Shown here in pieces: positions 1-56,024 of a DNA stretch of 56,024 nt. The position numbers and the translations under genes are program-made. The notes below the pieces were generated by a model. It saw nothing but the letters and a program-made list of their open reading frames with translations, ran no database searches and was not told the origin of the DNA. Source of the stretch: an uncultured Woeseiaceae bacterium (GTDB taxonomy: Bacteria > Pseudomonadota > Gammaproteobacteria > Steroidobacterales > Woeseiaceae); contig CABXJW010000005.1 of the NCBI GenBank assembly GCA_902512585.1, positions 1 to 56,024 on the forward strand, read 5' to 3'. Position 1 is the stretch's first letter; every line of letters starts with the position of its first letter.

Positions 1-188
1 TATTATATTCTAATGAACCAAGTACATACAATTAAATAATATGATTAATTTATTATGAAAAATTCTAAAAAACATGAATGTGAAAATTATTCTTACTTAA
101 ATTAGCTACACTAATTCAGTATAATATTACTAATAGATAATAATTCCTTAAAATTGGCGCTGTAAATAAATTAAAGACTCAAAATTAA

Positions 189-1205
189 ATGAAAGAAATC
201 TTGATAACAGGATCAGCGGGATTTATTGGTTCGGAGCTGTGCCTGAAGCTCATTAACGAAGGTATTCATGTTATTGGTATAGATAATCATAATGATTACT
301 ATGACCCAAGCCTCAAAGAAGCAAGGCTCGATCGGCACATTGACAATAAATACTATACTCACTATAGAATAAATATTGAAAATTCATGTGAACTTAATCA
401 AATTTTTAAAGATCATAATATTAATTATGTTGCTCATCTCGCCGCCCAAGCTGGGGTCAGACATTCACTAGAAAATCCGAGAAAATATATAAATACTAAT
501 GTAATTGGTTTTTTAAATATTCTAGATGCTTGTAAAAATAACAATATAAAGCATCTAACATACGCCTCATCAAGCTCTATTTACGGGTTAAGTCAAAAAA
601 TTCCCTTCTCAACGAGTGATATTACCGATCATCCTGCTAGTATTTATGCAGCTACAAAAAAATCCAATGAATTGCTAGCTCATACATATAGCCATCTCTA
701 TAATCTCCCTACTACAGGCTTAAGATTCTTCACAGTTTATGGACCCTGGAATCGACCAGATATGGCTCTTCAATCATTCGCTAAATCAATCATAGAAAAT
801 AAAGCAATACAACTCTACAACTATGGTAAACATCGTCGTGACTTTACTTATATTGATGATATTGTAGAAGTGATCTTCAGAGTAATGAAAAAACCTGCGA
901 CCGTTAATACTGATTGGAATCCAGATAATCCTAATCCCTCGTCAAGCTCAGCACCTTATCGTATTTACAATATTGGAAATAACAAAATGATAGAGCTCGA
1001 GAAGTATATTTATCTACTAGAGAAAACAATTGGGATAAAAGCAAAAAAAGAAATGCTTCCTTTACAGCCCGGAGATGTTCTCAATACATTAGCAGATGTT
1101 GATAGTTTGATTGAAGATTTCGGTTATCAGCCAAAAACTCCAATCGAAGATGGTATCCCTAAGTTTGTGGAGTGGTACCTAAGTTATTATAAATCTGAAC
1201 GATAA
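189..1205 (+). CDS. NAD-dependent epimerase/dehydratase, UDP-glucuronate 4-epimerase-like
   Basis: N-terminal GSAGFIGSELC Rossmann motif, SSSSIYG and YAATKKSNE catalytic motifs, GLRFFTVYGPWNRPDMA signature. Confidence 0.88.
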   Translation: MKEILITGSAGFIGSELCLKLINEGIHVIGIDNHNDYYDPSLKEARLDRHIDNKYYTHYRINIENSCELNQIFKDHNINYVAHLAAQAGVRHSLENPRKYINTNVIGFLNILDACKNNNIKHLTYASSSSIYGLSQKIPFSTSDITDHPASIYAATKKSNELLAHTYSHLYNLPTTGLRFFTVYGPWNRPDMALQSFAKSIIENKAIQLYNYGKHRRDFTYIDDIVEVIFRVMKKPATVNTDWNPDNPNPSSSSAPYRIYNIGNNKMIELEKYIYLLEKTIGIKAKKEMLPLQPGDVLNTLADVDSLIEDFGYQPKTPIEDGIPKFVEWYLSYYKSER

Positions 1206-1209
1206 TTAA

Positions 1210-1599
1210 TTATAATTTACCTTTGTCACGCATTTCTTTGCGTATGTTTGTAGCACTTATGGATGTTACGGAATCCTCAAAAGACTCTTCCTCAAAGGCA
1301 TAACCCACCCTTCTTCCATAAGTGATATTTACAATATTAGGAACAAGCATTATTTCATACTCAACCCCGCGTTTAAAATCGCATTCAATTAAATCGTTTT
1401 CAATATCAGCACAAACAGCATCCCAATCAAAAGGATTATCATCTTGGTTTTTCCCTCCTGAAGCACCTTGGACATCTCTAACCTGGATAATTACTTGACC
1501 TGTCTTTGCTACACATCTCAAAAATAAAGCTCTATGACCTTCATGCCATGGCTGCCATCTACCTAGCATTTGTACAGTAGGTTTCTTCCAATCAAACAT
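1210..1599 (-). CDS. Small cytidylyltransferase/adenylyltransferase-like nucleotidyltransferase
   Basis: 129 aa; GRWQPWHEGH (HxGH type) near the N-terminus and C-terminal ISATNIRKEM (ISxTxxR type). Confidence 0.75.
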   Translation of the reverse strand: MFDWKKPTVQMLGRWQPWHEGHRALFLRCVAKTGQVIIQVRDVQGASGGKNQDDNPFDWDAVCADIENDLIECDFKRGVEYEIMLVPNIVNITYGRRVGYAFEEESFEDSVTSISATNIRKEMRDKGKL

Positions 1600-1740
1600 A
1601 TAATTGTCCCTCGATGAGATGGTTATTAAATATATTTCTTATCATGTGAATAAGTTATACAATTTCAAGGAAAGTGATCATACGGTGACAAGATAGCTTG
1701 GTCAATCAGAAAAATTATCAAAATATTAGAGATTTAAAAA

Positions 1741-2301
1741 ATGAGATCATTAACTTTTCTAACAATCATATTATTGTTCAACTCCGGTCTAACTCAAAAC
1801 GTAAACGATGAAATTATTGAAATCCAAACCACTGAAGGCTCAATAATTATTCAATTGGATGGGCGACGTGCTCCCATTACCGTAAGTAACTTTGTGAAAT
1901 TAATCAAAACAAAGTACTTTGATGGGACTATATTTCATCGTGTTATTCCAAATTTTATGATTCAAGGTGGGGGATTTAATAAAGAACTTATAGATTTAGA
2001 GCCTGTTGGTAGCATTCCAAATGAATCTGGCAATGGACTAAAGAATCTTCGGGGAACAATCGCCATGGCGAGAACTTCCGATCCTCATTCAGCAAATGCA
2101 CAATTTTTTATCAATACTAAAGATAACTCGTTTTTAAACCCTAAATCTGGTAACTGGGGCTATGCTGTTTTTGGAAATGTCATTGAAGGTATGGATATCG
2201 CTGATAAAATATCAAAAAAACCCACCGGTCCAAGGGGAAGATTTTCTCAAGATGTGCCCATTGAAAATATTGAAATAATGAAAATTATTATCCTGGATTG
2301 A
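1741..2301 (+). CDS. Peptidyl-prolyl cis-trans isomerase, cyclophilin type, probable signal peptide
   Basis: FDGTIFHRVIPNFMIQGGGF and NSANAQFFI-type cyclophilin motifs; hydrophobic N-terminus. Confidence 0.9.
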   Translation: MRSLTFLTIILLFNSGLTQNVNDEIIEIQTTEGSIIIQLDGRRAPITVSNFVKLIKTKYFDGTIFHRVIPNFMIQGGGFNKELIDLEPVGSIPNESGNGLKNLRGTIAMARTSDPHSANAQFFINTKDNSFLNPKSGNWGYAVFGNVIEGMDIADKISKKPTGPRGRFSQDVPIENIEIMKIIILD

Positions 2302-2310
2302 TAGCGATCA

Positions 2311-3033
2311 ATGACTACTGCATTTATTTCTGATCTACATATTTCTGAGTCTCACCCTGAAATAGGTGAGCAATTCGTTGATTTCTTAACAAATCGAGCA
2401 TTAAAGTACAAAACGCTCTATATTTTAGGTGACTTATTTGAGTATTGGTTAGGTGACGATGATATAAATCCCTATCTAAATAAAATAAGAAACGCGCTAA
2501 AAGATTACACACAATCAGAAATTCCTACTTATTTTATACATGGCAATAGAGATTTTTTGATTGGTGAGAAATTTTCAGCTGAGACTGGTATTAAAATACT
2601 TTCTGACCCCACTATAATCCAACTTAATAATGAGGATATTTTAATAAGTCATGGTGATCTATTTTGTTCAGATGATACTTCTTACCAAGCAACAAGGAAG
2701 TTAACAAGAGATCCAAAATGGCAAAATATAATGCTGAAAAAAAGTTTAAAAGAGAGGAAGGCTTTTGCTCTTGAAGCCAGACTAAAAAGTAAAAAACATA
2801 TGAAGGATCTAGCCGATGATATTACTGACGTAAATCATACTGAAATAGCCAATACATTTAAAAAATTTAATTTAAAAACTATAATTCATGGGCACACTCA
2901 CAGACCTGACACACATATTACTAAAATAAATAATATTGATCATAAGCGAATTGTACTCGGTGATTGGTATGATCAAGGCAGTTGTCTTGAATGGGATGAA
3001 TCTGGACCTAATCTAATCAAACTATACAGGTGA
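2311..3033 (+). CDS. lpxH: UDP-2,3-diacylglucosamine diphosphatase
   Basis: FISDLHIS, LGDLFEYWLGDDD, HGNRDFLIG, HGHTHRP metallophosphoesterase motifs. Confidence 0.92.
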   Translation: MTTAFISDLHISESHPEIGEQFVDFLTNRALKYKTLYILGDLFEYWLGDDDINPYLNKIRNALKDYTQSEIPTYFIHGNRDFLIGEKFSAETGIKILSDPTIIQLNNEDILISHGDLFCSDDTSYQATRKLTRDPKWQNIMLKKSLKERKAFALEARLKSKKHMKDLADDITDVNHTEIANTFKKFNLKTIIHGHTHRPDTHITKINNIDHKRIVLGDWYDQGSCLEWDESGPNLIKLYR

Positions 3034-3036
3034 TAA

Positions 3037-3654
3037 TCAACCTACCAATGGTCCACTGTGAAAACCAAAGTTTTTATCTGGCTTATTAATCAAGTCATAC
3101 TCAATAAGTTTTAGCTCCTTTACTCGCTGAGTAAAGTCTAAAGAGCTTTTCAAATTAAATTGTTTTGCGAAATTTAGATAATGTAAAAAATGTCGGGCCT
3201 CAGATTTCATTAATTTTTCATAAAATATTTTGATATCCGGGGGGAGAAATTTAGCTAAATAAAAAAATCTTTCACATGAACGCGCCTCAATCAATGCTCC
3301 AATGATCAATGAATCTAGAAGCTTATTGGGTTCATGCCCCCTGATATTTCCTCTTAATTCACTCGCATACCTTGAAGCCTTGATGAACTTGAATTCTATT
3401 CCATTTTTTCTCATTAGAGTTCTAACTTGTTCATAATGTCTTAATTCCTCCCTAGCTATCCTCGACATTCGTTGACATAATTCTTCATGCTGAGGATATT
3501 TATATATGTAGCTTAAGGCTGAAGAAGCTGCTTTTAGTTCGCAGTTAGCGTGATCAATCAATAATTCAGGTATTCTATGTTTTGCTTCAACAGCCCATGA
3601 ATCAGGTGTTTCTGATAATAAAAAATTCTTGATTAAAGCAATTGGATTACCCAT
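3037..3654 (-). CDS. miaE: tRNA-(ms2io6A)-hydroxylase
   Basis: Di-iron ferritin-like pattern: DHANCELKAAS, REELRHYEQV, EARSCERF, EARHFLHY. Confidence 0.88.
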   Translation of the reverse strand: MGNPIALIKNFLLSETPDSWAVEAKHRIPELLIDHANCELKAASSALSYIYKYPQHEELCQRMSRIAREELRHYEQVRTLMRKNGIEFKFIKASRYASELRGNIRGHEPNKLLDSLIIGALIEARSCERFFYLAKFLPPDIKIFYEKLMKSEARHFLHYLNFAKQFNLKSSLDFTQRVKELKLIEYDLINKPDKNFGFHSGPLVG

Positions 3655-3693
3655 AAGATTTGAATAAATCTATTATCTTAAGAGCATAATGGT

Positions 3694-5181
3694 TTAAGTG
3701 AGCTCTTTAGTTTTTCTTTGTCTTTTAGCTGCATCATTTCTTGAGTTTTGCAATTCTTCGAGATACTCAACAGAAACATCATTCGTAATATAATTTCCAG
3801 AGAAACAAGAGTCATCAAAACCTGTAATTGATGAATTATCATGACTCACTGCCCTTTTTAATGCCTCTATATCTTGATAAATGAGATAATCTGCACCAAT
3901 CTCTTTTTGAATCTCTTGCGTGGTCTTCCTACTAGCAATTAACTCATCTGCTGCTGGCATATCAATGCCATATACATTTGGATGTCTTACCGGTGGAGCA
4001 GCAGAGGCAAAATAAACTTTTCTAGCACCAGCATCCCTTGCTAGTTTTATAATTTGCTTTGATGTTGTTCCTCTGACTATTGAATCATCAACCAAAAGTA
4101 CGTTTTTACCTTTAAACTCCAAATCAATGGCATTTAACTTTCTTCTAACAGAATTATCTCTCTCCTCTTGCCCTGGCATAATAAATGTTCTTCCAACATA
4201 TCGATTTTTTATAAAACCTTCACGATATTTTACACCTAAATGATAGGCTACTTGAGAGGCTGCTGTTCTACTGGTATCAGGAATCGGAATCACCACTTCT
4301 ATATCATTTTCTGGCCATTTTCTGACAATTTGTCCAGCCAACTCTTCACCCATTCTTAAGCGTGCCTTATAGACCGATAATTTATCTATGACAGAATCAG
4401 GTCTCGCAAAATAAACAAACTCAAAGATACAAGGAGAATATGAGGTTTGACCAACAAAATTGTGTTGATGCAGATCTCCATCATTATTTATAAATAAAGT
4501 TTCACCCGGCAAAACATCTCTATCAATTTCAAATTGGGTTACATCTAGGGCTACACTCTCAGAGGCCACCATATATTCTGTTTCTTTACCATTTGATCTT
4601 TTTCCCAAGATTAATGGTCGAATTCCATTTGGATCTCGAAAAGCCACCAAACCAAAACCCACTATCATTAATACTACCGCGTAACCTCCGCTGCATCTTT
4701 CATGCAATGCATCAACCGCATCAAAGATATTTTTAGCAGATGGTTTTCCATTTACTCTGGCTTGCAGTTCATGGGCAAATACATTTAATAAAACTTCTGA
4801 ATCTGATTGTGTACTCAGATGTCTCCTATCTCTGGTAGATAAATGCTTTGCTAATTCTTCATAGTTTGTAAGGTTGCCATTGTGTGCCAAACAAATACCA
4901 TAGGGAGAATTAACATAAAATGGTTGAGCCTCTGATGATTGAGCACCGCCTGCAGTCGGATAGCGAACGTGACCCATGCCAACATTACCTTTTAACTGCT
5001 CCATATGGTCTTGATTAAAAACATCACGAATCAGTCCATTACTTTTTCTAGTATAAAGACCTTCTTTATTCCAGGTGATAATTCCAGCAGCATCTTGGCC
5101 TCGGTGTTGTAGTAACGTTAATGCATCATAGATGTCTTGATTAACTTCTTTTTTCGCTACAATACCAACTAAGCCACACAT
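3694..5181 (-). CDS. purF: Amidophosphoribosyltransferase
   Basis: MCGLVGIVA Ntn nucleophile start; [21 protein letters not shown] motif. Confidence 0.97.
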
Positions 5182-5190
5182 TAGAATTCC

Positions 5191-5676
5191 TCAGGATTCG
5201 TCTAATATTTGAATATTTCTTGGAGTTAATTCAATCATTTTATCTGCCAAAATTTTTGCATAAGGAATATATAATGAATCAACCCACCACTCTTCTTCTG
5301 TAACATTTGTTAGCTGTCCACCCAAAACGATAATAGCTAACAATATAGCACCTCTAATTAGACCAAAACCAGCGCCCAATATTCGATCTATCTTTGCTGA
5401 TAGGGATAATCTAAATACCTTTGATAAGACTCTCGCAGTAAGCATTCCTAGTATTATGACACTTATAAAACTTGATACAAAACCAGCCCATAGTTGTCCA
5501 TTTGGCTCATTTATCCATATTGCGAAAAAACTACCAACATAACTTCCATATTTTGTCGACACCCAAACAGCAAGCAACAAGGAGGCTATCGATATAATTT
5601 CTTTTATAAAACCCCTAACAAAACCAATCAGAACAGATAAAGTAATAATAAAAGTAAAAAAGGTATCTGCAGTCAA
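5191..5676 (-). CDS. cvpA: CvpA family protein
   Basis: Multi-TM protein, VRGFIKEIISI motif, directly upstream of purF. Confidence 0.88.
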   Translation of the reverse strand: MTADTFFTFIITLSVLIGFVRGFIKEIISIASLLLAVWVSTKYGSYVGSFFAIWINEPNGQLWAGFVSSFISVIILGMLTARVLSKVFRLSLSAKIDRILGAGFGLIRGAILLAIIVLGGQLTNVTEEEWWVDSLYIPYAKILADKMIELTPRNIQILDES

Positions 5677-5729
5677 AGTATTACTCTATTTAATATTGAA
5701 TTGAATTACGTAGATATTATCATTCTTAG

Positions 5730-6293
5730 TTAATATGGAACAACTCGATTTTCATGTCCATCTTTAGATAATAAAACTGAAATGTCTTCAGCTTTTTGTT
5801 TGGATCTTTGTGGCCCTAACCATACCTTAAAAGTAGTCTTATTATCATTATTATTTTCAACAAAATAAGCTGAATATCCCTGTTCCTTGAGAACCTTAAC
5901 TTTTTTTTGAGCATTTGCAGATTCTAAGAAACTCCCTAATTGAATAACCCACACTTCATTATCAGAGATAACTTCATTATTTAATTGATTTGAAATGATA
6001 CCCTGATCATCAAAGATTAATGATTTAATTTTATTTCGTGACTGGTTAAATAAATTATTGAATTTCTTGATATAAATAGATTCATTTCTATTATCATTGA
6101 TAGGTATGGGGGTGTTACGATCTAAATTTAGGGTGATAATTTGACGATCCTTATCTTTCTTTTGATTATCAGATATGAGTGATTTCTCAGTAGTTAATAT
6201 ATCCTGACCATCCAGAAATACTGGGACAACTGCCACCATTGTCAGAATAAGAACAATTGCACCAACTAATCTTTCTTTAATATGGGTATCCAT
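5730..6293 (-). CDS. SPOR domain protein (DedD-like)
   Basis: N-terminal TM, C-terminal WVIQLGSFLESANAQKKVKVLKEQGYSAYF SPOR motif; position between folC and cvpA. Confidence 0.82.
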   Translation of the reverse strand: MDTHIKERLVGAIVLILTMVAVVPVFLDGQDILTTEKSLISDNQKKDKDRQIITLNLDRNTPIPINDNRNESIYIKKFNNLFNQSRNKIKSLIFDDQGIISNQLNNEVISDNEVWVIQLGSFLESANAQKKVKVLKEQGYSAYFVENNNDNKTTFKVWLGPQRSKQKAEDISVLLSKDGHENRVVPY

Positions 6294-6317
6294 TAAATAT
6301 TGTCCATCACATATGAC

Positions 6318-7601
6318 TTAATTGCATTCATCAATTCTTTTCTCAATCCATTTAAGACTGGGCCCTACAGTATAAAAAGATCCTGTCACCAATATTAAAT
6401 CATTCTCTTGTGAACTAATATCAGCTATTTGCATCGATTGACTTGCATCTCTACCAACAGAAATCTCCTTTTGACTGTACTTGGATATAAAATTTTGTAA
6501 ATTTCTGACCTCACTAGCTCTTGCTGTGTTCAAGTTCACTATAACCCAATGATCTACAATAGGAACAAGTAGCTTTATAATTCCTTCAATATCCTTATCC
6601 GCGAGCACACAAATAACTGTGATACATTTATTATACTGAGATTGTTTAATTGTTTTCACTAGAGCATGAGCGCTCTCAATGTTATGCGCCACATCGAATA
6701 ACCATTTTTTTTCAGCATAATTTCTAAAATCAATTCTCCCAGATAATTCAATCGTTGTTATGGCTTTGTTAATAATGACTTCATCAGGGAGTGTTATTTC
6801 TGGAATTGCCTCAATGAGAGCCAATACAGCGGCTGCATTTTTGAGTTGATGGATACCTTTCATATTAGGTAATGATAGATTCATTCTTTGATTAGTCGCT
6901 CCAAACCAACTCCATGATTTATTGTCATTTATATTAAATTTATAATTATCAGGATTTGTAATTAATTTTGCTTTTTTTCTGAAAGCTTCATTTTTAATAT
7001 TTTTTGGTATAACCAGAGATCCAAAAATAACAGGCTTCCCTCGTCGCATAACACCTGCTTTTTCTAAGGCAATATTTTCTATTCCTGCCCCCAGCCAGTC
7101 CTCATGATCTCTTGATATATTAGTAATGATACAGGCATCTGCATCAACTATATTCACTGCATCTAATCGCCCACCTAAACCAACCTCTAAAACAACAACC
7201 TCTACGCAAGCATCCGAAAGAATCTGTAATGCAGCTAAAGTACCATACTCAAAATAGGTTAACTCTAACCCTCCTCGAATCTTCTCAATTTTTTTGAATG
7301 CCGCTATAATCAATTCATCCGATACCGCCTTTCTATTGATCTTAATTCGTTCGTTATATTTATGGATATGCGGAGAAGTATAGGAAGCTACTGATTTACC
7401 CATGGATATCATCATTGCTTCAATCATAGCGACCGATGAGCCCTTACCATTTGTTCCTGCAATCGTGATTACATGATTTGGTCTAACAAAATTTAATTTC
7501 TGAAAAATTTTACTTACACGACTCAAATCTAAATCTATGGACTTAGGAGAAATTGTCTCTTGCCAAGACAACCAATCTTCAAGACTATGCAATGGGGTCA
7601 T
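6318..7601 (-). CDS. folC: Bifunctional folylpolyglutamate/dihydrofolate synthase
   Basis: ITIAGTNGKGSSVAMIEAM and EVGLGGRLDAVN Mur-ligase motifs. Confidence 0.95.
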   Translation of the reverse strand: MTPLHSLEDWLSWQETISPKSIDLDLSRVSKIFQKLNFVRPNHVITIAGTNGKGSSVAMIEAMMISMGKSVASYTSPHIHKYNERIKINRKAVSDELIIAAFKKIEKIRGGLELTYFEYGTLAALQILSDACVEVVVLEVGLGGRLDAVNIVDADACIITNISRDHEDWLGAGIENIALEKAGVMRRGKPVIFGSLVIPKNIKNEAFRKKAKLITNPDNYKFNINDNKSWSWFGATNQRMNLSLPNMKGIHQLKNAAAVLALIEAIPEITLPDEVIINKAITTIELSGRIDFRNYAEKKWLFDVAHNIESAHALVKTIKQSQYNKCITVICVLADKDIEGIIKLLVPIVDHWVIVNLNTARASEVRNLQNFISKYSQKEISVGRDASQSMQIADISSQENDLILVTGSFYTVGPSLKWIEKRIDECN

Positions 7602-7620
7602 TCATTTTCTCATTATGCTC

Positions 7621-8490
7621 TTATAATGACGGTTTATACTTTGGTCGTTTCTGTAAATGTGATATCAAGCTAGCTATCTGTTCACGCATTTCGCGACGAT
7701 CAACAATCATATCAATAGCCCCATGCTCAAGAAGAAACTCACTCCTTTGAAATCCTTCTGGTAGTTTTTGACCCACAGTTTGTTCAATCACTCTTGGCCC
7801 TGCAAAACCAATTAAAGCTTTTGGCTCAGCTATGTTGATATCACCCAGCATCGCCAAACTTGCTGATACTCCGCCCGTGGTTGGGTCAGTCAAGACAGAC
7901 ACATAAGGTAGCTTACTTGCATCTAATTTAGTTATTGCTGCTGCAGTTTTTGCCATCTGAAAAAGAGAAAATAAACCTTCTTGCATTCTTGCCCCACCAC
8001 TGCAGGCAAATGATACCAGTGGCATTTGACTTTCAATACAGTGATTAATTGCCTGATAAAATCGTTCACCAACAACAGAGCCCATTGAGCCACCCATAAA
8101 CTGAAATTCAAATGCACATGCCATGAGCTCGATGTCTAATACCTTGCCACTCATCACCAGTAATGCTTCTTTCTCGCTGGTTTTCTTTTGAGCAAGCGAA
8201 ACTCGTTCACGATATTTCTTTGTATCTCTAAATTTGAGTGGATCAATAGACTCTATATTGTTAAATAACTCTTGGCTTGTACCTTCATCAAAAAAATAAT
8301 TTAGCCTATTTCGTGCAGTAATGCGCATATGATAATTACATTTAGGGCAGACCTTTAAGTTCCTTTCAAGCTCCGCCCGATATAATTGGGCATCACATTT
8401 TGGGCATTTAATCCAAACACCCTCAGGAACTACACGCTTTCGGTTGAAGGTACTTATTCTGGAGGGAATTAATTTCTCAAACCAACTCAT
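7621..8490 (-). CDS. accD: Acetyl-CoA carboxylase carboxyltransferase beta subunit
   Basis: N-terminal zinc ribbon CPKCDAQLY...[27 protein letters not shown]. Confidence 0.97.
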
Positions 8491-8534
8491 AATGAATCCA
8501 TTTCTAAATTAGATAATATTCTAACACATCACAA

Positions 8535-9293
8535 TTAATCAGCAGATAGCTGGTATTTTTCGGGATAATCTACAGATAAAAGCGTTAGTCCTTGAGCTGG
8601 AGCTGCAACACCAGCTAGGGCTCTATCGCACCCATCAAGGACATCTTGCAGCCAGGAAGCATCTTTTTCTTTTTTTCCTACCAGAATTAATGCGCCAACG
8701 ATATTTCTAACCATTCTTTGTAGAAATGCGTTAGCACTAATCGTGATATTGAGAAATTTATCATGTTGTTCTATTTGAATTTCTGTTATTTCACGAATCG
8801 GGCTTGCTGCTTGGCAAGATACAGCGCGGAAACTAGTATAATCATGCCTACCGACAAGCGCTTCGCTTCCAATTCGCATTTTAGATAAATCTAAAGGCTC
8901 ATAGACCCACCAGGCTCGATCCCTAGATAAAGATGAGCGAATCGCTTGATTAAGCACTTGATAGCAATAAGTTCTTGAAGTTGCTGAAAATCGAGCATGA
9001 AATTCATCATCAACATTTTTTACCCAAGTGATATTAATATCATCAGGTAGATTACTATTGGTTCCTGCCAACCAGCCATGAATCGATCGATCTATTATCG
9101 TATCGAAATGAATTATTTGAGCTTTAGCATGCACACCAGCATCAGTTCTTCCAGCACAAATAGTATTAATCTCATGATTGGCCACTTTTGAGATTGCCGC
9201 TTCAACGATCGTTTGAATACCTATGCCTACATTCTGCTTTTGCCATCCATTATATGCGGTTCCGTCGTACTCAATGCCCATTACAATTCGCAT
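8535..9293 (-). CDS. truA: tRNA pseudouridine(38-40) synthase
   Basis: GIEYDGTAYNGWQ and AGRTDAGVHA motifs. Confidence 0.96.
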   Translation of the reverse strand: MRIVMGIEYDGTAYNGWQKQNVGIGIQTIVEAAISKVANHEINTICAGRTDAGVHAKAQIIHFDTIIDRSIHGWLAGTNSNLPDDINITWVKNVDDEFHARFSATSRTYCYQVLNQAIRSSLSRDRAWWVYEPLDLSKMRIGSEALVGRHDYTSFRAVSCQAASPIREITEIQIEQHDKFLNITISANAFLQRMVRNIVGALILVGKKEKDASWLQDVLDGCDRALAGVAAPAQGLTLLSVDYPEKYQLSAD

Positions 9294-9320
9294 ACTTTCA
9301 TTTCACATTAATCATAAATT

Positions 9321-10559
9321 TTAATCGTCTAGAGCATCAAGAAGTTTTTTAGCCAGACGCCGTTGGGATTTATCTCCTTGATGCAAAACTTCCTCTAATA
9401 TTTCATAGGCACCTTCAGGATCTCCCATATCTACATATGCTCTACCAAGATCTAATTTTGTCGAAATTTCATTCATGGCAATGGATTTTTCTAAGTCCAT
9501 AACTTGATTCTTTTCAGTTTTATATTTATTTAGAAAGTATAGGCAAAAAGAAATTAGGAGAAGAGCAATAAGGCTCATTAAAGCCCAGAATTCATTGATA
9601 AAATTTATAACTTCATTGTAACGACTTTTCTTGGTTTTAATAACAACATTGTATTTTTTCTCTTGATATTTTTTATTATCAATAATTATAGCTGCTTCAT
9701 TATCTGCAGTATCAATAATATTGTTGGTAATTATATTATCAGTGGCTACTACCTCAGTTAATATCTCTACAGACTCATTTTGCTGCTGAGATGCTTCATC
9801 TAGCAAATCAGTAGAAAGACGATCAGGATTAGAATTTGTCTCTAATTCAGTTGAGATTTCATTAATTAATAATTGATTTATATGATTATTTACATCCTCA
9901 TTATCAGATTTAACTTCTTGAGATAGTAATTTATAACGAACATACATTTTTTCATCAAAGACCTCATCTATTGGAAATTGGCTGATAAAGTCTCTAGCTG
10001 GAATATCTATTAAACCTGCTTGGATGTCATCGATTCCATTTATGAAAAACTCATGATTCATAACATAAATAGCGATCATCATTTGATTCATGGTTAGATC
10101 ATCACCTGGGCGGTTTTTGTAAGCAATACTCCATAGTGTATCTCCACTTTCAATTTCATAAGTCGATGATACATTTCTGAGTAATAAACTAATGGGTATT
10201 GCAGTTAACTTATCCTTCTCAGATGTAATTGCAGTTTCTTTTATAAGCAACACAAAAGAGGGTCGACTTACTGGAACCTCTGAATTAATTTTGACAATGA
10301 GGTCCGGCGTATCCGATTCAACCGTGTTAGATTCAGTATTATTCAAGAAGGATGGTTTTTCAATGCCGTATTCTTGATACTTTTTAGCAGAAGCAACTGA
10401 GAATTCATAATTCTTAGCCATATTGGCCGGAATTGATATCTCAATTTCTAACTTTTCATTTAAATAAGATTTTATTGTAACTTGCTCAAGATCAATAGCC
10501 CATGAGTTTTGAACCAACATTAATAGTGAGAAAAGGTATCGGATAAAATTTACATTCAT
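9321..10559 (-). CDS. FimV-like inner-membrane protein, short form
   Basis: Signal-like N-terminus, LysM-like SGDTLWSIAYKNRP, single TM, C-terminal KLDLGRAYVDMGDPEGAYEILEEVL; located between truA and asd. Confidence 0.85.
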   Translation of the reverse strand: MNVNFIRYLFSLLMLVQNSWAIDLEQVTIKSYLNEKLEIEISIPANMAKNYEFSVASAKKYQEYGIEKPSFLNNTESNTVESDTPDLIVKINSEVPVSRPSFVLLIKETAITSEKDKLTAIPISLLLRNVSSTYEIESGDTLWSIAYKNRPGDDLTMNQMMIAIYVMNHEFFINGIDDIQAGLIDIPARDFISQFPIDEVFDEKMYVRYKLLSQEVKSDNEDVNNHINQLLINEISTELETNSNPDRLSTDLLDEASQQQNESVEILTEVVATDNIITNNIIDTADNEAAIIIDNKKYQEKKYNVVIKTKKSRYNEVINFINEFWALMSLIALLLISFCLYFLNKYKTEKNQVMDLEKSIAMNEISTKLDLGRAYVDMGDPEGAYEILEEVLHQGDKSQRRLAKKLLDALDD

Positions 10560-10597
10560 TAAGAAATTTCTTATTTAAAGGTTAATGAGACTATATC

Positions 10598-11620
10598 TTA
10601 CAAATACTCTTTCACCAATAATTCTGCGATCTGAATCGTATTTAATGCGGCACCCTTTCGAATATTATCTGCAACAATCCACATATTTATCCCGCAAGGA
10701 TGACTAATGTCTTCTCTGATCCTTCCTACATATACAGGATCAGTTCCAGAGCCATCAGATACCGCCGTCGGATATTGCCCCAGCTCAACTCCATCGATTA
10801 CCTCCACTCCAGGTGCGCCCATCATTAAGTCAACAACCCCCTGTTGACTTATTTTTTTCTTAGTTTCTAAATGTACAGCTTCGGAATGACCATAAAATAC
10901 CGGTATCCTCACTGCTGTTGGATTGACCATGATCAACTTATCATCTAGTATTTTTTGCGTTTCCCAAACCATTTTCATTTCTTCCTTGGTATAACGATTT
11001 TCCAAAAAAGTATCGATATGTGGAATTGCGTTAAATGCTATCTGTTTATTAGCTCCTTTCAATTTCACTGGTTTTCCATTCAAAAGTGCTGACGTTTGAT
11101 GAACAAGATCTTCGATCGCTTTCTTTCCAGCGCCTGACACAGCTTGATAAGTTGCTACATTAATCCTCTCAATACCCACTGCATCATGGATTGGCTTCAA
11201 TGCCACTAACATCTGCATAGTAGAACAATTAGGATTAGCTATAATTCCGGTGTTGACGTAATCTGCAATTTTTTCGGGATTAACCTCGGATACAACCAGA
11301 GGGATATCATCTCGAGTTCTAAAATGTGATGTATTATCAATAACCACGCAGCCAGCTGCGGCTGCTTTTATTGCGTATACTTCAGACACAGAGGCGCCTG
11401 CTGAAAAGAGGCTAATCTGTACTTTTGAAAAGTCAAAAGTAGCTAGATCTTGCACATCAATATCATTATTACCATATGAAACTTGCTTACCTAATGAGCG
11501 CTCACTGGCGAGAGGAAATATATTCTTAGCAGGAACATTCCGATCTGCTAATATCTCCAACATTACCTCACCAACCGCGCCAGTAGCTCCCACTACAGCA
11601 ATATTAGTTTGTCCGAACAT
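10598..11620 (-). CDS. asd: Aspartate-semialdehyde dehydrogenase
   Basis: VVGATGAVG, NPNCSTMQ active-site Cys, YQAVSGAGK. Confidence 0.96.
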   Translation of the reverse strand: MFGQTNIAVVGATGAVGEVMLEILADRNVPAKNIFPLASERSLGKQVSYGNNDIDVQDLATFDFSKVQISLFSAGASVSEVYAIKAAAAGCVVIDNTSHFRTRDDIPLVVSEVNPEKIADYVNTGIIANPNCSTMQMLVALKPIHDAVGIERINVATYQAVSGAGKKAIEDLVHQTSALLNGKPVKLKGANKQIAFNAIPHIDTFLENRYTKEEMKMVWETQKILDDKLIMVNPTAVRIPVFYGHSEAVHLETKKKISQQGVVDLMMGAPGVEVIDGVELGQYPTAVSDGSGTDPVYVGRIREDISHPCGINMWIVADNIRKGAALNTIQIAELLVKEYL

Positions 11621-11657
11621 CTTATAATCCTCGAGTAAATTCTATTTTGATTGAATA

Positions 11658-12755
11658 TTATATCTTAGAATTGATCAGTGGTGTCTCAGAATTAACATCA
11701 TTATTTTGACCTCGATTACGTAAATAATGATCCATTAGCACCAAAGCAACCATAGCCTCTGCAATAGGCGTAGCTCTCAATCCAACGCACGGATCATGTC
11801 TTCCTGTGGTAACTATATCCGAATCTTTACCGGTCTTATCAATTGTTTTTCCAGGCACAGAAATACTCGAGGTAGGTTTCAAAGCAATACTAGTAAGAAT
11901 ATCCTGACCTGAAGATATACCTCCCAGGGTTCCACCTGCATCATTCTTAGTAAATCCATCAGAGGTCATTGAATCCCGATGCTCACTTCCTTTCTGGGCA
12001 ATCGAGGCGAAGCCAGAACCCAGTTCAACTCCCTTTACAGCATTGATACTCATTAGGCCATGCGCCAAATCAGCCTCCAACTTATCAAATACTGGCTCAC
12101 CCAAACCTGGAGGAACATTTGCAGCAAGCACACTTATTTTAGCGCCAATCGAATCACCACTGCTCCTCAAATCATCCATCAAGGTTTCAATTTCACCCAC
12201 TTTATTTTCATCAGCACAAAAAAATGGATTTTTATTCACAAAACCCAGATCCTCACAACCCAATCGTAAGGTTCCAATTTGAGAAAGATATCCTTTTATT
12301 TCTATACCTAGTCTCTCATAAAGAAATTTGCGAGCGACTGCTCCGGCTGCTACACGCATAGCTGTCTCTCTTGCTGATGATCGACCTCCACCACGATAAT
12401 CACGCAATCCATATTTTTGTTGGTAAGTGTAATCAGCATGACCGGGGCGGAATTTATCCTTTATATCACCATAATCTTTCGATCGCTGGTCTTTGTTTTT
12501 GATTATTAAACCAATTGGTGTTCCTGTGGTAAGACCCTCAAAAACCCCAGACAGGATCTCTACTTGATCTGGTTCGTTTCGTTGAGTTGTATGTTTAGAT
12601 TGCCCTGGGCGCCTTTTATCAAGATGAATTTGAATATCACTTTCATCCAAAGGCATTCCTGGAGGGCAACCATCAATTATACAGCCTAAAGCAATACCAT
12701 GACTTTCACCGAAGGTAGTGACAGTAAATAATTTTCCAAAGCTATTACCAGACAT
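11658..12755 (-). CDS. aroC: Chorismate synthase
   Basis: [34 protein letters not shown] signatures. Confidence 0.98.
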
Positions 12756-12775
12756 TTTACAATTCTCATTTTTTA

Positions 12776-13699
12776 TTATGAAGTTTCATTATGGTGATCA
12801 AGATCTTCTTTAGTCAACAAAAAAACACCATTTCCACCCATTTCAAACTCTATCCAGATAAATGGTAAGTTCGGATATTTTTCTTCTAAGGCCCATTGAC
12901 TATTCCCAACTTCAACAATTAAAACACCATCTTTAGAGAGATAATCACTGCTTTCTTTAATAATAACGTTAACTGCATCCAAGCCATCATCACCAGAGGC
13001 CAGTCCAATTAATGGTTCATGATGAAATTCTGAGGACATCATTGAAATTTCATCTTTATCTACATACGGAGGATTACTGATGATCAAATCGTATTGATAT
13101 TGCGCTTTATTGTTTGCTAATTTTTTAAAGAAATCAGATTCAATTAGCCTAACTCGCTCACTCAAATGGTGCCGCTGAATATTCATAGCTGCTACTTCAA
13201 GTGCCGCTTGAGAATAATCAATCGCATCCACTTTCATATTTGGAAAATGTGCCGCCATGGCAATCGCGATGCAACCACTACCCGTTCCTAAATCCAAAAC
13301 ATACTGCTTTGAATTAATATCAAGCCAGGGATTAAATTGATTATTTATCAATTCTGCAATTGGTGATCGAGGGATTAACACTCTCTGATCAACAAAAAAT
13401 TGTAATCCCGCAAACCATGCCTGATTAATTAAATAAGCAACTGGTAGTTTAGTCTTGATTCTTTGTTCTACCAGCTTATCAATTATGTCTACATTCAATT
13501 CATTAACATTCATCTGATAAGCTTCAGCAGCGTTGTCATGATCCAAATTCAGAGCCCCAAAAACTAAATATGCCGCTTCATCCACAGCATTATCTGTACC
13601 ATGAGCAAAGGCAATATCTGCCTCATGAAATTGCTCGGCAATTCTCTTAATTACAGATTCGATGGTATGCATTGCTTGACCTTTCATCATAAATCTCAA
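12776..13699 (-). CDS. prmB: Ribosomal protein uL3 glutamine methyltransferase; start may be the internal Met (MHTIESV) near 13672
   Basis: [15 protein letters not shown] and IISNPPYVD motifs; adjacent to aroC. Confidence 0.9.
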
Positions 13700-13810
13700 G
13701 AAATCTTTTATTTAATTTCCTTAACAATTCTTATAATTTTAACCCCAATTTATCATGCATAAAAAAATTCGTCAGGTATAATTAACTTTCTTTTTTTTGA
13801 GTATTTTTTT

Positions 13811-14434
13811 ATGCTGAAATTGACTAAAAAAACTGTTTTATACCGAGTGACATTGCTCTTCCTACCCATATTATTTCTAGGTTGCTCCTCAGATAGATCA
13901 GTGAATCAAAATACTAAAAACACATTTTCAACCATACTAGATAACCCCATATCACTAAATGAATTCAACCTTACAGCAGATGATGGAACTGAATTTAATG
14001 TAGCTGCCTTAAAAAATAAATGGAGTTTATTATTTTTTGGCTATACCCATTGTCCTGATGTGTGCCCCTTGACACTTCATCAACTTGGTCAAGCAAGAAG
14101 AGTCTTGAGCAAATCTTCCGATGTATTGCCAAATATTATAATGATTAGCGTTGATCCAGACCGAGACACAACCGATATCCTTCATAAGTATGTAAGTTCA
14201 TTCAGCCAACCAATCATTGGAGCTACCGGACTAGCATCAGAGATAGACAAGTTAACTAGTCAATTAGGTATCTTCTATAAAACCAATAAGGAAGAAGGTG
14301 AGAACTATTCAGTAAGTCATTCAGCCGCTGTAGTTATGATCAACAAAAATGCTGAATTTCATGCTGTCTTCAGTGCGCCTCACAGTACCGAACACTTCAT
14401 TTCTGATTTACCTACAATCATGGCGAATAACTAA
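13811..14434 (+). CDS. SCO1/SenC family copper chaperone
   Basis: FFGYTHCPDVCPLTL CxxxC motif, MISVDPDRDT; N-terminal lipobox-like LFLGC. Confidence 0.92.
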   Translation: MLKLTKKTVLYRVTLLFLPILFLGCSSDRSVNQNTKNTFSTILDNPISLNEFNLTADDGTEFNVAALKNKWSLLFFGYTHCPDVCPLTLHQLGQARRVLSKSSDVLPNIIMISVDPDRDTTDILHKYVSSFSQPIIGATGLASEIDKLTSQLGIFYKTNKEEGENYSVSHSAAVVMINKNAEFHAVFSAPHSTEHFISDLPTIMANN

Positions 14435-14868
14435 TGCAAAAAATTATACTTTTTATTTTAACGACAATATCAATAGCTTGCAGTTCTTCGCAAAGCGATA
14501 ATGTTACTTTTGATGATCTGGTCATATATGCACCACGAGCAGGTAGTTCTGTTACAGCGGGTTTTACCAATATTTCAAACTCAACAGGAGAAACTATTAC
14601 TATCGATGCCATTACCAGCCCACAATTCAATATTGTCGAAATTCATGAGACCATAATTAATAATGGGGTTGCTAAAATGCTAAAGATTGAAAAATTAATT
14701 ATTGATAATGATGAATCTGTTGCACTCAAACCGGGTGGAAAACACCTTATGCTTATTGACGCGAAAAAAGTAATTATAGAGGGTGAAGAGATCAATTTAA
14801 TTGTTGAACTTTCAAATGATCAAACTATGAACCTCAAAACACCAGCAGTGTCACGTTTCAGTAACTAA
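14434..14868 (+). CDS. PCuAC family copper chaperone (DUF461)
   Basis: Spaced H/M/H/M pattern IHETIINNGVAKM...PGGKHLML; directly downstream of the SCO gene. Confidence 0.85.
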   Translation: MQKIILFILTTISIACSSSQSDNVTFDDLVIYAPRAGSSVTAGFTNISNSTGETITIDAITSPQFNIVEIHETIINNGVAKMLKIEKLIIDNDESVALKPGGKHLMLIDAKKVIIEGEEINLIVELSNDQTMNLKTPAVSRFSN

Positions 14869-14901
14869 ACAACATGAAGTTAACAAGCCACTAATTATAT
14901 T

Positions 14902-15768
14902 ATGCAGTCAATCAAGGCATGGTTTTTCGTTCTTTTGCAATTTATAGTTCCCAAGCTACTAATTACAAAAATTATTTACCGAATTACTAGAATTGAGCAA
15001 AATAGTTTCAAGAATTTACTAATCAGTAAATTTATAAATCTATTTCAAATTAATACTCAGGAAGTAAAAAAATCCATACCTGCTGATTTTGCCTCATTAA
15101 ATGAATTTTTTATTCGTGAGCTCAATTCAGATGCCAGAATAATTTCAACATCGCCTAAATCAATTGTCTCACCTGCTGATGGAAAAATAAGTGCGCTTGG
15201 AAATATAACAAAAAATCAGATACTCCAAGCAAAAAATTATTACTACACCTTAGAAGAATTAATAGGTGATCCCACTTCGGCCATTGAGGAATTTTATAAT
15301 GGTAATTTTTCTACTATATATCTAGCTCCTTATAATTATCATCGTGTACACATACCAATTGATGCTAAATTAATAAAAATGGATTATGTGCCAGGGAATC
15401 TATTTAGTGTTAACGAAGCTACTGCATCTCGAATACCCAAATTATTTATTCGCAACGAACGACTTATTTGTCACTTCAAGGCCGGCAATACCAAAATGAT
15501 AGTTATTTTCGTTGGTGCCTTAAATGTAGGTAGCATTAGTACACCATGGACGGGAGAAATAAACCCTCGTAACAATGGAAAAATAGTTAAATTACACTTA
15601 AACCAAACTGTTCCATCCACATTAAAAAAGGGTGATCTATTGGGTTGGTTTAATATGGGATCCACTGTAATTACACTTTTTTCAAAAGATTCATGCCAAT
15701 GGGATCAAAGATTAAAGCTTGGGCGTGATATTAAAATGGGCGATATCATCGGTTCTTTGAGCATATAA
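14902..15768 (+). CDS. psd: Phosphatidylserine decarboxylase proenzyme
   Basis: SPADGKI, YHRVHIP, and the self-cleavage GST in FNMGSTVITLF. Confidence 0.95.
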   Translation: MQSIKAWFFVLLQFIVPKLLITKIIYRITRIEQNSFKNLLISKFINLFQINTQEVKKSIPADFASLNEFFIRELNSDARIISTSPKSIVSPADGKISALGNITKNQILQAKNYYYTLEELIGDPTSAIEEFYNGNFSTIYLAPYNYHRVHIPIDAKLIKMDYVPGNLFSVNEATASRIPKLFIRNERLICHFKAGNTKMIVIFVGALNVGSISTPWTGEINPRNNGKIVKLHLNQTVPSTLKKGDLLGWFNMGSTVITLFSKDSCQWDQRLKLGRDIKMGDIIGSLSI

Positions 15769-15772
15769 TCAC

Positions 15773-16762
15773 ATGAATCAGAATGATGACAATGACATAA
15801 ACTGGCAACCAACTTCAGATTACAAGGCAGCAAAAAAAAGACAAGCAAAATTAAATGCCATTAGAAGCTATTTTTCTGATAATGAAGTTGTTGAGGTAGA
15901 TACACCTATTCTATCAACCTGTGCGGTTTCAGATATCAATATAGAAAGTATTCAAACCACAACATCTTTGTCCCCAGAACAACCCTATTACCTTCATACT
16001 TCACCAGAATTCTTTATGAAACGAATGTTAGCCAGTGGTTACAAAGATATTTTTCAAATATGTAAAGTTTTTCGTGATGATGAGGTGGGTAAGTTGCACT
16101 CGCCCGAATTCACGATGATTGAATGGTATCGATTAGATTTTAATTTATTAAAAATTATCAATGATACAGTTGCTGTTATCAGTGTCGTTCTCGATAAACA
16201 CAGCAATCAATTACAACAATCAGTTGAAATTATTACCTATCAGGATAGTTTTCTCGCCCAATTAAATATAGACCCTTTATCTATCTCAATTGAAGAAATT
16301 ATTTCACAAATGGATATAGATGACTCACTTCAGCAGCAACTAGGGAATAATAGAAATCAATACTTAGATTATTTGTACGCCACTAGGATTACAAAAAAAT
16401 TTGATCCAAATAAAATTACGATCGTAACCCATTATCCCGCCTCACAGGCAGCTTTAGCTAGAATCTGCCCAAATGATAAAACAGTTGCGGAGCGCTTTGA
16501 GATTTTTATTGGTAATGTGGAAATTGCAAATGGCTATGTTGAACTTACTGATTTCAGAGAAGCAAGAAATCGGTTTAATTCTGATCAATCAAAACGACAT
16601 GCACAGAATAAAACAATACGACCGCTGGATCAGAAATTCTTAGCAGCGATGGAATCTGGTTTACCAAATTGTGCAGGAGTTGCTCTTGGGTTTGATCGAT
16701 TATTGATGATCAGTGAGTACGGTGATTCCATCCAATCGGTTCAGCAATTTACCATCGAGTAA
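15773..16762 (+). CDS. epmA: EF-P--(R)-beta-lysine ligase
   Basis: Class II LysRS-like without anticodon-binding domain: HTSPEFFMKRML, FRDDEVGKLHSPEFTMIEWYR, GVALGFDRLLM. Confidence 0.94.
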   Translation: MNQNDDNDINWQPTSDYKAAKKRQAKLNAIRSYFSDNEVVEVDTPILSTCAVSDINIESIQTTTSLSPEQPYYLHTSPEFFMKRMLASGYKDIFQICKVFRDDEVGKLHSPEFTMIEWYRLDFNLLKIINDTVAVISVVLDKHSNQLQQSVEIITYQDSFLAQLNIDPLSISIEEIISQMDIDDSLQQQLGNNRNQYLDYLYATRITKKFDPNKITIVTHYPASQAALARICPNDKTVAERFEIFIGNVEIANGYVELTDFREARNRFNSDQSKRHAQNKTIRPLDQKFLAAMESGLPNCAGVALGFDRLLMISEYGDSIQSVQQFTIE

Positions 16763-16781
16763 GTAATCAACAGATAATCAA

Positions 16782-17348
16782 TCACTTTACCCTAGAAACA
16801 TATTCTTTTGAACGAGTATCAATTCGAACAATCTCACCTTGCTCAATAAATAACGGTACACGTATAACCGCACCAGTAGACAAAGTAGCTGGTTTTATAC
16901 CACCACTAGCGGTGTCACCTCGAACTCCAGGATCAGTCTCCAAAATCTCAAGTTCAACAAAATTCGGTGGATTTACTATTAGTGGTTCATTATTCCATAG
17001 AGTTACCTGACAAATGTCTTGATCTTTTAGCCACAATTTTGCCTCTGCAACTGCTGCCTCACCTGCTGCGTATTGCTCGAAGGTATCTTGCACCATAAAG
17101 TGCCAAAATTCTCCATCTGTATAAAGATATTGCATATCAGTATCCATCACATCTGCAGCTTCCACATTCTCACCAGACTTGAATGTCTTATCTATAGTTT
17201 TACCTGTTTTTAGATTTTTTACTCTAACTCGATTAAATGCCTGTCCCTTTCCAGGTTTTACAAATTCATTTTCCATGATGATATATGGATCACGATCTAA
17301 GATAATTCTCAAACCTGATTTAAAAGAATTGGTATTGTAAGTTGCCAT
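16782..17348 (-). CDS. efp: Elongation factor P
   Basis: 188 aa; [24 protein letters not shown] with conserved modifiable Lys. Confidence 0.97.
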
Positions 17349-17370
17349 AATAATCCTCGATTAGTTATCT

Positions 17371-19644
17371 TTAACTATCATCATTTTTGGTAGCTTTATC
17401 CACTGCTAGCCCAGTTGCTCTCTTGAACTTCTTGGAGTAATTTTTTCCTCGATGGGCTCTATCGCCGATAAAATTCTGTAAATCCTTCCATTTGAGAGTC
17501 ATAAAATTAAGCTCATCTCGATAAATCTGGAGAGCATCGCCTTCATTAATAATAACCACCCCAGCTAATTTCTCTTCTCCTAATTTAAATTTATTAGTTG
17601 GTATATTGAGTAATTTATTACCCTTACCTTTAGCTAATTCTGGTAATTCTTCTGCACTAAACACTAATAATTTACCGATTGAACTGACAGCAGCAATCAG
17701 TGCACCATTTTTAATTTTCATAGGATAAGGTACGTTTGGTCTGCTGCCCTGAGGTACCTTTAAGATGGCCTTACCTGCTTTATAGGTAGAAGCCAAATCT
17801 ATTAATTTAACAATGAAACCATAACCAGCATCACTAGATAATAACCATTGATCATCGGGATTGCCAAGCATAACACCACAAAACTCTGCGCCATCGGGTG
17901 GTTTAAAACGCCCAGAAAGAGGTTCGCCTTGACCACGAGCCGATGGTAAAAGATTTGCTAACATACTATAGACCCTACCCGTACTATCCAAGAACATTGC
18001 CAATTGATTACTTCTACCATATGCCACCGAAAGATAGCCATCTCCAGATTTATAATTCATGGCATGAGGATCTATATCGTGGCCTTTTGCGGCGCGAGCC
18101 CAGCCTCGTTGTGAGAGTATTACAGTTACCGGTTCACTTGAAATTAATTGCGTCTCATCAATAGCTTGCGCCGCTTCTCTTTCAATAATCTTAGTTTTTC
18201 TCTTATCACCATATGCTTCGGCATCTGACTTAATTTCATTTTTAATTAAATCTTTTAACTTGCTGTTATCATTCAATATTTCTTCTATATTATACTTCTC
18301 AGAATTCAATCCATCTTGTTCATTTTTGATTTTAATTTCTTCTAATTTAGCTAAATATTTCAGACGTAAATTTAAAATGGAATCAGCCTGAATTTCGGAT
18401 AACGAAAATCGCTGCATTAATTCAATCTTGGGTTCATCTTCTGTACGAATAATATGGATGACTTCATCAATATTTAAATAAGCGATAAATAAACCATCAA
18501 GAATATGTAATCTATCAGTGACAATTTTTAACCGATGTTTGAGTCTAGAAACTACCGTTCTTTCTCTAAAAATTAACCATTCTGATAGGACCTCCAGCAA
18601 ACCAAATGATTTTGGCCTTCCCTCTAAATCAATAATATTCATATTGATTCGTACGGTCCTTTCTAGAGAAGTAGTTGAGAACAAATGAGACATTAACTCC
18701 TCAGTATCAACGCGTTTGGATTTAGGTGTTACTACCAATCTAATTGGGTGCTCATGATCTGATTCATCACGTAAATCCTCAACTAAAGGTAGCTTCTTAT
18801 TCCTCATCTGGGTGGCAATTTGCTCTAGAACTTTATTTCCCGAAATCTGATAAGGCAGTGAATTAATAATTATATCATTGCCCTCCTTCTCATATGTGGC
18901 TCTTAATCTTAATGTCCCATTACCTGTTTTATAAATGTCTCTAATATCACTCCTAGAGGAGACCAGTTCACCCCCAGTAGGAAAATCAGGTCCTTTTACA
19001 TACTTCATTATTTTACCAAGTGTAGTCTCTGGCTCTTCAATAAGGTAAATCAGGGCATCTGCTACCTCTCCAAGATTGTGAGGTGGAACATCTGTTGATA
19101 AGCCAACAGCAATGCCTGTGGTCCCATTGAGTAATATATTAGGTAATCTTGCTGGCATGACTACCGGTTCATCAATAGTTCCATCAAAGTTAGGAATCCA
19201 ATCTACTGTTCCATCACCCAACTCTTGCAATAATACTTTCGCGTATGGTTTTAACTTGGACTCTGTATATCGCATAGCAGCGAAAGATTTTGGGTCATCT
19301 GTTGAACCCCAGTTTCCTTGGCCATCAATGATGGCATATCGATACGAGAACTCTTGAGCCATCAACACCATAGCTTCATAACAAGCAGAATCACCATGCG
19401 GATGAAATTTACCAATAACATCACCCACAGTGCGAGCAGATTTCTTTGGTTTCTGCCCTGCAGAGAGACCTAATTCACTCATTGCATAAATTATTCGTCT
19501 TTGAACTGGCTTTAATCCATCACCAATTTGCGGCAATGCACGATCCAACAAAACATACATTGAATAATCCAAATACGCTCTCTCGCTGTATTCTTTGAGT
19601 GAGAGTTTTTCTACACCTTCTAAATTTAGTTCTTGATTTTTCAT
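17371..19644 (-). CDS. parC: DNA topoisomerase IV subunit A
   Basis: [54 protein letters not shown]. Confidence 0.97.
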
Positions 19645-19646
19645 AT

Positions 19647-21533
19647 CTATATTTGCGCTAAATCACCTTTGTCTTCCAACCATTCTCTTCTATCAGAAGC
19701 TCTTTTCTTTGCGAGTAACATATCCATCATTTGTTCACTTTCATCGCCAGGTAGGACACTTAATTGTACCAACCTCCGAGTATCACGATTCATTGTTGTT
19801 TCACGTAATTGTTGGGGATTCATCTCTCCCAATCCTTTAAATCGAGTTACAGTAACCTTCCCTTTTAATTTTTCTTTCTCAATCCGCTCTAGTGTGGCAA
19901 GTCGTTCCTCATCATCCAAGGCATAAAAAACACGCTTTCCGACATCAATTCTAAATAAAGGTGGCATTGCTACATAAACATGCCCACGCATCACCAATTC
20001 CTTGAAATGCCTGAGGAATAGAGCGCAAAGCAAGGTGGCAATGTGTAGGCCATCAGAGTCAGCATCGGCCAGTATGCATATTTTATGGTAGCGCAAATCA
20101 TCTAAATTAGATCGAATGGGATCGACTCCAATTGCAACACTAATATCATGCACTTCTTGAGAGCCTAGAATCTCAGTTGTATCCACTTCCCATGTATTTA
20201 ATATTTTACCTCGAAGCGGCATTATCGCCTGGGAAATCCTGTCTCGTGCTTGTTTTGCAGAACCTCCCGCAGAGTCCCCCTCAACCAAAAATATCTCACA
20301 TAATTCTGGTTCTTGCGAAGTACAATCTGCTAGTTTGCCTGGTAATGCAGGGCCAGAAACAATTTTTTTGCGAACAACTTTTTTTGCACTTTTGATTCTT
20401 TTTTGTGCCCGCTCGATTGCTAGTTGTGCTATCAAGTCTCCAGATTCTGGATGTTGGTTCAACCATAATGAGAAACTGTCTTTTATAATACTTGTAACAT
20501 AAGCAGCCGATTCACGTGAAGATAATCGCTCTTTAGTTTGGCCTGAGAATTGTGGGTTTTCGAGTTTAACACTCAACACAAAAGCAACATCATCCCAAAC
20601 ATCTTCTGGCGCGAGCGTTAAACCACGGGGTAATAAATTTCTGAAATCACAAAATTCACGGATCGCATTTGCCAAACCAGTTCTCAAACCGTTTACATGC
20701 GTTCCACCTTGCGGTGTTGGAACAAGATTAACATAGCTTTCAGAGACGTTATTACCTTCACCTGTCATCCAAACGAGCGCCCAATCGACCGCCTCGTGCT
20801 CACCCGTCACACTGCCACTAAATGGTGATTCAGGTAAATGTGTTGTTTCTCCTATTGCTTCGGTCAGATACTCCTCTAGACCTTCAGCATAAAGCCATTC
20901 AAAACTCTCCTGTGTTTTTTCGAGTTTCAATTTTACTGTAAGGCCTGGGCACAATACCGCCTTAGCTTTTAGGGCATGCTGTAATTTAGAGACTGAAATA
21001 ACTGCCGAATCAAAATATTGAGGATCCGGCCAAAATCTCAGCGTAGTACCAGTATTGGCTTGCCCAACTTTCCCAACAACTTCTAAATCACCCTGTTTTT
21101 TACCTCCTGCAAAACTCAAACTATGCTCTTGACCTTCACGCCGAATCCATACTTCAAGATTCTTTGAAAGTGCGTTTACAACTGATACACCCACACCATG
21201 AAGACCACCTGAATATTGATAATTATCTTTATTAAATTTTCCACCCGCATGCAACCGCGTTAATATTAATTCCACACCAGGTATCTTTTCCTTGGGATGT
21301 AAATCCACTGGCATCCCGCGACCATCATCTACCACTTCAATTGACCCATCGAGATGAACCGTTACTTCAATTTTTTTACAATGTCCAGCCAGAGCTTCAT
21401 CAACACTATTATCGATTACCTCATGCGCTAAATGATTTGGTCGTGAAGTATCAGTGTACATACCCGGTCTTCTTCTAACAGGCTCTAGACCACTCAGTAC
21501 CTCAATATCAGCAGCTTTATAATTTTTACTCAT
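19647..21533 (-). CDS. parE: DNA topoisomerase IV subunit B
   Basis: [48 protein letters not shown]. Confidence 0.97.
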
Positions 21534-21709
21534 GTGCTCTTCATTTAATATTTGTCTGTGCTAATTCTAACAGGAAGACCTCCGAGGTGCTCAGTGAAAA
21601 TTAATAAATTTATTATGAATGAGAAACTCTAATAATAAAAAAATTACCTCAGCAAAATATAATATTTTCAAGTTATTATTTTACTTTTTGTAAACCTATC
21701 GCTTGCAAA

Positions 21710-21741
21710 AAAAAATCTCTCCAAGAATAGAGAGATTTTTT
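21710..21741 (-). terminator. Rho-independent-type terminator downstream of katG (T-rich on both strands)
   Basis: Arms AAAAAATCTCT (21710-21720) and AGAGATTTTTT (21731-21741) are reverse complements, about 10-nt loop, followed by T tract. Confidence 0.75.
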
Positions 21742-21782
21742 ATTTTCAATAAAAGCTAGATTAATAGCTGTTAATTAGTTTG

Positions 21783-23930
<2,148 letters not shown>

Positions 23931-24162
23931 TCAGTTTAGTAAATATATTTGATAATTGATTGTTACATCTGCTTATTCTGAGATAATACTTTAAGTGATT
24001 TTTATGTTTAGAATAAGTCTAAAATACAAAAATTATGATAGGTACAATAAACATTTATGTCAACCAAAATAACTGTCTTGATCTGTAACACAATGCAACA
24101 TAAACTTAACTTATAAATAGTAATTTCAAACAATCAAATCATCGGATATATCATCAAATATA

Positions 24163-24396
24163 ATGACTGAAAAAAATATCAATTTAGAGCAATCATTAAA
24201 AGATCTTGAGTCACTCGTTGCTGAGCTTGAAACAGGTGAGCTTCCTCTTGAAGAAGCGATGAAGAAATTTGAAAACGGCATTAAACTTACACGAGCATGC
24301 CAAACTGCCCTCAAAGAAGCTGAACAAAAAGTTGAAATACTGCTTAATGACAGTAAGACAGAAGTCTTTGCTCCATTGGATAACGACAGCGATTAA
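24163..24396 (+). CDS. xseB: Exodeoxyribonuclease VII small subunit
   Basis: LEQSLKDLESLVAELETGELPLEEAMKKFENGIKL signature. Confidence 0.93.
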   Translation: MTEKNINLEQSLKDLESLVAELETGELPLEEAMKKFENGIKLTRACQTALKEAEQKVEILLNDSKTEVFAPLDNDSD

Positions 24397-24872
24397 ACTA
24401 AGGATATTTGCCCAAGTACCAATAAACATATAATTGTGGCAACCCCTGCTACAATATCATCTAGCATTATACCTAGCCCACCAGAGATATTTTTATCTAT
24501 GTAACTTATTGGCCACGGTTTAAAAATATCAAAGCATCGAAATAAAATAAAAGCCAATAGCCAGTTTTGCCAACTCATAGGTTGGAATAATAAAATTGTG
24601 AACATAGTGGCCATTTCATCCCATACAATTCCGGGGTGATCATGCACATTCAAATCTTTAGCACATTTGCCGCAAATCCAAATTCCTGCAGTCAGAAAGA
24701 TGATGGCCATTAATGATTGAATCAAAAAACCAGCATCTAGTGTCAGCCACCATACCAGTATTCCGAATAAGGTTCCCGCTGTACCGGGAGCTAATCCAAT
24801 GAGCCCTATTCCTCCGCAAAAAGCAAAAAAGTGGATCGGGTTACTCATTGTGGGTTTTTCAATATTATTCAT
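24393..24872 (-). CDS. pgpA: Phosphatidylglycerophosphatase A
   Basis: GGIGLIGLAPGTAGTL, HDHPGIVWDE, FRCFDIFKPWPI, GLGIMLDDIVAG. Confidence 0.94.
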   Translation of the reverse strand: MNNIEKPTMSNPIHFFAFCGGIGLIGLAPGTAGTLFGILVWWLTLDAGFLIQSLMAIIFLTAGIWICGKCAKDLNVHDHPGIVWDEMATMFTILLFQPMSWQNWLLAFILFRCFDIFKPWPISYIDKNISGGLGIMLDDIVAGVATIICLLVLGQISLV

Positions 24873-24881
24873 TGTTATTAC

Positions 24882-25838
24882 TCAAGAAAAATGTAAATAA
24901 CCACCATGATCGTATTCAATTTTCTTATTATCTAATATGCATTCTAAACCATCCGCTTCTGAGACAGCTCCAATCTGGGTAATAGAGATACCAGCTGTGT
25001 TTTTTATTTTATCCAATTCGTGTATTTTTGTGGCCGGTACTGTAAATAATAATTCATAATCATCTCCGCCATTAAGAGCGTATTGTTGTCTCTCTTTTTG
25101 ACTGAACAAATTTATTAAAGATCGTGAAAAAGGGATATCATTTATATTAATAAAGCCGCCAACCAAACTGGCATCGAGTAATTTTTTAGTATCAGCAAAT
25201 AAACCGTCCGACACATCGATTGCTGCTGAGGCAATATTAACCAGTGCTTGACCTATATGACTCCTTGCAGATGGTCTTGCAAAGCGCTCTATAAGAAACT
25301 TTTCATCTTCACTTGAGTCCTCAGTATCACCTATCAAGCCTAAACCCGCTGCAGCATCTCCAATAGTTCCAGTAATAAATATTAAATCACCGACACTTGC
25401 GCCCGCTCTAGTGATGGCGGAATCGCTTTTAACTTCACCGGTTATACTGGCAGTTAAGGTTAATTGCTTCCCTGATGTAGTATCACCACCCACTAAAGTT
25501 ACTTTATACTCCTCTAATGCGGTAAATAATCCTATCGAAAATCTTTCCAACCACTTTTCATTATATTCAGGCAGCGATAAAGCCAAAGTCAACCAACGTG
25601 GTATTGCGCCCATAGCTGCCATATCCGAAATATTAACAGCAACACATCGATATCCAATATCTTGAGGGGGCATAGTGCTGGGGAAATGGACATCTTCTAG
25701 GAGAGTGTCGACTGACATAACTAGATCATAATTTTTTGAAGGTTTAATAATGGCAGCATCATCACCGATACCATGAATTACCGAGCTATCCTGATTGCTA
25801 TTGTTGAAATAACGATGAATTAGTTCAAATTCATTCAT
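24882..25838 (-). CDS. thiL: Thiamine-monophosphate kinase
   Basis: GDDAAII, DTLLEDVHF, VNISDMAAMGA, VGGDTT, DVSDGL, GGDDYELLF. Confidence 0.95.
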   Translation of the reverse strand: MNEFELIHRYFNNSNQDSSVIHGIGDDAAIIKPSKNYDLVMSVDTLLEDVHFPSTMPPQDIGYRCVAVNISDMAAMGAIPRWLTLALSLPEYNEKWLERFSIGLFTALEEYKVTLVGGDTTSGKQLTLTASITGEVKSDSAITRAGASVGDLIFITGTIGDAAAGLGLIGDTEDSSEDEKFLIERFARPSARSHIGQALVNIASAAIDVSDGLFADTKKLLDASLVGGFININDIPFSRSLINLFSQKERQQYALNGGDDYELLFTVPATKIHELDKIKNTAGISITQIGAVSEADGLECILDNKKIEYDHGGYLHFS

Positions 25839-25867
25839 TATCAGACTCCAAGGAAAACAACTCTATA

Positions 25868-26308
25868 TCAGACTGATCTGAGCGTTTTTCCCGCTCTATC
25901 CAAAACTGCATTAATGTATTTATGGCCATCTTGTGAGCCGAAACGTTTAGTTAAATTGACCGCCTCATTTATTATTACCGCTGTATCGATATCTTTCTGC
26001 TCTTCAAGCTCATAATAGCCTAATAATAGTATACTTAATTCAATGGGATCGATTTGAATAAGCGAACGATCCAAATGCAATTCAATTTCTGCCTGATACT
26101 CTGAACTATTTTTATATATAGCTCTCAATGCTTTGGTGAAATACCTTTTATCAATTTTCGTATATTCTTCTCTCTCACGACATTGAGATAATAATTCATT
26201 GATATCATGATCAGTTAATTGCATCTGATAAAGCGCTTGCACTAACATTATTCTGGCTTGAGTGCGGCTTTTTCTGAGTTTTGATTGAATCTTTTTCTTG
26301 GCGGTCAC
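25868..26308 (-). CDS. nusB: Transcription antitermination protein NusB
   Basis: RIMLVQALYQMQL, VIINEAVNLTKRFGSQDGHKYINAVLD. Confidence 0.94.
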   Translation of the reverse strand: MTAKKKIQSKLRKSRTQARIMLVQALYQMQLTDHDINELLSQCREREEYTKIDKRYFTKALRAIYKNSSEYQAEIELHLDRSLIQIDPIELSILLLGYYELEEQKDIDTAVIINEAVNLTKRFGSQDGHKYINAVLDRAGKTLRSV

Positions 26309-26310
26309 GA

Positions 26311-26784
26311 CTAATCTATTTTTCTTAACAAATTAACCATTTCAATCACTGCCAGTGTTGCTTCTTCACCTTTATTGCCAGATTTTGTGCCAGCTCGTTC
26401 TAACGCCTGCTCTAAAGTATCGACCATTAAAACACCAAAACCAACTGGTATTCCATGCTTACTCTGAGCAGCTGATAAGCCCTCTGCACATTGACCTGAA
26501 ACATAATCGAAGTGGGGAGTAGCGCCTCTAATCACGGCGCCCAAAGCAATGATTCCATCAGCGCGGCGCGATGTTGCTACTTTATCTACCACCAACGGTA
26601 ACTCAAATGCTCCTGGAACCCGAATCAGCTCAATCGCATTCCTATCAACTCCATGACGATCCAAGCATGATAATGCTCCTTTTATAAGGGCATTCACCAC
26701 AAAGTCATTAAAACGAGCAGCAACAATACTATAGCGTGCTTCTCTCGGATGTAAATCAGCTTCAATCGTTGTTATCTTTTCCAT
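26311..26784 (-). CDS. ribH: 6,7-dimethyl-8-ribityllumazine synthase
   Basis: VRVPGAFELP, ALGAVIRGATPHFDYV, GNKGEEA. Confidence 0.96.
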   Translation of the reverse strand: MEKITTIEADLHPREARYSIVAARFNDFVVNALIKGALSCLDRHGVDRNAIELIRVPGAFELPLVVDKVATSRRADGIIALGAVIRGATPHFDYVSGQCAEGLSAAQSKHGIPVGFGVLMVDTLEQALERAGTKSGNKGEEATLAVIEMVNLLRKID

Positions 26785-26805
26785 TATTCACTATCCATTA
26801 GTCAT

Positions 26806-27945
26806 TTATTGTTCAACGTATTCTGTGATATTCAAATCAAAGCCAGAGATCGCATACATCTGTTTAGGTGCGGACAATACACGCATCTTACTTACCCCAA
26901 GGTCACGTAATATCTGGGCACCGACACCATAAGTTCGCAATCCAGCATCGCTAATTCGTTGTTCCTTTAACTGATCATTCATAGTTGACAATTCTTCAAC
27001 TGCATCCATTAAGTCTCGTGATGATTCTTGTTCTCTTAAGATTATCACAATACCTGTTTCTTCTTCTGATATTCTTCTAATCGCATCAGTTACTGGCCAG
27101 CCCAATGCTGTAGCTTGAACTCCCAACACATCACCCAGTGTATCTTGAATATGAACCCTAACTAGTGGCGCCTGTTCTTTTTTTAGAACGCCTTTCACCA
27201 TAGCAACATGGACCGATTGACTTACTTGGTCATCATAGCAATACAAGGTAAATTCCCCATAATCTGTATTCACTACTTTTTTAGCAATTCGCTCAACAAA
27301 ACGTTCTTTTTCGAGTCGATATCGAATTAAGTCTGCAATTGTTCCAATTTTTATATCATGCTTTCTTGAGAATTCTTCGAGATCAGGACGACGAGCCATA
27401 CTGCCATCCTCATTTAAAATTTCTACGATAGTTGCGGCTGGTTCAAAACCGGCAAGCCGAGCCAAATCACAGCCGGCTTCAGTGTGACCTGCTCTGGTTA
27501 AGACGCCTCCTGGTTGTGACATAATCGGAAAAATATGCCCAGGTTGGCTTAAATGTTCTGGTGTGGCATTTTCCGCAACTGCTGCCTTGACCGTCTTAGC
27601 CCTATCATGGGCAGAGATCCCTGTTGTTATTCCTTTTGTTGCTTCAATAGAAACAGTAAAGTTAGTAGCATGGTGTTGATCTGTCTCTTCAACCATTAAT
27701 GGTAAACGAAGTTGGGCGCACCGCTCTCGAGTTAACGTTAAGCAAATTAAACCGCGTCCATAGCGTGCCATATAATTGATATCCTCGGGCCGAACTTTTT
27801 CAGCTGCCATGATCAAATCGCCTTCGTTCTCTCTATTCTCATCATCGACCATGATGACCATTTTTCCTTGCTGAATATCAACAATGATATCTTCGATATT
27901 AGCGAAGGTGCTTTTTATATTCTGGACTGTTTTAGTCATAACCAT
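26806..27945 (-). CDS. 3,4-dihydroxy-2-butanone-4-phosphate synthase with degenerate GTP cyclohydrolase II-like C-terminal domain (RibBX type)
   Basis: RibB motifs VDDENRENEGDLIMAAE, GLICLTLT, RAGHTEAGCDLARLAG; C-terminal GCHII-like domain retains LRTYGVGAQIL but lacks the CxDCG zinc-site cysteines. Confidence 0.93.
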   Translation of the reverse strand: MVMTKTVQNIKSTFANIEDIIVDIQQGKMVIMVDDENRENEGDLIMAAEKVRPEDINYMARYGRGLICLTLTRERCAQLRLPLMVEETDQHHATNFTVSIEATKGITTGISAHDRAKTVKAAVAENATPEHLSQPGHIFPIMSQPGGVLTRAGHTEAGCDLARLAGFEPAATIVEILNEDGSMARRPDLEEFSRKHDIKIGTIADLIRYRLEKERFVERIAKKVVNTDYGEFTLYCYDDQVSQSVHVAMVKGVLKKEQAPLVRVHIQDTLGDVLGVQATALGWPVTDAIRRISEEETGIVIILREQESSRDLMDAVEELSTMNDQLKEQRISDAGLRTYGVGAQILRDLGVSKMRVLSAPKQMYAISGFDLNITEYVEQ

Positions 27946-28573
27946 TTATCTCAAGAAATTCTTTCGTTATTACGCCATCATTTGGCTTATCAAGCAAACG
28001 CTCTAAATAACGAGCTATTAAATCTACTTCAATGTTGACTTTATCACCAATTGAATAATCATTGATTATTGTAACATCAGTCGTATGCGGAATTACATTT
28101 ACTGTAAAAATGGATCCCAGTACTGCATTAACTGTCAGGCTTACACCATCAATACAGACAGATCCTTTTGCAGCGACATAACGTGCATATTCTTCAGGTA
28201 ATTCAACTTCAAAAGCAATAGAGCGAGCATCTTTCTGACGCCCAACAATTCTTCCAACACAATCCACATGACCACTAACAAAATGACCACCTATTCTCTC
28301 ACCAATTGCTAATGAGGGTTCAAGATTAACTGCATCACCTTCTTTTAAATCCCTAAAAGCAGTGACTCGCATAGTTTCTCCAGACACATCTGCATCAAAA
28401 CCATTATTGGTTATCTTAACCGCAGTTAAACAAACTCCGTTAATCGCAATACTTTCACCCACAGTAAATTCATTCCATTTAATCTCATTGGAATTAAATG
28501 TTATTTGAAAATCTCCACCTTGAGGTGAGATTTTTTTTACGCTACCTCTTGCCTTTATGATTCCTGTAAACAC
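27932..28573 (-). CDS. ribE: Riboflavin synthase alpha subunit
   Basis: MFTGII start, two lumazine-binding repeats (AINGVCLTA, CIDGVSLTVN), GGHFVSGHVD. Confidence 0.95.
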   Translation of the reverse strand: MFTGIIKARGSVKKISPQGGDFQITFNSNEIKWNEFTVGESIAINGVCLTAVKITNNGFDADVSGETMRVTAFRDLKEGDAVNLEPSLAIGERIGGHFVSGHVDCVGRIVGRQKDARSIAFEVELPEEYARYVAAKGSVCIDGVSLTVNAVLGSIFTVNVIPHTTDVTIINDYSIGDKVNIEVDLIARYLERLLDKPNDGVITKEFLEINGYD

Positions 28574-28574
28574 C

Positions 28575-29675
28575 TCACACCCTCTTTTTTGGCTTAGCTA
28601 CAATCTTAATATCTTGACCAACCTTGCGAATCTCACTGATGATTAGCTCTTGCTTATTCATGAGACTAGTCCAAGCTGGTGTATGAAACATCGATTGAAC
28701 TTCACTACCCATAATATGGGGTGCCTGATAAATAACAAGCTCATCAATCAAGCTATTCATTAACATAGCGCCTGCTAATACTGGACCAGCCTCAATTAAT
28801 AAATTATTGATTTCATTAATGGCCAAAATTTCCAATACTGCTTGTATATCAACCCGATTATCCGTGGAAGCAGTCTTAATGATTTTAGTACCTGAAATAT
28901 CAAACTTATTACTATTTTGATCATCGACACAAAAAACCCATGTTTTTCCTTTATTCTGAAAAATTTTTGCACTTGGAGAAATATTCAACTGACTATCTAA
29001 TATCACTCTTAGTGGTTGGTTTTTAGTAAGTGAATCGTCACGCACTGTCAGGGCTGGATTGTCGTTTAGAACTGTTCCGCTGCCCGTCATTATAGCACCC
29101 GACTGGGCTCTTAATTTCTGCACATCTGCGCGTGCATGTTCTCCTGTTATCCACTGACTTTCTCCATTTTTCATGGCTATTGCACCATCCATACTGGTGG
29201 CTATTTTTAGACAAACGAATGGTCTTTTTCTCTCGATGCGTGAGAAGAAACCGCGATTCAAAAGTCGCGCTTCAGCTTCCATCAATCCCACCATTACTTC
29301 AATGCCAGCTGCACGCAACATCGCTATCCCTTTACCTGCTACTTCTTCGAATGGGTCCTGACAGGCAATAATAACCCGAGCTATATTCGCCTCAACTAAT
29401 GCTTTGCAACAAGGACCAGTTTTACCTTCATGCGCACAAGGTTCAAGAGTCACATATAAAGTGGCACCATTACTTGATTGGGTAATAGATTCGAGTGCGT
29501 TAATTTCAGCATGAGGCAAACCAGCTTGATGATGCCACCCCTCGCCAATTATTTGATTATCCACAACAAGGACGGCGCCAACTTGTGGATTTGGATGGGC
29601 AGAATATTTACCTTTTCTTGCCAATCGCATTGCACGTGCCATAAATTTTTGATCAGCCAGTGTATAATTAGCCAT
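28575..29675 (-). CDS. ribD: Bifunctional diaminohydroxyphosphoribosylaminopyrimidine deaminase / 5-amino-6-(5-phosphoribosylamino)uracil reductase
   Basis: NPQVGAVLV, HAEINAL, VTLEPCAHEGKTGPC, ATSMDGAIA. Confidence 0.96.
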   Translation of the reverse strand: MANYTLADQKFMARAMRLARKGKYSAHPNPQVGAVLVVDNQIIGEGWHHQAGLPHAEINALESITQSSNGATLYVTLEPCAHEGKTGPCCKALVEANIARVIIACQDPFEEVAGKGIAMLRAAGIEVMVGLMEAEARLLNRGFFSRIERKRPFVCLKIATSMDGAIAMKNGESQWITGEHARADVQKLRAQSGAIMTGSGTVLNDNPALTVRDDSLTKNQPLRVILDSQLNISPSAKIFQNKGKTWVFCVDDQNSNKFDISGTKIIKTASTDNRVDIQAVLEILAINEINNLLIEAGPVLAGAMLMNSLIDELVIYQAPHIMGSEVQSMFHTPAWTSLMNKQELIISEIRKVGQDIKIVAKPKKRV

Positions 29676-29692
29676 AGCGTATACTCACTGGA

Positions 29693-30208
29693 TTATTCGT
29701 TCTTATTAACTGCATCAGGTAATAATGATAACTGGGTTCGTTTCCGTTTCTTTTTTGGTTTACTTTGAAGGCGTTTAACTTCTTCTTGAAATTCTGTTAC
29801 ATCTTGGAAACTCCGATACACGGAAGCAAAACGGACATAAGCAACTTCATCAAGCCCTCTTAATTCATTCATAACAAGCTCACCAATCAATCTGGAAGGG
29901 ACCTCTCTCTCACCCATAGTCCTTAATTTGTGAATCATACGGCCTATGGATTGCTCAAATAAATCGGCTGATACAGGTCGCTTTTCCAGAGCTCGATGCA
30001 TACTTGCACGCATTTTATGCTCATCAAAGGGTTCACGGCGATCATCCGTCTTAATGAGTCTTGGCATCACTAATTCAGCCCCTTCGAAAGTGGTGAATCG
30101 CTCACTACAGTCCAAACACTCTCTACGTCTTCGAATTTGACGACCTTCTCCGGCTAGACGCGAATCGATGACCTTGGTTTCTTCATGATTACAAAATGGG
30201 CAATTCAT
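29693..30208 (-). CDS. nrdR: Transcriptional repressor NrdR
   Basis: [17 protein letters not shown] zinc ribbon, ATP-cone, [11 protein letters not shown]. Confidence 0.96.
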
Positions 30209-30240
30209 CTTTATACATCAAGCCTTTCTGGTGTTAATTC

Positions 30241-31497
30241 CTAACCAGTATACACCGGAAAATCCTTACATAAGGTTAATACTTTTGCCCGTACATTTTC
30301 CACCATACTTTCGTCGTTTAAATCGGTCAGTATATCCGCAATCCAATGGGCGATTTGTTCAGATTCTTTAGTTCCAAATCCTCTTGTGGTTATCGCTGGT
30401 GTGCCCAATCTGAGACCACTTGTCACAAAAGGTGAACAAGGATCATTCGGCACTGTGTTTTTATTCACAGTTATGTTCGCTCGACTTAAAGTTGCATCAG
30501 CATCCTTTCCAGTAATACCCTTATCCACTAGACTAACTAATATCAGATGATTGTCAGTACCACCCGAGAGAATTGAATAACCTCTCTCCATTAGGGTGTT
30601 GGCCATTGCTCTGGCATTCGCAATTACTTGAGCTTGATAGAGTTTGAATTCAGGATCTAACGCTTCCAAAAAAGCCACAGCTTTGGCTGCAATAACATGC
30701 ATCAATGGGCCACCTTGAATCCCTGGAAACACTAAAGAGTTAAATTTCTTAGTCAGCATCTCGTTTTCCTTAGCGAGAATAATCCCTCCTCTGGGTCCTC
30801 TAAGAGTTTTATGGGTAGTTGAAGTGACTACATCAGCGATATTGACTGGACTGGGATAATGCCCACTTGCTACCAAACCAGCAACATGTGCCATATCGAC
30901 CAAAAAATATGCACCAACATCATCAGCAATATCACGAAAACGCTGCCAATCTACAACTCTTGAATGAGCTGAGAAACCAGCAATAATGAGTCGTGGTTGA
31001 TGTTCTTTCGCCAATGCCTCGACTTGCTCATAGTTAATTAAACCTGTTTCTGGATCTATACCGTATTGAACAGCATTGAATAGTTTTCCTGAAAAATTTA
31101 CCGAAGCACCATGCGTAAGATGGCCGCCTTCAGAAAGACTCATCCCTAGAATCGTATCTCCTGCCTCTAATAGTGCCAAAAATACAGCTGTATTAGCCTG
31201 TGAACCAGAGTGAGGTTGCACATTTGCATAAGCAGCGCCAAATAATTTCTTAGCTCGCTCAATTGCCAATTGTTCTGCCACGTCAACAAATTCGCAACCA
31301 CCATAATAACGTTTACCCGGATAACCTTCGGCATATTTATTAGTGAGTACTGATCCCTGTGCTTCCATTACTCTTGGACTGGCATAATTTTCAGAAGCAA
31401 TTAATTCTATATGCTCTTCTTGACGACGGGTCTCATGTTGAACCGCAACAGACAACTCTTTATCAAAATCGTTAATTGATGATGTCTTACTAAACAT
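30241..31497 (-). CDS. glyA: Serine hydroxymethyltransferase
   Basis: [52 protein letters not shown]. Confidence 0.98.
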
Positions 31498-31574
31498 GAC
31501 TTAAAATTCTCCTAAATTAAATATTCTCGCCAGTAATTTGTTTCGCAACCTAGTATTCACAATAAATTCTCAAA

Positions 31575-32528
31575 TCACTGCCTAATTAAAAATGATTTTA
31601 CAACGTGCGTCCATGCTTTCGCGATATTATCTAAATTATATCCGCCACCACCCAATCCTATAATACGTCCTTTACAATACTGGTCCGCAATTCGGCATAA
31701 TGATTCTGCCGCCATACCATGAGATTTCTCCGTTAATTCAAGTTGTGTAATTGGGTCACCGGCTAAACTATCAGCTCCGCATTGCAGTATAATGAACTCG
31801 GGTTGATTGTCTATCAGATAATTTTCAACTTGACACCAGAGTTGACTGAATTCATGATCGCCTGCCCCAGGAGGAAGGGAGAGATTAAGTTTAGTGTCTT
31901 TTGCTTTACCTCTTCCCGTCTCGCTTGTATGTCCAGTTCCTGGATACAAAGTGGCGCCATCTTGGTGAATATCTGCAAATAATAAATTTTCATCCTCCTC
32001 GAAATCATAAAAAACACCGTCCCCGTGATGAGCATCTATATCAACATAAGCAATACGCTGGATACCATAAACTTCTCGTAAATAATGTATCGCAATCCCA
32101 CAATCATTAAATACACAGAACCCTCCTGCCTTATCTCGACGAGCATGATGTAAACCCCCAATTGGAGAAAAAGCACGGCTGGCGTCTTCATGCATAATGG
32201 CATCAATGGCCGATAGCGTGGTACCTACAACATCTGAAGCCACCTCAAATACACCAATAAAAGCGGGAGTATCACCATGATCTAAATACCCCTTACCATC
32301 TTCAGAAGCCCGTGACACTTGATCAATATAATCTGATGTATGAAACAGCGCCAATTGATCCACAGTGGCTCTTCTCGGAGACATTAAGGTAACCTCAAAA
32401 TCTAACTTTTGTTGTGTAAGCGCGTCATGAAATGCCAAATGACGCTTGGGTCCAAATGGATGTTTTTCTCCGAAATTATAATCAGCTAATGCATCTCCCT
32501 TATAGACAAATACCGGTTTAGTGTTCAC
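31575..32528 (-). CDS. Histone deacetylase/AcuC/AphA family protein
   Basis: GGLHHARRDKAGGFCVFND, YVDIDAHHGDGV, GGGGYN motifs. Confidence 0.93.
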   Translation of the reverse strand: MNTKPVFVYKGDALADYNFGEKHPFGPKRHLAFHDALTQQKLDFEVTLMSPRRATVDQLALFHTSDYIDQVSRASEDGKGYLDHGDTPAFIGVFEVASDVVGTTLSAIDAIMHEDASRAFSPIGGLHHARRDKAGGFCVFNDCGIAIHYLREVYGIQRIAYVDIDAHHGDGVFYDFEEDENLLFADIHQDGATLYPGTGHTSETGRGKAKDTKLNLSLPPGAGDHEFSQLWCQVENYLIDNQPEFIILQCGADSLAGDPITQLELTEKSHGMAAESLCRIADQYCKGRIIGLGGGGYNLDNIAKAWTHVVKSFLIRQ

Positions 32529-32595
32529 AATTCTCTCTTTAATTCTAACCAGCGGTAATAATAACTAATTTCCGCAATCAAGATGGTGTTAATTT

Positions 32596-34263
32596 ATGGC
32601 GCAATATATTTATACGATGAATCGAGTGGCGAAAATGGTGCCTCCGAAACAATTCATTATTCGTGATATTTCTTTATCATTTTTTCCCGGGGCTAAAATT
32701 GGTGTATTGGGGCTCAATGGTTCTGGTAAATCGACATTACTCAAAATAATGGCGGGCCTTGATAACGAGTTTGATGGTGAAGCGCGTCCTCAACCCGGAA
32801 TCAATATTGGTTATCTACCCCAAGAACCAGAACTCGATGAAACAACCGATGTCAGGGGGAACATTGAAGCTGGGGTACATGCAACTAAGTCACTATTAAC
32901 TAGGTTTGATGAAATTAGTATGCGTTTCGGTGAAACAATCACTGACGACGAAATGAATGCTCTGTTAGAGGAGCAGGGTAAACTTCAGGATAAAATTGAT
33001 GCTTGTGGCGGTTGGGAATTAGATCGAAAGCTTGACATAGCTGCAGATGCATTGCGTTTACCACCCTGGGATGCTGATGTTACCAAACTCTCAGGAGGAG
33101 AAAAGCGACGTGTAGCACTCTGTCGCCTCTTATTATCTGAACCTGATATGTTATTACTTGATGAGCCGACAAACCATCTTGATGCTGAATCTGTCGCTTG
33201 GTTAGAACGATTTTTAGAAGAATATAATGGTACTGTCATTGCTGTAACACATGATCGATATTTTCTCGATAATGTTGCTGGTTGGATTTTAGAGCTTGAT
33301 CGAGGGCACGGTATTCCATGGGAAGGTAATTATTCATCTTGGTTGGAACAAAAAGAAGCTCGACTTTCTCAAGAAGAGGCTTCCGAAAAGGCGAAACAAA
33401 AGGCCATGCGAGTTGAACTTGAGTGGGTTCGTCAAAATCCAAAAGGACGTCAAGCAAAATCAAAAGCACGGCTCAAGCAATTCGCCGAATTGACTTCTGA
33501 AAAATATCAGGCGCGAAATGAAACCAACGAAATATTTATACCACCAGGTCCTCGTTTGGGTGATTTAGTCGTTGAGATAACGGACCTGAAAAAAGCTTTT
33601 GGAGAGAAACTGCTAATTAATTCATTGAATCTTCAGCTTCCACCAGGAGGAATAGTGGGCATCATTGGTCCAAATGGGGCGGGTAAAACCACTTTATTCC
33701 GGATGCTAAATGGCTCAGAAGAAATTGATGCTGGTGAAATTCGTCTTGGTGAAAGTGTTCAAATCGCCAGTGTAGACCAATCTCGTGATAGCTTAGATGA
33801 TAGTAAAACGATCTGGGAAGAGATATCTGATGGACAAGATATTATTACCGTAGGTAAATATGAGACACCATCACGAGCTTACGTTGGACGGTTCAATTTT
33901 CGCGGTAGTGATCAACAAAAGAAAATTGGTTTGCTTTCAGGAGGTGAAAGAAATCGAGTGCATCTAGCAAAAATGTTGAAATCTGGTGGAAACCTATTAC
34001 TGCTTGATGAGCCAACAAACGATTTAGATATTGAAACGCTACGTGCACTTGAAACAGCATTATTGGAGTTCCCAGGATCCGCTATAGTAATTTCACATGA
34101 TCGCTGGTTCCTGGATCGTATTGCTACGCATATACTGGCATTTGAAGGTGATAGTGAGGTGGTATGGTTTACTGGGAATTTCAGCGAATATGAGGAAGAT
34201 CGCAAAAAAAGACTGGGAAATGATGCGTCTCAACCACAACGTATTAAATATAAAAAACTTTAA
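32596..34263 (+). CDS. ettA: Energy-dependent translational throttle protein, ABC-F
   Basis: [19 protein letters not shown]-terminus; two Walker A ([18 protein letters not shown]) and two LSGGE signatures. Confidence 0.95.
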
Positions 34264-34306
34264 TTATCGTTGATCAAATTTAACTGAAATTTAATGAGGA
34301 AATGAT

Positions 34307-35437
34307 ATGTTTCATCAATTCAAAATAGAGAGTTATCTAACAGAACATGAAAAAAATGTCGCTTATAATTACTCTGAAAGCGGTGTTCATCCAATCAAAA
34401 TCGGTGATTTCTTCGAACTTGCAGGGAGAGATCTTGCTGAAATATCAAATATTGAAATGGATTACCCAAATGTCCGAGGTAAAGTTGAATTACGCGAAAA
34501 AATTGCCTCTTTATACCCTGATGCAAATTTAAATAATATTCTCACAACAATTGGTGCATCAGAGGCAAATTATTTAATCGCTGAAACAATATTAAAACCT
34601 GGTGATGAGTTAATTGCATTGCAACCGGCATACATGCAATTACCGGGAAACGCACAAAATAATGGCATAACACTCAAAACAGTCGAATTAATCGAAGCTC
34701 AAAACTGGGCCTTGAATACCGATCAATTAATGGCGACAGTAAACAGTAATACCAAAATTATTAGTATTATTAACCCACATAATCCTACAGGACACATCCT
34801 CACTCAAACCGAAGTGAATGCAATCATCAAAGCCGCCTCAAGTGTAGGTGCATGGATTGTAGCTGACGAGGTATATGCTGGAACTGAACGCGGTGATACT
34901 CCCAGAACTCCCTCTTTTTGGGGTCAATATGATCGAGTTATTGCAGTTAATAGTATGAGTAAAGCCTATGGAATGCCAGGCTTAAGAATTGGCTGGATTG
35001 TCGCTCCAGAAGAGCTCATGCCTCAATTTCAATTGCGTCATGAATACACTACGATCAGCTCAACCATGCTTGGAAATGAATTAGCAAATATAGCCCTAGA
35101 TCCTGAGGTGAGACCAAAACTCACACAGCGAGCTCGAGAACTAATTAACTTTGGTTTTGATACATTAATGGATATGTTAGCCGTTCATAATGACACTTAT
35201 TCGGTAGTGCCTCCTGAAGCTTCAGCCATGTGTATTGTGCGTTATGACCTCCCTGTTGACTCACTTGAATTTGTGAACCGATTGGTTCACGAAAAAAGCA
35301 CTTTGGTTGTCCCAGGAAATTGTTTTGGTCTTGATCGTCATTTTCGATGTAGCTCAGCCCTCCCCGAAGTCTATCTTCGCGAAGGACTGGCTAATATAAA
35401 TGCACTGGTTGCTGAAATAAAAGGTCAGTCTAAATAA
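34307..35437 (+). CDS. PLP-dependent aminotransferase class I/II
   Basis: [34 protein letters not shown] (PLP Lys). Confidence 0.9.
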
Positions 35438-38400
35438 CGACGAGCATTTTGGAACATTCGGAACCAAGGTCCATTCTCACCCCATTCTTCAGGATGCCAT
35501 GAATTCTGAACAGTACGTGCGACACGCTCGGGGTGTGGCATAATTATGGTGGCCCGGCCATCTGGCGTGGTTAAACCACAAATCCCATTGATAGATCCGT
35601 TTGGATTAGCTGGGTAACGTTCCGCAACATTTCCTCGATTATCAATATAGCGTAGGGCAATTTCATGCTGCGCTGCATCATGATGATGCTCACTAGTGAA
35701 AATAGCACGCCCTTCTCCATGAGAAGTGGCAATGGGCAAGCGAGATCCATGCATCCCTGTCAGAAAAATTGATGGATTATTCATAATTTCAACAAGACTG
35801 AATCTGGCCTCAAATTGTTCGGATTTGTTTGTTTTAAATTGCGGCCAATGTTCCGCGCCAGGAATCAATTCTTTGAGATTCGATAACATCTGACAGCCAT
35901 TACACACTCCTAAAGTAAAACTATCTTGCCGCATGAAAAATTCAGCAAATTGGTCTCTAAGTTGTGTGTTAAAGAGAATAGACTTAGCCCAACCACCACC
36001 TGCACCCAACACATCCCCATAGGAAAAACCTCCACAAGCCACTACTCCTTGGTAGTGCTGCAGGGAATCCTGCTGATCAATTAAGTCACTCATATGAACA
36101 TCCACAGCCTCAAAACCTGCACTGATGAATGCTGCTGCCATCTCATACTGACTATTCACCCCTTGTTCTCGTAAAATTGCAACTTTTGGCTTTAAACCAG
36201 TAACTTTCCGGTGAATTTTTGTCTCTAACTCGAATGATAATGAAACATTCATGCCTGGATCATCTTCATCAAGAATATGATCATATTCCTCAAGCGCTGT
36301 TACCGGGTTATCACGTAAAGATTGTATTTGATAGGAAGTTTCCGACCAAATTCGTTGTAATTGAGTACGACCACTTCGATACATAATCTCATCATCATTG
36401 TAAACGGTAAATTGCTCGTCTGGTGCTACTTCACCGATATCTATCCAATGCATTTTTTGCTGCTCTAGCACTACCTTAACTGCGTCGAGCTTACTTTCAG
36501 CAACTTGGATAACCGCACCCAATTCTTCATTAAATAAATCACGAATAATTTTCTCAGCTGAACCAGATAACTTTAAAGAAGCTCCCAAATGGCCTGCAAA
36601 CATCATCTCTGTAACAGTTGCTAATAGACCACCATCTGATCGATCATGATAAGCCAACACTAAATTTTGCGCCAACAAGAGCTGCACACCCTCAAAAAAG
36701 ATTTTCAAATTCATAGGTAATTCTATGTCCGGCGCATATCCACCAGTAAGATTATAGACTTGCGCCAGGACTGACCCGCCCAACCGTTCTTTACCTTCAC
36801 CGAGATCCAACAACAAAAGTCGAGAAGGTTCATTGATGCGTTTTAATTCAGGAGTAAAATGATTGCGTACATCGGTGACTGGTGCAAAAGCAGAAATGAT
36901 TAATGATACAGGGGCCACTACCTGATAATCACTGCCCTTATCATGCCATTGTGTGCGCATCGATAATGAGTCCTTACCGACCGGTATAGCAATTCCCAAA
37001 TCTCGACAAAAATCCACACTGATCGCTTTTACTGTATCGAATAATTTAGCATCTTCGCCGGGATGACCCGCTGCTGCCATCCAATTAGCTGACAGTTTTA
37101 TTTTACCCAACTCCCCGATGGATGCCGCTGCAATATTGGTAATAGCCTCTCCAACTGCCATGCGACCTGAGGCCGGGGCATCAATGGTGGCTAATGGTGA
37201 ACGCTCCCCCATAGCCATCGCTTCCCCTGTATTAGCACTAAAGCCACTGGCTGTAATTGCTACATCACTGACTGGTACTTGCCATGGTCCAACAAGCTGA
37301 TCACGAACACTCAAACCACCGACTGTTCGATCCCCGATATGAATTAAAAATGACTTGTCAGCCACACTCGGAAAACGAAGGACACGTTCAATTGCTTCAT
37401 CAAGCTTAACTCCATCCAATACTAATGGTTGAATCTCTTGCTGTATGCGCTGCACATCGCGAATCATTTTAGGTGGCTTGCCCAGTAATACCTCCATCGG
37501 AATATTGACTGGTTTATTATCAAAATGCCGATCATTAACCGTTAAATTTTCAGTCTCATTTAAGACACCAACTAATGAATATGGGCAACGCTCGCGATCA
37601 CATATTTCAATAAATTCAGCGCGTCGTGATTTATCTATTACTAAAACATAGCGTTCCTGCGCCTCATTACACCATATCGCCATCGGGGACATCCCTGGTT
37701 CTGCATTATCCACTTCCCTTAATTCTAATGCAGCACCATGATGACTGTGATCCACCGCTTCTGGAATAGCATTAGAGAGTCCACCAGCACCAATATCATG
37801 AATTAATAAAATTGGATTAGCTTGCCCCATGGAGACGCATCGATCTATAACCTCTTGCGCACGCCTTTCTATTTCTGGGTTACCGCGTTGCACTGAAGCA
37901 AAATCTAAATCCTCACTACTGGTACCGCTCGCTAAACTAGAGGCTGCACCACCACCCAAACCAATCAGCATGGCAGGTCCACCTATTACAATTATTTCGG
38001 TATCGGGAGGAACATCAATCTTTTTAGCATGCTCATCTCGAACATTACCAACTCCACCGGCTATCATAATCGGTTTATGGTAGCCACGAATTTCATTATC
38101 AGGTAAATGGGGTAAGGCACTCTCATAGGTTCGGAAATAACCCAATAAATTTGGACGTCCAAATTCATTATTAAATGCGGCGCCACCCAATGGTCCATCC
38201 GTCATTATTTCTAGTGGTGTTGCCATCCGTTCAGATTGACCAAAAGTTTGCTCCCAAGGTTGCTCATAACCAGAAATCCTTAAATGGGAAACAGTGAAGC
38301 CGGTTAATCCCGCCTTTGGTTTGGCGCCCAAACCTGTGGCACCTTCATCCCTTATTTCTCCACCCGATCCGGTGGCCGCACCAGCAAAAGGTGAAATGGC

Positions 38401-39345
38401 TGTAGGGTGATTATGTGTTTCAACCTTCATCACAATGTGGATAGGTTCTGACGTCAGAGTAAATTCACGTTTTGGTAATGAAGCCATCAATCGATCTGTC
38501 GTAAAGCCCTCTATGACTGCTGCATTATCCGAATACGCAGATATCACACCTTCTGGATTTGCTTTTGTTGTGCTCTTGATCATCGCAAATAATTTCTCTG
38601 GACGCTCATCTCCATCAATTATCCAGTCAGCATTAAATATTTTATGCCGACAATGCTCTGAATTTGCCTGCGCAAACATCATTAACTCCGCATCCGTGGG
38701 ATTCCTATTCATTGCTTGATAGTGCTCACAAAGATAATCAATCTCGTCATCCGACAATGCTAAACCTAACTCTTGATTGGCATTTTGCAGGGCCGACTTA
38801 CCTTCGGTTAGTAATTCCACTACAGTAATTGGTTGAGGTGCCTGCTGAATAAATAAACTATCGGCCTGATTATCATCTGTCAGAACACTCTCAGTCATTC
38901 GGTCATGAAGAGCTTGTTCAATCTTCTGTATTTGTTCTGGAGTTATTGTTTCAGGCGCACTAAAAGTATAACAAACCCCTCTCTCAATCCGTGAGATCAT
39001 ATCTAAACCACAAGCATGTGTTATATCAGTAGCTTTACTAGACCACGCAGAAATAGTCCCAATCCTAGGAACAACTCTAATTTTTCTGGCCGCCTCATCA
39101 AGCTTTATAACTGGTTCATCAGATAATAAAAGTGCGACTAATCGCTCAAGATGTTCAGCATCCAGAGCGCTATTTAATTGCACGTAATACTGATAAAAAA
39201 CATCAAGAAGGATGACTTCAGCATCAATTTTGCTAAGTACTATATTGAGTTTTTTAATACGAAAGTCAGAGAGTGCTCGCTGCCCAGTTATGCACAACAT
39301 TTCATGCTTGGATTTACTGGAAGATTGTAAAGCGGTTACAGACAA
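35425..39345 (-). CDS. purL: Phosphoribosylformylglycinamidine synthase
   Basis: 1306 aa; [28 protein letters not shown]-terminal GATase GVCNGCQML. Confidence 0.98.
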
Positions 39346-39409
39346 ACTTTTAGTATCCTGTTATGCAAAATCCATCTCACGAGATTGATTCAAGTGAGAT
39401 ACACCAACG

Positions 39410-39742
39410 TTATTTAGTGTTACCACCGGGGTTATACATATGCGCTGGAAATTGAGTAACATTACCACCTTCCAGTTTCGAAATTTTACTAACACCCTCT
39501 TTATCTACCTCATCAATTCGAATAATAGAATGCATCGGTAAATGAGTGCGTTTTACACCTTCAAACTCAGTTTTTATTTTCTCTTCAGATGGATCAACCA
39601 CCACCGAGCTTCGCTCACCGAATACCAGCTCCTCTACCTCAATGAAACCAAATAACATGCCTTGTTCCACTGAATTAGCGTAGATCTCATATACTTGCCC
39701 TTGGCTCATAAAAGAAATTCTATATAAAGTTTTTTTTGCCAT
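39410..39742 (-). CDS. DUF1820 family protein
   Basis: KKTLYRISFMSQGQVYEIYANSVEQ...GFIEVEELVFGERS. Confidence 0.82.
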   Translation of the reverse strand: MAKKTLYRISFMSQGQVYEIYANSVEQGMLFGFIEVEELVFGERSSVVVDPSEEKIKTEFEGVKRTHLPMHSIIRIDEVDKEGVSKISKLEGGNVTQFPAHMYNPGGNTK

Positions 39743-39902
39743 AACGATTTAGTTAATCCATTGTTAAAAGTAGTTACGAAAGAATTGAATATAAGTTTAC
39801 CCAAAATTCTAATCAGATACTCAACTTATAAATATATTTTTTTATTTTTTTCTCTGCTCAGATTTTTAAATAATTCTATTGCAATACAAACTTAGGCAAT
39901 CA

Positions 39903-41843
39903 TTACCGATTCATACGATTATCAATTAAGGCAACGGTCACACTAGGATCTGCTAATGTTGAGGTGTCCCCCAGATCTGCATAATCATCTGCAGCAATTT
40001 TGCGCAAAATTCTTCGCATTATTTTTCCCGATCTTGTTTTTGGAAGATTTGGCGCCCATTGCAATAAATCTGGAGTTGCAATTGGACCAATTTCTTTTCG
40101 GACCCATTGTTTTAATAAATCACTCAATTCTTCTGTGGGTTCTGTGCCTTGCATTAATGTTACATATGCATAAATACCTTGGCCTTTAATAGCATGCGGG
40201 TAACCGACTACCGCCGCTTCAGCTACCTCTGGATGGGCAACCAATGCACTTTCAACTTCAGCTGTGCCCATACGATGACCAGAAACATTCAACACGTCAT
40301 CAACTCTACCGGTAATCCAATAATCGCCATCGACATCCCGCCGAGCTCCATCACCAGTCATATAACTATTCTCATAGGTAGAAAAATACGTTTCAACAAA
40401 TCTTGCATGATCACCATAAACTGTTCGCATCTGCCCAGGCCAACTATCTAAAATAACTAAATTACCCTCGGTGGCTCCCTCAAGGATATTTCCTTCAGGA
40501 TCAACGATAGCAAGTTGAATTCCAAATAAAGGCTTGGTTGCAGAGCCTGGTTTTAACTCAGTTACTCCTGGTATAGGACTGATGAGGACACCACCAGTTT
40601 CGGTTTGCCACCAGGTATCAACTATTGGGCAACGACCCTCCCCTACAACCTTGTAATACCATTCCCATGCTTCAGGATTAATGGGCTCTCCCACACTCCC
40701 TAAAATTCGCAATGATTGCCTTGAGGTCTGTTTGACTGGTGTATCACCTTCTCGCATTAAAGCACGAATAGCCGTCGGTGCTGTATAACATATATTTACA
40801 GCATGTTTGTCACACACCTCCCAAAAACGCGCAGCGGTTGGATAATTCGGTACCCCTTCGAACATCAAAGTAGTTGCTCCATTAGCCAGAGGTCCATACA
40901 CGATATAAGTATGACCTGTGACCCAACCTACATCAGCAGTGCACCAATAAATATCACCCGGATGATAATCAAATACATATTCATGTGTGAGTGAGGCATA
41001 AACCATATAACCACCGGTAGTATGCAATACTCCTTTTGGTTTTCCGGTGGAGCCAGAGGTATAAAGAATAAATAATGGATCTTCAGCAGCCATTTCCTCA
41101 CAAGGGCAATCCGCATCAACTTCTTGTTCTATTTCATGTAACCAGACATCTGTTTCATTATTCCAGGGTATCGCAGCACCGGTATTTTTAATCACAAGGA
41201 CTTTTTCTAAGGTGGTTACTGAAGGATTTATGACAGCTGCGTCTACATTCTTTTTCAAAGGGATTGATTTCGCACCACGCACCCCCTCATCGGCAGTGAT
41301 AATAATATTCGAAGCACAATCACTAATTCTACCGGCCAATGCTTCAGGAGAAAAACCACCAAAGACTACGCTGTGCACAGCACCAATTCTCGCACAAGCA
41401 AGCATGGCAATGGCAGCCTCAGGAATCATGGGCATATAAAGCGTAATCCGATCACCACGTTTTGCACCCATTGCTTTAAGCGCATTCGCGAATAAAGCAA
41501 CTCGAGAGTGTAACTGTCCGTAGGTTATCTTTTCATCACGTGAAGGATCATCCCCCTCCCATAGAATAGCTACGTCATCTCTTTTTTCTGGTAAATGCCG
41601 ATCGACACAGTTATAGCAAGCATTCAGTGTGCCATCAGCAAACCATCGGATATGCACATCATCACTGGCAAACGACACATCTTTTATTTCGCTAAAAGGT
41701 TTTACCCAATGAATTCGTTCTGCTTGACGTGCCCAAAAACCCTCATTATCTTCAATCGATTCTTGATACATGGCTGCATATGAGGTTGCATCAAGATGGG
41801 TAGTGTTATGCATATGTGCAGCTACTGGGTATTTTTTTGACAT
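39903..41843 (-). CDS. acs: Acetyl-CoA synthetase
   Basis: [47 protein letters not shown]. Confidence 0.97.
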
Positions 41844-41956
41844 AATTCATTTTACCTTAACTATTGATTTTGCCAGACAGGTATTATGCAACTTAATTTA
41901 TTGTTAAGCTAACATTGGTGCGTATAAAAATACGGATAGTATAAGGAGGGTATTTG

Positions 41957-42874
41957 ATGTCTATCACCAGAAGAAAATTCACTCAAATTGGTCTTGGTAC
42001 TGGAGCACTGATGGCAATGCCATTAAGTTTAGGTAAACCTAATTCGACCCTTATTAAACGCACAATCCCCTCCTCCGGTGAAGTTATTCCAGTCATTGGG
42101 TTAGGCACCAATCGTTATGGTGTCGGTGCTGATAAGATAGCCCGGGCCACATTATCTCAAACTTTACAGAAATTTCATGCACTCGGTGGGACCGTGATTG
42201 ATACTGCACCTTCCTATGGAAGCTCTGAAGTCGTCTTGGGTGAATTGCTTGATAAGCTTGGTATTCAGGAAGATCTATTTTTGGCCAGTAAAGTCGATAG
42301 CCGAAATCTATCTGATAATAAAGCTGGCTACCGAGCCTCTTTAGCTCGTTTTAACACACCGCAATTTGATCTCATGCAAGTCCATAACTTCAAAGATTGG
42401 CAGAATTCACTGGCCTTGTTACAAGAGAAAAAAATGGCTGGTGAGATTCGCTATATCGGCATGACAACGCATATGCCAAATCAATACTCACTCATGGAAC
42501 AGGTCATCAAAGAACACGCACTGGATTTTATTCAAGTTAATCTATCATTGGCAAATCAACGCAGTTCTAGTGAACGACTAATACCACTCGCAGCTGACCA
42601 AGGGGTAGCTGTATTGATCAATCGTCCTTTTGGAGGTGGTGGCGTATTCTCTAAGCTAAGTCAAACCAAACTACCAGACTGGTCACAAGAATTTGAATGT
42701 GAAAGTTGGGGGCAGTTTTTATTAAAATACGCTCTTTCACAACCAGGAGTTACTGCAGCTATCCCAGGGATGACCAAAGCCAGACATGTTATTGATAATA
42801 TTCAAGGTGGCTGCGGATTAATGCCAACCGCACAATTGCGTCAACGCCAAGAAGCTTTTTTTGATGCCCTCTAG
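41957..42874 (+). CDS. Aldo/keto reductase with twin-arginine-type signal
   Basis: N-terminal ITRRKFTQIGLGTGALMAMPLS; AKR tetrad candidates in DTAPSYGSSE, ASKVD, QVHNF; AAGGAGG upstream of ATG 41957. Confidence 0.88.
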   Translation: MSITRRKFTQIGLGTGALMAMPLSLGKPNSTLIKRTIPSSGEVIPVIGLGTNRYGVGADKIARATLSQTLQKFHALGGTVIDTAPSYGSSEVVLGELLDKLGIQEDLFLASKVDSRNLSDNKAGYRASLARFNTPQFDLMQVHNFKDWQNSLALLQEKKMAGEIRYIGMTTHMPNQYSLMEQVIKEHALDFIQVNLSLANQRSSSERLIPLAADQGVAVLINRPFGGGGVFSKLSQTKLPDWSQEFECESWGQFLLKYALSQPGVTAAIPGMTKARHVIDNIQGGCGLMPTAQLRQRQEAFFDAL

Positions 42875-42883
42875 TTAAATATT

Positions 42884-43414
42884 TTACAAATAAGCAGCTT
42901 TTTTTAGAAAATGATAGAGATTATCGTCCTCAAATAATAAACCTTTTATACCGGCCTGCCGAGCTGCCTCTAGATCAGTTTCTTTATCACCAACCAAAAC
43001 ACTGCGAGATAGATCAATTGGCCAGTTTGCGATTAAATCCAATAGCATACCGGGTGCTGGCTTGCGCCACTGACAGGCAATTCGATATTCATCTATAACG
43101 GCCTCACTATGATGTGGGCAATAGCGAAAATCATCAATTTTTGCTCCGTGTTGTTGCAGTTCATCTTGCATGAATTGATGGATTTTACAAACATCCTGTT
43201 CGGTATAAAAACCTCTACCAATGCCCGATTGATTCGTCACTATAAACACAAAATAATCACGCTCATTACATCGCTTTATGGCCTCAATTGCACCATCAAT
43301 CCATTGCCAATCTTTGATTTTATAGATATAACCTCTATCCTGATTTAGTACCCCATCTCGATCAAAGAAGATAGCTGGTCGTGCCACTGAGATATCGGAA
43401 CTGATGGATGTCAT
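42884..43414 (-). CDS. gmhB: D-glycero-beta-D-manno-heptose 1,7-bisphosphate 7-phosphatase
   Basis: FFDRDGVLNQDRGY, VTNQSGIGRGFY, CPHH...C, KPAPGML, LVGDKETDLEAA. Confidence 0.93.
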   Translation of the reverse strand: MTSISSDISVARPAIFFDRDGVLNQDRGYIYKIKDWQWIDGAIEAIKRCNERDYFVFIVTNQSGIGRGFYTEQDVCKIHQFMQDELQQHGAKIDDFRYCPHHSEAVIDEYRIACQWRKPAPGMLLDLIANWPIDLSRSVLVGDKETDLEAARQAGIKGLLFEDDNLYHFLKKAAYL

Positions 43415-43977
43415 TCCTGGATTAATTGGTTTTCGGCAATTTCACACAAAGTATGACCAACGGCAATGTGCATTTCCTGGATTCTCGGAGTAGCCGTAGA
43501 TGGCACTTGAATAGCAATATCAGCTAACTCGCTGGCTTTGCTGTCTTTTTGGCCAGTCAATGCAATAGTTTTGACTTGATACTCTTGTGCAGTTTTAAGA
43601 GCCTTGATGACATTCGGGCTATTACCGCTGGTAGAAATACCCACTAATACATCACCTGATTTAGCTAAACCAGCTAATTGTCTCGCGAAGACATCACTGT
43701 AATCATAATCGTTAGCGATTGCGGTTAAAGCCGAAGCATTCGTTGTTAGTGCGATTGCCGGTAAAGGTTGTCTTTCTTTCAAAAAACGACCTAAAAACTC
43801 CGCCTCAAGATGTTGCGCATCCCCAGCAGATCCCCCATTGCCACAAAAAAATACTTTACCACCTTGCTGTAGAGAGGTAACGATCATTTGTGCTGCTATA
43901 TCAACTTGCTCGGCAACAGTCACAACTGCTCCAAAGCTGTTGGCTGCATCTTGTAATATTTGATCCGCTGAACTCAC
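43411..43977 (-). CDS. gmhA: SIS-domain sedoheptulose 7-phosphate isomerase
   Basis: FFCGNGGSAGDAQHLEAEFLGRF, GISTSGNSPNVIKAL; overlaps gmhB by 4 bp. Confidence 0.88.
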   Translation of the reverse strand: MSSADQILQDAANSFGAVVTVAEQVDIAAQMIVTSLQQGGKVFFCGNGGSAGDAQHLEAEFLGRFLKERQPLPAIALTTNASALTAIANDYDYSDVFARQLAGLAKSGDVLVGISTSGNSPNVIKALKTAQEYQVKTIALTGQKDSKASELADIAIQVPSTATPRIQEMHIAVGHTLCEIAENQLIQE

Positions 43978-44000
43978 ATTTACTCCCTTTAATAAAAGAT

Positions 44001-44444
44001 TTAGAGGGCACCTGCTTTAGTATTACACGCCGCTGGCCCACCACGTTTCGCAAATACTAAATCATTTATTTTAACATAACAGATCTGATTTAAGGTTTTA
44101 TCTTCAAGAATAGGTTGTTTAGTGGATGGGTTCTCAGTTGCAGCTGATTTTTTGAATAATTTAGTCACATTGAGTGCCGCATAATTAATTTTTTTACCTT
44201 TGTAGCGTGCTTGAGCAGCAGCACGATAATTCTCACAATCTAATCGTCTTACACGACGAATATTTTCGTATCGGTACCACTCATCTTCAGCCTGGATTGT
44301 AAAAAAACCATAACAAAGTTCAGCATCATTCATATAATGTATTTCGCTAACCTTAGCCTGCATATTCATAGGTTTATTATTCGCTGTAGAAGCACAACCG
44401 CCCAGCATAAAGAAAAGTAAAATCCAGCCTATTTTTCTACTCAT
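44001..44444 (-). CDS. Small lipoprotein of unknown function
   Basis: Internal start MSRKIGWILLFFMLGGCAS gives a signal peptide with LGGC lipobox; paired Cys in ELCYGF and RLDCENYR. Confidence 0.7.
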   Translation of the reverse strand: MSRKIGWILLFFMLGGCASTANNKPMNMQAKVSEIHYMNDAELCYGFFTIQAEDEWYRYENIRRVRRLDCENYRAAAQARYKGKKINYAALNVTKLFKKSAATENPSTKQPILEDKTLNQICYVKINDLVFAKRGGPAACNTKAGAL

Positions 44445-44687
44445 TATATTTCTCAGAAAATTCCTATTTATCGTGTGTCTATTGTAACGGTTTATCCGCA
44501 ATCATTTCAGTAAAAAGAGTGCTTAAAGAGTAAATACACATTTTTACAAACAGATATAATTACCTGAAATATATAATAATTACGTTAGAAACTATATACC
44601 AAACATATCACACAGAACTGCAATTTCGTGTGAGGTGAGTTACAGTAAGAGTGATTTTTGAGTGTTTTGCAATTGCGGGAATCTTCA

Positions 44688-46157
44688 ATGGCGCGAAAAA
44701 CAAAAGAATTAAAACGCGACACCATCGCGATTTTTCAAGACTGGAATCTCAGTAGGAACAAACTACTGCAATATTTATCATACCCATTAATTCTAAGTAT
44801 TGTAGGCACCTGCTCAACGCCTCCTCATCTATTAGATCAGGTTCTAGAACAAGGTGAGCTCCATGTTATCACCCTAAACAGTCCAACTACATTTTATCAA
44901 GATGATGATGAGATGGCGGGTCCAGAATATGATTTAGTTTCCGGTCTAGCCGATAGCTTAGGTGTCGAGCTGGTCATTAAAATAGTGGATAACATCAGTG
45001 ATATCCAACCTGCCCTAGAAGCTGGCCAAGGCCATCTAGCAGCGGCGGGATTAACCCCGACAAAGAGCTGGCAAAATGTGATGAATTTCAGTTATCCCTA
45101 TGCCAACGTCGATACTCATCTCATCTATAAACGCGGCACTATTAAACCGCAATCCATAGCAGAGGTCTTAGGTCGTGCTATCGAAATTTCTTCAGAGAGT
45201 GATCATAATGAAATGCTCACAGCACTTAAGATAAAGTATCCAGAGTTAACATGGTCAATGAATAAAAAAGGTGAGGCGCATGATCTATTAAGCAAGGTCA
45301 ATCGCGAGGAAGTGGATTTCACCATTGCCGATAGTAATGAATTTGCCCTCCAACGTCATACTCAGCCTGAACTCAGAGTGGCTCTGAATCTCAAGAAAAA
45401 TAATGCCTTAGCGTGGGCTTTTCGAAAGACTGATTCACGACGTTTATTGGAATATGCTGATAATTACTTACTGGAGGCTGAGCGTGAAGGAATGATCGCC
45501 CAGATTAATGAGCGATATTATGGGCATGCAGGAGCACTTGATTATGTTGATACCAGAACCTTTATCGAGCATATTGAAACGCGATTACCACAGTTTCGTG
45601 AAATGTTCGAAGAGGCAGGCAAAAACAATAACGTAGACTGGCGACTCTTGGCGGCCATCGGTTATCAGGAATCACACTGGCAACCACGTGCCATCTCCAG
45701 TACTGGAGTAAGAGGTCTGATGATGCTGACCCGGACCACGGCCAGTGAGTTGAATATCAAGAATCGACTGGATCCCGCCAACAGTATTCGTGGTGGGGCA
45801 GAATATTATAGGAAGCAATGGAAGCGACTGCCTGAAACAGTGCGTGAACCAGATCGAAGTTGGTTTGCCTTGGCAGCTTACAATGTGGGTTTTAATCACC
45901 TCAAAGATGCTTGGCAAATCACTCAATGGCAAGGAAATGATCCCACCCAGTGGGCGAATGTCAGTAAATCCCTACCTTTATTAGCAAATAAACTTTGGTA
46001 CCCACATTTAAGTCATGGTTATGCTCGCGGCTGGGAGCCAGTAATTTATGTAAATAATATCCGCAGTTATTACGACATCATGACCGCACTCATTGAAAAA
46101 GAGCCCCTACCGCAAATGGTCCACAATACCCCAATCAATATTAGCGACGCGCCTTAA
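44688..46157 (+). CDS. mltF: Membrane-bound lytic murein transglycosylase F (ATG at 44688 preferred over the TTG ORF start at 44658)
   Basis: Periplasmic solute-binding-like N-terminal domain plus SLT domain: AAIGYQESHWQPRAISSTGVRGLMMLT. Confidence 0.92.
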   Translation: MARKTKELKRDTIAIFQDWNLSRNKLLQYLSYPLILSIVGTCSTPPHLLDQVLEQGELHVITLNSPTTFYQDDDEMAGPEYDLVSGLADSLGVELVIKIVDNISDIQPALEAGQGHLAAAGLTPTKSWQNVMNFSYPYANVDTHLIYKRGTIKPQSIAEVLGRAIEISSESDHNEMLTALKIKYPELTWSMNKKGEAHDLLSKVNREEVDFTIADSNEFALQRHTQPELRVALNLKKNNALAWAFRKTDSRRLLEYADNYLLEAEREGMIAQINERYYGHAGALDYVDTRTFIEHIETRLPQFREMFEEAGKNNNVDWRLLAAIGYQESHWQPRAISSTGVRGLMMLTRTTASELNIKNRLDPANSIRGGAEYYRKQWKRLPETVREPDRSWFALAAYNVGFNHLKDAWQITQWQGNDPTQWANVSKSLPLLANKLWYPHLSHGYARGWEPVIYVNNIRSYYDIMTALIEKEPLPQMVHNTPINISDAP

Positions 46158-46599
46158 AAAAAGTTTGCAATAAGGTGGCACTCTCGGCAGCGAACAACCC
46201 GCCAGCAACACTAAAAGAATGATTTAACTTAGCGTGTGCCGATAAATCCAGCACCGATCCCACAGCCCCAGATTTAGGGTCACTAGCGCCATAAATACAA
46301 CGCTGAATGCGTGCTTGAATCATAGCCCCCACACACATAGCGCAGGGTTCAAGTGTGATATAGATGGTTGTATCTAGCAGACGATGATTACCCTGATGCT
46401 GCGCTGCTTGGCGTAACACTAAGATTTCAGCATGCGCGGTCGGATCCTGATTTAATATGGTTCGATTATGCGCGGCGGCGAGCTTTTGATCAGCGGCTAT
46501 GATCACGGCTCCAACAGGAACTTCACCAGCGATAGCAGCTTGCTCTGCTTGGGCTAAAGCAAGTTGCATCCAGTGCTGATCTTGCGCGGTAAAGCCCAC
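46141..46599 (-). CDS. tadA: tRNA-specific adenosine deaminase
   Basis: VPVGAVI, DPTAHAEILVLRQA, TLEPCAMCVGAMI. Confidence 0.95.
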   Translation of the reverse strand: MGFTAQDQHWMQLALAQAEQAAIAGEVPVGAVIIAADQKLAAAHNRTILNQDPTAHAEILVLRQAAQHQGNHRLLDTTIYITLEPCAMCVGAMIQARIQRCIYGASDPKSGAVGSVLDLSAHAKLNHSFSVAGGLFAAESATLLQTFFKARR

Positions 46600-46610
46600 T
46601 AAATTATCAA

Positions 46611-47354
46611 TTAGAGCGGAGTATCTGAATCGGAGCCTTGAATTTGCTCGGCGTGTTTTACCTGAGCGTCACGTGACATCACATCAACGATGATCCCGAT
46701 GACCATATTGAATAGAATAAACCCATTTAAAATTAAGAAGCTCACAAAATAAACCCACATGTACGGATACACTTCCAATACATCACCCATCACCGCAGCC
46801 CAATCATCATATGTAATTAATTGTAATAGGACGAGCATGGCGCTGCCGACATTACCCCAGCGATTCGGGTCAATGTCATTAAACAACATGGAGCCGATGG
46901 TGGCCCAAATATAAAAGAAGATAAACATCAAAAGCACCACAAAACCCACTCGTGGAATGGTCTTCACCAAGCCATCAATAATACGGCGGAACTCAGGAAC
47001 AATGGTAATAACTCGCAGTATTCTGACGATCCTTAAAAGCCGTGCTACGAAAACAGTTTCAGCGCCACCTACTGGAATCAGACTGACCGCGACAATAATA
47101 AAATCAAAGACATTCCAGCCACTTTTGAAGAAATTATAAAATGGCTTTTCTGACATCAAACGAATTAAAATCTCAATTGAGAAAAAGATAGTGATGGCAT
47201 AATCCACGAAATTAAGGGTAGCCTCATAGTCATCTGGAAGATCGTAGGTGGTCACCCCTGCATAAAAAGCTGAAGCTAATATGACCGCAATCACAATCGT
47301 GTTAAAGGCACGACTATTTCTTATGGCTAAGAAAAAATCTACAAAACTATTCAC
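46611..47354 (-). CDS. Voltage-gated-type single-domain ion channel (bacterial Nav/Cav superfamily), GTG start
   Basis: Six-TM pattern; S4 ARLLRIVRILRVITIVPEFRRI with Arg every third residue; pore LQLITYDDWAAVM; S6 FILFNMVIGIIVDVM; AAGGAG at 47361-47366 upstream of GTG. Confidence 0.92.
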   Translation of the reverse strand: MNSFVDFFLAIRNSRAFNTIVIAVILASAFYAGVTTYDLPDDYEATLNFVDYAITIFFSIEILIRLMSEKPFYNFFKSGWNVFDFIIVAVSLIPVGGAETVFVARLLRIVRILRVITIVPEFRRIIDGLVKTIPRVGFVVLLMFIFFYIWATIGSMLFNDIDPNRWGNVGSAMLVLLQLITYDDWAAVMGDVLEVYPYMWVYFVSFLILNGFILFNMVIGIIVDVMSRDAQVKHAEQIQGSDSDTPL

Positions 47355-47414
47355 ACTAATCTCCTTAATTCGTTCACTAAATTATACTGAAGTTTTGGTA
47401 TTAATAAAATCTGA

Positions 47415-50400
47415 TTAATCCAGTAGATAAATTCCTTCAGCGATATAAAAATCATTCGCCCCTGCATCACTGGTACTGCCATTCTTATGTAAGCTAACAT
47501 TAATCCGCCCACCGGTTTCATCCACAGTGTCACCACCATAGAGAGCCCCCGCAATCGCCGCACCACCCGACCAACCATTTTGAATACTGGTAGTTGAAGT
47601 GCCCGTGTAAGTATTGGCATTATTACTGTTAAGACTGACATTGAATGAGGTAAAACCGGCGTTACTTACAATCGGATTCTTATCATCGAAATTAGTCACT
47701 GCCATGGTGCCGGTATAGGCGCTCGAACCCCAATTAAAAGTCGCGGCTACATCTGCGGTGGTGGTGTATTTATGCACATCATAATTAGTGCCTGTTTGGT
47801 TATGCCGATATGCGGCTTTGACGATGGCTGCTCCACTCATGCTAGCCGAACCCGAGGTTGGAATTTCGTTGGCCGCTACTAACTCCCCTGCAACCCAGGT
47901 GCCTAGATGCACTGCCCCAGTCTGAGTCCCAGAATTGGGTGAGACATCCACCGCCCCCATCGCCCAAAAACCCCAAGTCGCATACTCAGCATTTGGCATC
48001 GGATCATTACCATTAGTATGGAATAAATCTGAGTCTTCTTTATCCAGAGTGTCATAACTGACCATCACACCCGCCATGTTGCTTGCGCCTCCCGAGGAGC
48101 CATCTATCTGTGCCCCATCATCCTTAAGTTCAGCGGCAAATATTTCATTAGAGATGTAGGCAGATTTAGCTGCGCTATTATCGGTATCCCCAAAGTTTAA
48201 GACCAGCTCGCCCGTATCCACCGTGTCCCAAGTATTGGTGTAATTATTGCTGGGTAGCGTTGAGACTGACAGCGGCGCTGCCACCTGAACATCGTCGTTG
48301 GTGGCGTCGAAATTAATCGAGGCGAGCGTGCTGCCCGATCTGACAGAGGCGAGCTGGTCGTTACCGGTTCCAGAACTATTAAACTCCATAATTCCAGTAA
48401 AAAATCCGTTATAAGTTGTGGCGGTAGAACTATAAAAATCGGAATGCCTAAAATCAGAGATAGATTTATAATCTTGGTTGGCGTCTGAGGCATTTGTGCC
48501 TTCTTGAGTATTATTGGTATTAGAATTAGTGTAATTGCCTAGATTATTTGTTAAACCAACGTAATTTAACGCTTGCTGATAAGTAGCATTATAAGCAAAT
48601 CCATCATCTATTGCCTGAATATCATCCCCAGAATACATCAAGAATACTGCTGTAGATTTTGAAGACTCTGAGTCATTTAACTGGAAGTTATTGTGTGTGG
48701 TTGTACTATCATAGTCCCTGTATGACTCACCAATTTTATAATCGTTCACCCATTGCACTGGATTGCGAATAAACATACTGATCTCGGTATCATCGGGTGT
48801 CTCATTATCCATTAACGTTGTGGCAGTAAATGTATACACACGGCCATCCAAATCAGATTCTGTGGTACGTTTGGCACCAACAAACATTTGTCCTCCATCA
48901 CCATTACTTGAAATTCCGTAATTCGGAGCAATCCACGATCCAGGCACATCGGAGACCGCGCCTGTGGTCAAGTTGACTTGTTTGATGCGAAAACGAGAAA
49001 AATATTGGGTGGTACTGCCACTGGAAACACCGGTGGTACCGCCATCATAATCCACATAAAACCCGTAATCGGTGCCGTTACTGAGAGTGTCTGAACCGGT
49101 AAACTGCAGGCGATTGTAGGCATTACCATACTGGAAGATCAGTTTATCGTCAGCGGTGACACCCAGATGAATTCCACCAATTGAGTTACCTGAGTTCCAG
49201 CCGGTAGAGCGACCAAAAAAAGTACCTTCCGATGGCGTTGAATCAACCCTGACCACACCACCAAAAGCCCAAGGTTCTCCTGACTTATAGAGCGGTTGTA
49301 CAGCACCGTTAGATTGAAAAAAATCATTATAGCCATCAAATTCAGCCCAATTCCCTGTGTAGGGGAGATTATCATTGATTAGCGAGGCAGAACTAGTAGT
49401 ACGAAACTCGCCGCTGATGGCCATTTGGTTGAAGGTATCGGTGTTCCATGTGTCACTGTTGGTGTTGTATTTAACCCCAACACTCATGGGTCCATTTTTG
49501 TATGGATCGGAAGTGGTCACCATCATACCGATGGGTCGGTCGTCACTGGCACTGTCCTCCGCAATTAAGCATCCGCGGTCTGAACTAGAAGCACACTCAA
49601 TGGGCGAGACACCCAGTTGCACACCCAAGCCGTCATTGGTCTGGTTGGTGCGTTTTTGGTAAGACCAGTAATGCGAACCGTCAATGTATTGCCCCGTATC
49701 GCCAGCCGAATACTTGGTGGTGTCGTTACTGCGTTTGTCCATGGTGTTGATCATGACACCCAGATAACTTTGCTGGTCATCACGGGTAGTGGAACCGCCG
49801 GCACCGTCATAGGAATCCTGAATCGAAAGTTGCGCCTGTAGACCGACACCCTTGCCAGCGGGGTTCATGACCTGATACCACTGAGAGGTGCCCTCGGGCA
49901 TTTCACTGGTAGCACCAAAACGCGCCGTATCGATATTTTGACTGGGATCGAGCGCTTGTTCGGCCCAGTCGTAATGATTGGCGTAGGTGTTACACGCACT
50001 GCTGTTGTTGCCCACCGCGGCACAGTAATCCGGTGCCAGAGTTTTGAAATCCATACTGGAACTGGAATAAAAGCCCGACGAGAAAAAGCTTGGATAGAAG
50101 AAATCCGCACTGGTACCAAAACCCAAATGATTTTCAATCGGCATCACGTTTAAGGCAATGACCCGTTTATTATTATTTGTGAAACTGGTATACATAGCAT
50201 CGGTGTAGACGTCCCCGGTCAATACCACTTGATCGAGATAACTGTGATAAGCCGTACCAATATAGGAATTCGTGCTTCCCATCTGATTAAGTATCCACTG
50301 AGCTATGGTTTCATTATCACTTTTATTCCAATAACTACTCGTACCAAATATTCCATTCACATCAGCATGTGAGAAGAAATCGGCATGGACTCCAGATTCG

Positions 50401-53400
50401 AATTCCTCTGCTGGTATGAAAACTGCACCATATAAATTTGCGTCTGCGTCGTCCTCGGCTTTATTAAACAACATTTGACCGATATTTTGTGTGCCCGCCA
50501 GATTTGTAACAGATTGCAACCGAGGGCCCATTCCACTGGGCTCGTATATAAGCCCATTTAAACCGAAGTACCTTGAATCGGAGGAAAATGTGCCAGCCTC
50601 CACAACTCCACCTTTAGTACCGGGCCCCCCAGGGGGCCAATCAGCATCTTTATTACCAGTGACGCTGATTTTTGCATCAATCGTAGACAATAATGAATTG
50701 GTGCTCATCGTTGCTGTTGCATTACCGTGCCCACCCCCATAACCGCCACAACATCGTTCACCGTGAATATTCACAAATAGCAGACTGTCCGACTCTTTCA
50801 TCCAGTTTTCAAATAGAGTTTTTGTGGCAGAGGATTCTTCTGAAGATCTACCACTTTGAATGGCCTGGTTAAATATGACGTGATACTCGGATAATTGAGA
50901 CTGTGAAAGACTTTTAAAATTGTTATTAGTAATTTGATACCCTTGCCCAGTATTGTTACCCCAAGCTTGTAAATCTAAGACCACCATACCTGAACCACCA
51001 TAACTAAGGTTTAATATTTTTACCGTATCGGGCAGTTCCGTTCCCTGTTGTGCACTGTAATTGATTGTTTCTGCATCTTTATCTAGGGTCATCCAAAATA
51101 GTTTGCTGTCAAAGCGACCCGCCGAAAGCACCTCACTTTGTGCGATGTTCGAGACCACTTCGCTTTGCGCATCCACAGTTTTGTAATGGCCATCGAGTGA
51201 GGCTCGTCCTGGGGAGAATTGAAATTGCCCCAATCCTGATTCCACACCAATCGGATAAAAATAACGAAAATCCAAATTGTCTACCGTCACACTTTCGTAT
51301 CCGTCGCCACTCACAATTGAGACCGGTGTGTAGACATTGTCGCTGCCAATGTTGTCGAAATCGGCGAGCGTTTTATTGGTGGCTGTGGATTGTGCGGTGG
51401 TAATGATTTGTTCTTGCTGATAAGCGCCTAAGTTGGTGCCAGAAGGACCGCCACCCCGTGTTCCAGTGGCACTGAACCCCGTTCTTGAGACGTTGGTGAC
51501 TGCGGCCGAATAACGCAAGGTGTTGGATTGTAATTCCTCTATATTTTTAACCGGTACCGTGATCGCGCTGGTCACAGTGTCACCTGAAGATTGTGCGGTA
51601 GCGGTCAAGGTTAAATTATAAGATTTAGCTTCCTCAAAATCCAAGGTAGTATTATTGGTAATAGCACCCGAGCTTGCATTTACAGTAAACTTATCACTGC
51701 CCGTACCACTGAGTGTGTAGACAAGTGCTTCACTTTCACCATTGGTAATTGAAGATACTGTGGCCACCGAGGTGTTGGTGCCATTGGATTCCACAAATGG
51801 AGTATTTTGTATGGCAGTCACTAAGTTTTCTAATTGTGCATCAGTCACCGATATTGCCAGTGCACTCGAGACACTGTTCGTTCCATCAGTGACATTCACG
51901 ATAACGTTATAACTGGTCTTGGTTTCATAATCGAGGGTACTGGCAATGGTCACAGTGCCATTACTCGCGATCGAGAATTTCGCGGCATCCGTCCCAGAGA
52001 GTGAATAAGTAACCGTCCCAGATTCTGGATCACTGCTTGAGGATGTGGCCACAGTGGTCCCCACCGCTGAACTCTCAATAAAATTAGTCGCTGCCAAGCT
52101 ACTGTTGAGCGTGGGAGGCTCATTCACATCGGCAATACTTAAAGTCATACTTTTAGATTCAGTGATACCATCCACGGTGGCAATAACGTTGATGCTATAA
52201 CTGGTCTTAGTTTCATAATCCAATAAAGCGGCAAGTTTCACATTCCCGTTACTATCGATGCTGAATTTAGCACTGTCCGTTCCGGATAATGAGTAACTGA
52301 TAGTGCCATTCTCAGGATCATTCACCGTTGAGCTCGCCACCACGGTATCCACCGTGGCCGCCTCAGTAATAGTATTCGAGATACTCACATTAACACTGTG
52401 CGCTTCATTGACATCGGTTAGGGAGATAGCATGGGTAGAGATGGTATTATTGGTACCATCACTAGCATTAACAGTGATGTTGTAACTGTTTTTGGTTTCA
52501 TAATCTAGTGCACTGGCAATAGTCACCACCCCATTACTGTCGATTGAGAATTTCGCGGCATCCGTCCCAGAGAGAGAGTAACTAATAATTTCAGATTCTG
52601 GGTCGCTGGCAGAAGCAGTCACCACAGTCGTTCCCACGGCTGAAGTTTCAGCGAAATTAACCGCCGCGAGGTTACTCGTGAGCATGGGCGCTTCATTTAT
52701 ATTAGCTATATTTATCGAGAGAGGTGCTGAAACAGTTAGACCATCCACGGTAGTGTCTACACTAATTTCATAATCAGCTTTATCTTCATAATCGAGTAAA
52801 GTAGCAAGTTTAATATTACCATTTTCATCAATACTGAATTGAGCACTGTCTGTTCCTGAAAGGGCATAATTAATAGTGCCACCCTCAGGATCAATGACAG
52901 CCGTGGTCGCCACTATTGTATCCACAGTTGAGGTCTCTTCGATGGTTGTATCGGCTAACACAACATTCACACTGTGCGCTTCATTCACATCCGTCAGCGT
53001 AATCGCTGTGGCAGTTGAGGTGCTCAGAGTTCCATCAGAGGCAGTGATAATTAAACTGTAATTGTTCTTGGTTTCATAATCTAAAACACTGTTGAGTGTG
53101 ACAGTACCATCATTGGCAATCGAAAATTTGTCACTGCCCTCACCAGAGAGCGAGTAATTTACAGTGGCTGCTTCTGGGTCAACTGCAGAGGCATTGATTA
53201 CTGTGGTTCCAATAGCCAAATTTTCAGCAAAATTAGTCGCGGCCAAAGTACTCAATAACTCAGGAGCTTCATTAAGGTTATTTACTGCGATACTGATTGG
53301 CACCGTAACAATGTCATTATTTTCTTTGGTATAAACAATCGTGAGATCAAATTGTCGTTCACTCTCATAATTCGCATTACCATTATAAATTAATTCATTA

Positions 53401-54830
53401 CTTTCCTGATCATAACTGAATAACTCACTGCCGATGCCAGTGAGTTGCACTGTATAAGCAACCTCAGCAGGGTTATCTAGAGCAACACTGGCAACAGTAG
53501 TGGTGAGGCTATTCTCATCAACACTCAGAATGTTCTGCGTTAACAATGTCTCAAATACTTGAATAACTTCAACGGTGTTGGTTGCTTTACGTTCTGCTGT
53601 AGATTCTGAGGCAACTTGAGTGGTTTCTTGTGCCACCTCCTGCGTCTCGACCTCGCCTGTTTCTACTTCAACCTCAACATTAATCTCACCCGCAAAATCA
53701 TCGGCAACTGAGAGGGTGTCTGGGGCAGCTTGAGATGAATTATCTGAAATACCAGAGGAATCTAATGTACCTTCATTTACTTGTGGCTGTGACTCAGTCT
53801 GAGTACCCGCATCAGCTTGCATCTCAGTCTCACTACTAGATACAGACTCAGTTTCAGTTTCAGTTTCAGTTTCAGTTTCAGTTTCAGTTTCAGCAGAACT
53901 CTCTGTACCAGCATCCTCAGTGGAGCTAGCTTCTTCATTACTTTCCTCTGACTCAGTTTCATCACTCGCTTGAGTGTCAGATTCCTCGCTATTTTCAGCT
54001 TCAGATTCTTCACTCTCAGCTTCTTCCGAACTTTCTTCTTCTGTTTCTTCGTTATTATCTTCGGATTCTTCACTTTCTGCTTCTTCCTCTGACTCTCCTT
54101 CTTCAGATTCTTCTTCTGACTCTTCTTCTGATTCCTCACCCTCTTCTTCAGATTCACTTTCTGTTTCTTCTTCCTCCTCCTCATTAGCAACTAGATTTGC
54201 TTGAAAGGCATTCAACATCTCAGTGGTGAGGGCTTGTGGCAAGTCAATCTCATCGGTCGGATCTTCCACCACTACCACGAAACCATTTTCTGTTAATACG
54301 ATATCCCCATCGGCATTTTGGGTTGGGATAACTCGCATCTCCTCCCCATATATAAAAGCTGCTGTGGTGCGTTGATTGGCGCTATCTACAATAGTAATAC
54401 CACCACGAATACCAACCGTGGCAGAGTTGGTCTTAATAATGGCGGGTTTCTTTTTGGTTACTTTACCGCCCACTAATCTTAATAACCCGCGACTGGTGAC
54501 CTCGAGTGAGCCTTCGGCTGTTTCTGGATTGTAAATAAACCGATCGAGAGTGACGCTGGAATTCGGGCCAATCGTAAAGGCCGTTCCATCGATTAATAAC
54601 ATTTGAGCTTTACCTGCACCGTCGGTTTGGAGGGTATGATTCTGAATAATCTTATAACCCGCTTCGACCAGTTTACGCTCTTCTTCTAAAGTAAGATCTG
54701 TCGTATTTTGGTTGACCGCAGCAGCTACACCGATTCGATCCTGCGCCACCACGGGCTGCATTAGCAGCCACATAAATGCACAGCAGATACCAGTTTTTCC
54801 CAGTAAATGAATATAAGATTCTTTTGTCAT
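47415..54830 (-). CDS. Giant secreted FecR-domain / cadherin-like repeat protein with C-terminal TbpB-like beta-barrel
   Basis: 2471 aa; hydrophobic signal-like N-terminus ending PVVAQ; FecR-type segment; acidic low-complexity linker; repeated SLSGTDxxKFSIDSNGxVxxxxxLDYETKxxY cadherin-like units. Confidence 0.88.
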   Translation of the reverse strand: MTKESYIHLLGKTGICCAFMWLLMQPVVAQDRIGVAAAVNQNTTDLTLEEERKLVEAGYKIIQNHTLQTDGAGKAQMLLIDGTAFTIGPNSSVTLDRFIYNPETAEGSLEVTSRGLLRLVGGKVTKKKPAIIKTNSATVGIRGGITIVDSANQRTTAAFIYGEEMRVIPTQNADGDIVLTENGFVVVVEDPTDEIDLPQALTTEMLNAFQANLVANEEEEEETESESEEEGEESEEESEEESEEGESEEEAESEESEDNNEETEEESSEEAESEESEAENSEESDTQASDETESEESNEEASSTEDAGTESSAETETETETETETETESVSSSETEMQADAGTQTESQPQVNEGTLDSSGISDNSSQAAPDTLSVADDFAGEINVEVEVETGEVETQEVAQETTQVASESTAERKATNTVEVIQVFETLLTQNILSVDENSLTTTVASVALDNPAEVAYTVQLTGIGSELFSYDQESNELIYNGNANYESERQFDLTIVYTKENNDIVTVPISIAVNNLNEAPELLSTLAATNFAENLAIGTTVINASAVDPEAATVNYSLSGEGSDKFSIANDGTVTLNSVLDYETKNNYSLIITASDGTLSTSTATAITLTDVNEAHSVNVVLADTTIEETSTVDTIVATTAVIDPEGGTINYALSGTDSAQFSIDENGNIKLATLLDYEDKADYEISVDTTVDGLTVSAPLSINIANINEAPMLTSNLAAVNFAETSAVGTTVVTASASDPESEIISYSLSGTDAAKFSIDSNGVVTIASALDYETKNSYNITVNASDGTNNTISTHAISLTDVNEAHSVNVSISNTITEAATVDTVVASSTVNDPENGTISYSLSGTDSAKFSIDSNGNVKLAALLDYETKTSYSINVIATVDGITESKSMTLSIADVNEPPTLNSSLAATNFIESSAVGTTVATSSSSDPESGTVTYSLSGTDAAKFSIASNGTVTIASTLDYETKTSYNVIVNVTDGTNSVSSALAISVTDAQLENLVTAIQNTPFVESNGTNTSVATVSSITNGESEALVYTLSGTGSDKFTVNASSGAITNNTTLDFEEAKSYNLTLTATAQSSGDTVTSAITVPVKNIEELQSNTLRYSAAVTNVSRTGFSATGTRGGGPSGTNLGAYQQEQIITTAQSTATNKTLADFDNIGSDNVYTPVSIVSGDGYESVTVDNLDFRYFYPIGVESGLGQFQFSPGRASLDGHYKTVDAQSEVVSNIAQSEVLSAGRFDSKLFWMTLDKDAETINYSAQQGTELPDTVKILNLSYGGSGMVVLDLQAWGNNTGQGYQITNNNFKSLSQSQLSEYHVIFNQAIQSGRSSEESSATKTLFENWMKESDSLLFVNIHGERCCGGYGGGHGNATATMSTNSLLSTIDAKISVTGNKDADWPPGGPGTKGGVVEAGTFSSDSRYFGLNGLIYEPSGMGPRLQSVTNLAGTQNIGQMLFNKAEDDADANLYGAVFIPAEEFESGVHADFFSHADVNGIFGTSSYWNKSDNETIAQWILNQMGSTNSYIGTAYHSYLDQVVLTGDVYTDAMYTSFTNNNKRVIALNVMPIENHLGFGTSADFFYPSFFSSGFYSSSSMDFKTLAPDYCAAVGNNSSACNTYANHYDWAEQALDPSQNIDTARFGATSEMPEGTSQWYQVMNPAGKGVGLQAQLSIQDSYDGAGGSTTRDDQQSYLGVMINTMDKRSNDTTKYSAGDTGQYIDGSHYWSYQKRTNQTNDGLGVQLGVSPIECASSSDRGCLIAEDSASDDRPIGMMVTTSDPYKNGPMSVGVKYNTNSDTWNTDTFNQMAISGEFRTTSSASLINDNLPYTGNWAEFDGYNDFFQSNGAVQPLYKSGEPWAFGGVVRVDSTPSEGTFFGRSTGWNSGNSIGGIHLGVTADDKLIFQYGNAYNRLQFTGSDTLSNGTDYGFYVDYDGGTTGVSSGSTTQYFSRFRIKQVNLTTGAVSDVPGSWIAPNYGISSNGDGGQMFVGAKRTTESDLDGRVYTFTATTLMDNETPDDTEISMFIRNPVQWVNDYKIGESYRDYDSTTTHNNFQLNDSESSKSTAVFLMYSGDDIQAIDDGFAYNATYQQALNYVGLTNNLGNYTNSNTNNTQEGTNASDANQDYKSISDFRHSDFYSSTATTYNGFFTGIMEFNSSGTGNDQLASVRSGSTLASINFDATNDDVQVAAPLSVSTLPSNNYTNTWDTVDTGELVLNFGDTDNSAAKSAYISNEIFAAELKDDGAQIDGSSGGASNMAGVMVSYDTLDKEDSDLFHTNGNDPMPNAEYATWGFWAMGAVDVSPNSGTQTGAVHLGTWVAGELVAANEIPTSGSASMSGAAIVKAAYRHNQTGTNYDVHKYTTTADVAATFNWGSSAYTGTMAVTNFDDKNPIVSNAGFTSFNVSLNSNNANTYTGTSTTSIQNGWSGGAAIAGALYGGDTVDETGGRINVSLHKNGSTSDAGANDFYIAEGIYLLD
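51838..53273 (-). repeat. Five tandem cadherin-like domain repeats of about 285-288 bp in alternating A-B-A-B-A order
   Basis: Unit boundaries (NEAP/NEAH/NEPP) at 53273, 52985, 52697, 52409, 52124; A and B types distinguishable by N-terminal strand sequences. Confidence 0.88.
53851..53892. repeat. Perfect hexanucleotide tandem repeat (GTTTCA)x7, in-frame, encoding Glu-Thr repeats on the minus strand
   Basis: Seven consecutive GTTTCA copies read directly; translated TETETETETETE. Confidence 0.95.
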
Positions 54831-54883
54831 ATGGTCAGTACTACCCTAAACTTATTGCAGTCACTCCAAGAGCCCCCTCTTTA

Positions 54884-54901
54884 AGTAAATTGCAATTTAC
54901 T
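54884..54901. promoter_or_regulatory. Perfect 18-bp palindrome AGTAAATTGCAATTTACT, candidate operator
   Basis: Sequence equals its own reverse complement; lies about 54-71 bp upstream of the giant ORF start. Confidence 0.6.
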
Positions 54902-54963
54902 CACTTATAATTACACCGTTGATTATTATCCTATCAACTAAGCCAAATCAGTTAGGTTTATGA

Positions 54964-55030
54964 TGACATTCTATTGACATTTAATGACACATATGACATT
55001 TTAAGACAATTAAATGACATATAACGACAA
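54964..55030. promoter_or_regulatory. Iterated GACA-core array (7 copies at 9-11 bp spacing), candidate transcription-factor binding array
   Basis: GACA cores at 54965, 54976, 54986, 54995, 55005, 55016, 55026. Confidence 0.6.
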
Positions 55031-55087
55031 TTTTTGTGATTTTTAACTAAAATAATATTAAACAGCTCAATAAGGTAAGAAATAATA

Positions 55088-55501
55088 ATGCTTCAAGGCC
55101 ATTGTGAATGCCAAAAAATCTGCTTCAAAGTTAGCGGCGAAATAAATCAATTGTCGCACTGTCATTGCTCTCAATGTCGCCGACTGCATGGTGCTGCTTA
55201 TGGCAGCTATGCTCGTGTTATGAAATCAGAATTTCAATATTTAACTGGCAGTAATGAAGTTAAGCAATATGCATCTTCAACCGGATCAACTCGTATTTTT
55301 TGCCATCATTGTGGTTCGAATATTATGGTTATTGTGGCGGCTGAACCAACGGTTTTATATGTGGCTATGGGGGTCATCAATGGTAATCCCATTCTTCCTA
55401 GCGATTGTCATCATATTTATGTTAATTCAAAAGCCAATTGGCATTCTATCACTGATGATTTACCCCAATACGATGAAGATACAGTAGAGGTCAAATCGTG
55501 A
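55088..55501 (+). CDS. GFA (glutathione-dependent formaldehyde-activating)/CENP-V family protein
   Basis: GHCECQKICF, SHCHCSQCRRLHG, FCHHCGSNI zinc-binding Cys pattern. Confidence 0.92.
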   Translation: MLQGHCECQKICFKVSGEINQLSHCHCSQCRRLHGAAYGSYARVMKSEFQYLTGSNEVKQYASSTGSTRIFCHHCGSNIMVIVAAEPTVLYVAMGVINGNPILPSDCHHIYVNSKANWHSITDDLPQYDEDTVEVKS

Positions 55502-56024
55502 TTCAATTGCGAAAAATGGCTATGTTTGGATTTCCAGAGATAGCGCGTGAACTTGGTGCAGATCCGGCTCAAATTCTCAATAATCATGGTTTACCTGCTG
55601 ATTACTTCAATGCTATTGAGGTCGATGATGTAATGACAATGCAAGACGCTGAAAAACTCATGAAAACTCTTGCTGATAAAACCAGAGCGCATCATTGTGG
55701 GGCATTAATGGGAAGTCGACAAGATATCAGCTTCCTGGGTATTGTTGGTTACATCATGCAACAATCGAACACAGTGCGTCTGGCACTGGATGCTTTGCAA
55801 GAACATCTGACTTTGCACCACGACAAAGGGCAAACAGGCGTCGCTAATTATGGTGATGTCTCTGGTATGTATTGGAATAATCCATTGCCTTTTGAGTTGC
55901 AACACTACACCAATGAAGTGGCAATGGCACAAGCTGCTGTGGTTTTAAGAGCAATTATTGGTAATCGATTCAGAGCTAAAACGGTACATTTTACCCATGA
56001 AGCACCAAATAATATCGAACCTTA
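55498..56024 (+). CDS. AraC-type transcriptional regulator, N-terminal arabinose-binding-like domain; truncated by window end
   Basis: GTG start overlapping the GFA stop (GTGA); open to the window edge; reads VIQLRKMAMFGFPEIARELGADPAQILNNHGLPADYFN..., typical of the ligand-binding half of large AraC regulators; HTH not in window. Confidence 0.75.
   Translation, partial: MIQLRKMAMFGFPEIARELGADPAQILNNHGLPADYFNAIEVDDVMTMQDAEKLMKTLADKTRAHHCGALMGSRQDISFLGIVGYIMQQSNTVRLALDALQEHLTLHHDKGQTGVANYGDVSGMYWNNPLPFELQHYTNEVAMAQAAVVLRAIIGNRFRAKTVHFTHEAPNNIEP

Follow-up and report, generated by a model that had tools for sequence, protein, structure and literature searches.

A helically phased array of TGTC boxes at a giant FecR-cadherin gene is probably the operator of an adjacent AraC-family regulator

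The divergent promoter region of a giant gene in an uncultured Woeseiaceae bacterium carries seven TGTC boxes in a helically phased array, which is probably the operator of the adjacent AraC-family regulator (PF12625 + HTH_18) and, on the sequence evidence set out below, a new case of the AraC/XylS operator architecture. The array was studied in a window of 56,024 nucleotides (i.e., the whole stretch of DNA that was analyzed), and we infer that the giant gene is its main target. A candidate regulator and a testable operator are thereby assigned to an undescribed island encoding a giant surface-type protein in small-genome marine bacteria.

The array and its gene setting

The seven-box array is real and not a product of chance. 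Its GACA cores, which read TGTC on the strand facing the giant gene, lie at the box positions of Table 1 and are separated, in ascending coordinates, by 11, 10, 9, 10, 11, and 10 bp; five of them read TGACA, the fifth AGACA and the seventh CGACA, exactly as the original prediction had described. When the 257-bp intergenic region was shuffled 20,000 times with its dinucleotides preserved, the maximum number of GACA was six, reached once, and seven never occurred, while seven non-overlapping cores placed randomly in the span had all gaps within 9–11 bp in only ~1.6e-4 of placements. Within the 1.11-Mb assembly of the window genome (66% complete), the pattern GACAN5-7GACAN5-7GACA was found at the array only, and the reversed control pattern gave no match. 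A four-box pattern searched across 397 genomes of the order returned the window array and homologous arrays in two sister species, together with five further matches elsewhere, several of them plain tandem repeats; reversed controls gave four. A wider regulon in the same genome was disfavored, since TGACAN4-7TGACA outside the array was no commoner than its reversed control.

Table 1. Genes, boxes, and promoter elements around the array (window coordinates)
Feature	Position	Strand	Remarks
Giant gene, 2471 aa	47415..54830	-	Signal-like N-terminus, FecR domain, cadherin repeats
Proposed -10 of giant gene, GATAAT	54925..54930	-	38 bp below box 7; placed by conservation
Site 4 B-box, AACC	54955..54958		Degenerate
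Box 7, TGTCA	54965..54968	-	A-box of promoter-proximal site 4; 21 bp from site 3 A-box
Box 6, TGTCA	54976..54979	-	B-box of site 3; 10 bp from box 5; core invariant
Box 5, TGTCA	54986..54989	-	A-box of site 3; core invariant
Box 4, TGTCA	54995..54998	-	B-box of site 2; 10 bp from box 3; invariant
Box 3, TGTCT	55005..55008	-	A-box of site 2; core invariant in two sister species
Box 2, TGTCA	55016..55019	-	B-box of site 1; 10 bp from box 1
Box 1, TGTCG	55026..55029	-	A-box of site 1 (most distal)
GFA-family enzyme gene	55088..55501	+	Divergent from giant gene
AraC-family regulator gene	55498..56022	+	Arabinose_bd N-terminal part; runs off contig end

The start of the AraC gene overlaps the stop of the GFA gene by 4 bp (GTGA), which suggests that GFA was captured into the regulator's operon in the window species, the only one in which GFA stands, in inverted order, between array and AraC. 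A genome of the same species (G060) encodes the complete AraC protein of 333 aa, with Arabinose_bd (PF12625) and HTH_18 domains, followed downstream by genes for a CHASE2-cyclase, a TPR-barrel protein, and an ion channel with a cyclic-nucleotide-binding domain. The window also encodes a voltage-gated-channel-like protein (Ion_trans, 247 aa; 46611-47354) in the gene that immediately follows the giant gene. The giant protein itself has a very long Glu/Ser-rich acidic stretch after its FecR domain (residues ~215-400); the contig of the sister genome G005 breaks within this stretch and has ambiguous bases there, so the stretch probably breaks assemblies.

Conservation of the array and a second operator

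A survey of nine genus genomes showed the AraC gene in G005 (PBVS01000081, a public genome recorded as Woeseiaceae) and G006, with proteins 51-53% identical to that of the window species. Both have the array immediately between this gene and the giant gene, or the start of the latter in G006, whose contig ends just inside it, and GFA does not intervene. Read toward the giant gene, the TGTC boxes are spaced by 19, 10, 9, 10, and 11 bp in G005/G006 and by 10, 11, 10, 9, 10, and 11 bp in the window. The original prediction had named conservation in relatives among its checks, and the cores are indeed kept, together with a common 10-9-10-11 spacing. Across the five shared boxes of the three species, 20/20 core columns are invariant compared to 14/24 spacer columns, although the close similarity of the G005 and G006 promoters leaves few independent comparisons. 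At the proposed -10 of the giant gene, ATAATAATCA is invariant in the three species; the -10 positions were inferred from conservation by eye, and the boxes were likewise paired by eye. At E<1e-100, AraC was found only in G000, G060, G005, and G006 among 107 genomes of the family. Remoter homologues in G066 and G128 (28-29% identical) are too distant for comparison, and the upstream stretches read in these two showed no array.

The array belongs to an island comprising the channel with a cyclic-nucleotide-binding domain, the TPR-barrel protein, the CHASE2-cyclase, AraC, and the giant FecR-cadherin gene; the island was located at L063 (10680-17741), L061, L099, and positions 44658-56022 of the window. 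Genome G002 has the same flanks (mscS-like ... GFA-tadA-SLT) without the island, which thus looks variably present among genomes. We rejected a tie between the array and GFA, as the G002 GFA gene (64% identical) has no adjoining array, AraC, or giant gene, and the arrays of G005 and G006 have no GFA beside them. A tie to the giant gene alone was rejected too: SAR86 loci (L065-L077, L092) carry homologues of its FecR start, 69-73% identical or more, and no array was seen at these homologous starts. In L065, the one SAR86 locus read in detail, the giant homologue follows the TPR-barrel gene and is accompanied by CHASE2-cyclase and channel genes, while AraC is absent and a TetR gene stands in its place, i.e., a shared module under a different regulator.

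A matching set of boxes was found in the divergent promoter between the TPR-barrel and CHASE2-cyclase genes. There, four species have an NGTC-10-TGTC-11-TGTC-10-degenerate box geometry oriented toward the TPR-barrel gene: AGTC-10-TGTC-11-TGTC-10-AGCC in G060, CGTC-10-TGTC-11-TGTC-10-TGTC in G005 and G006, and AGTC-10-TGTC-11-TGTC-10-TGCC in G004, whose sequence was examined only after the geometry had been noticed in the other three. At the TPR promoters, 36 bp separate the third box from the proposed -10 (TAAAAT) below it, a distance also seen at the G005/G006 giant promoter. Relative to the proposed -10, six promoters have their boxes at -57, -47, -36, and -26, and the window giant promoter has them at -59, -49, -38, and -28. 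An alternative -10 (TATATT) lies nearer the boxes of the TPR promoter; no counterpart of it is conserved at the giant promoter. The geometry of each promoter arose in only 0-4 of 10,000 shuffles. In the four AraC-bearing assemblies, 16 of the 17 matches to a three-box pattern fell in the giant and TPR promoters, while the reversed control gave seven matches, all in G005 and G006. Conserved cores, conserved spacing, and a matching operator at a second promoter support well the cooperative occupancy of a phased operator that the original prediction had proposed.

A candidate regulator and its alternatives

When the array is read in pairs, the two boxes of a pair are always 10 bp apart and successive pairs are separated by 9 or 11 bp, which fits two helix-turn-helix motifs on adjacent turns, repeated head to tail. 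By our own count, ~1/10 orderings of these intervals would place 10 bp at every second position; pairing alone is weak evidence, and more weight falls on its return at the second promoter. Further features agree with the AraC/XylS type. Boxes ~10 bp apart in the same orientation occur in the window and in the TPR promoters of four species; the last two A-boxes are 21 bp apart in all promoters, as for sites repeated every ~21 bp; and the proximal A-box, 36-38 bp above the proposed -10, is placed as a proximal site near the -35. A protein with two helix-turn-helix motifs (PF12625 + HTH_18) is also encoded nearby, adjoining the array in G005 and G006 and behind GFA in the window species. The A and B boxes of AraC-family operators normally differ, and TGTC in both half-boxes is unusual.

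We propose that an AraC monomer would contact a pair of TGTC boxes 10 bp apart, with one of its two helix-turn-helix motifs in each box, and that monomers would line up head to tail every 19-21 bp, on three full sites and a promoter-proximal fourth whose second box is degenerate. The last strong box of the giant promoter, at ~-50 from the start site and ~36-38 bp above the -10, would occupy an XylS-like activating position. A copy of the operator with two sites would let the same protein activate the TPR-barrel gene. Autoregulation is likely as well, given that the array immediately precedes the regulator's own gene or operon.

The original prediction had favored Pho-type boxes bound by PhoB or another OmpR/PhoB-family response regulator, which might make the locus phosphate-responsive. 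The array does share with the Pho box TGTCA direct repeats, 11 bp apart in part of its length, and AT-rich spacers; 13-15 of the 18 positions in its best 18-mers agree with the Pho-box consensus, a TGTCAATAAAATGTC-like 11-bp pair is conserved at both promoters, and OmpR-family regulators exist in the genus. However, this identification is unlikely. The spacing is a mixture of 9, 10, and 11 bp in which 11-bp intervals are not the rule (2/6 in the window, 1/5 in G005/G006), and the giant promoters have in common a 10-11-10 unit and conserved 9- and 10-bp gaps rather than a strict Pho-box repeat. Pho boxes overlap the -35 (PMC2695467) and keep a strict spacing to core promoter elements (PMC10294691), whereas the boxes at the giant promoters end ~30 bp above the proposed -10. 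PhoB exceeded the curated cut-off in one of nine genus genomes (several incomplete), one that does not bear the array, and none passed the TIGR02154 cut-off in the four array-linked genomes G000, G060, G005, and G006, whose assemblies are only 52-73% complete. An operator controlling the giant gene is well supported, while its assignment to PhoB/OmpR is not; another regulator, which the original prediction had allowed for, fits better, as the boxes travel with the AraC-family gene and have AraC/XylS geometry. A resemblance to Pho boxes can mask what is probably an AraC/XylS operator, a point of relevance wherever regulons are predicted from motifs.

It is also improbable that an unlinked regulator binds the array and that AraC was merely co-inherited with it as part of one island. 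Since neither the array nor this AraC was found apart from the island, the two could be linked through co-inheritance alone, and in G004 the second operator is present while AraC was not found in the assembly (99% complete), in which the contig stops inside the cyclase gene, just before AraC's place in other species. On the other hand, the array geometry is that of an AraC/XylS operator, in G005 and G006 the AraC gene lies right beside the array, and the window AraC is still divergent behind the array despite the intervening GFA. Least probable is a non-regulatory minisatellite or slippage-made curved-DNA element, as the AT-rich composition and the near 10.3-bp period might suggest: the spacing varies from 9 to 11 bp yet is kept between species, the cores are invariant while the spacers change, and an unrelated promoter of the island shows this geometry again.

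If AraC does bind the array, three to four head-to-tail monomers might form a graded or all-or-none switch for the island, with different thresholds at the longer giant array and the two TPR sites, although we put this forward only tentatively. Such a switch would couple the giant FecR-cadherin protein, the TPR-barrel outer-membrane protein, the CHASE2 cyclase, and the cyclic-nucleotide-gated channel.

Comparison with known operators

The island AraC protein resembles the PF12625 AraC-type regulators GliR, VirS, and QhpR over its full length, with scores below the family cut-offs for the NCBIfam GliR and QhpR profiles and an E value of 4.8e-33 against the VirS structure 8rcx. GliR (PA3027), which is divergent from its target, needs one site at -35 and one upstream (PMC8151288); its motif, however, is GC-rich (YYGGCGHTDTYSGMC) and not TGTC. 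No operator for comparison was found in the VirS and OruR literature. The ARG boxes of ArgR of Pseudomonas, a regulator of the AraC/XylS family, are TGTCGCN6GNAA in tandem 5 bp apart, which gives 21 bp, with a less conserved second repeat (PMC10963909). They share with the array the TGTC core, the 21-bp tandem repeat, and the weaker second repeat, but their B part is GNAA rather than TGTC, they serve the arginine regulon, and they have two half-sites instead of about four.

A likeness in layout is seen in XylS at Pm of Pseudomonas putida, whose operator, TGCA-N6-GGNTA-N6-TGCA-N6-GGNTA, has boxes 10 bp and sites 21 bp apart (PMC4514859) and whose proximal site, just above and into the -35, serves to activate the adjacent promoter (PMC4514859, PMC5481539). 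Unlike the array, with up to four sites and nearly all boxes TGTC, XylS has two sites, in which the A box (TGCA) differs from the B box (GGNTA). The last two array sites show the same A-N6-B direct repeats with 21 bp between sites, and the proximal array site lies at the position where XylS and MtlR sites lie.
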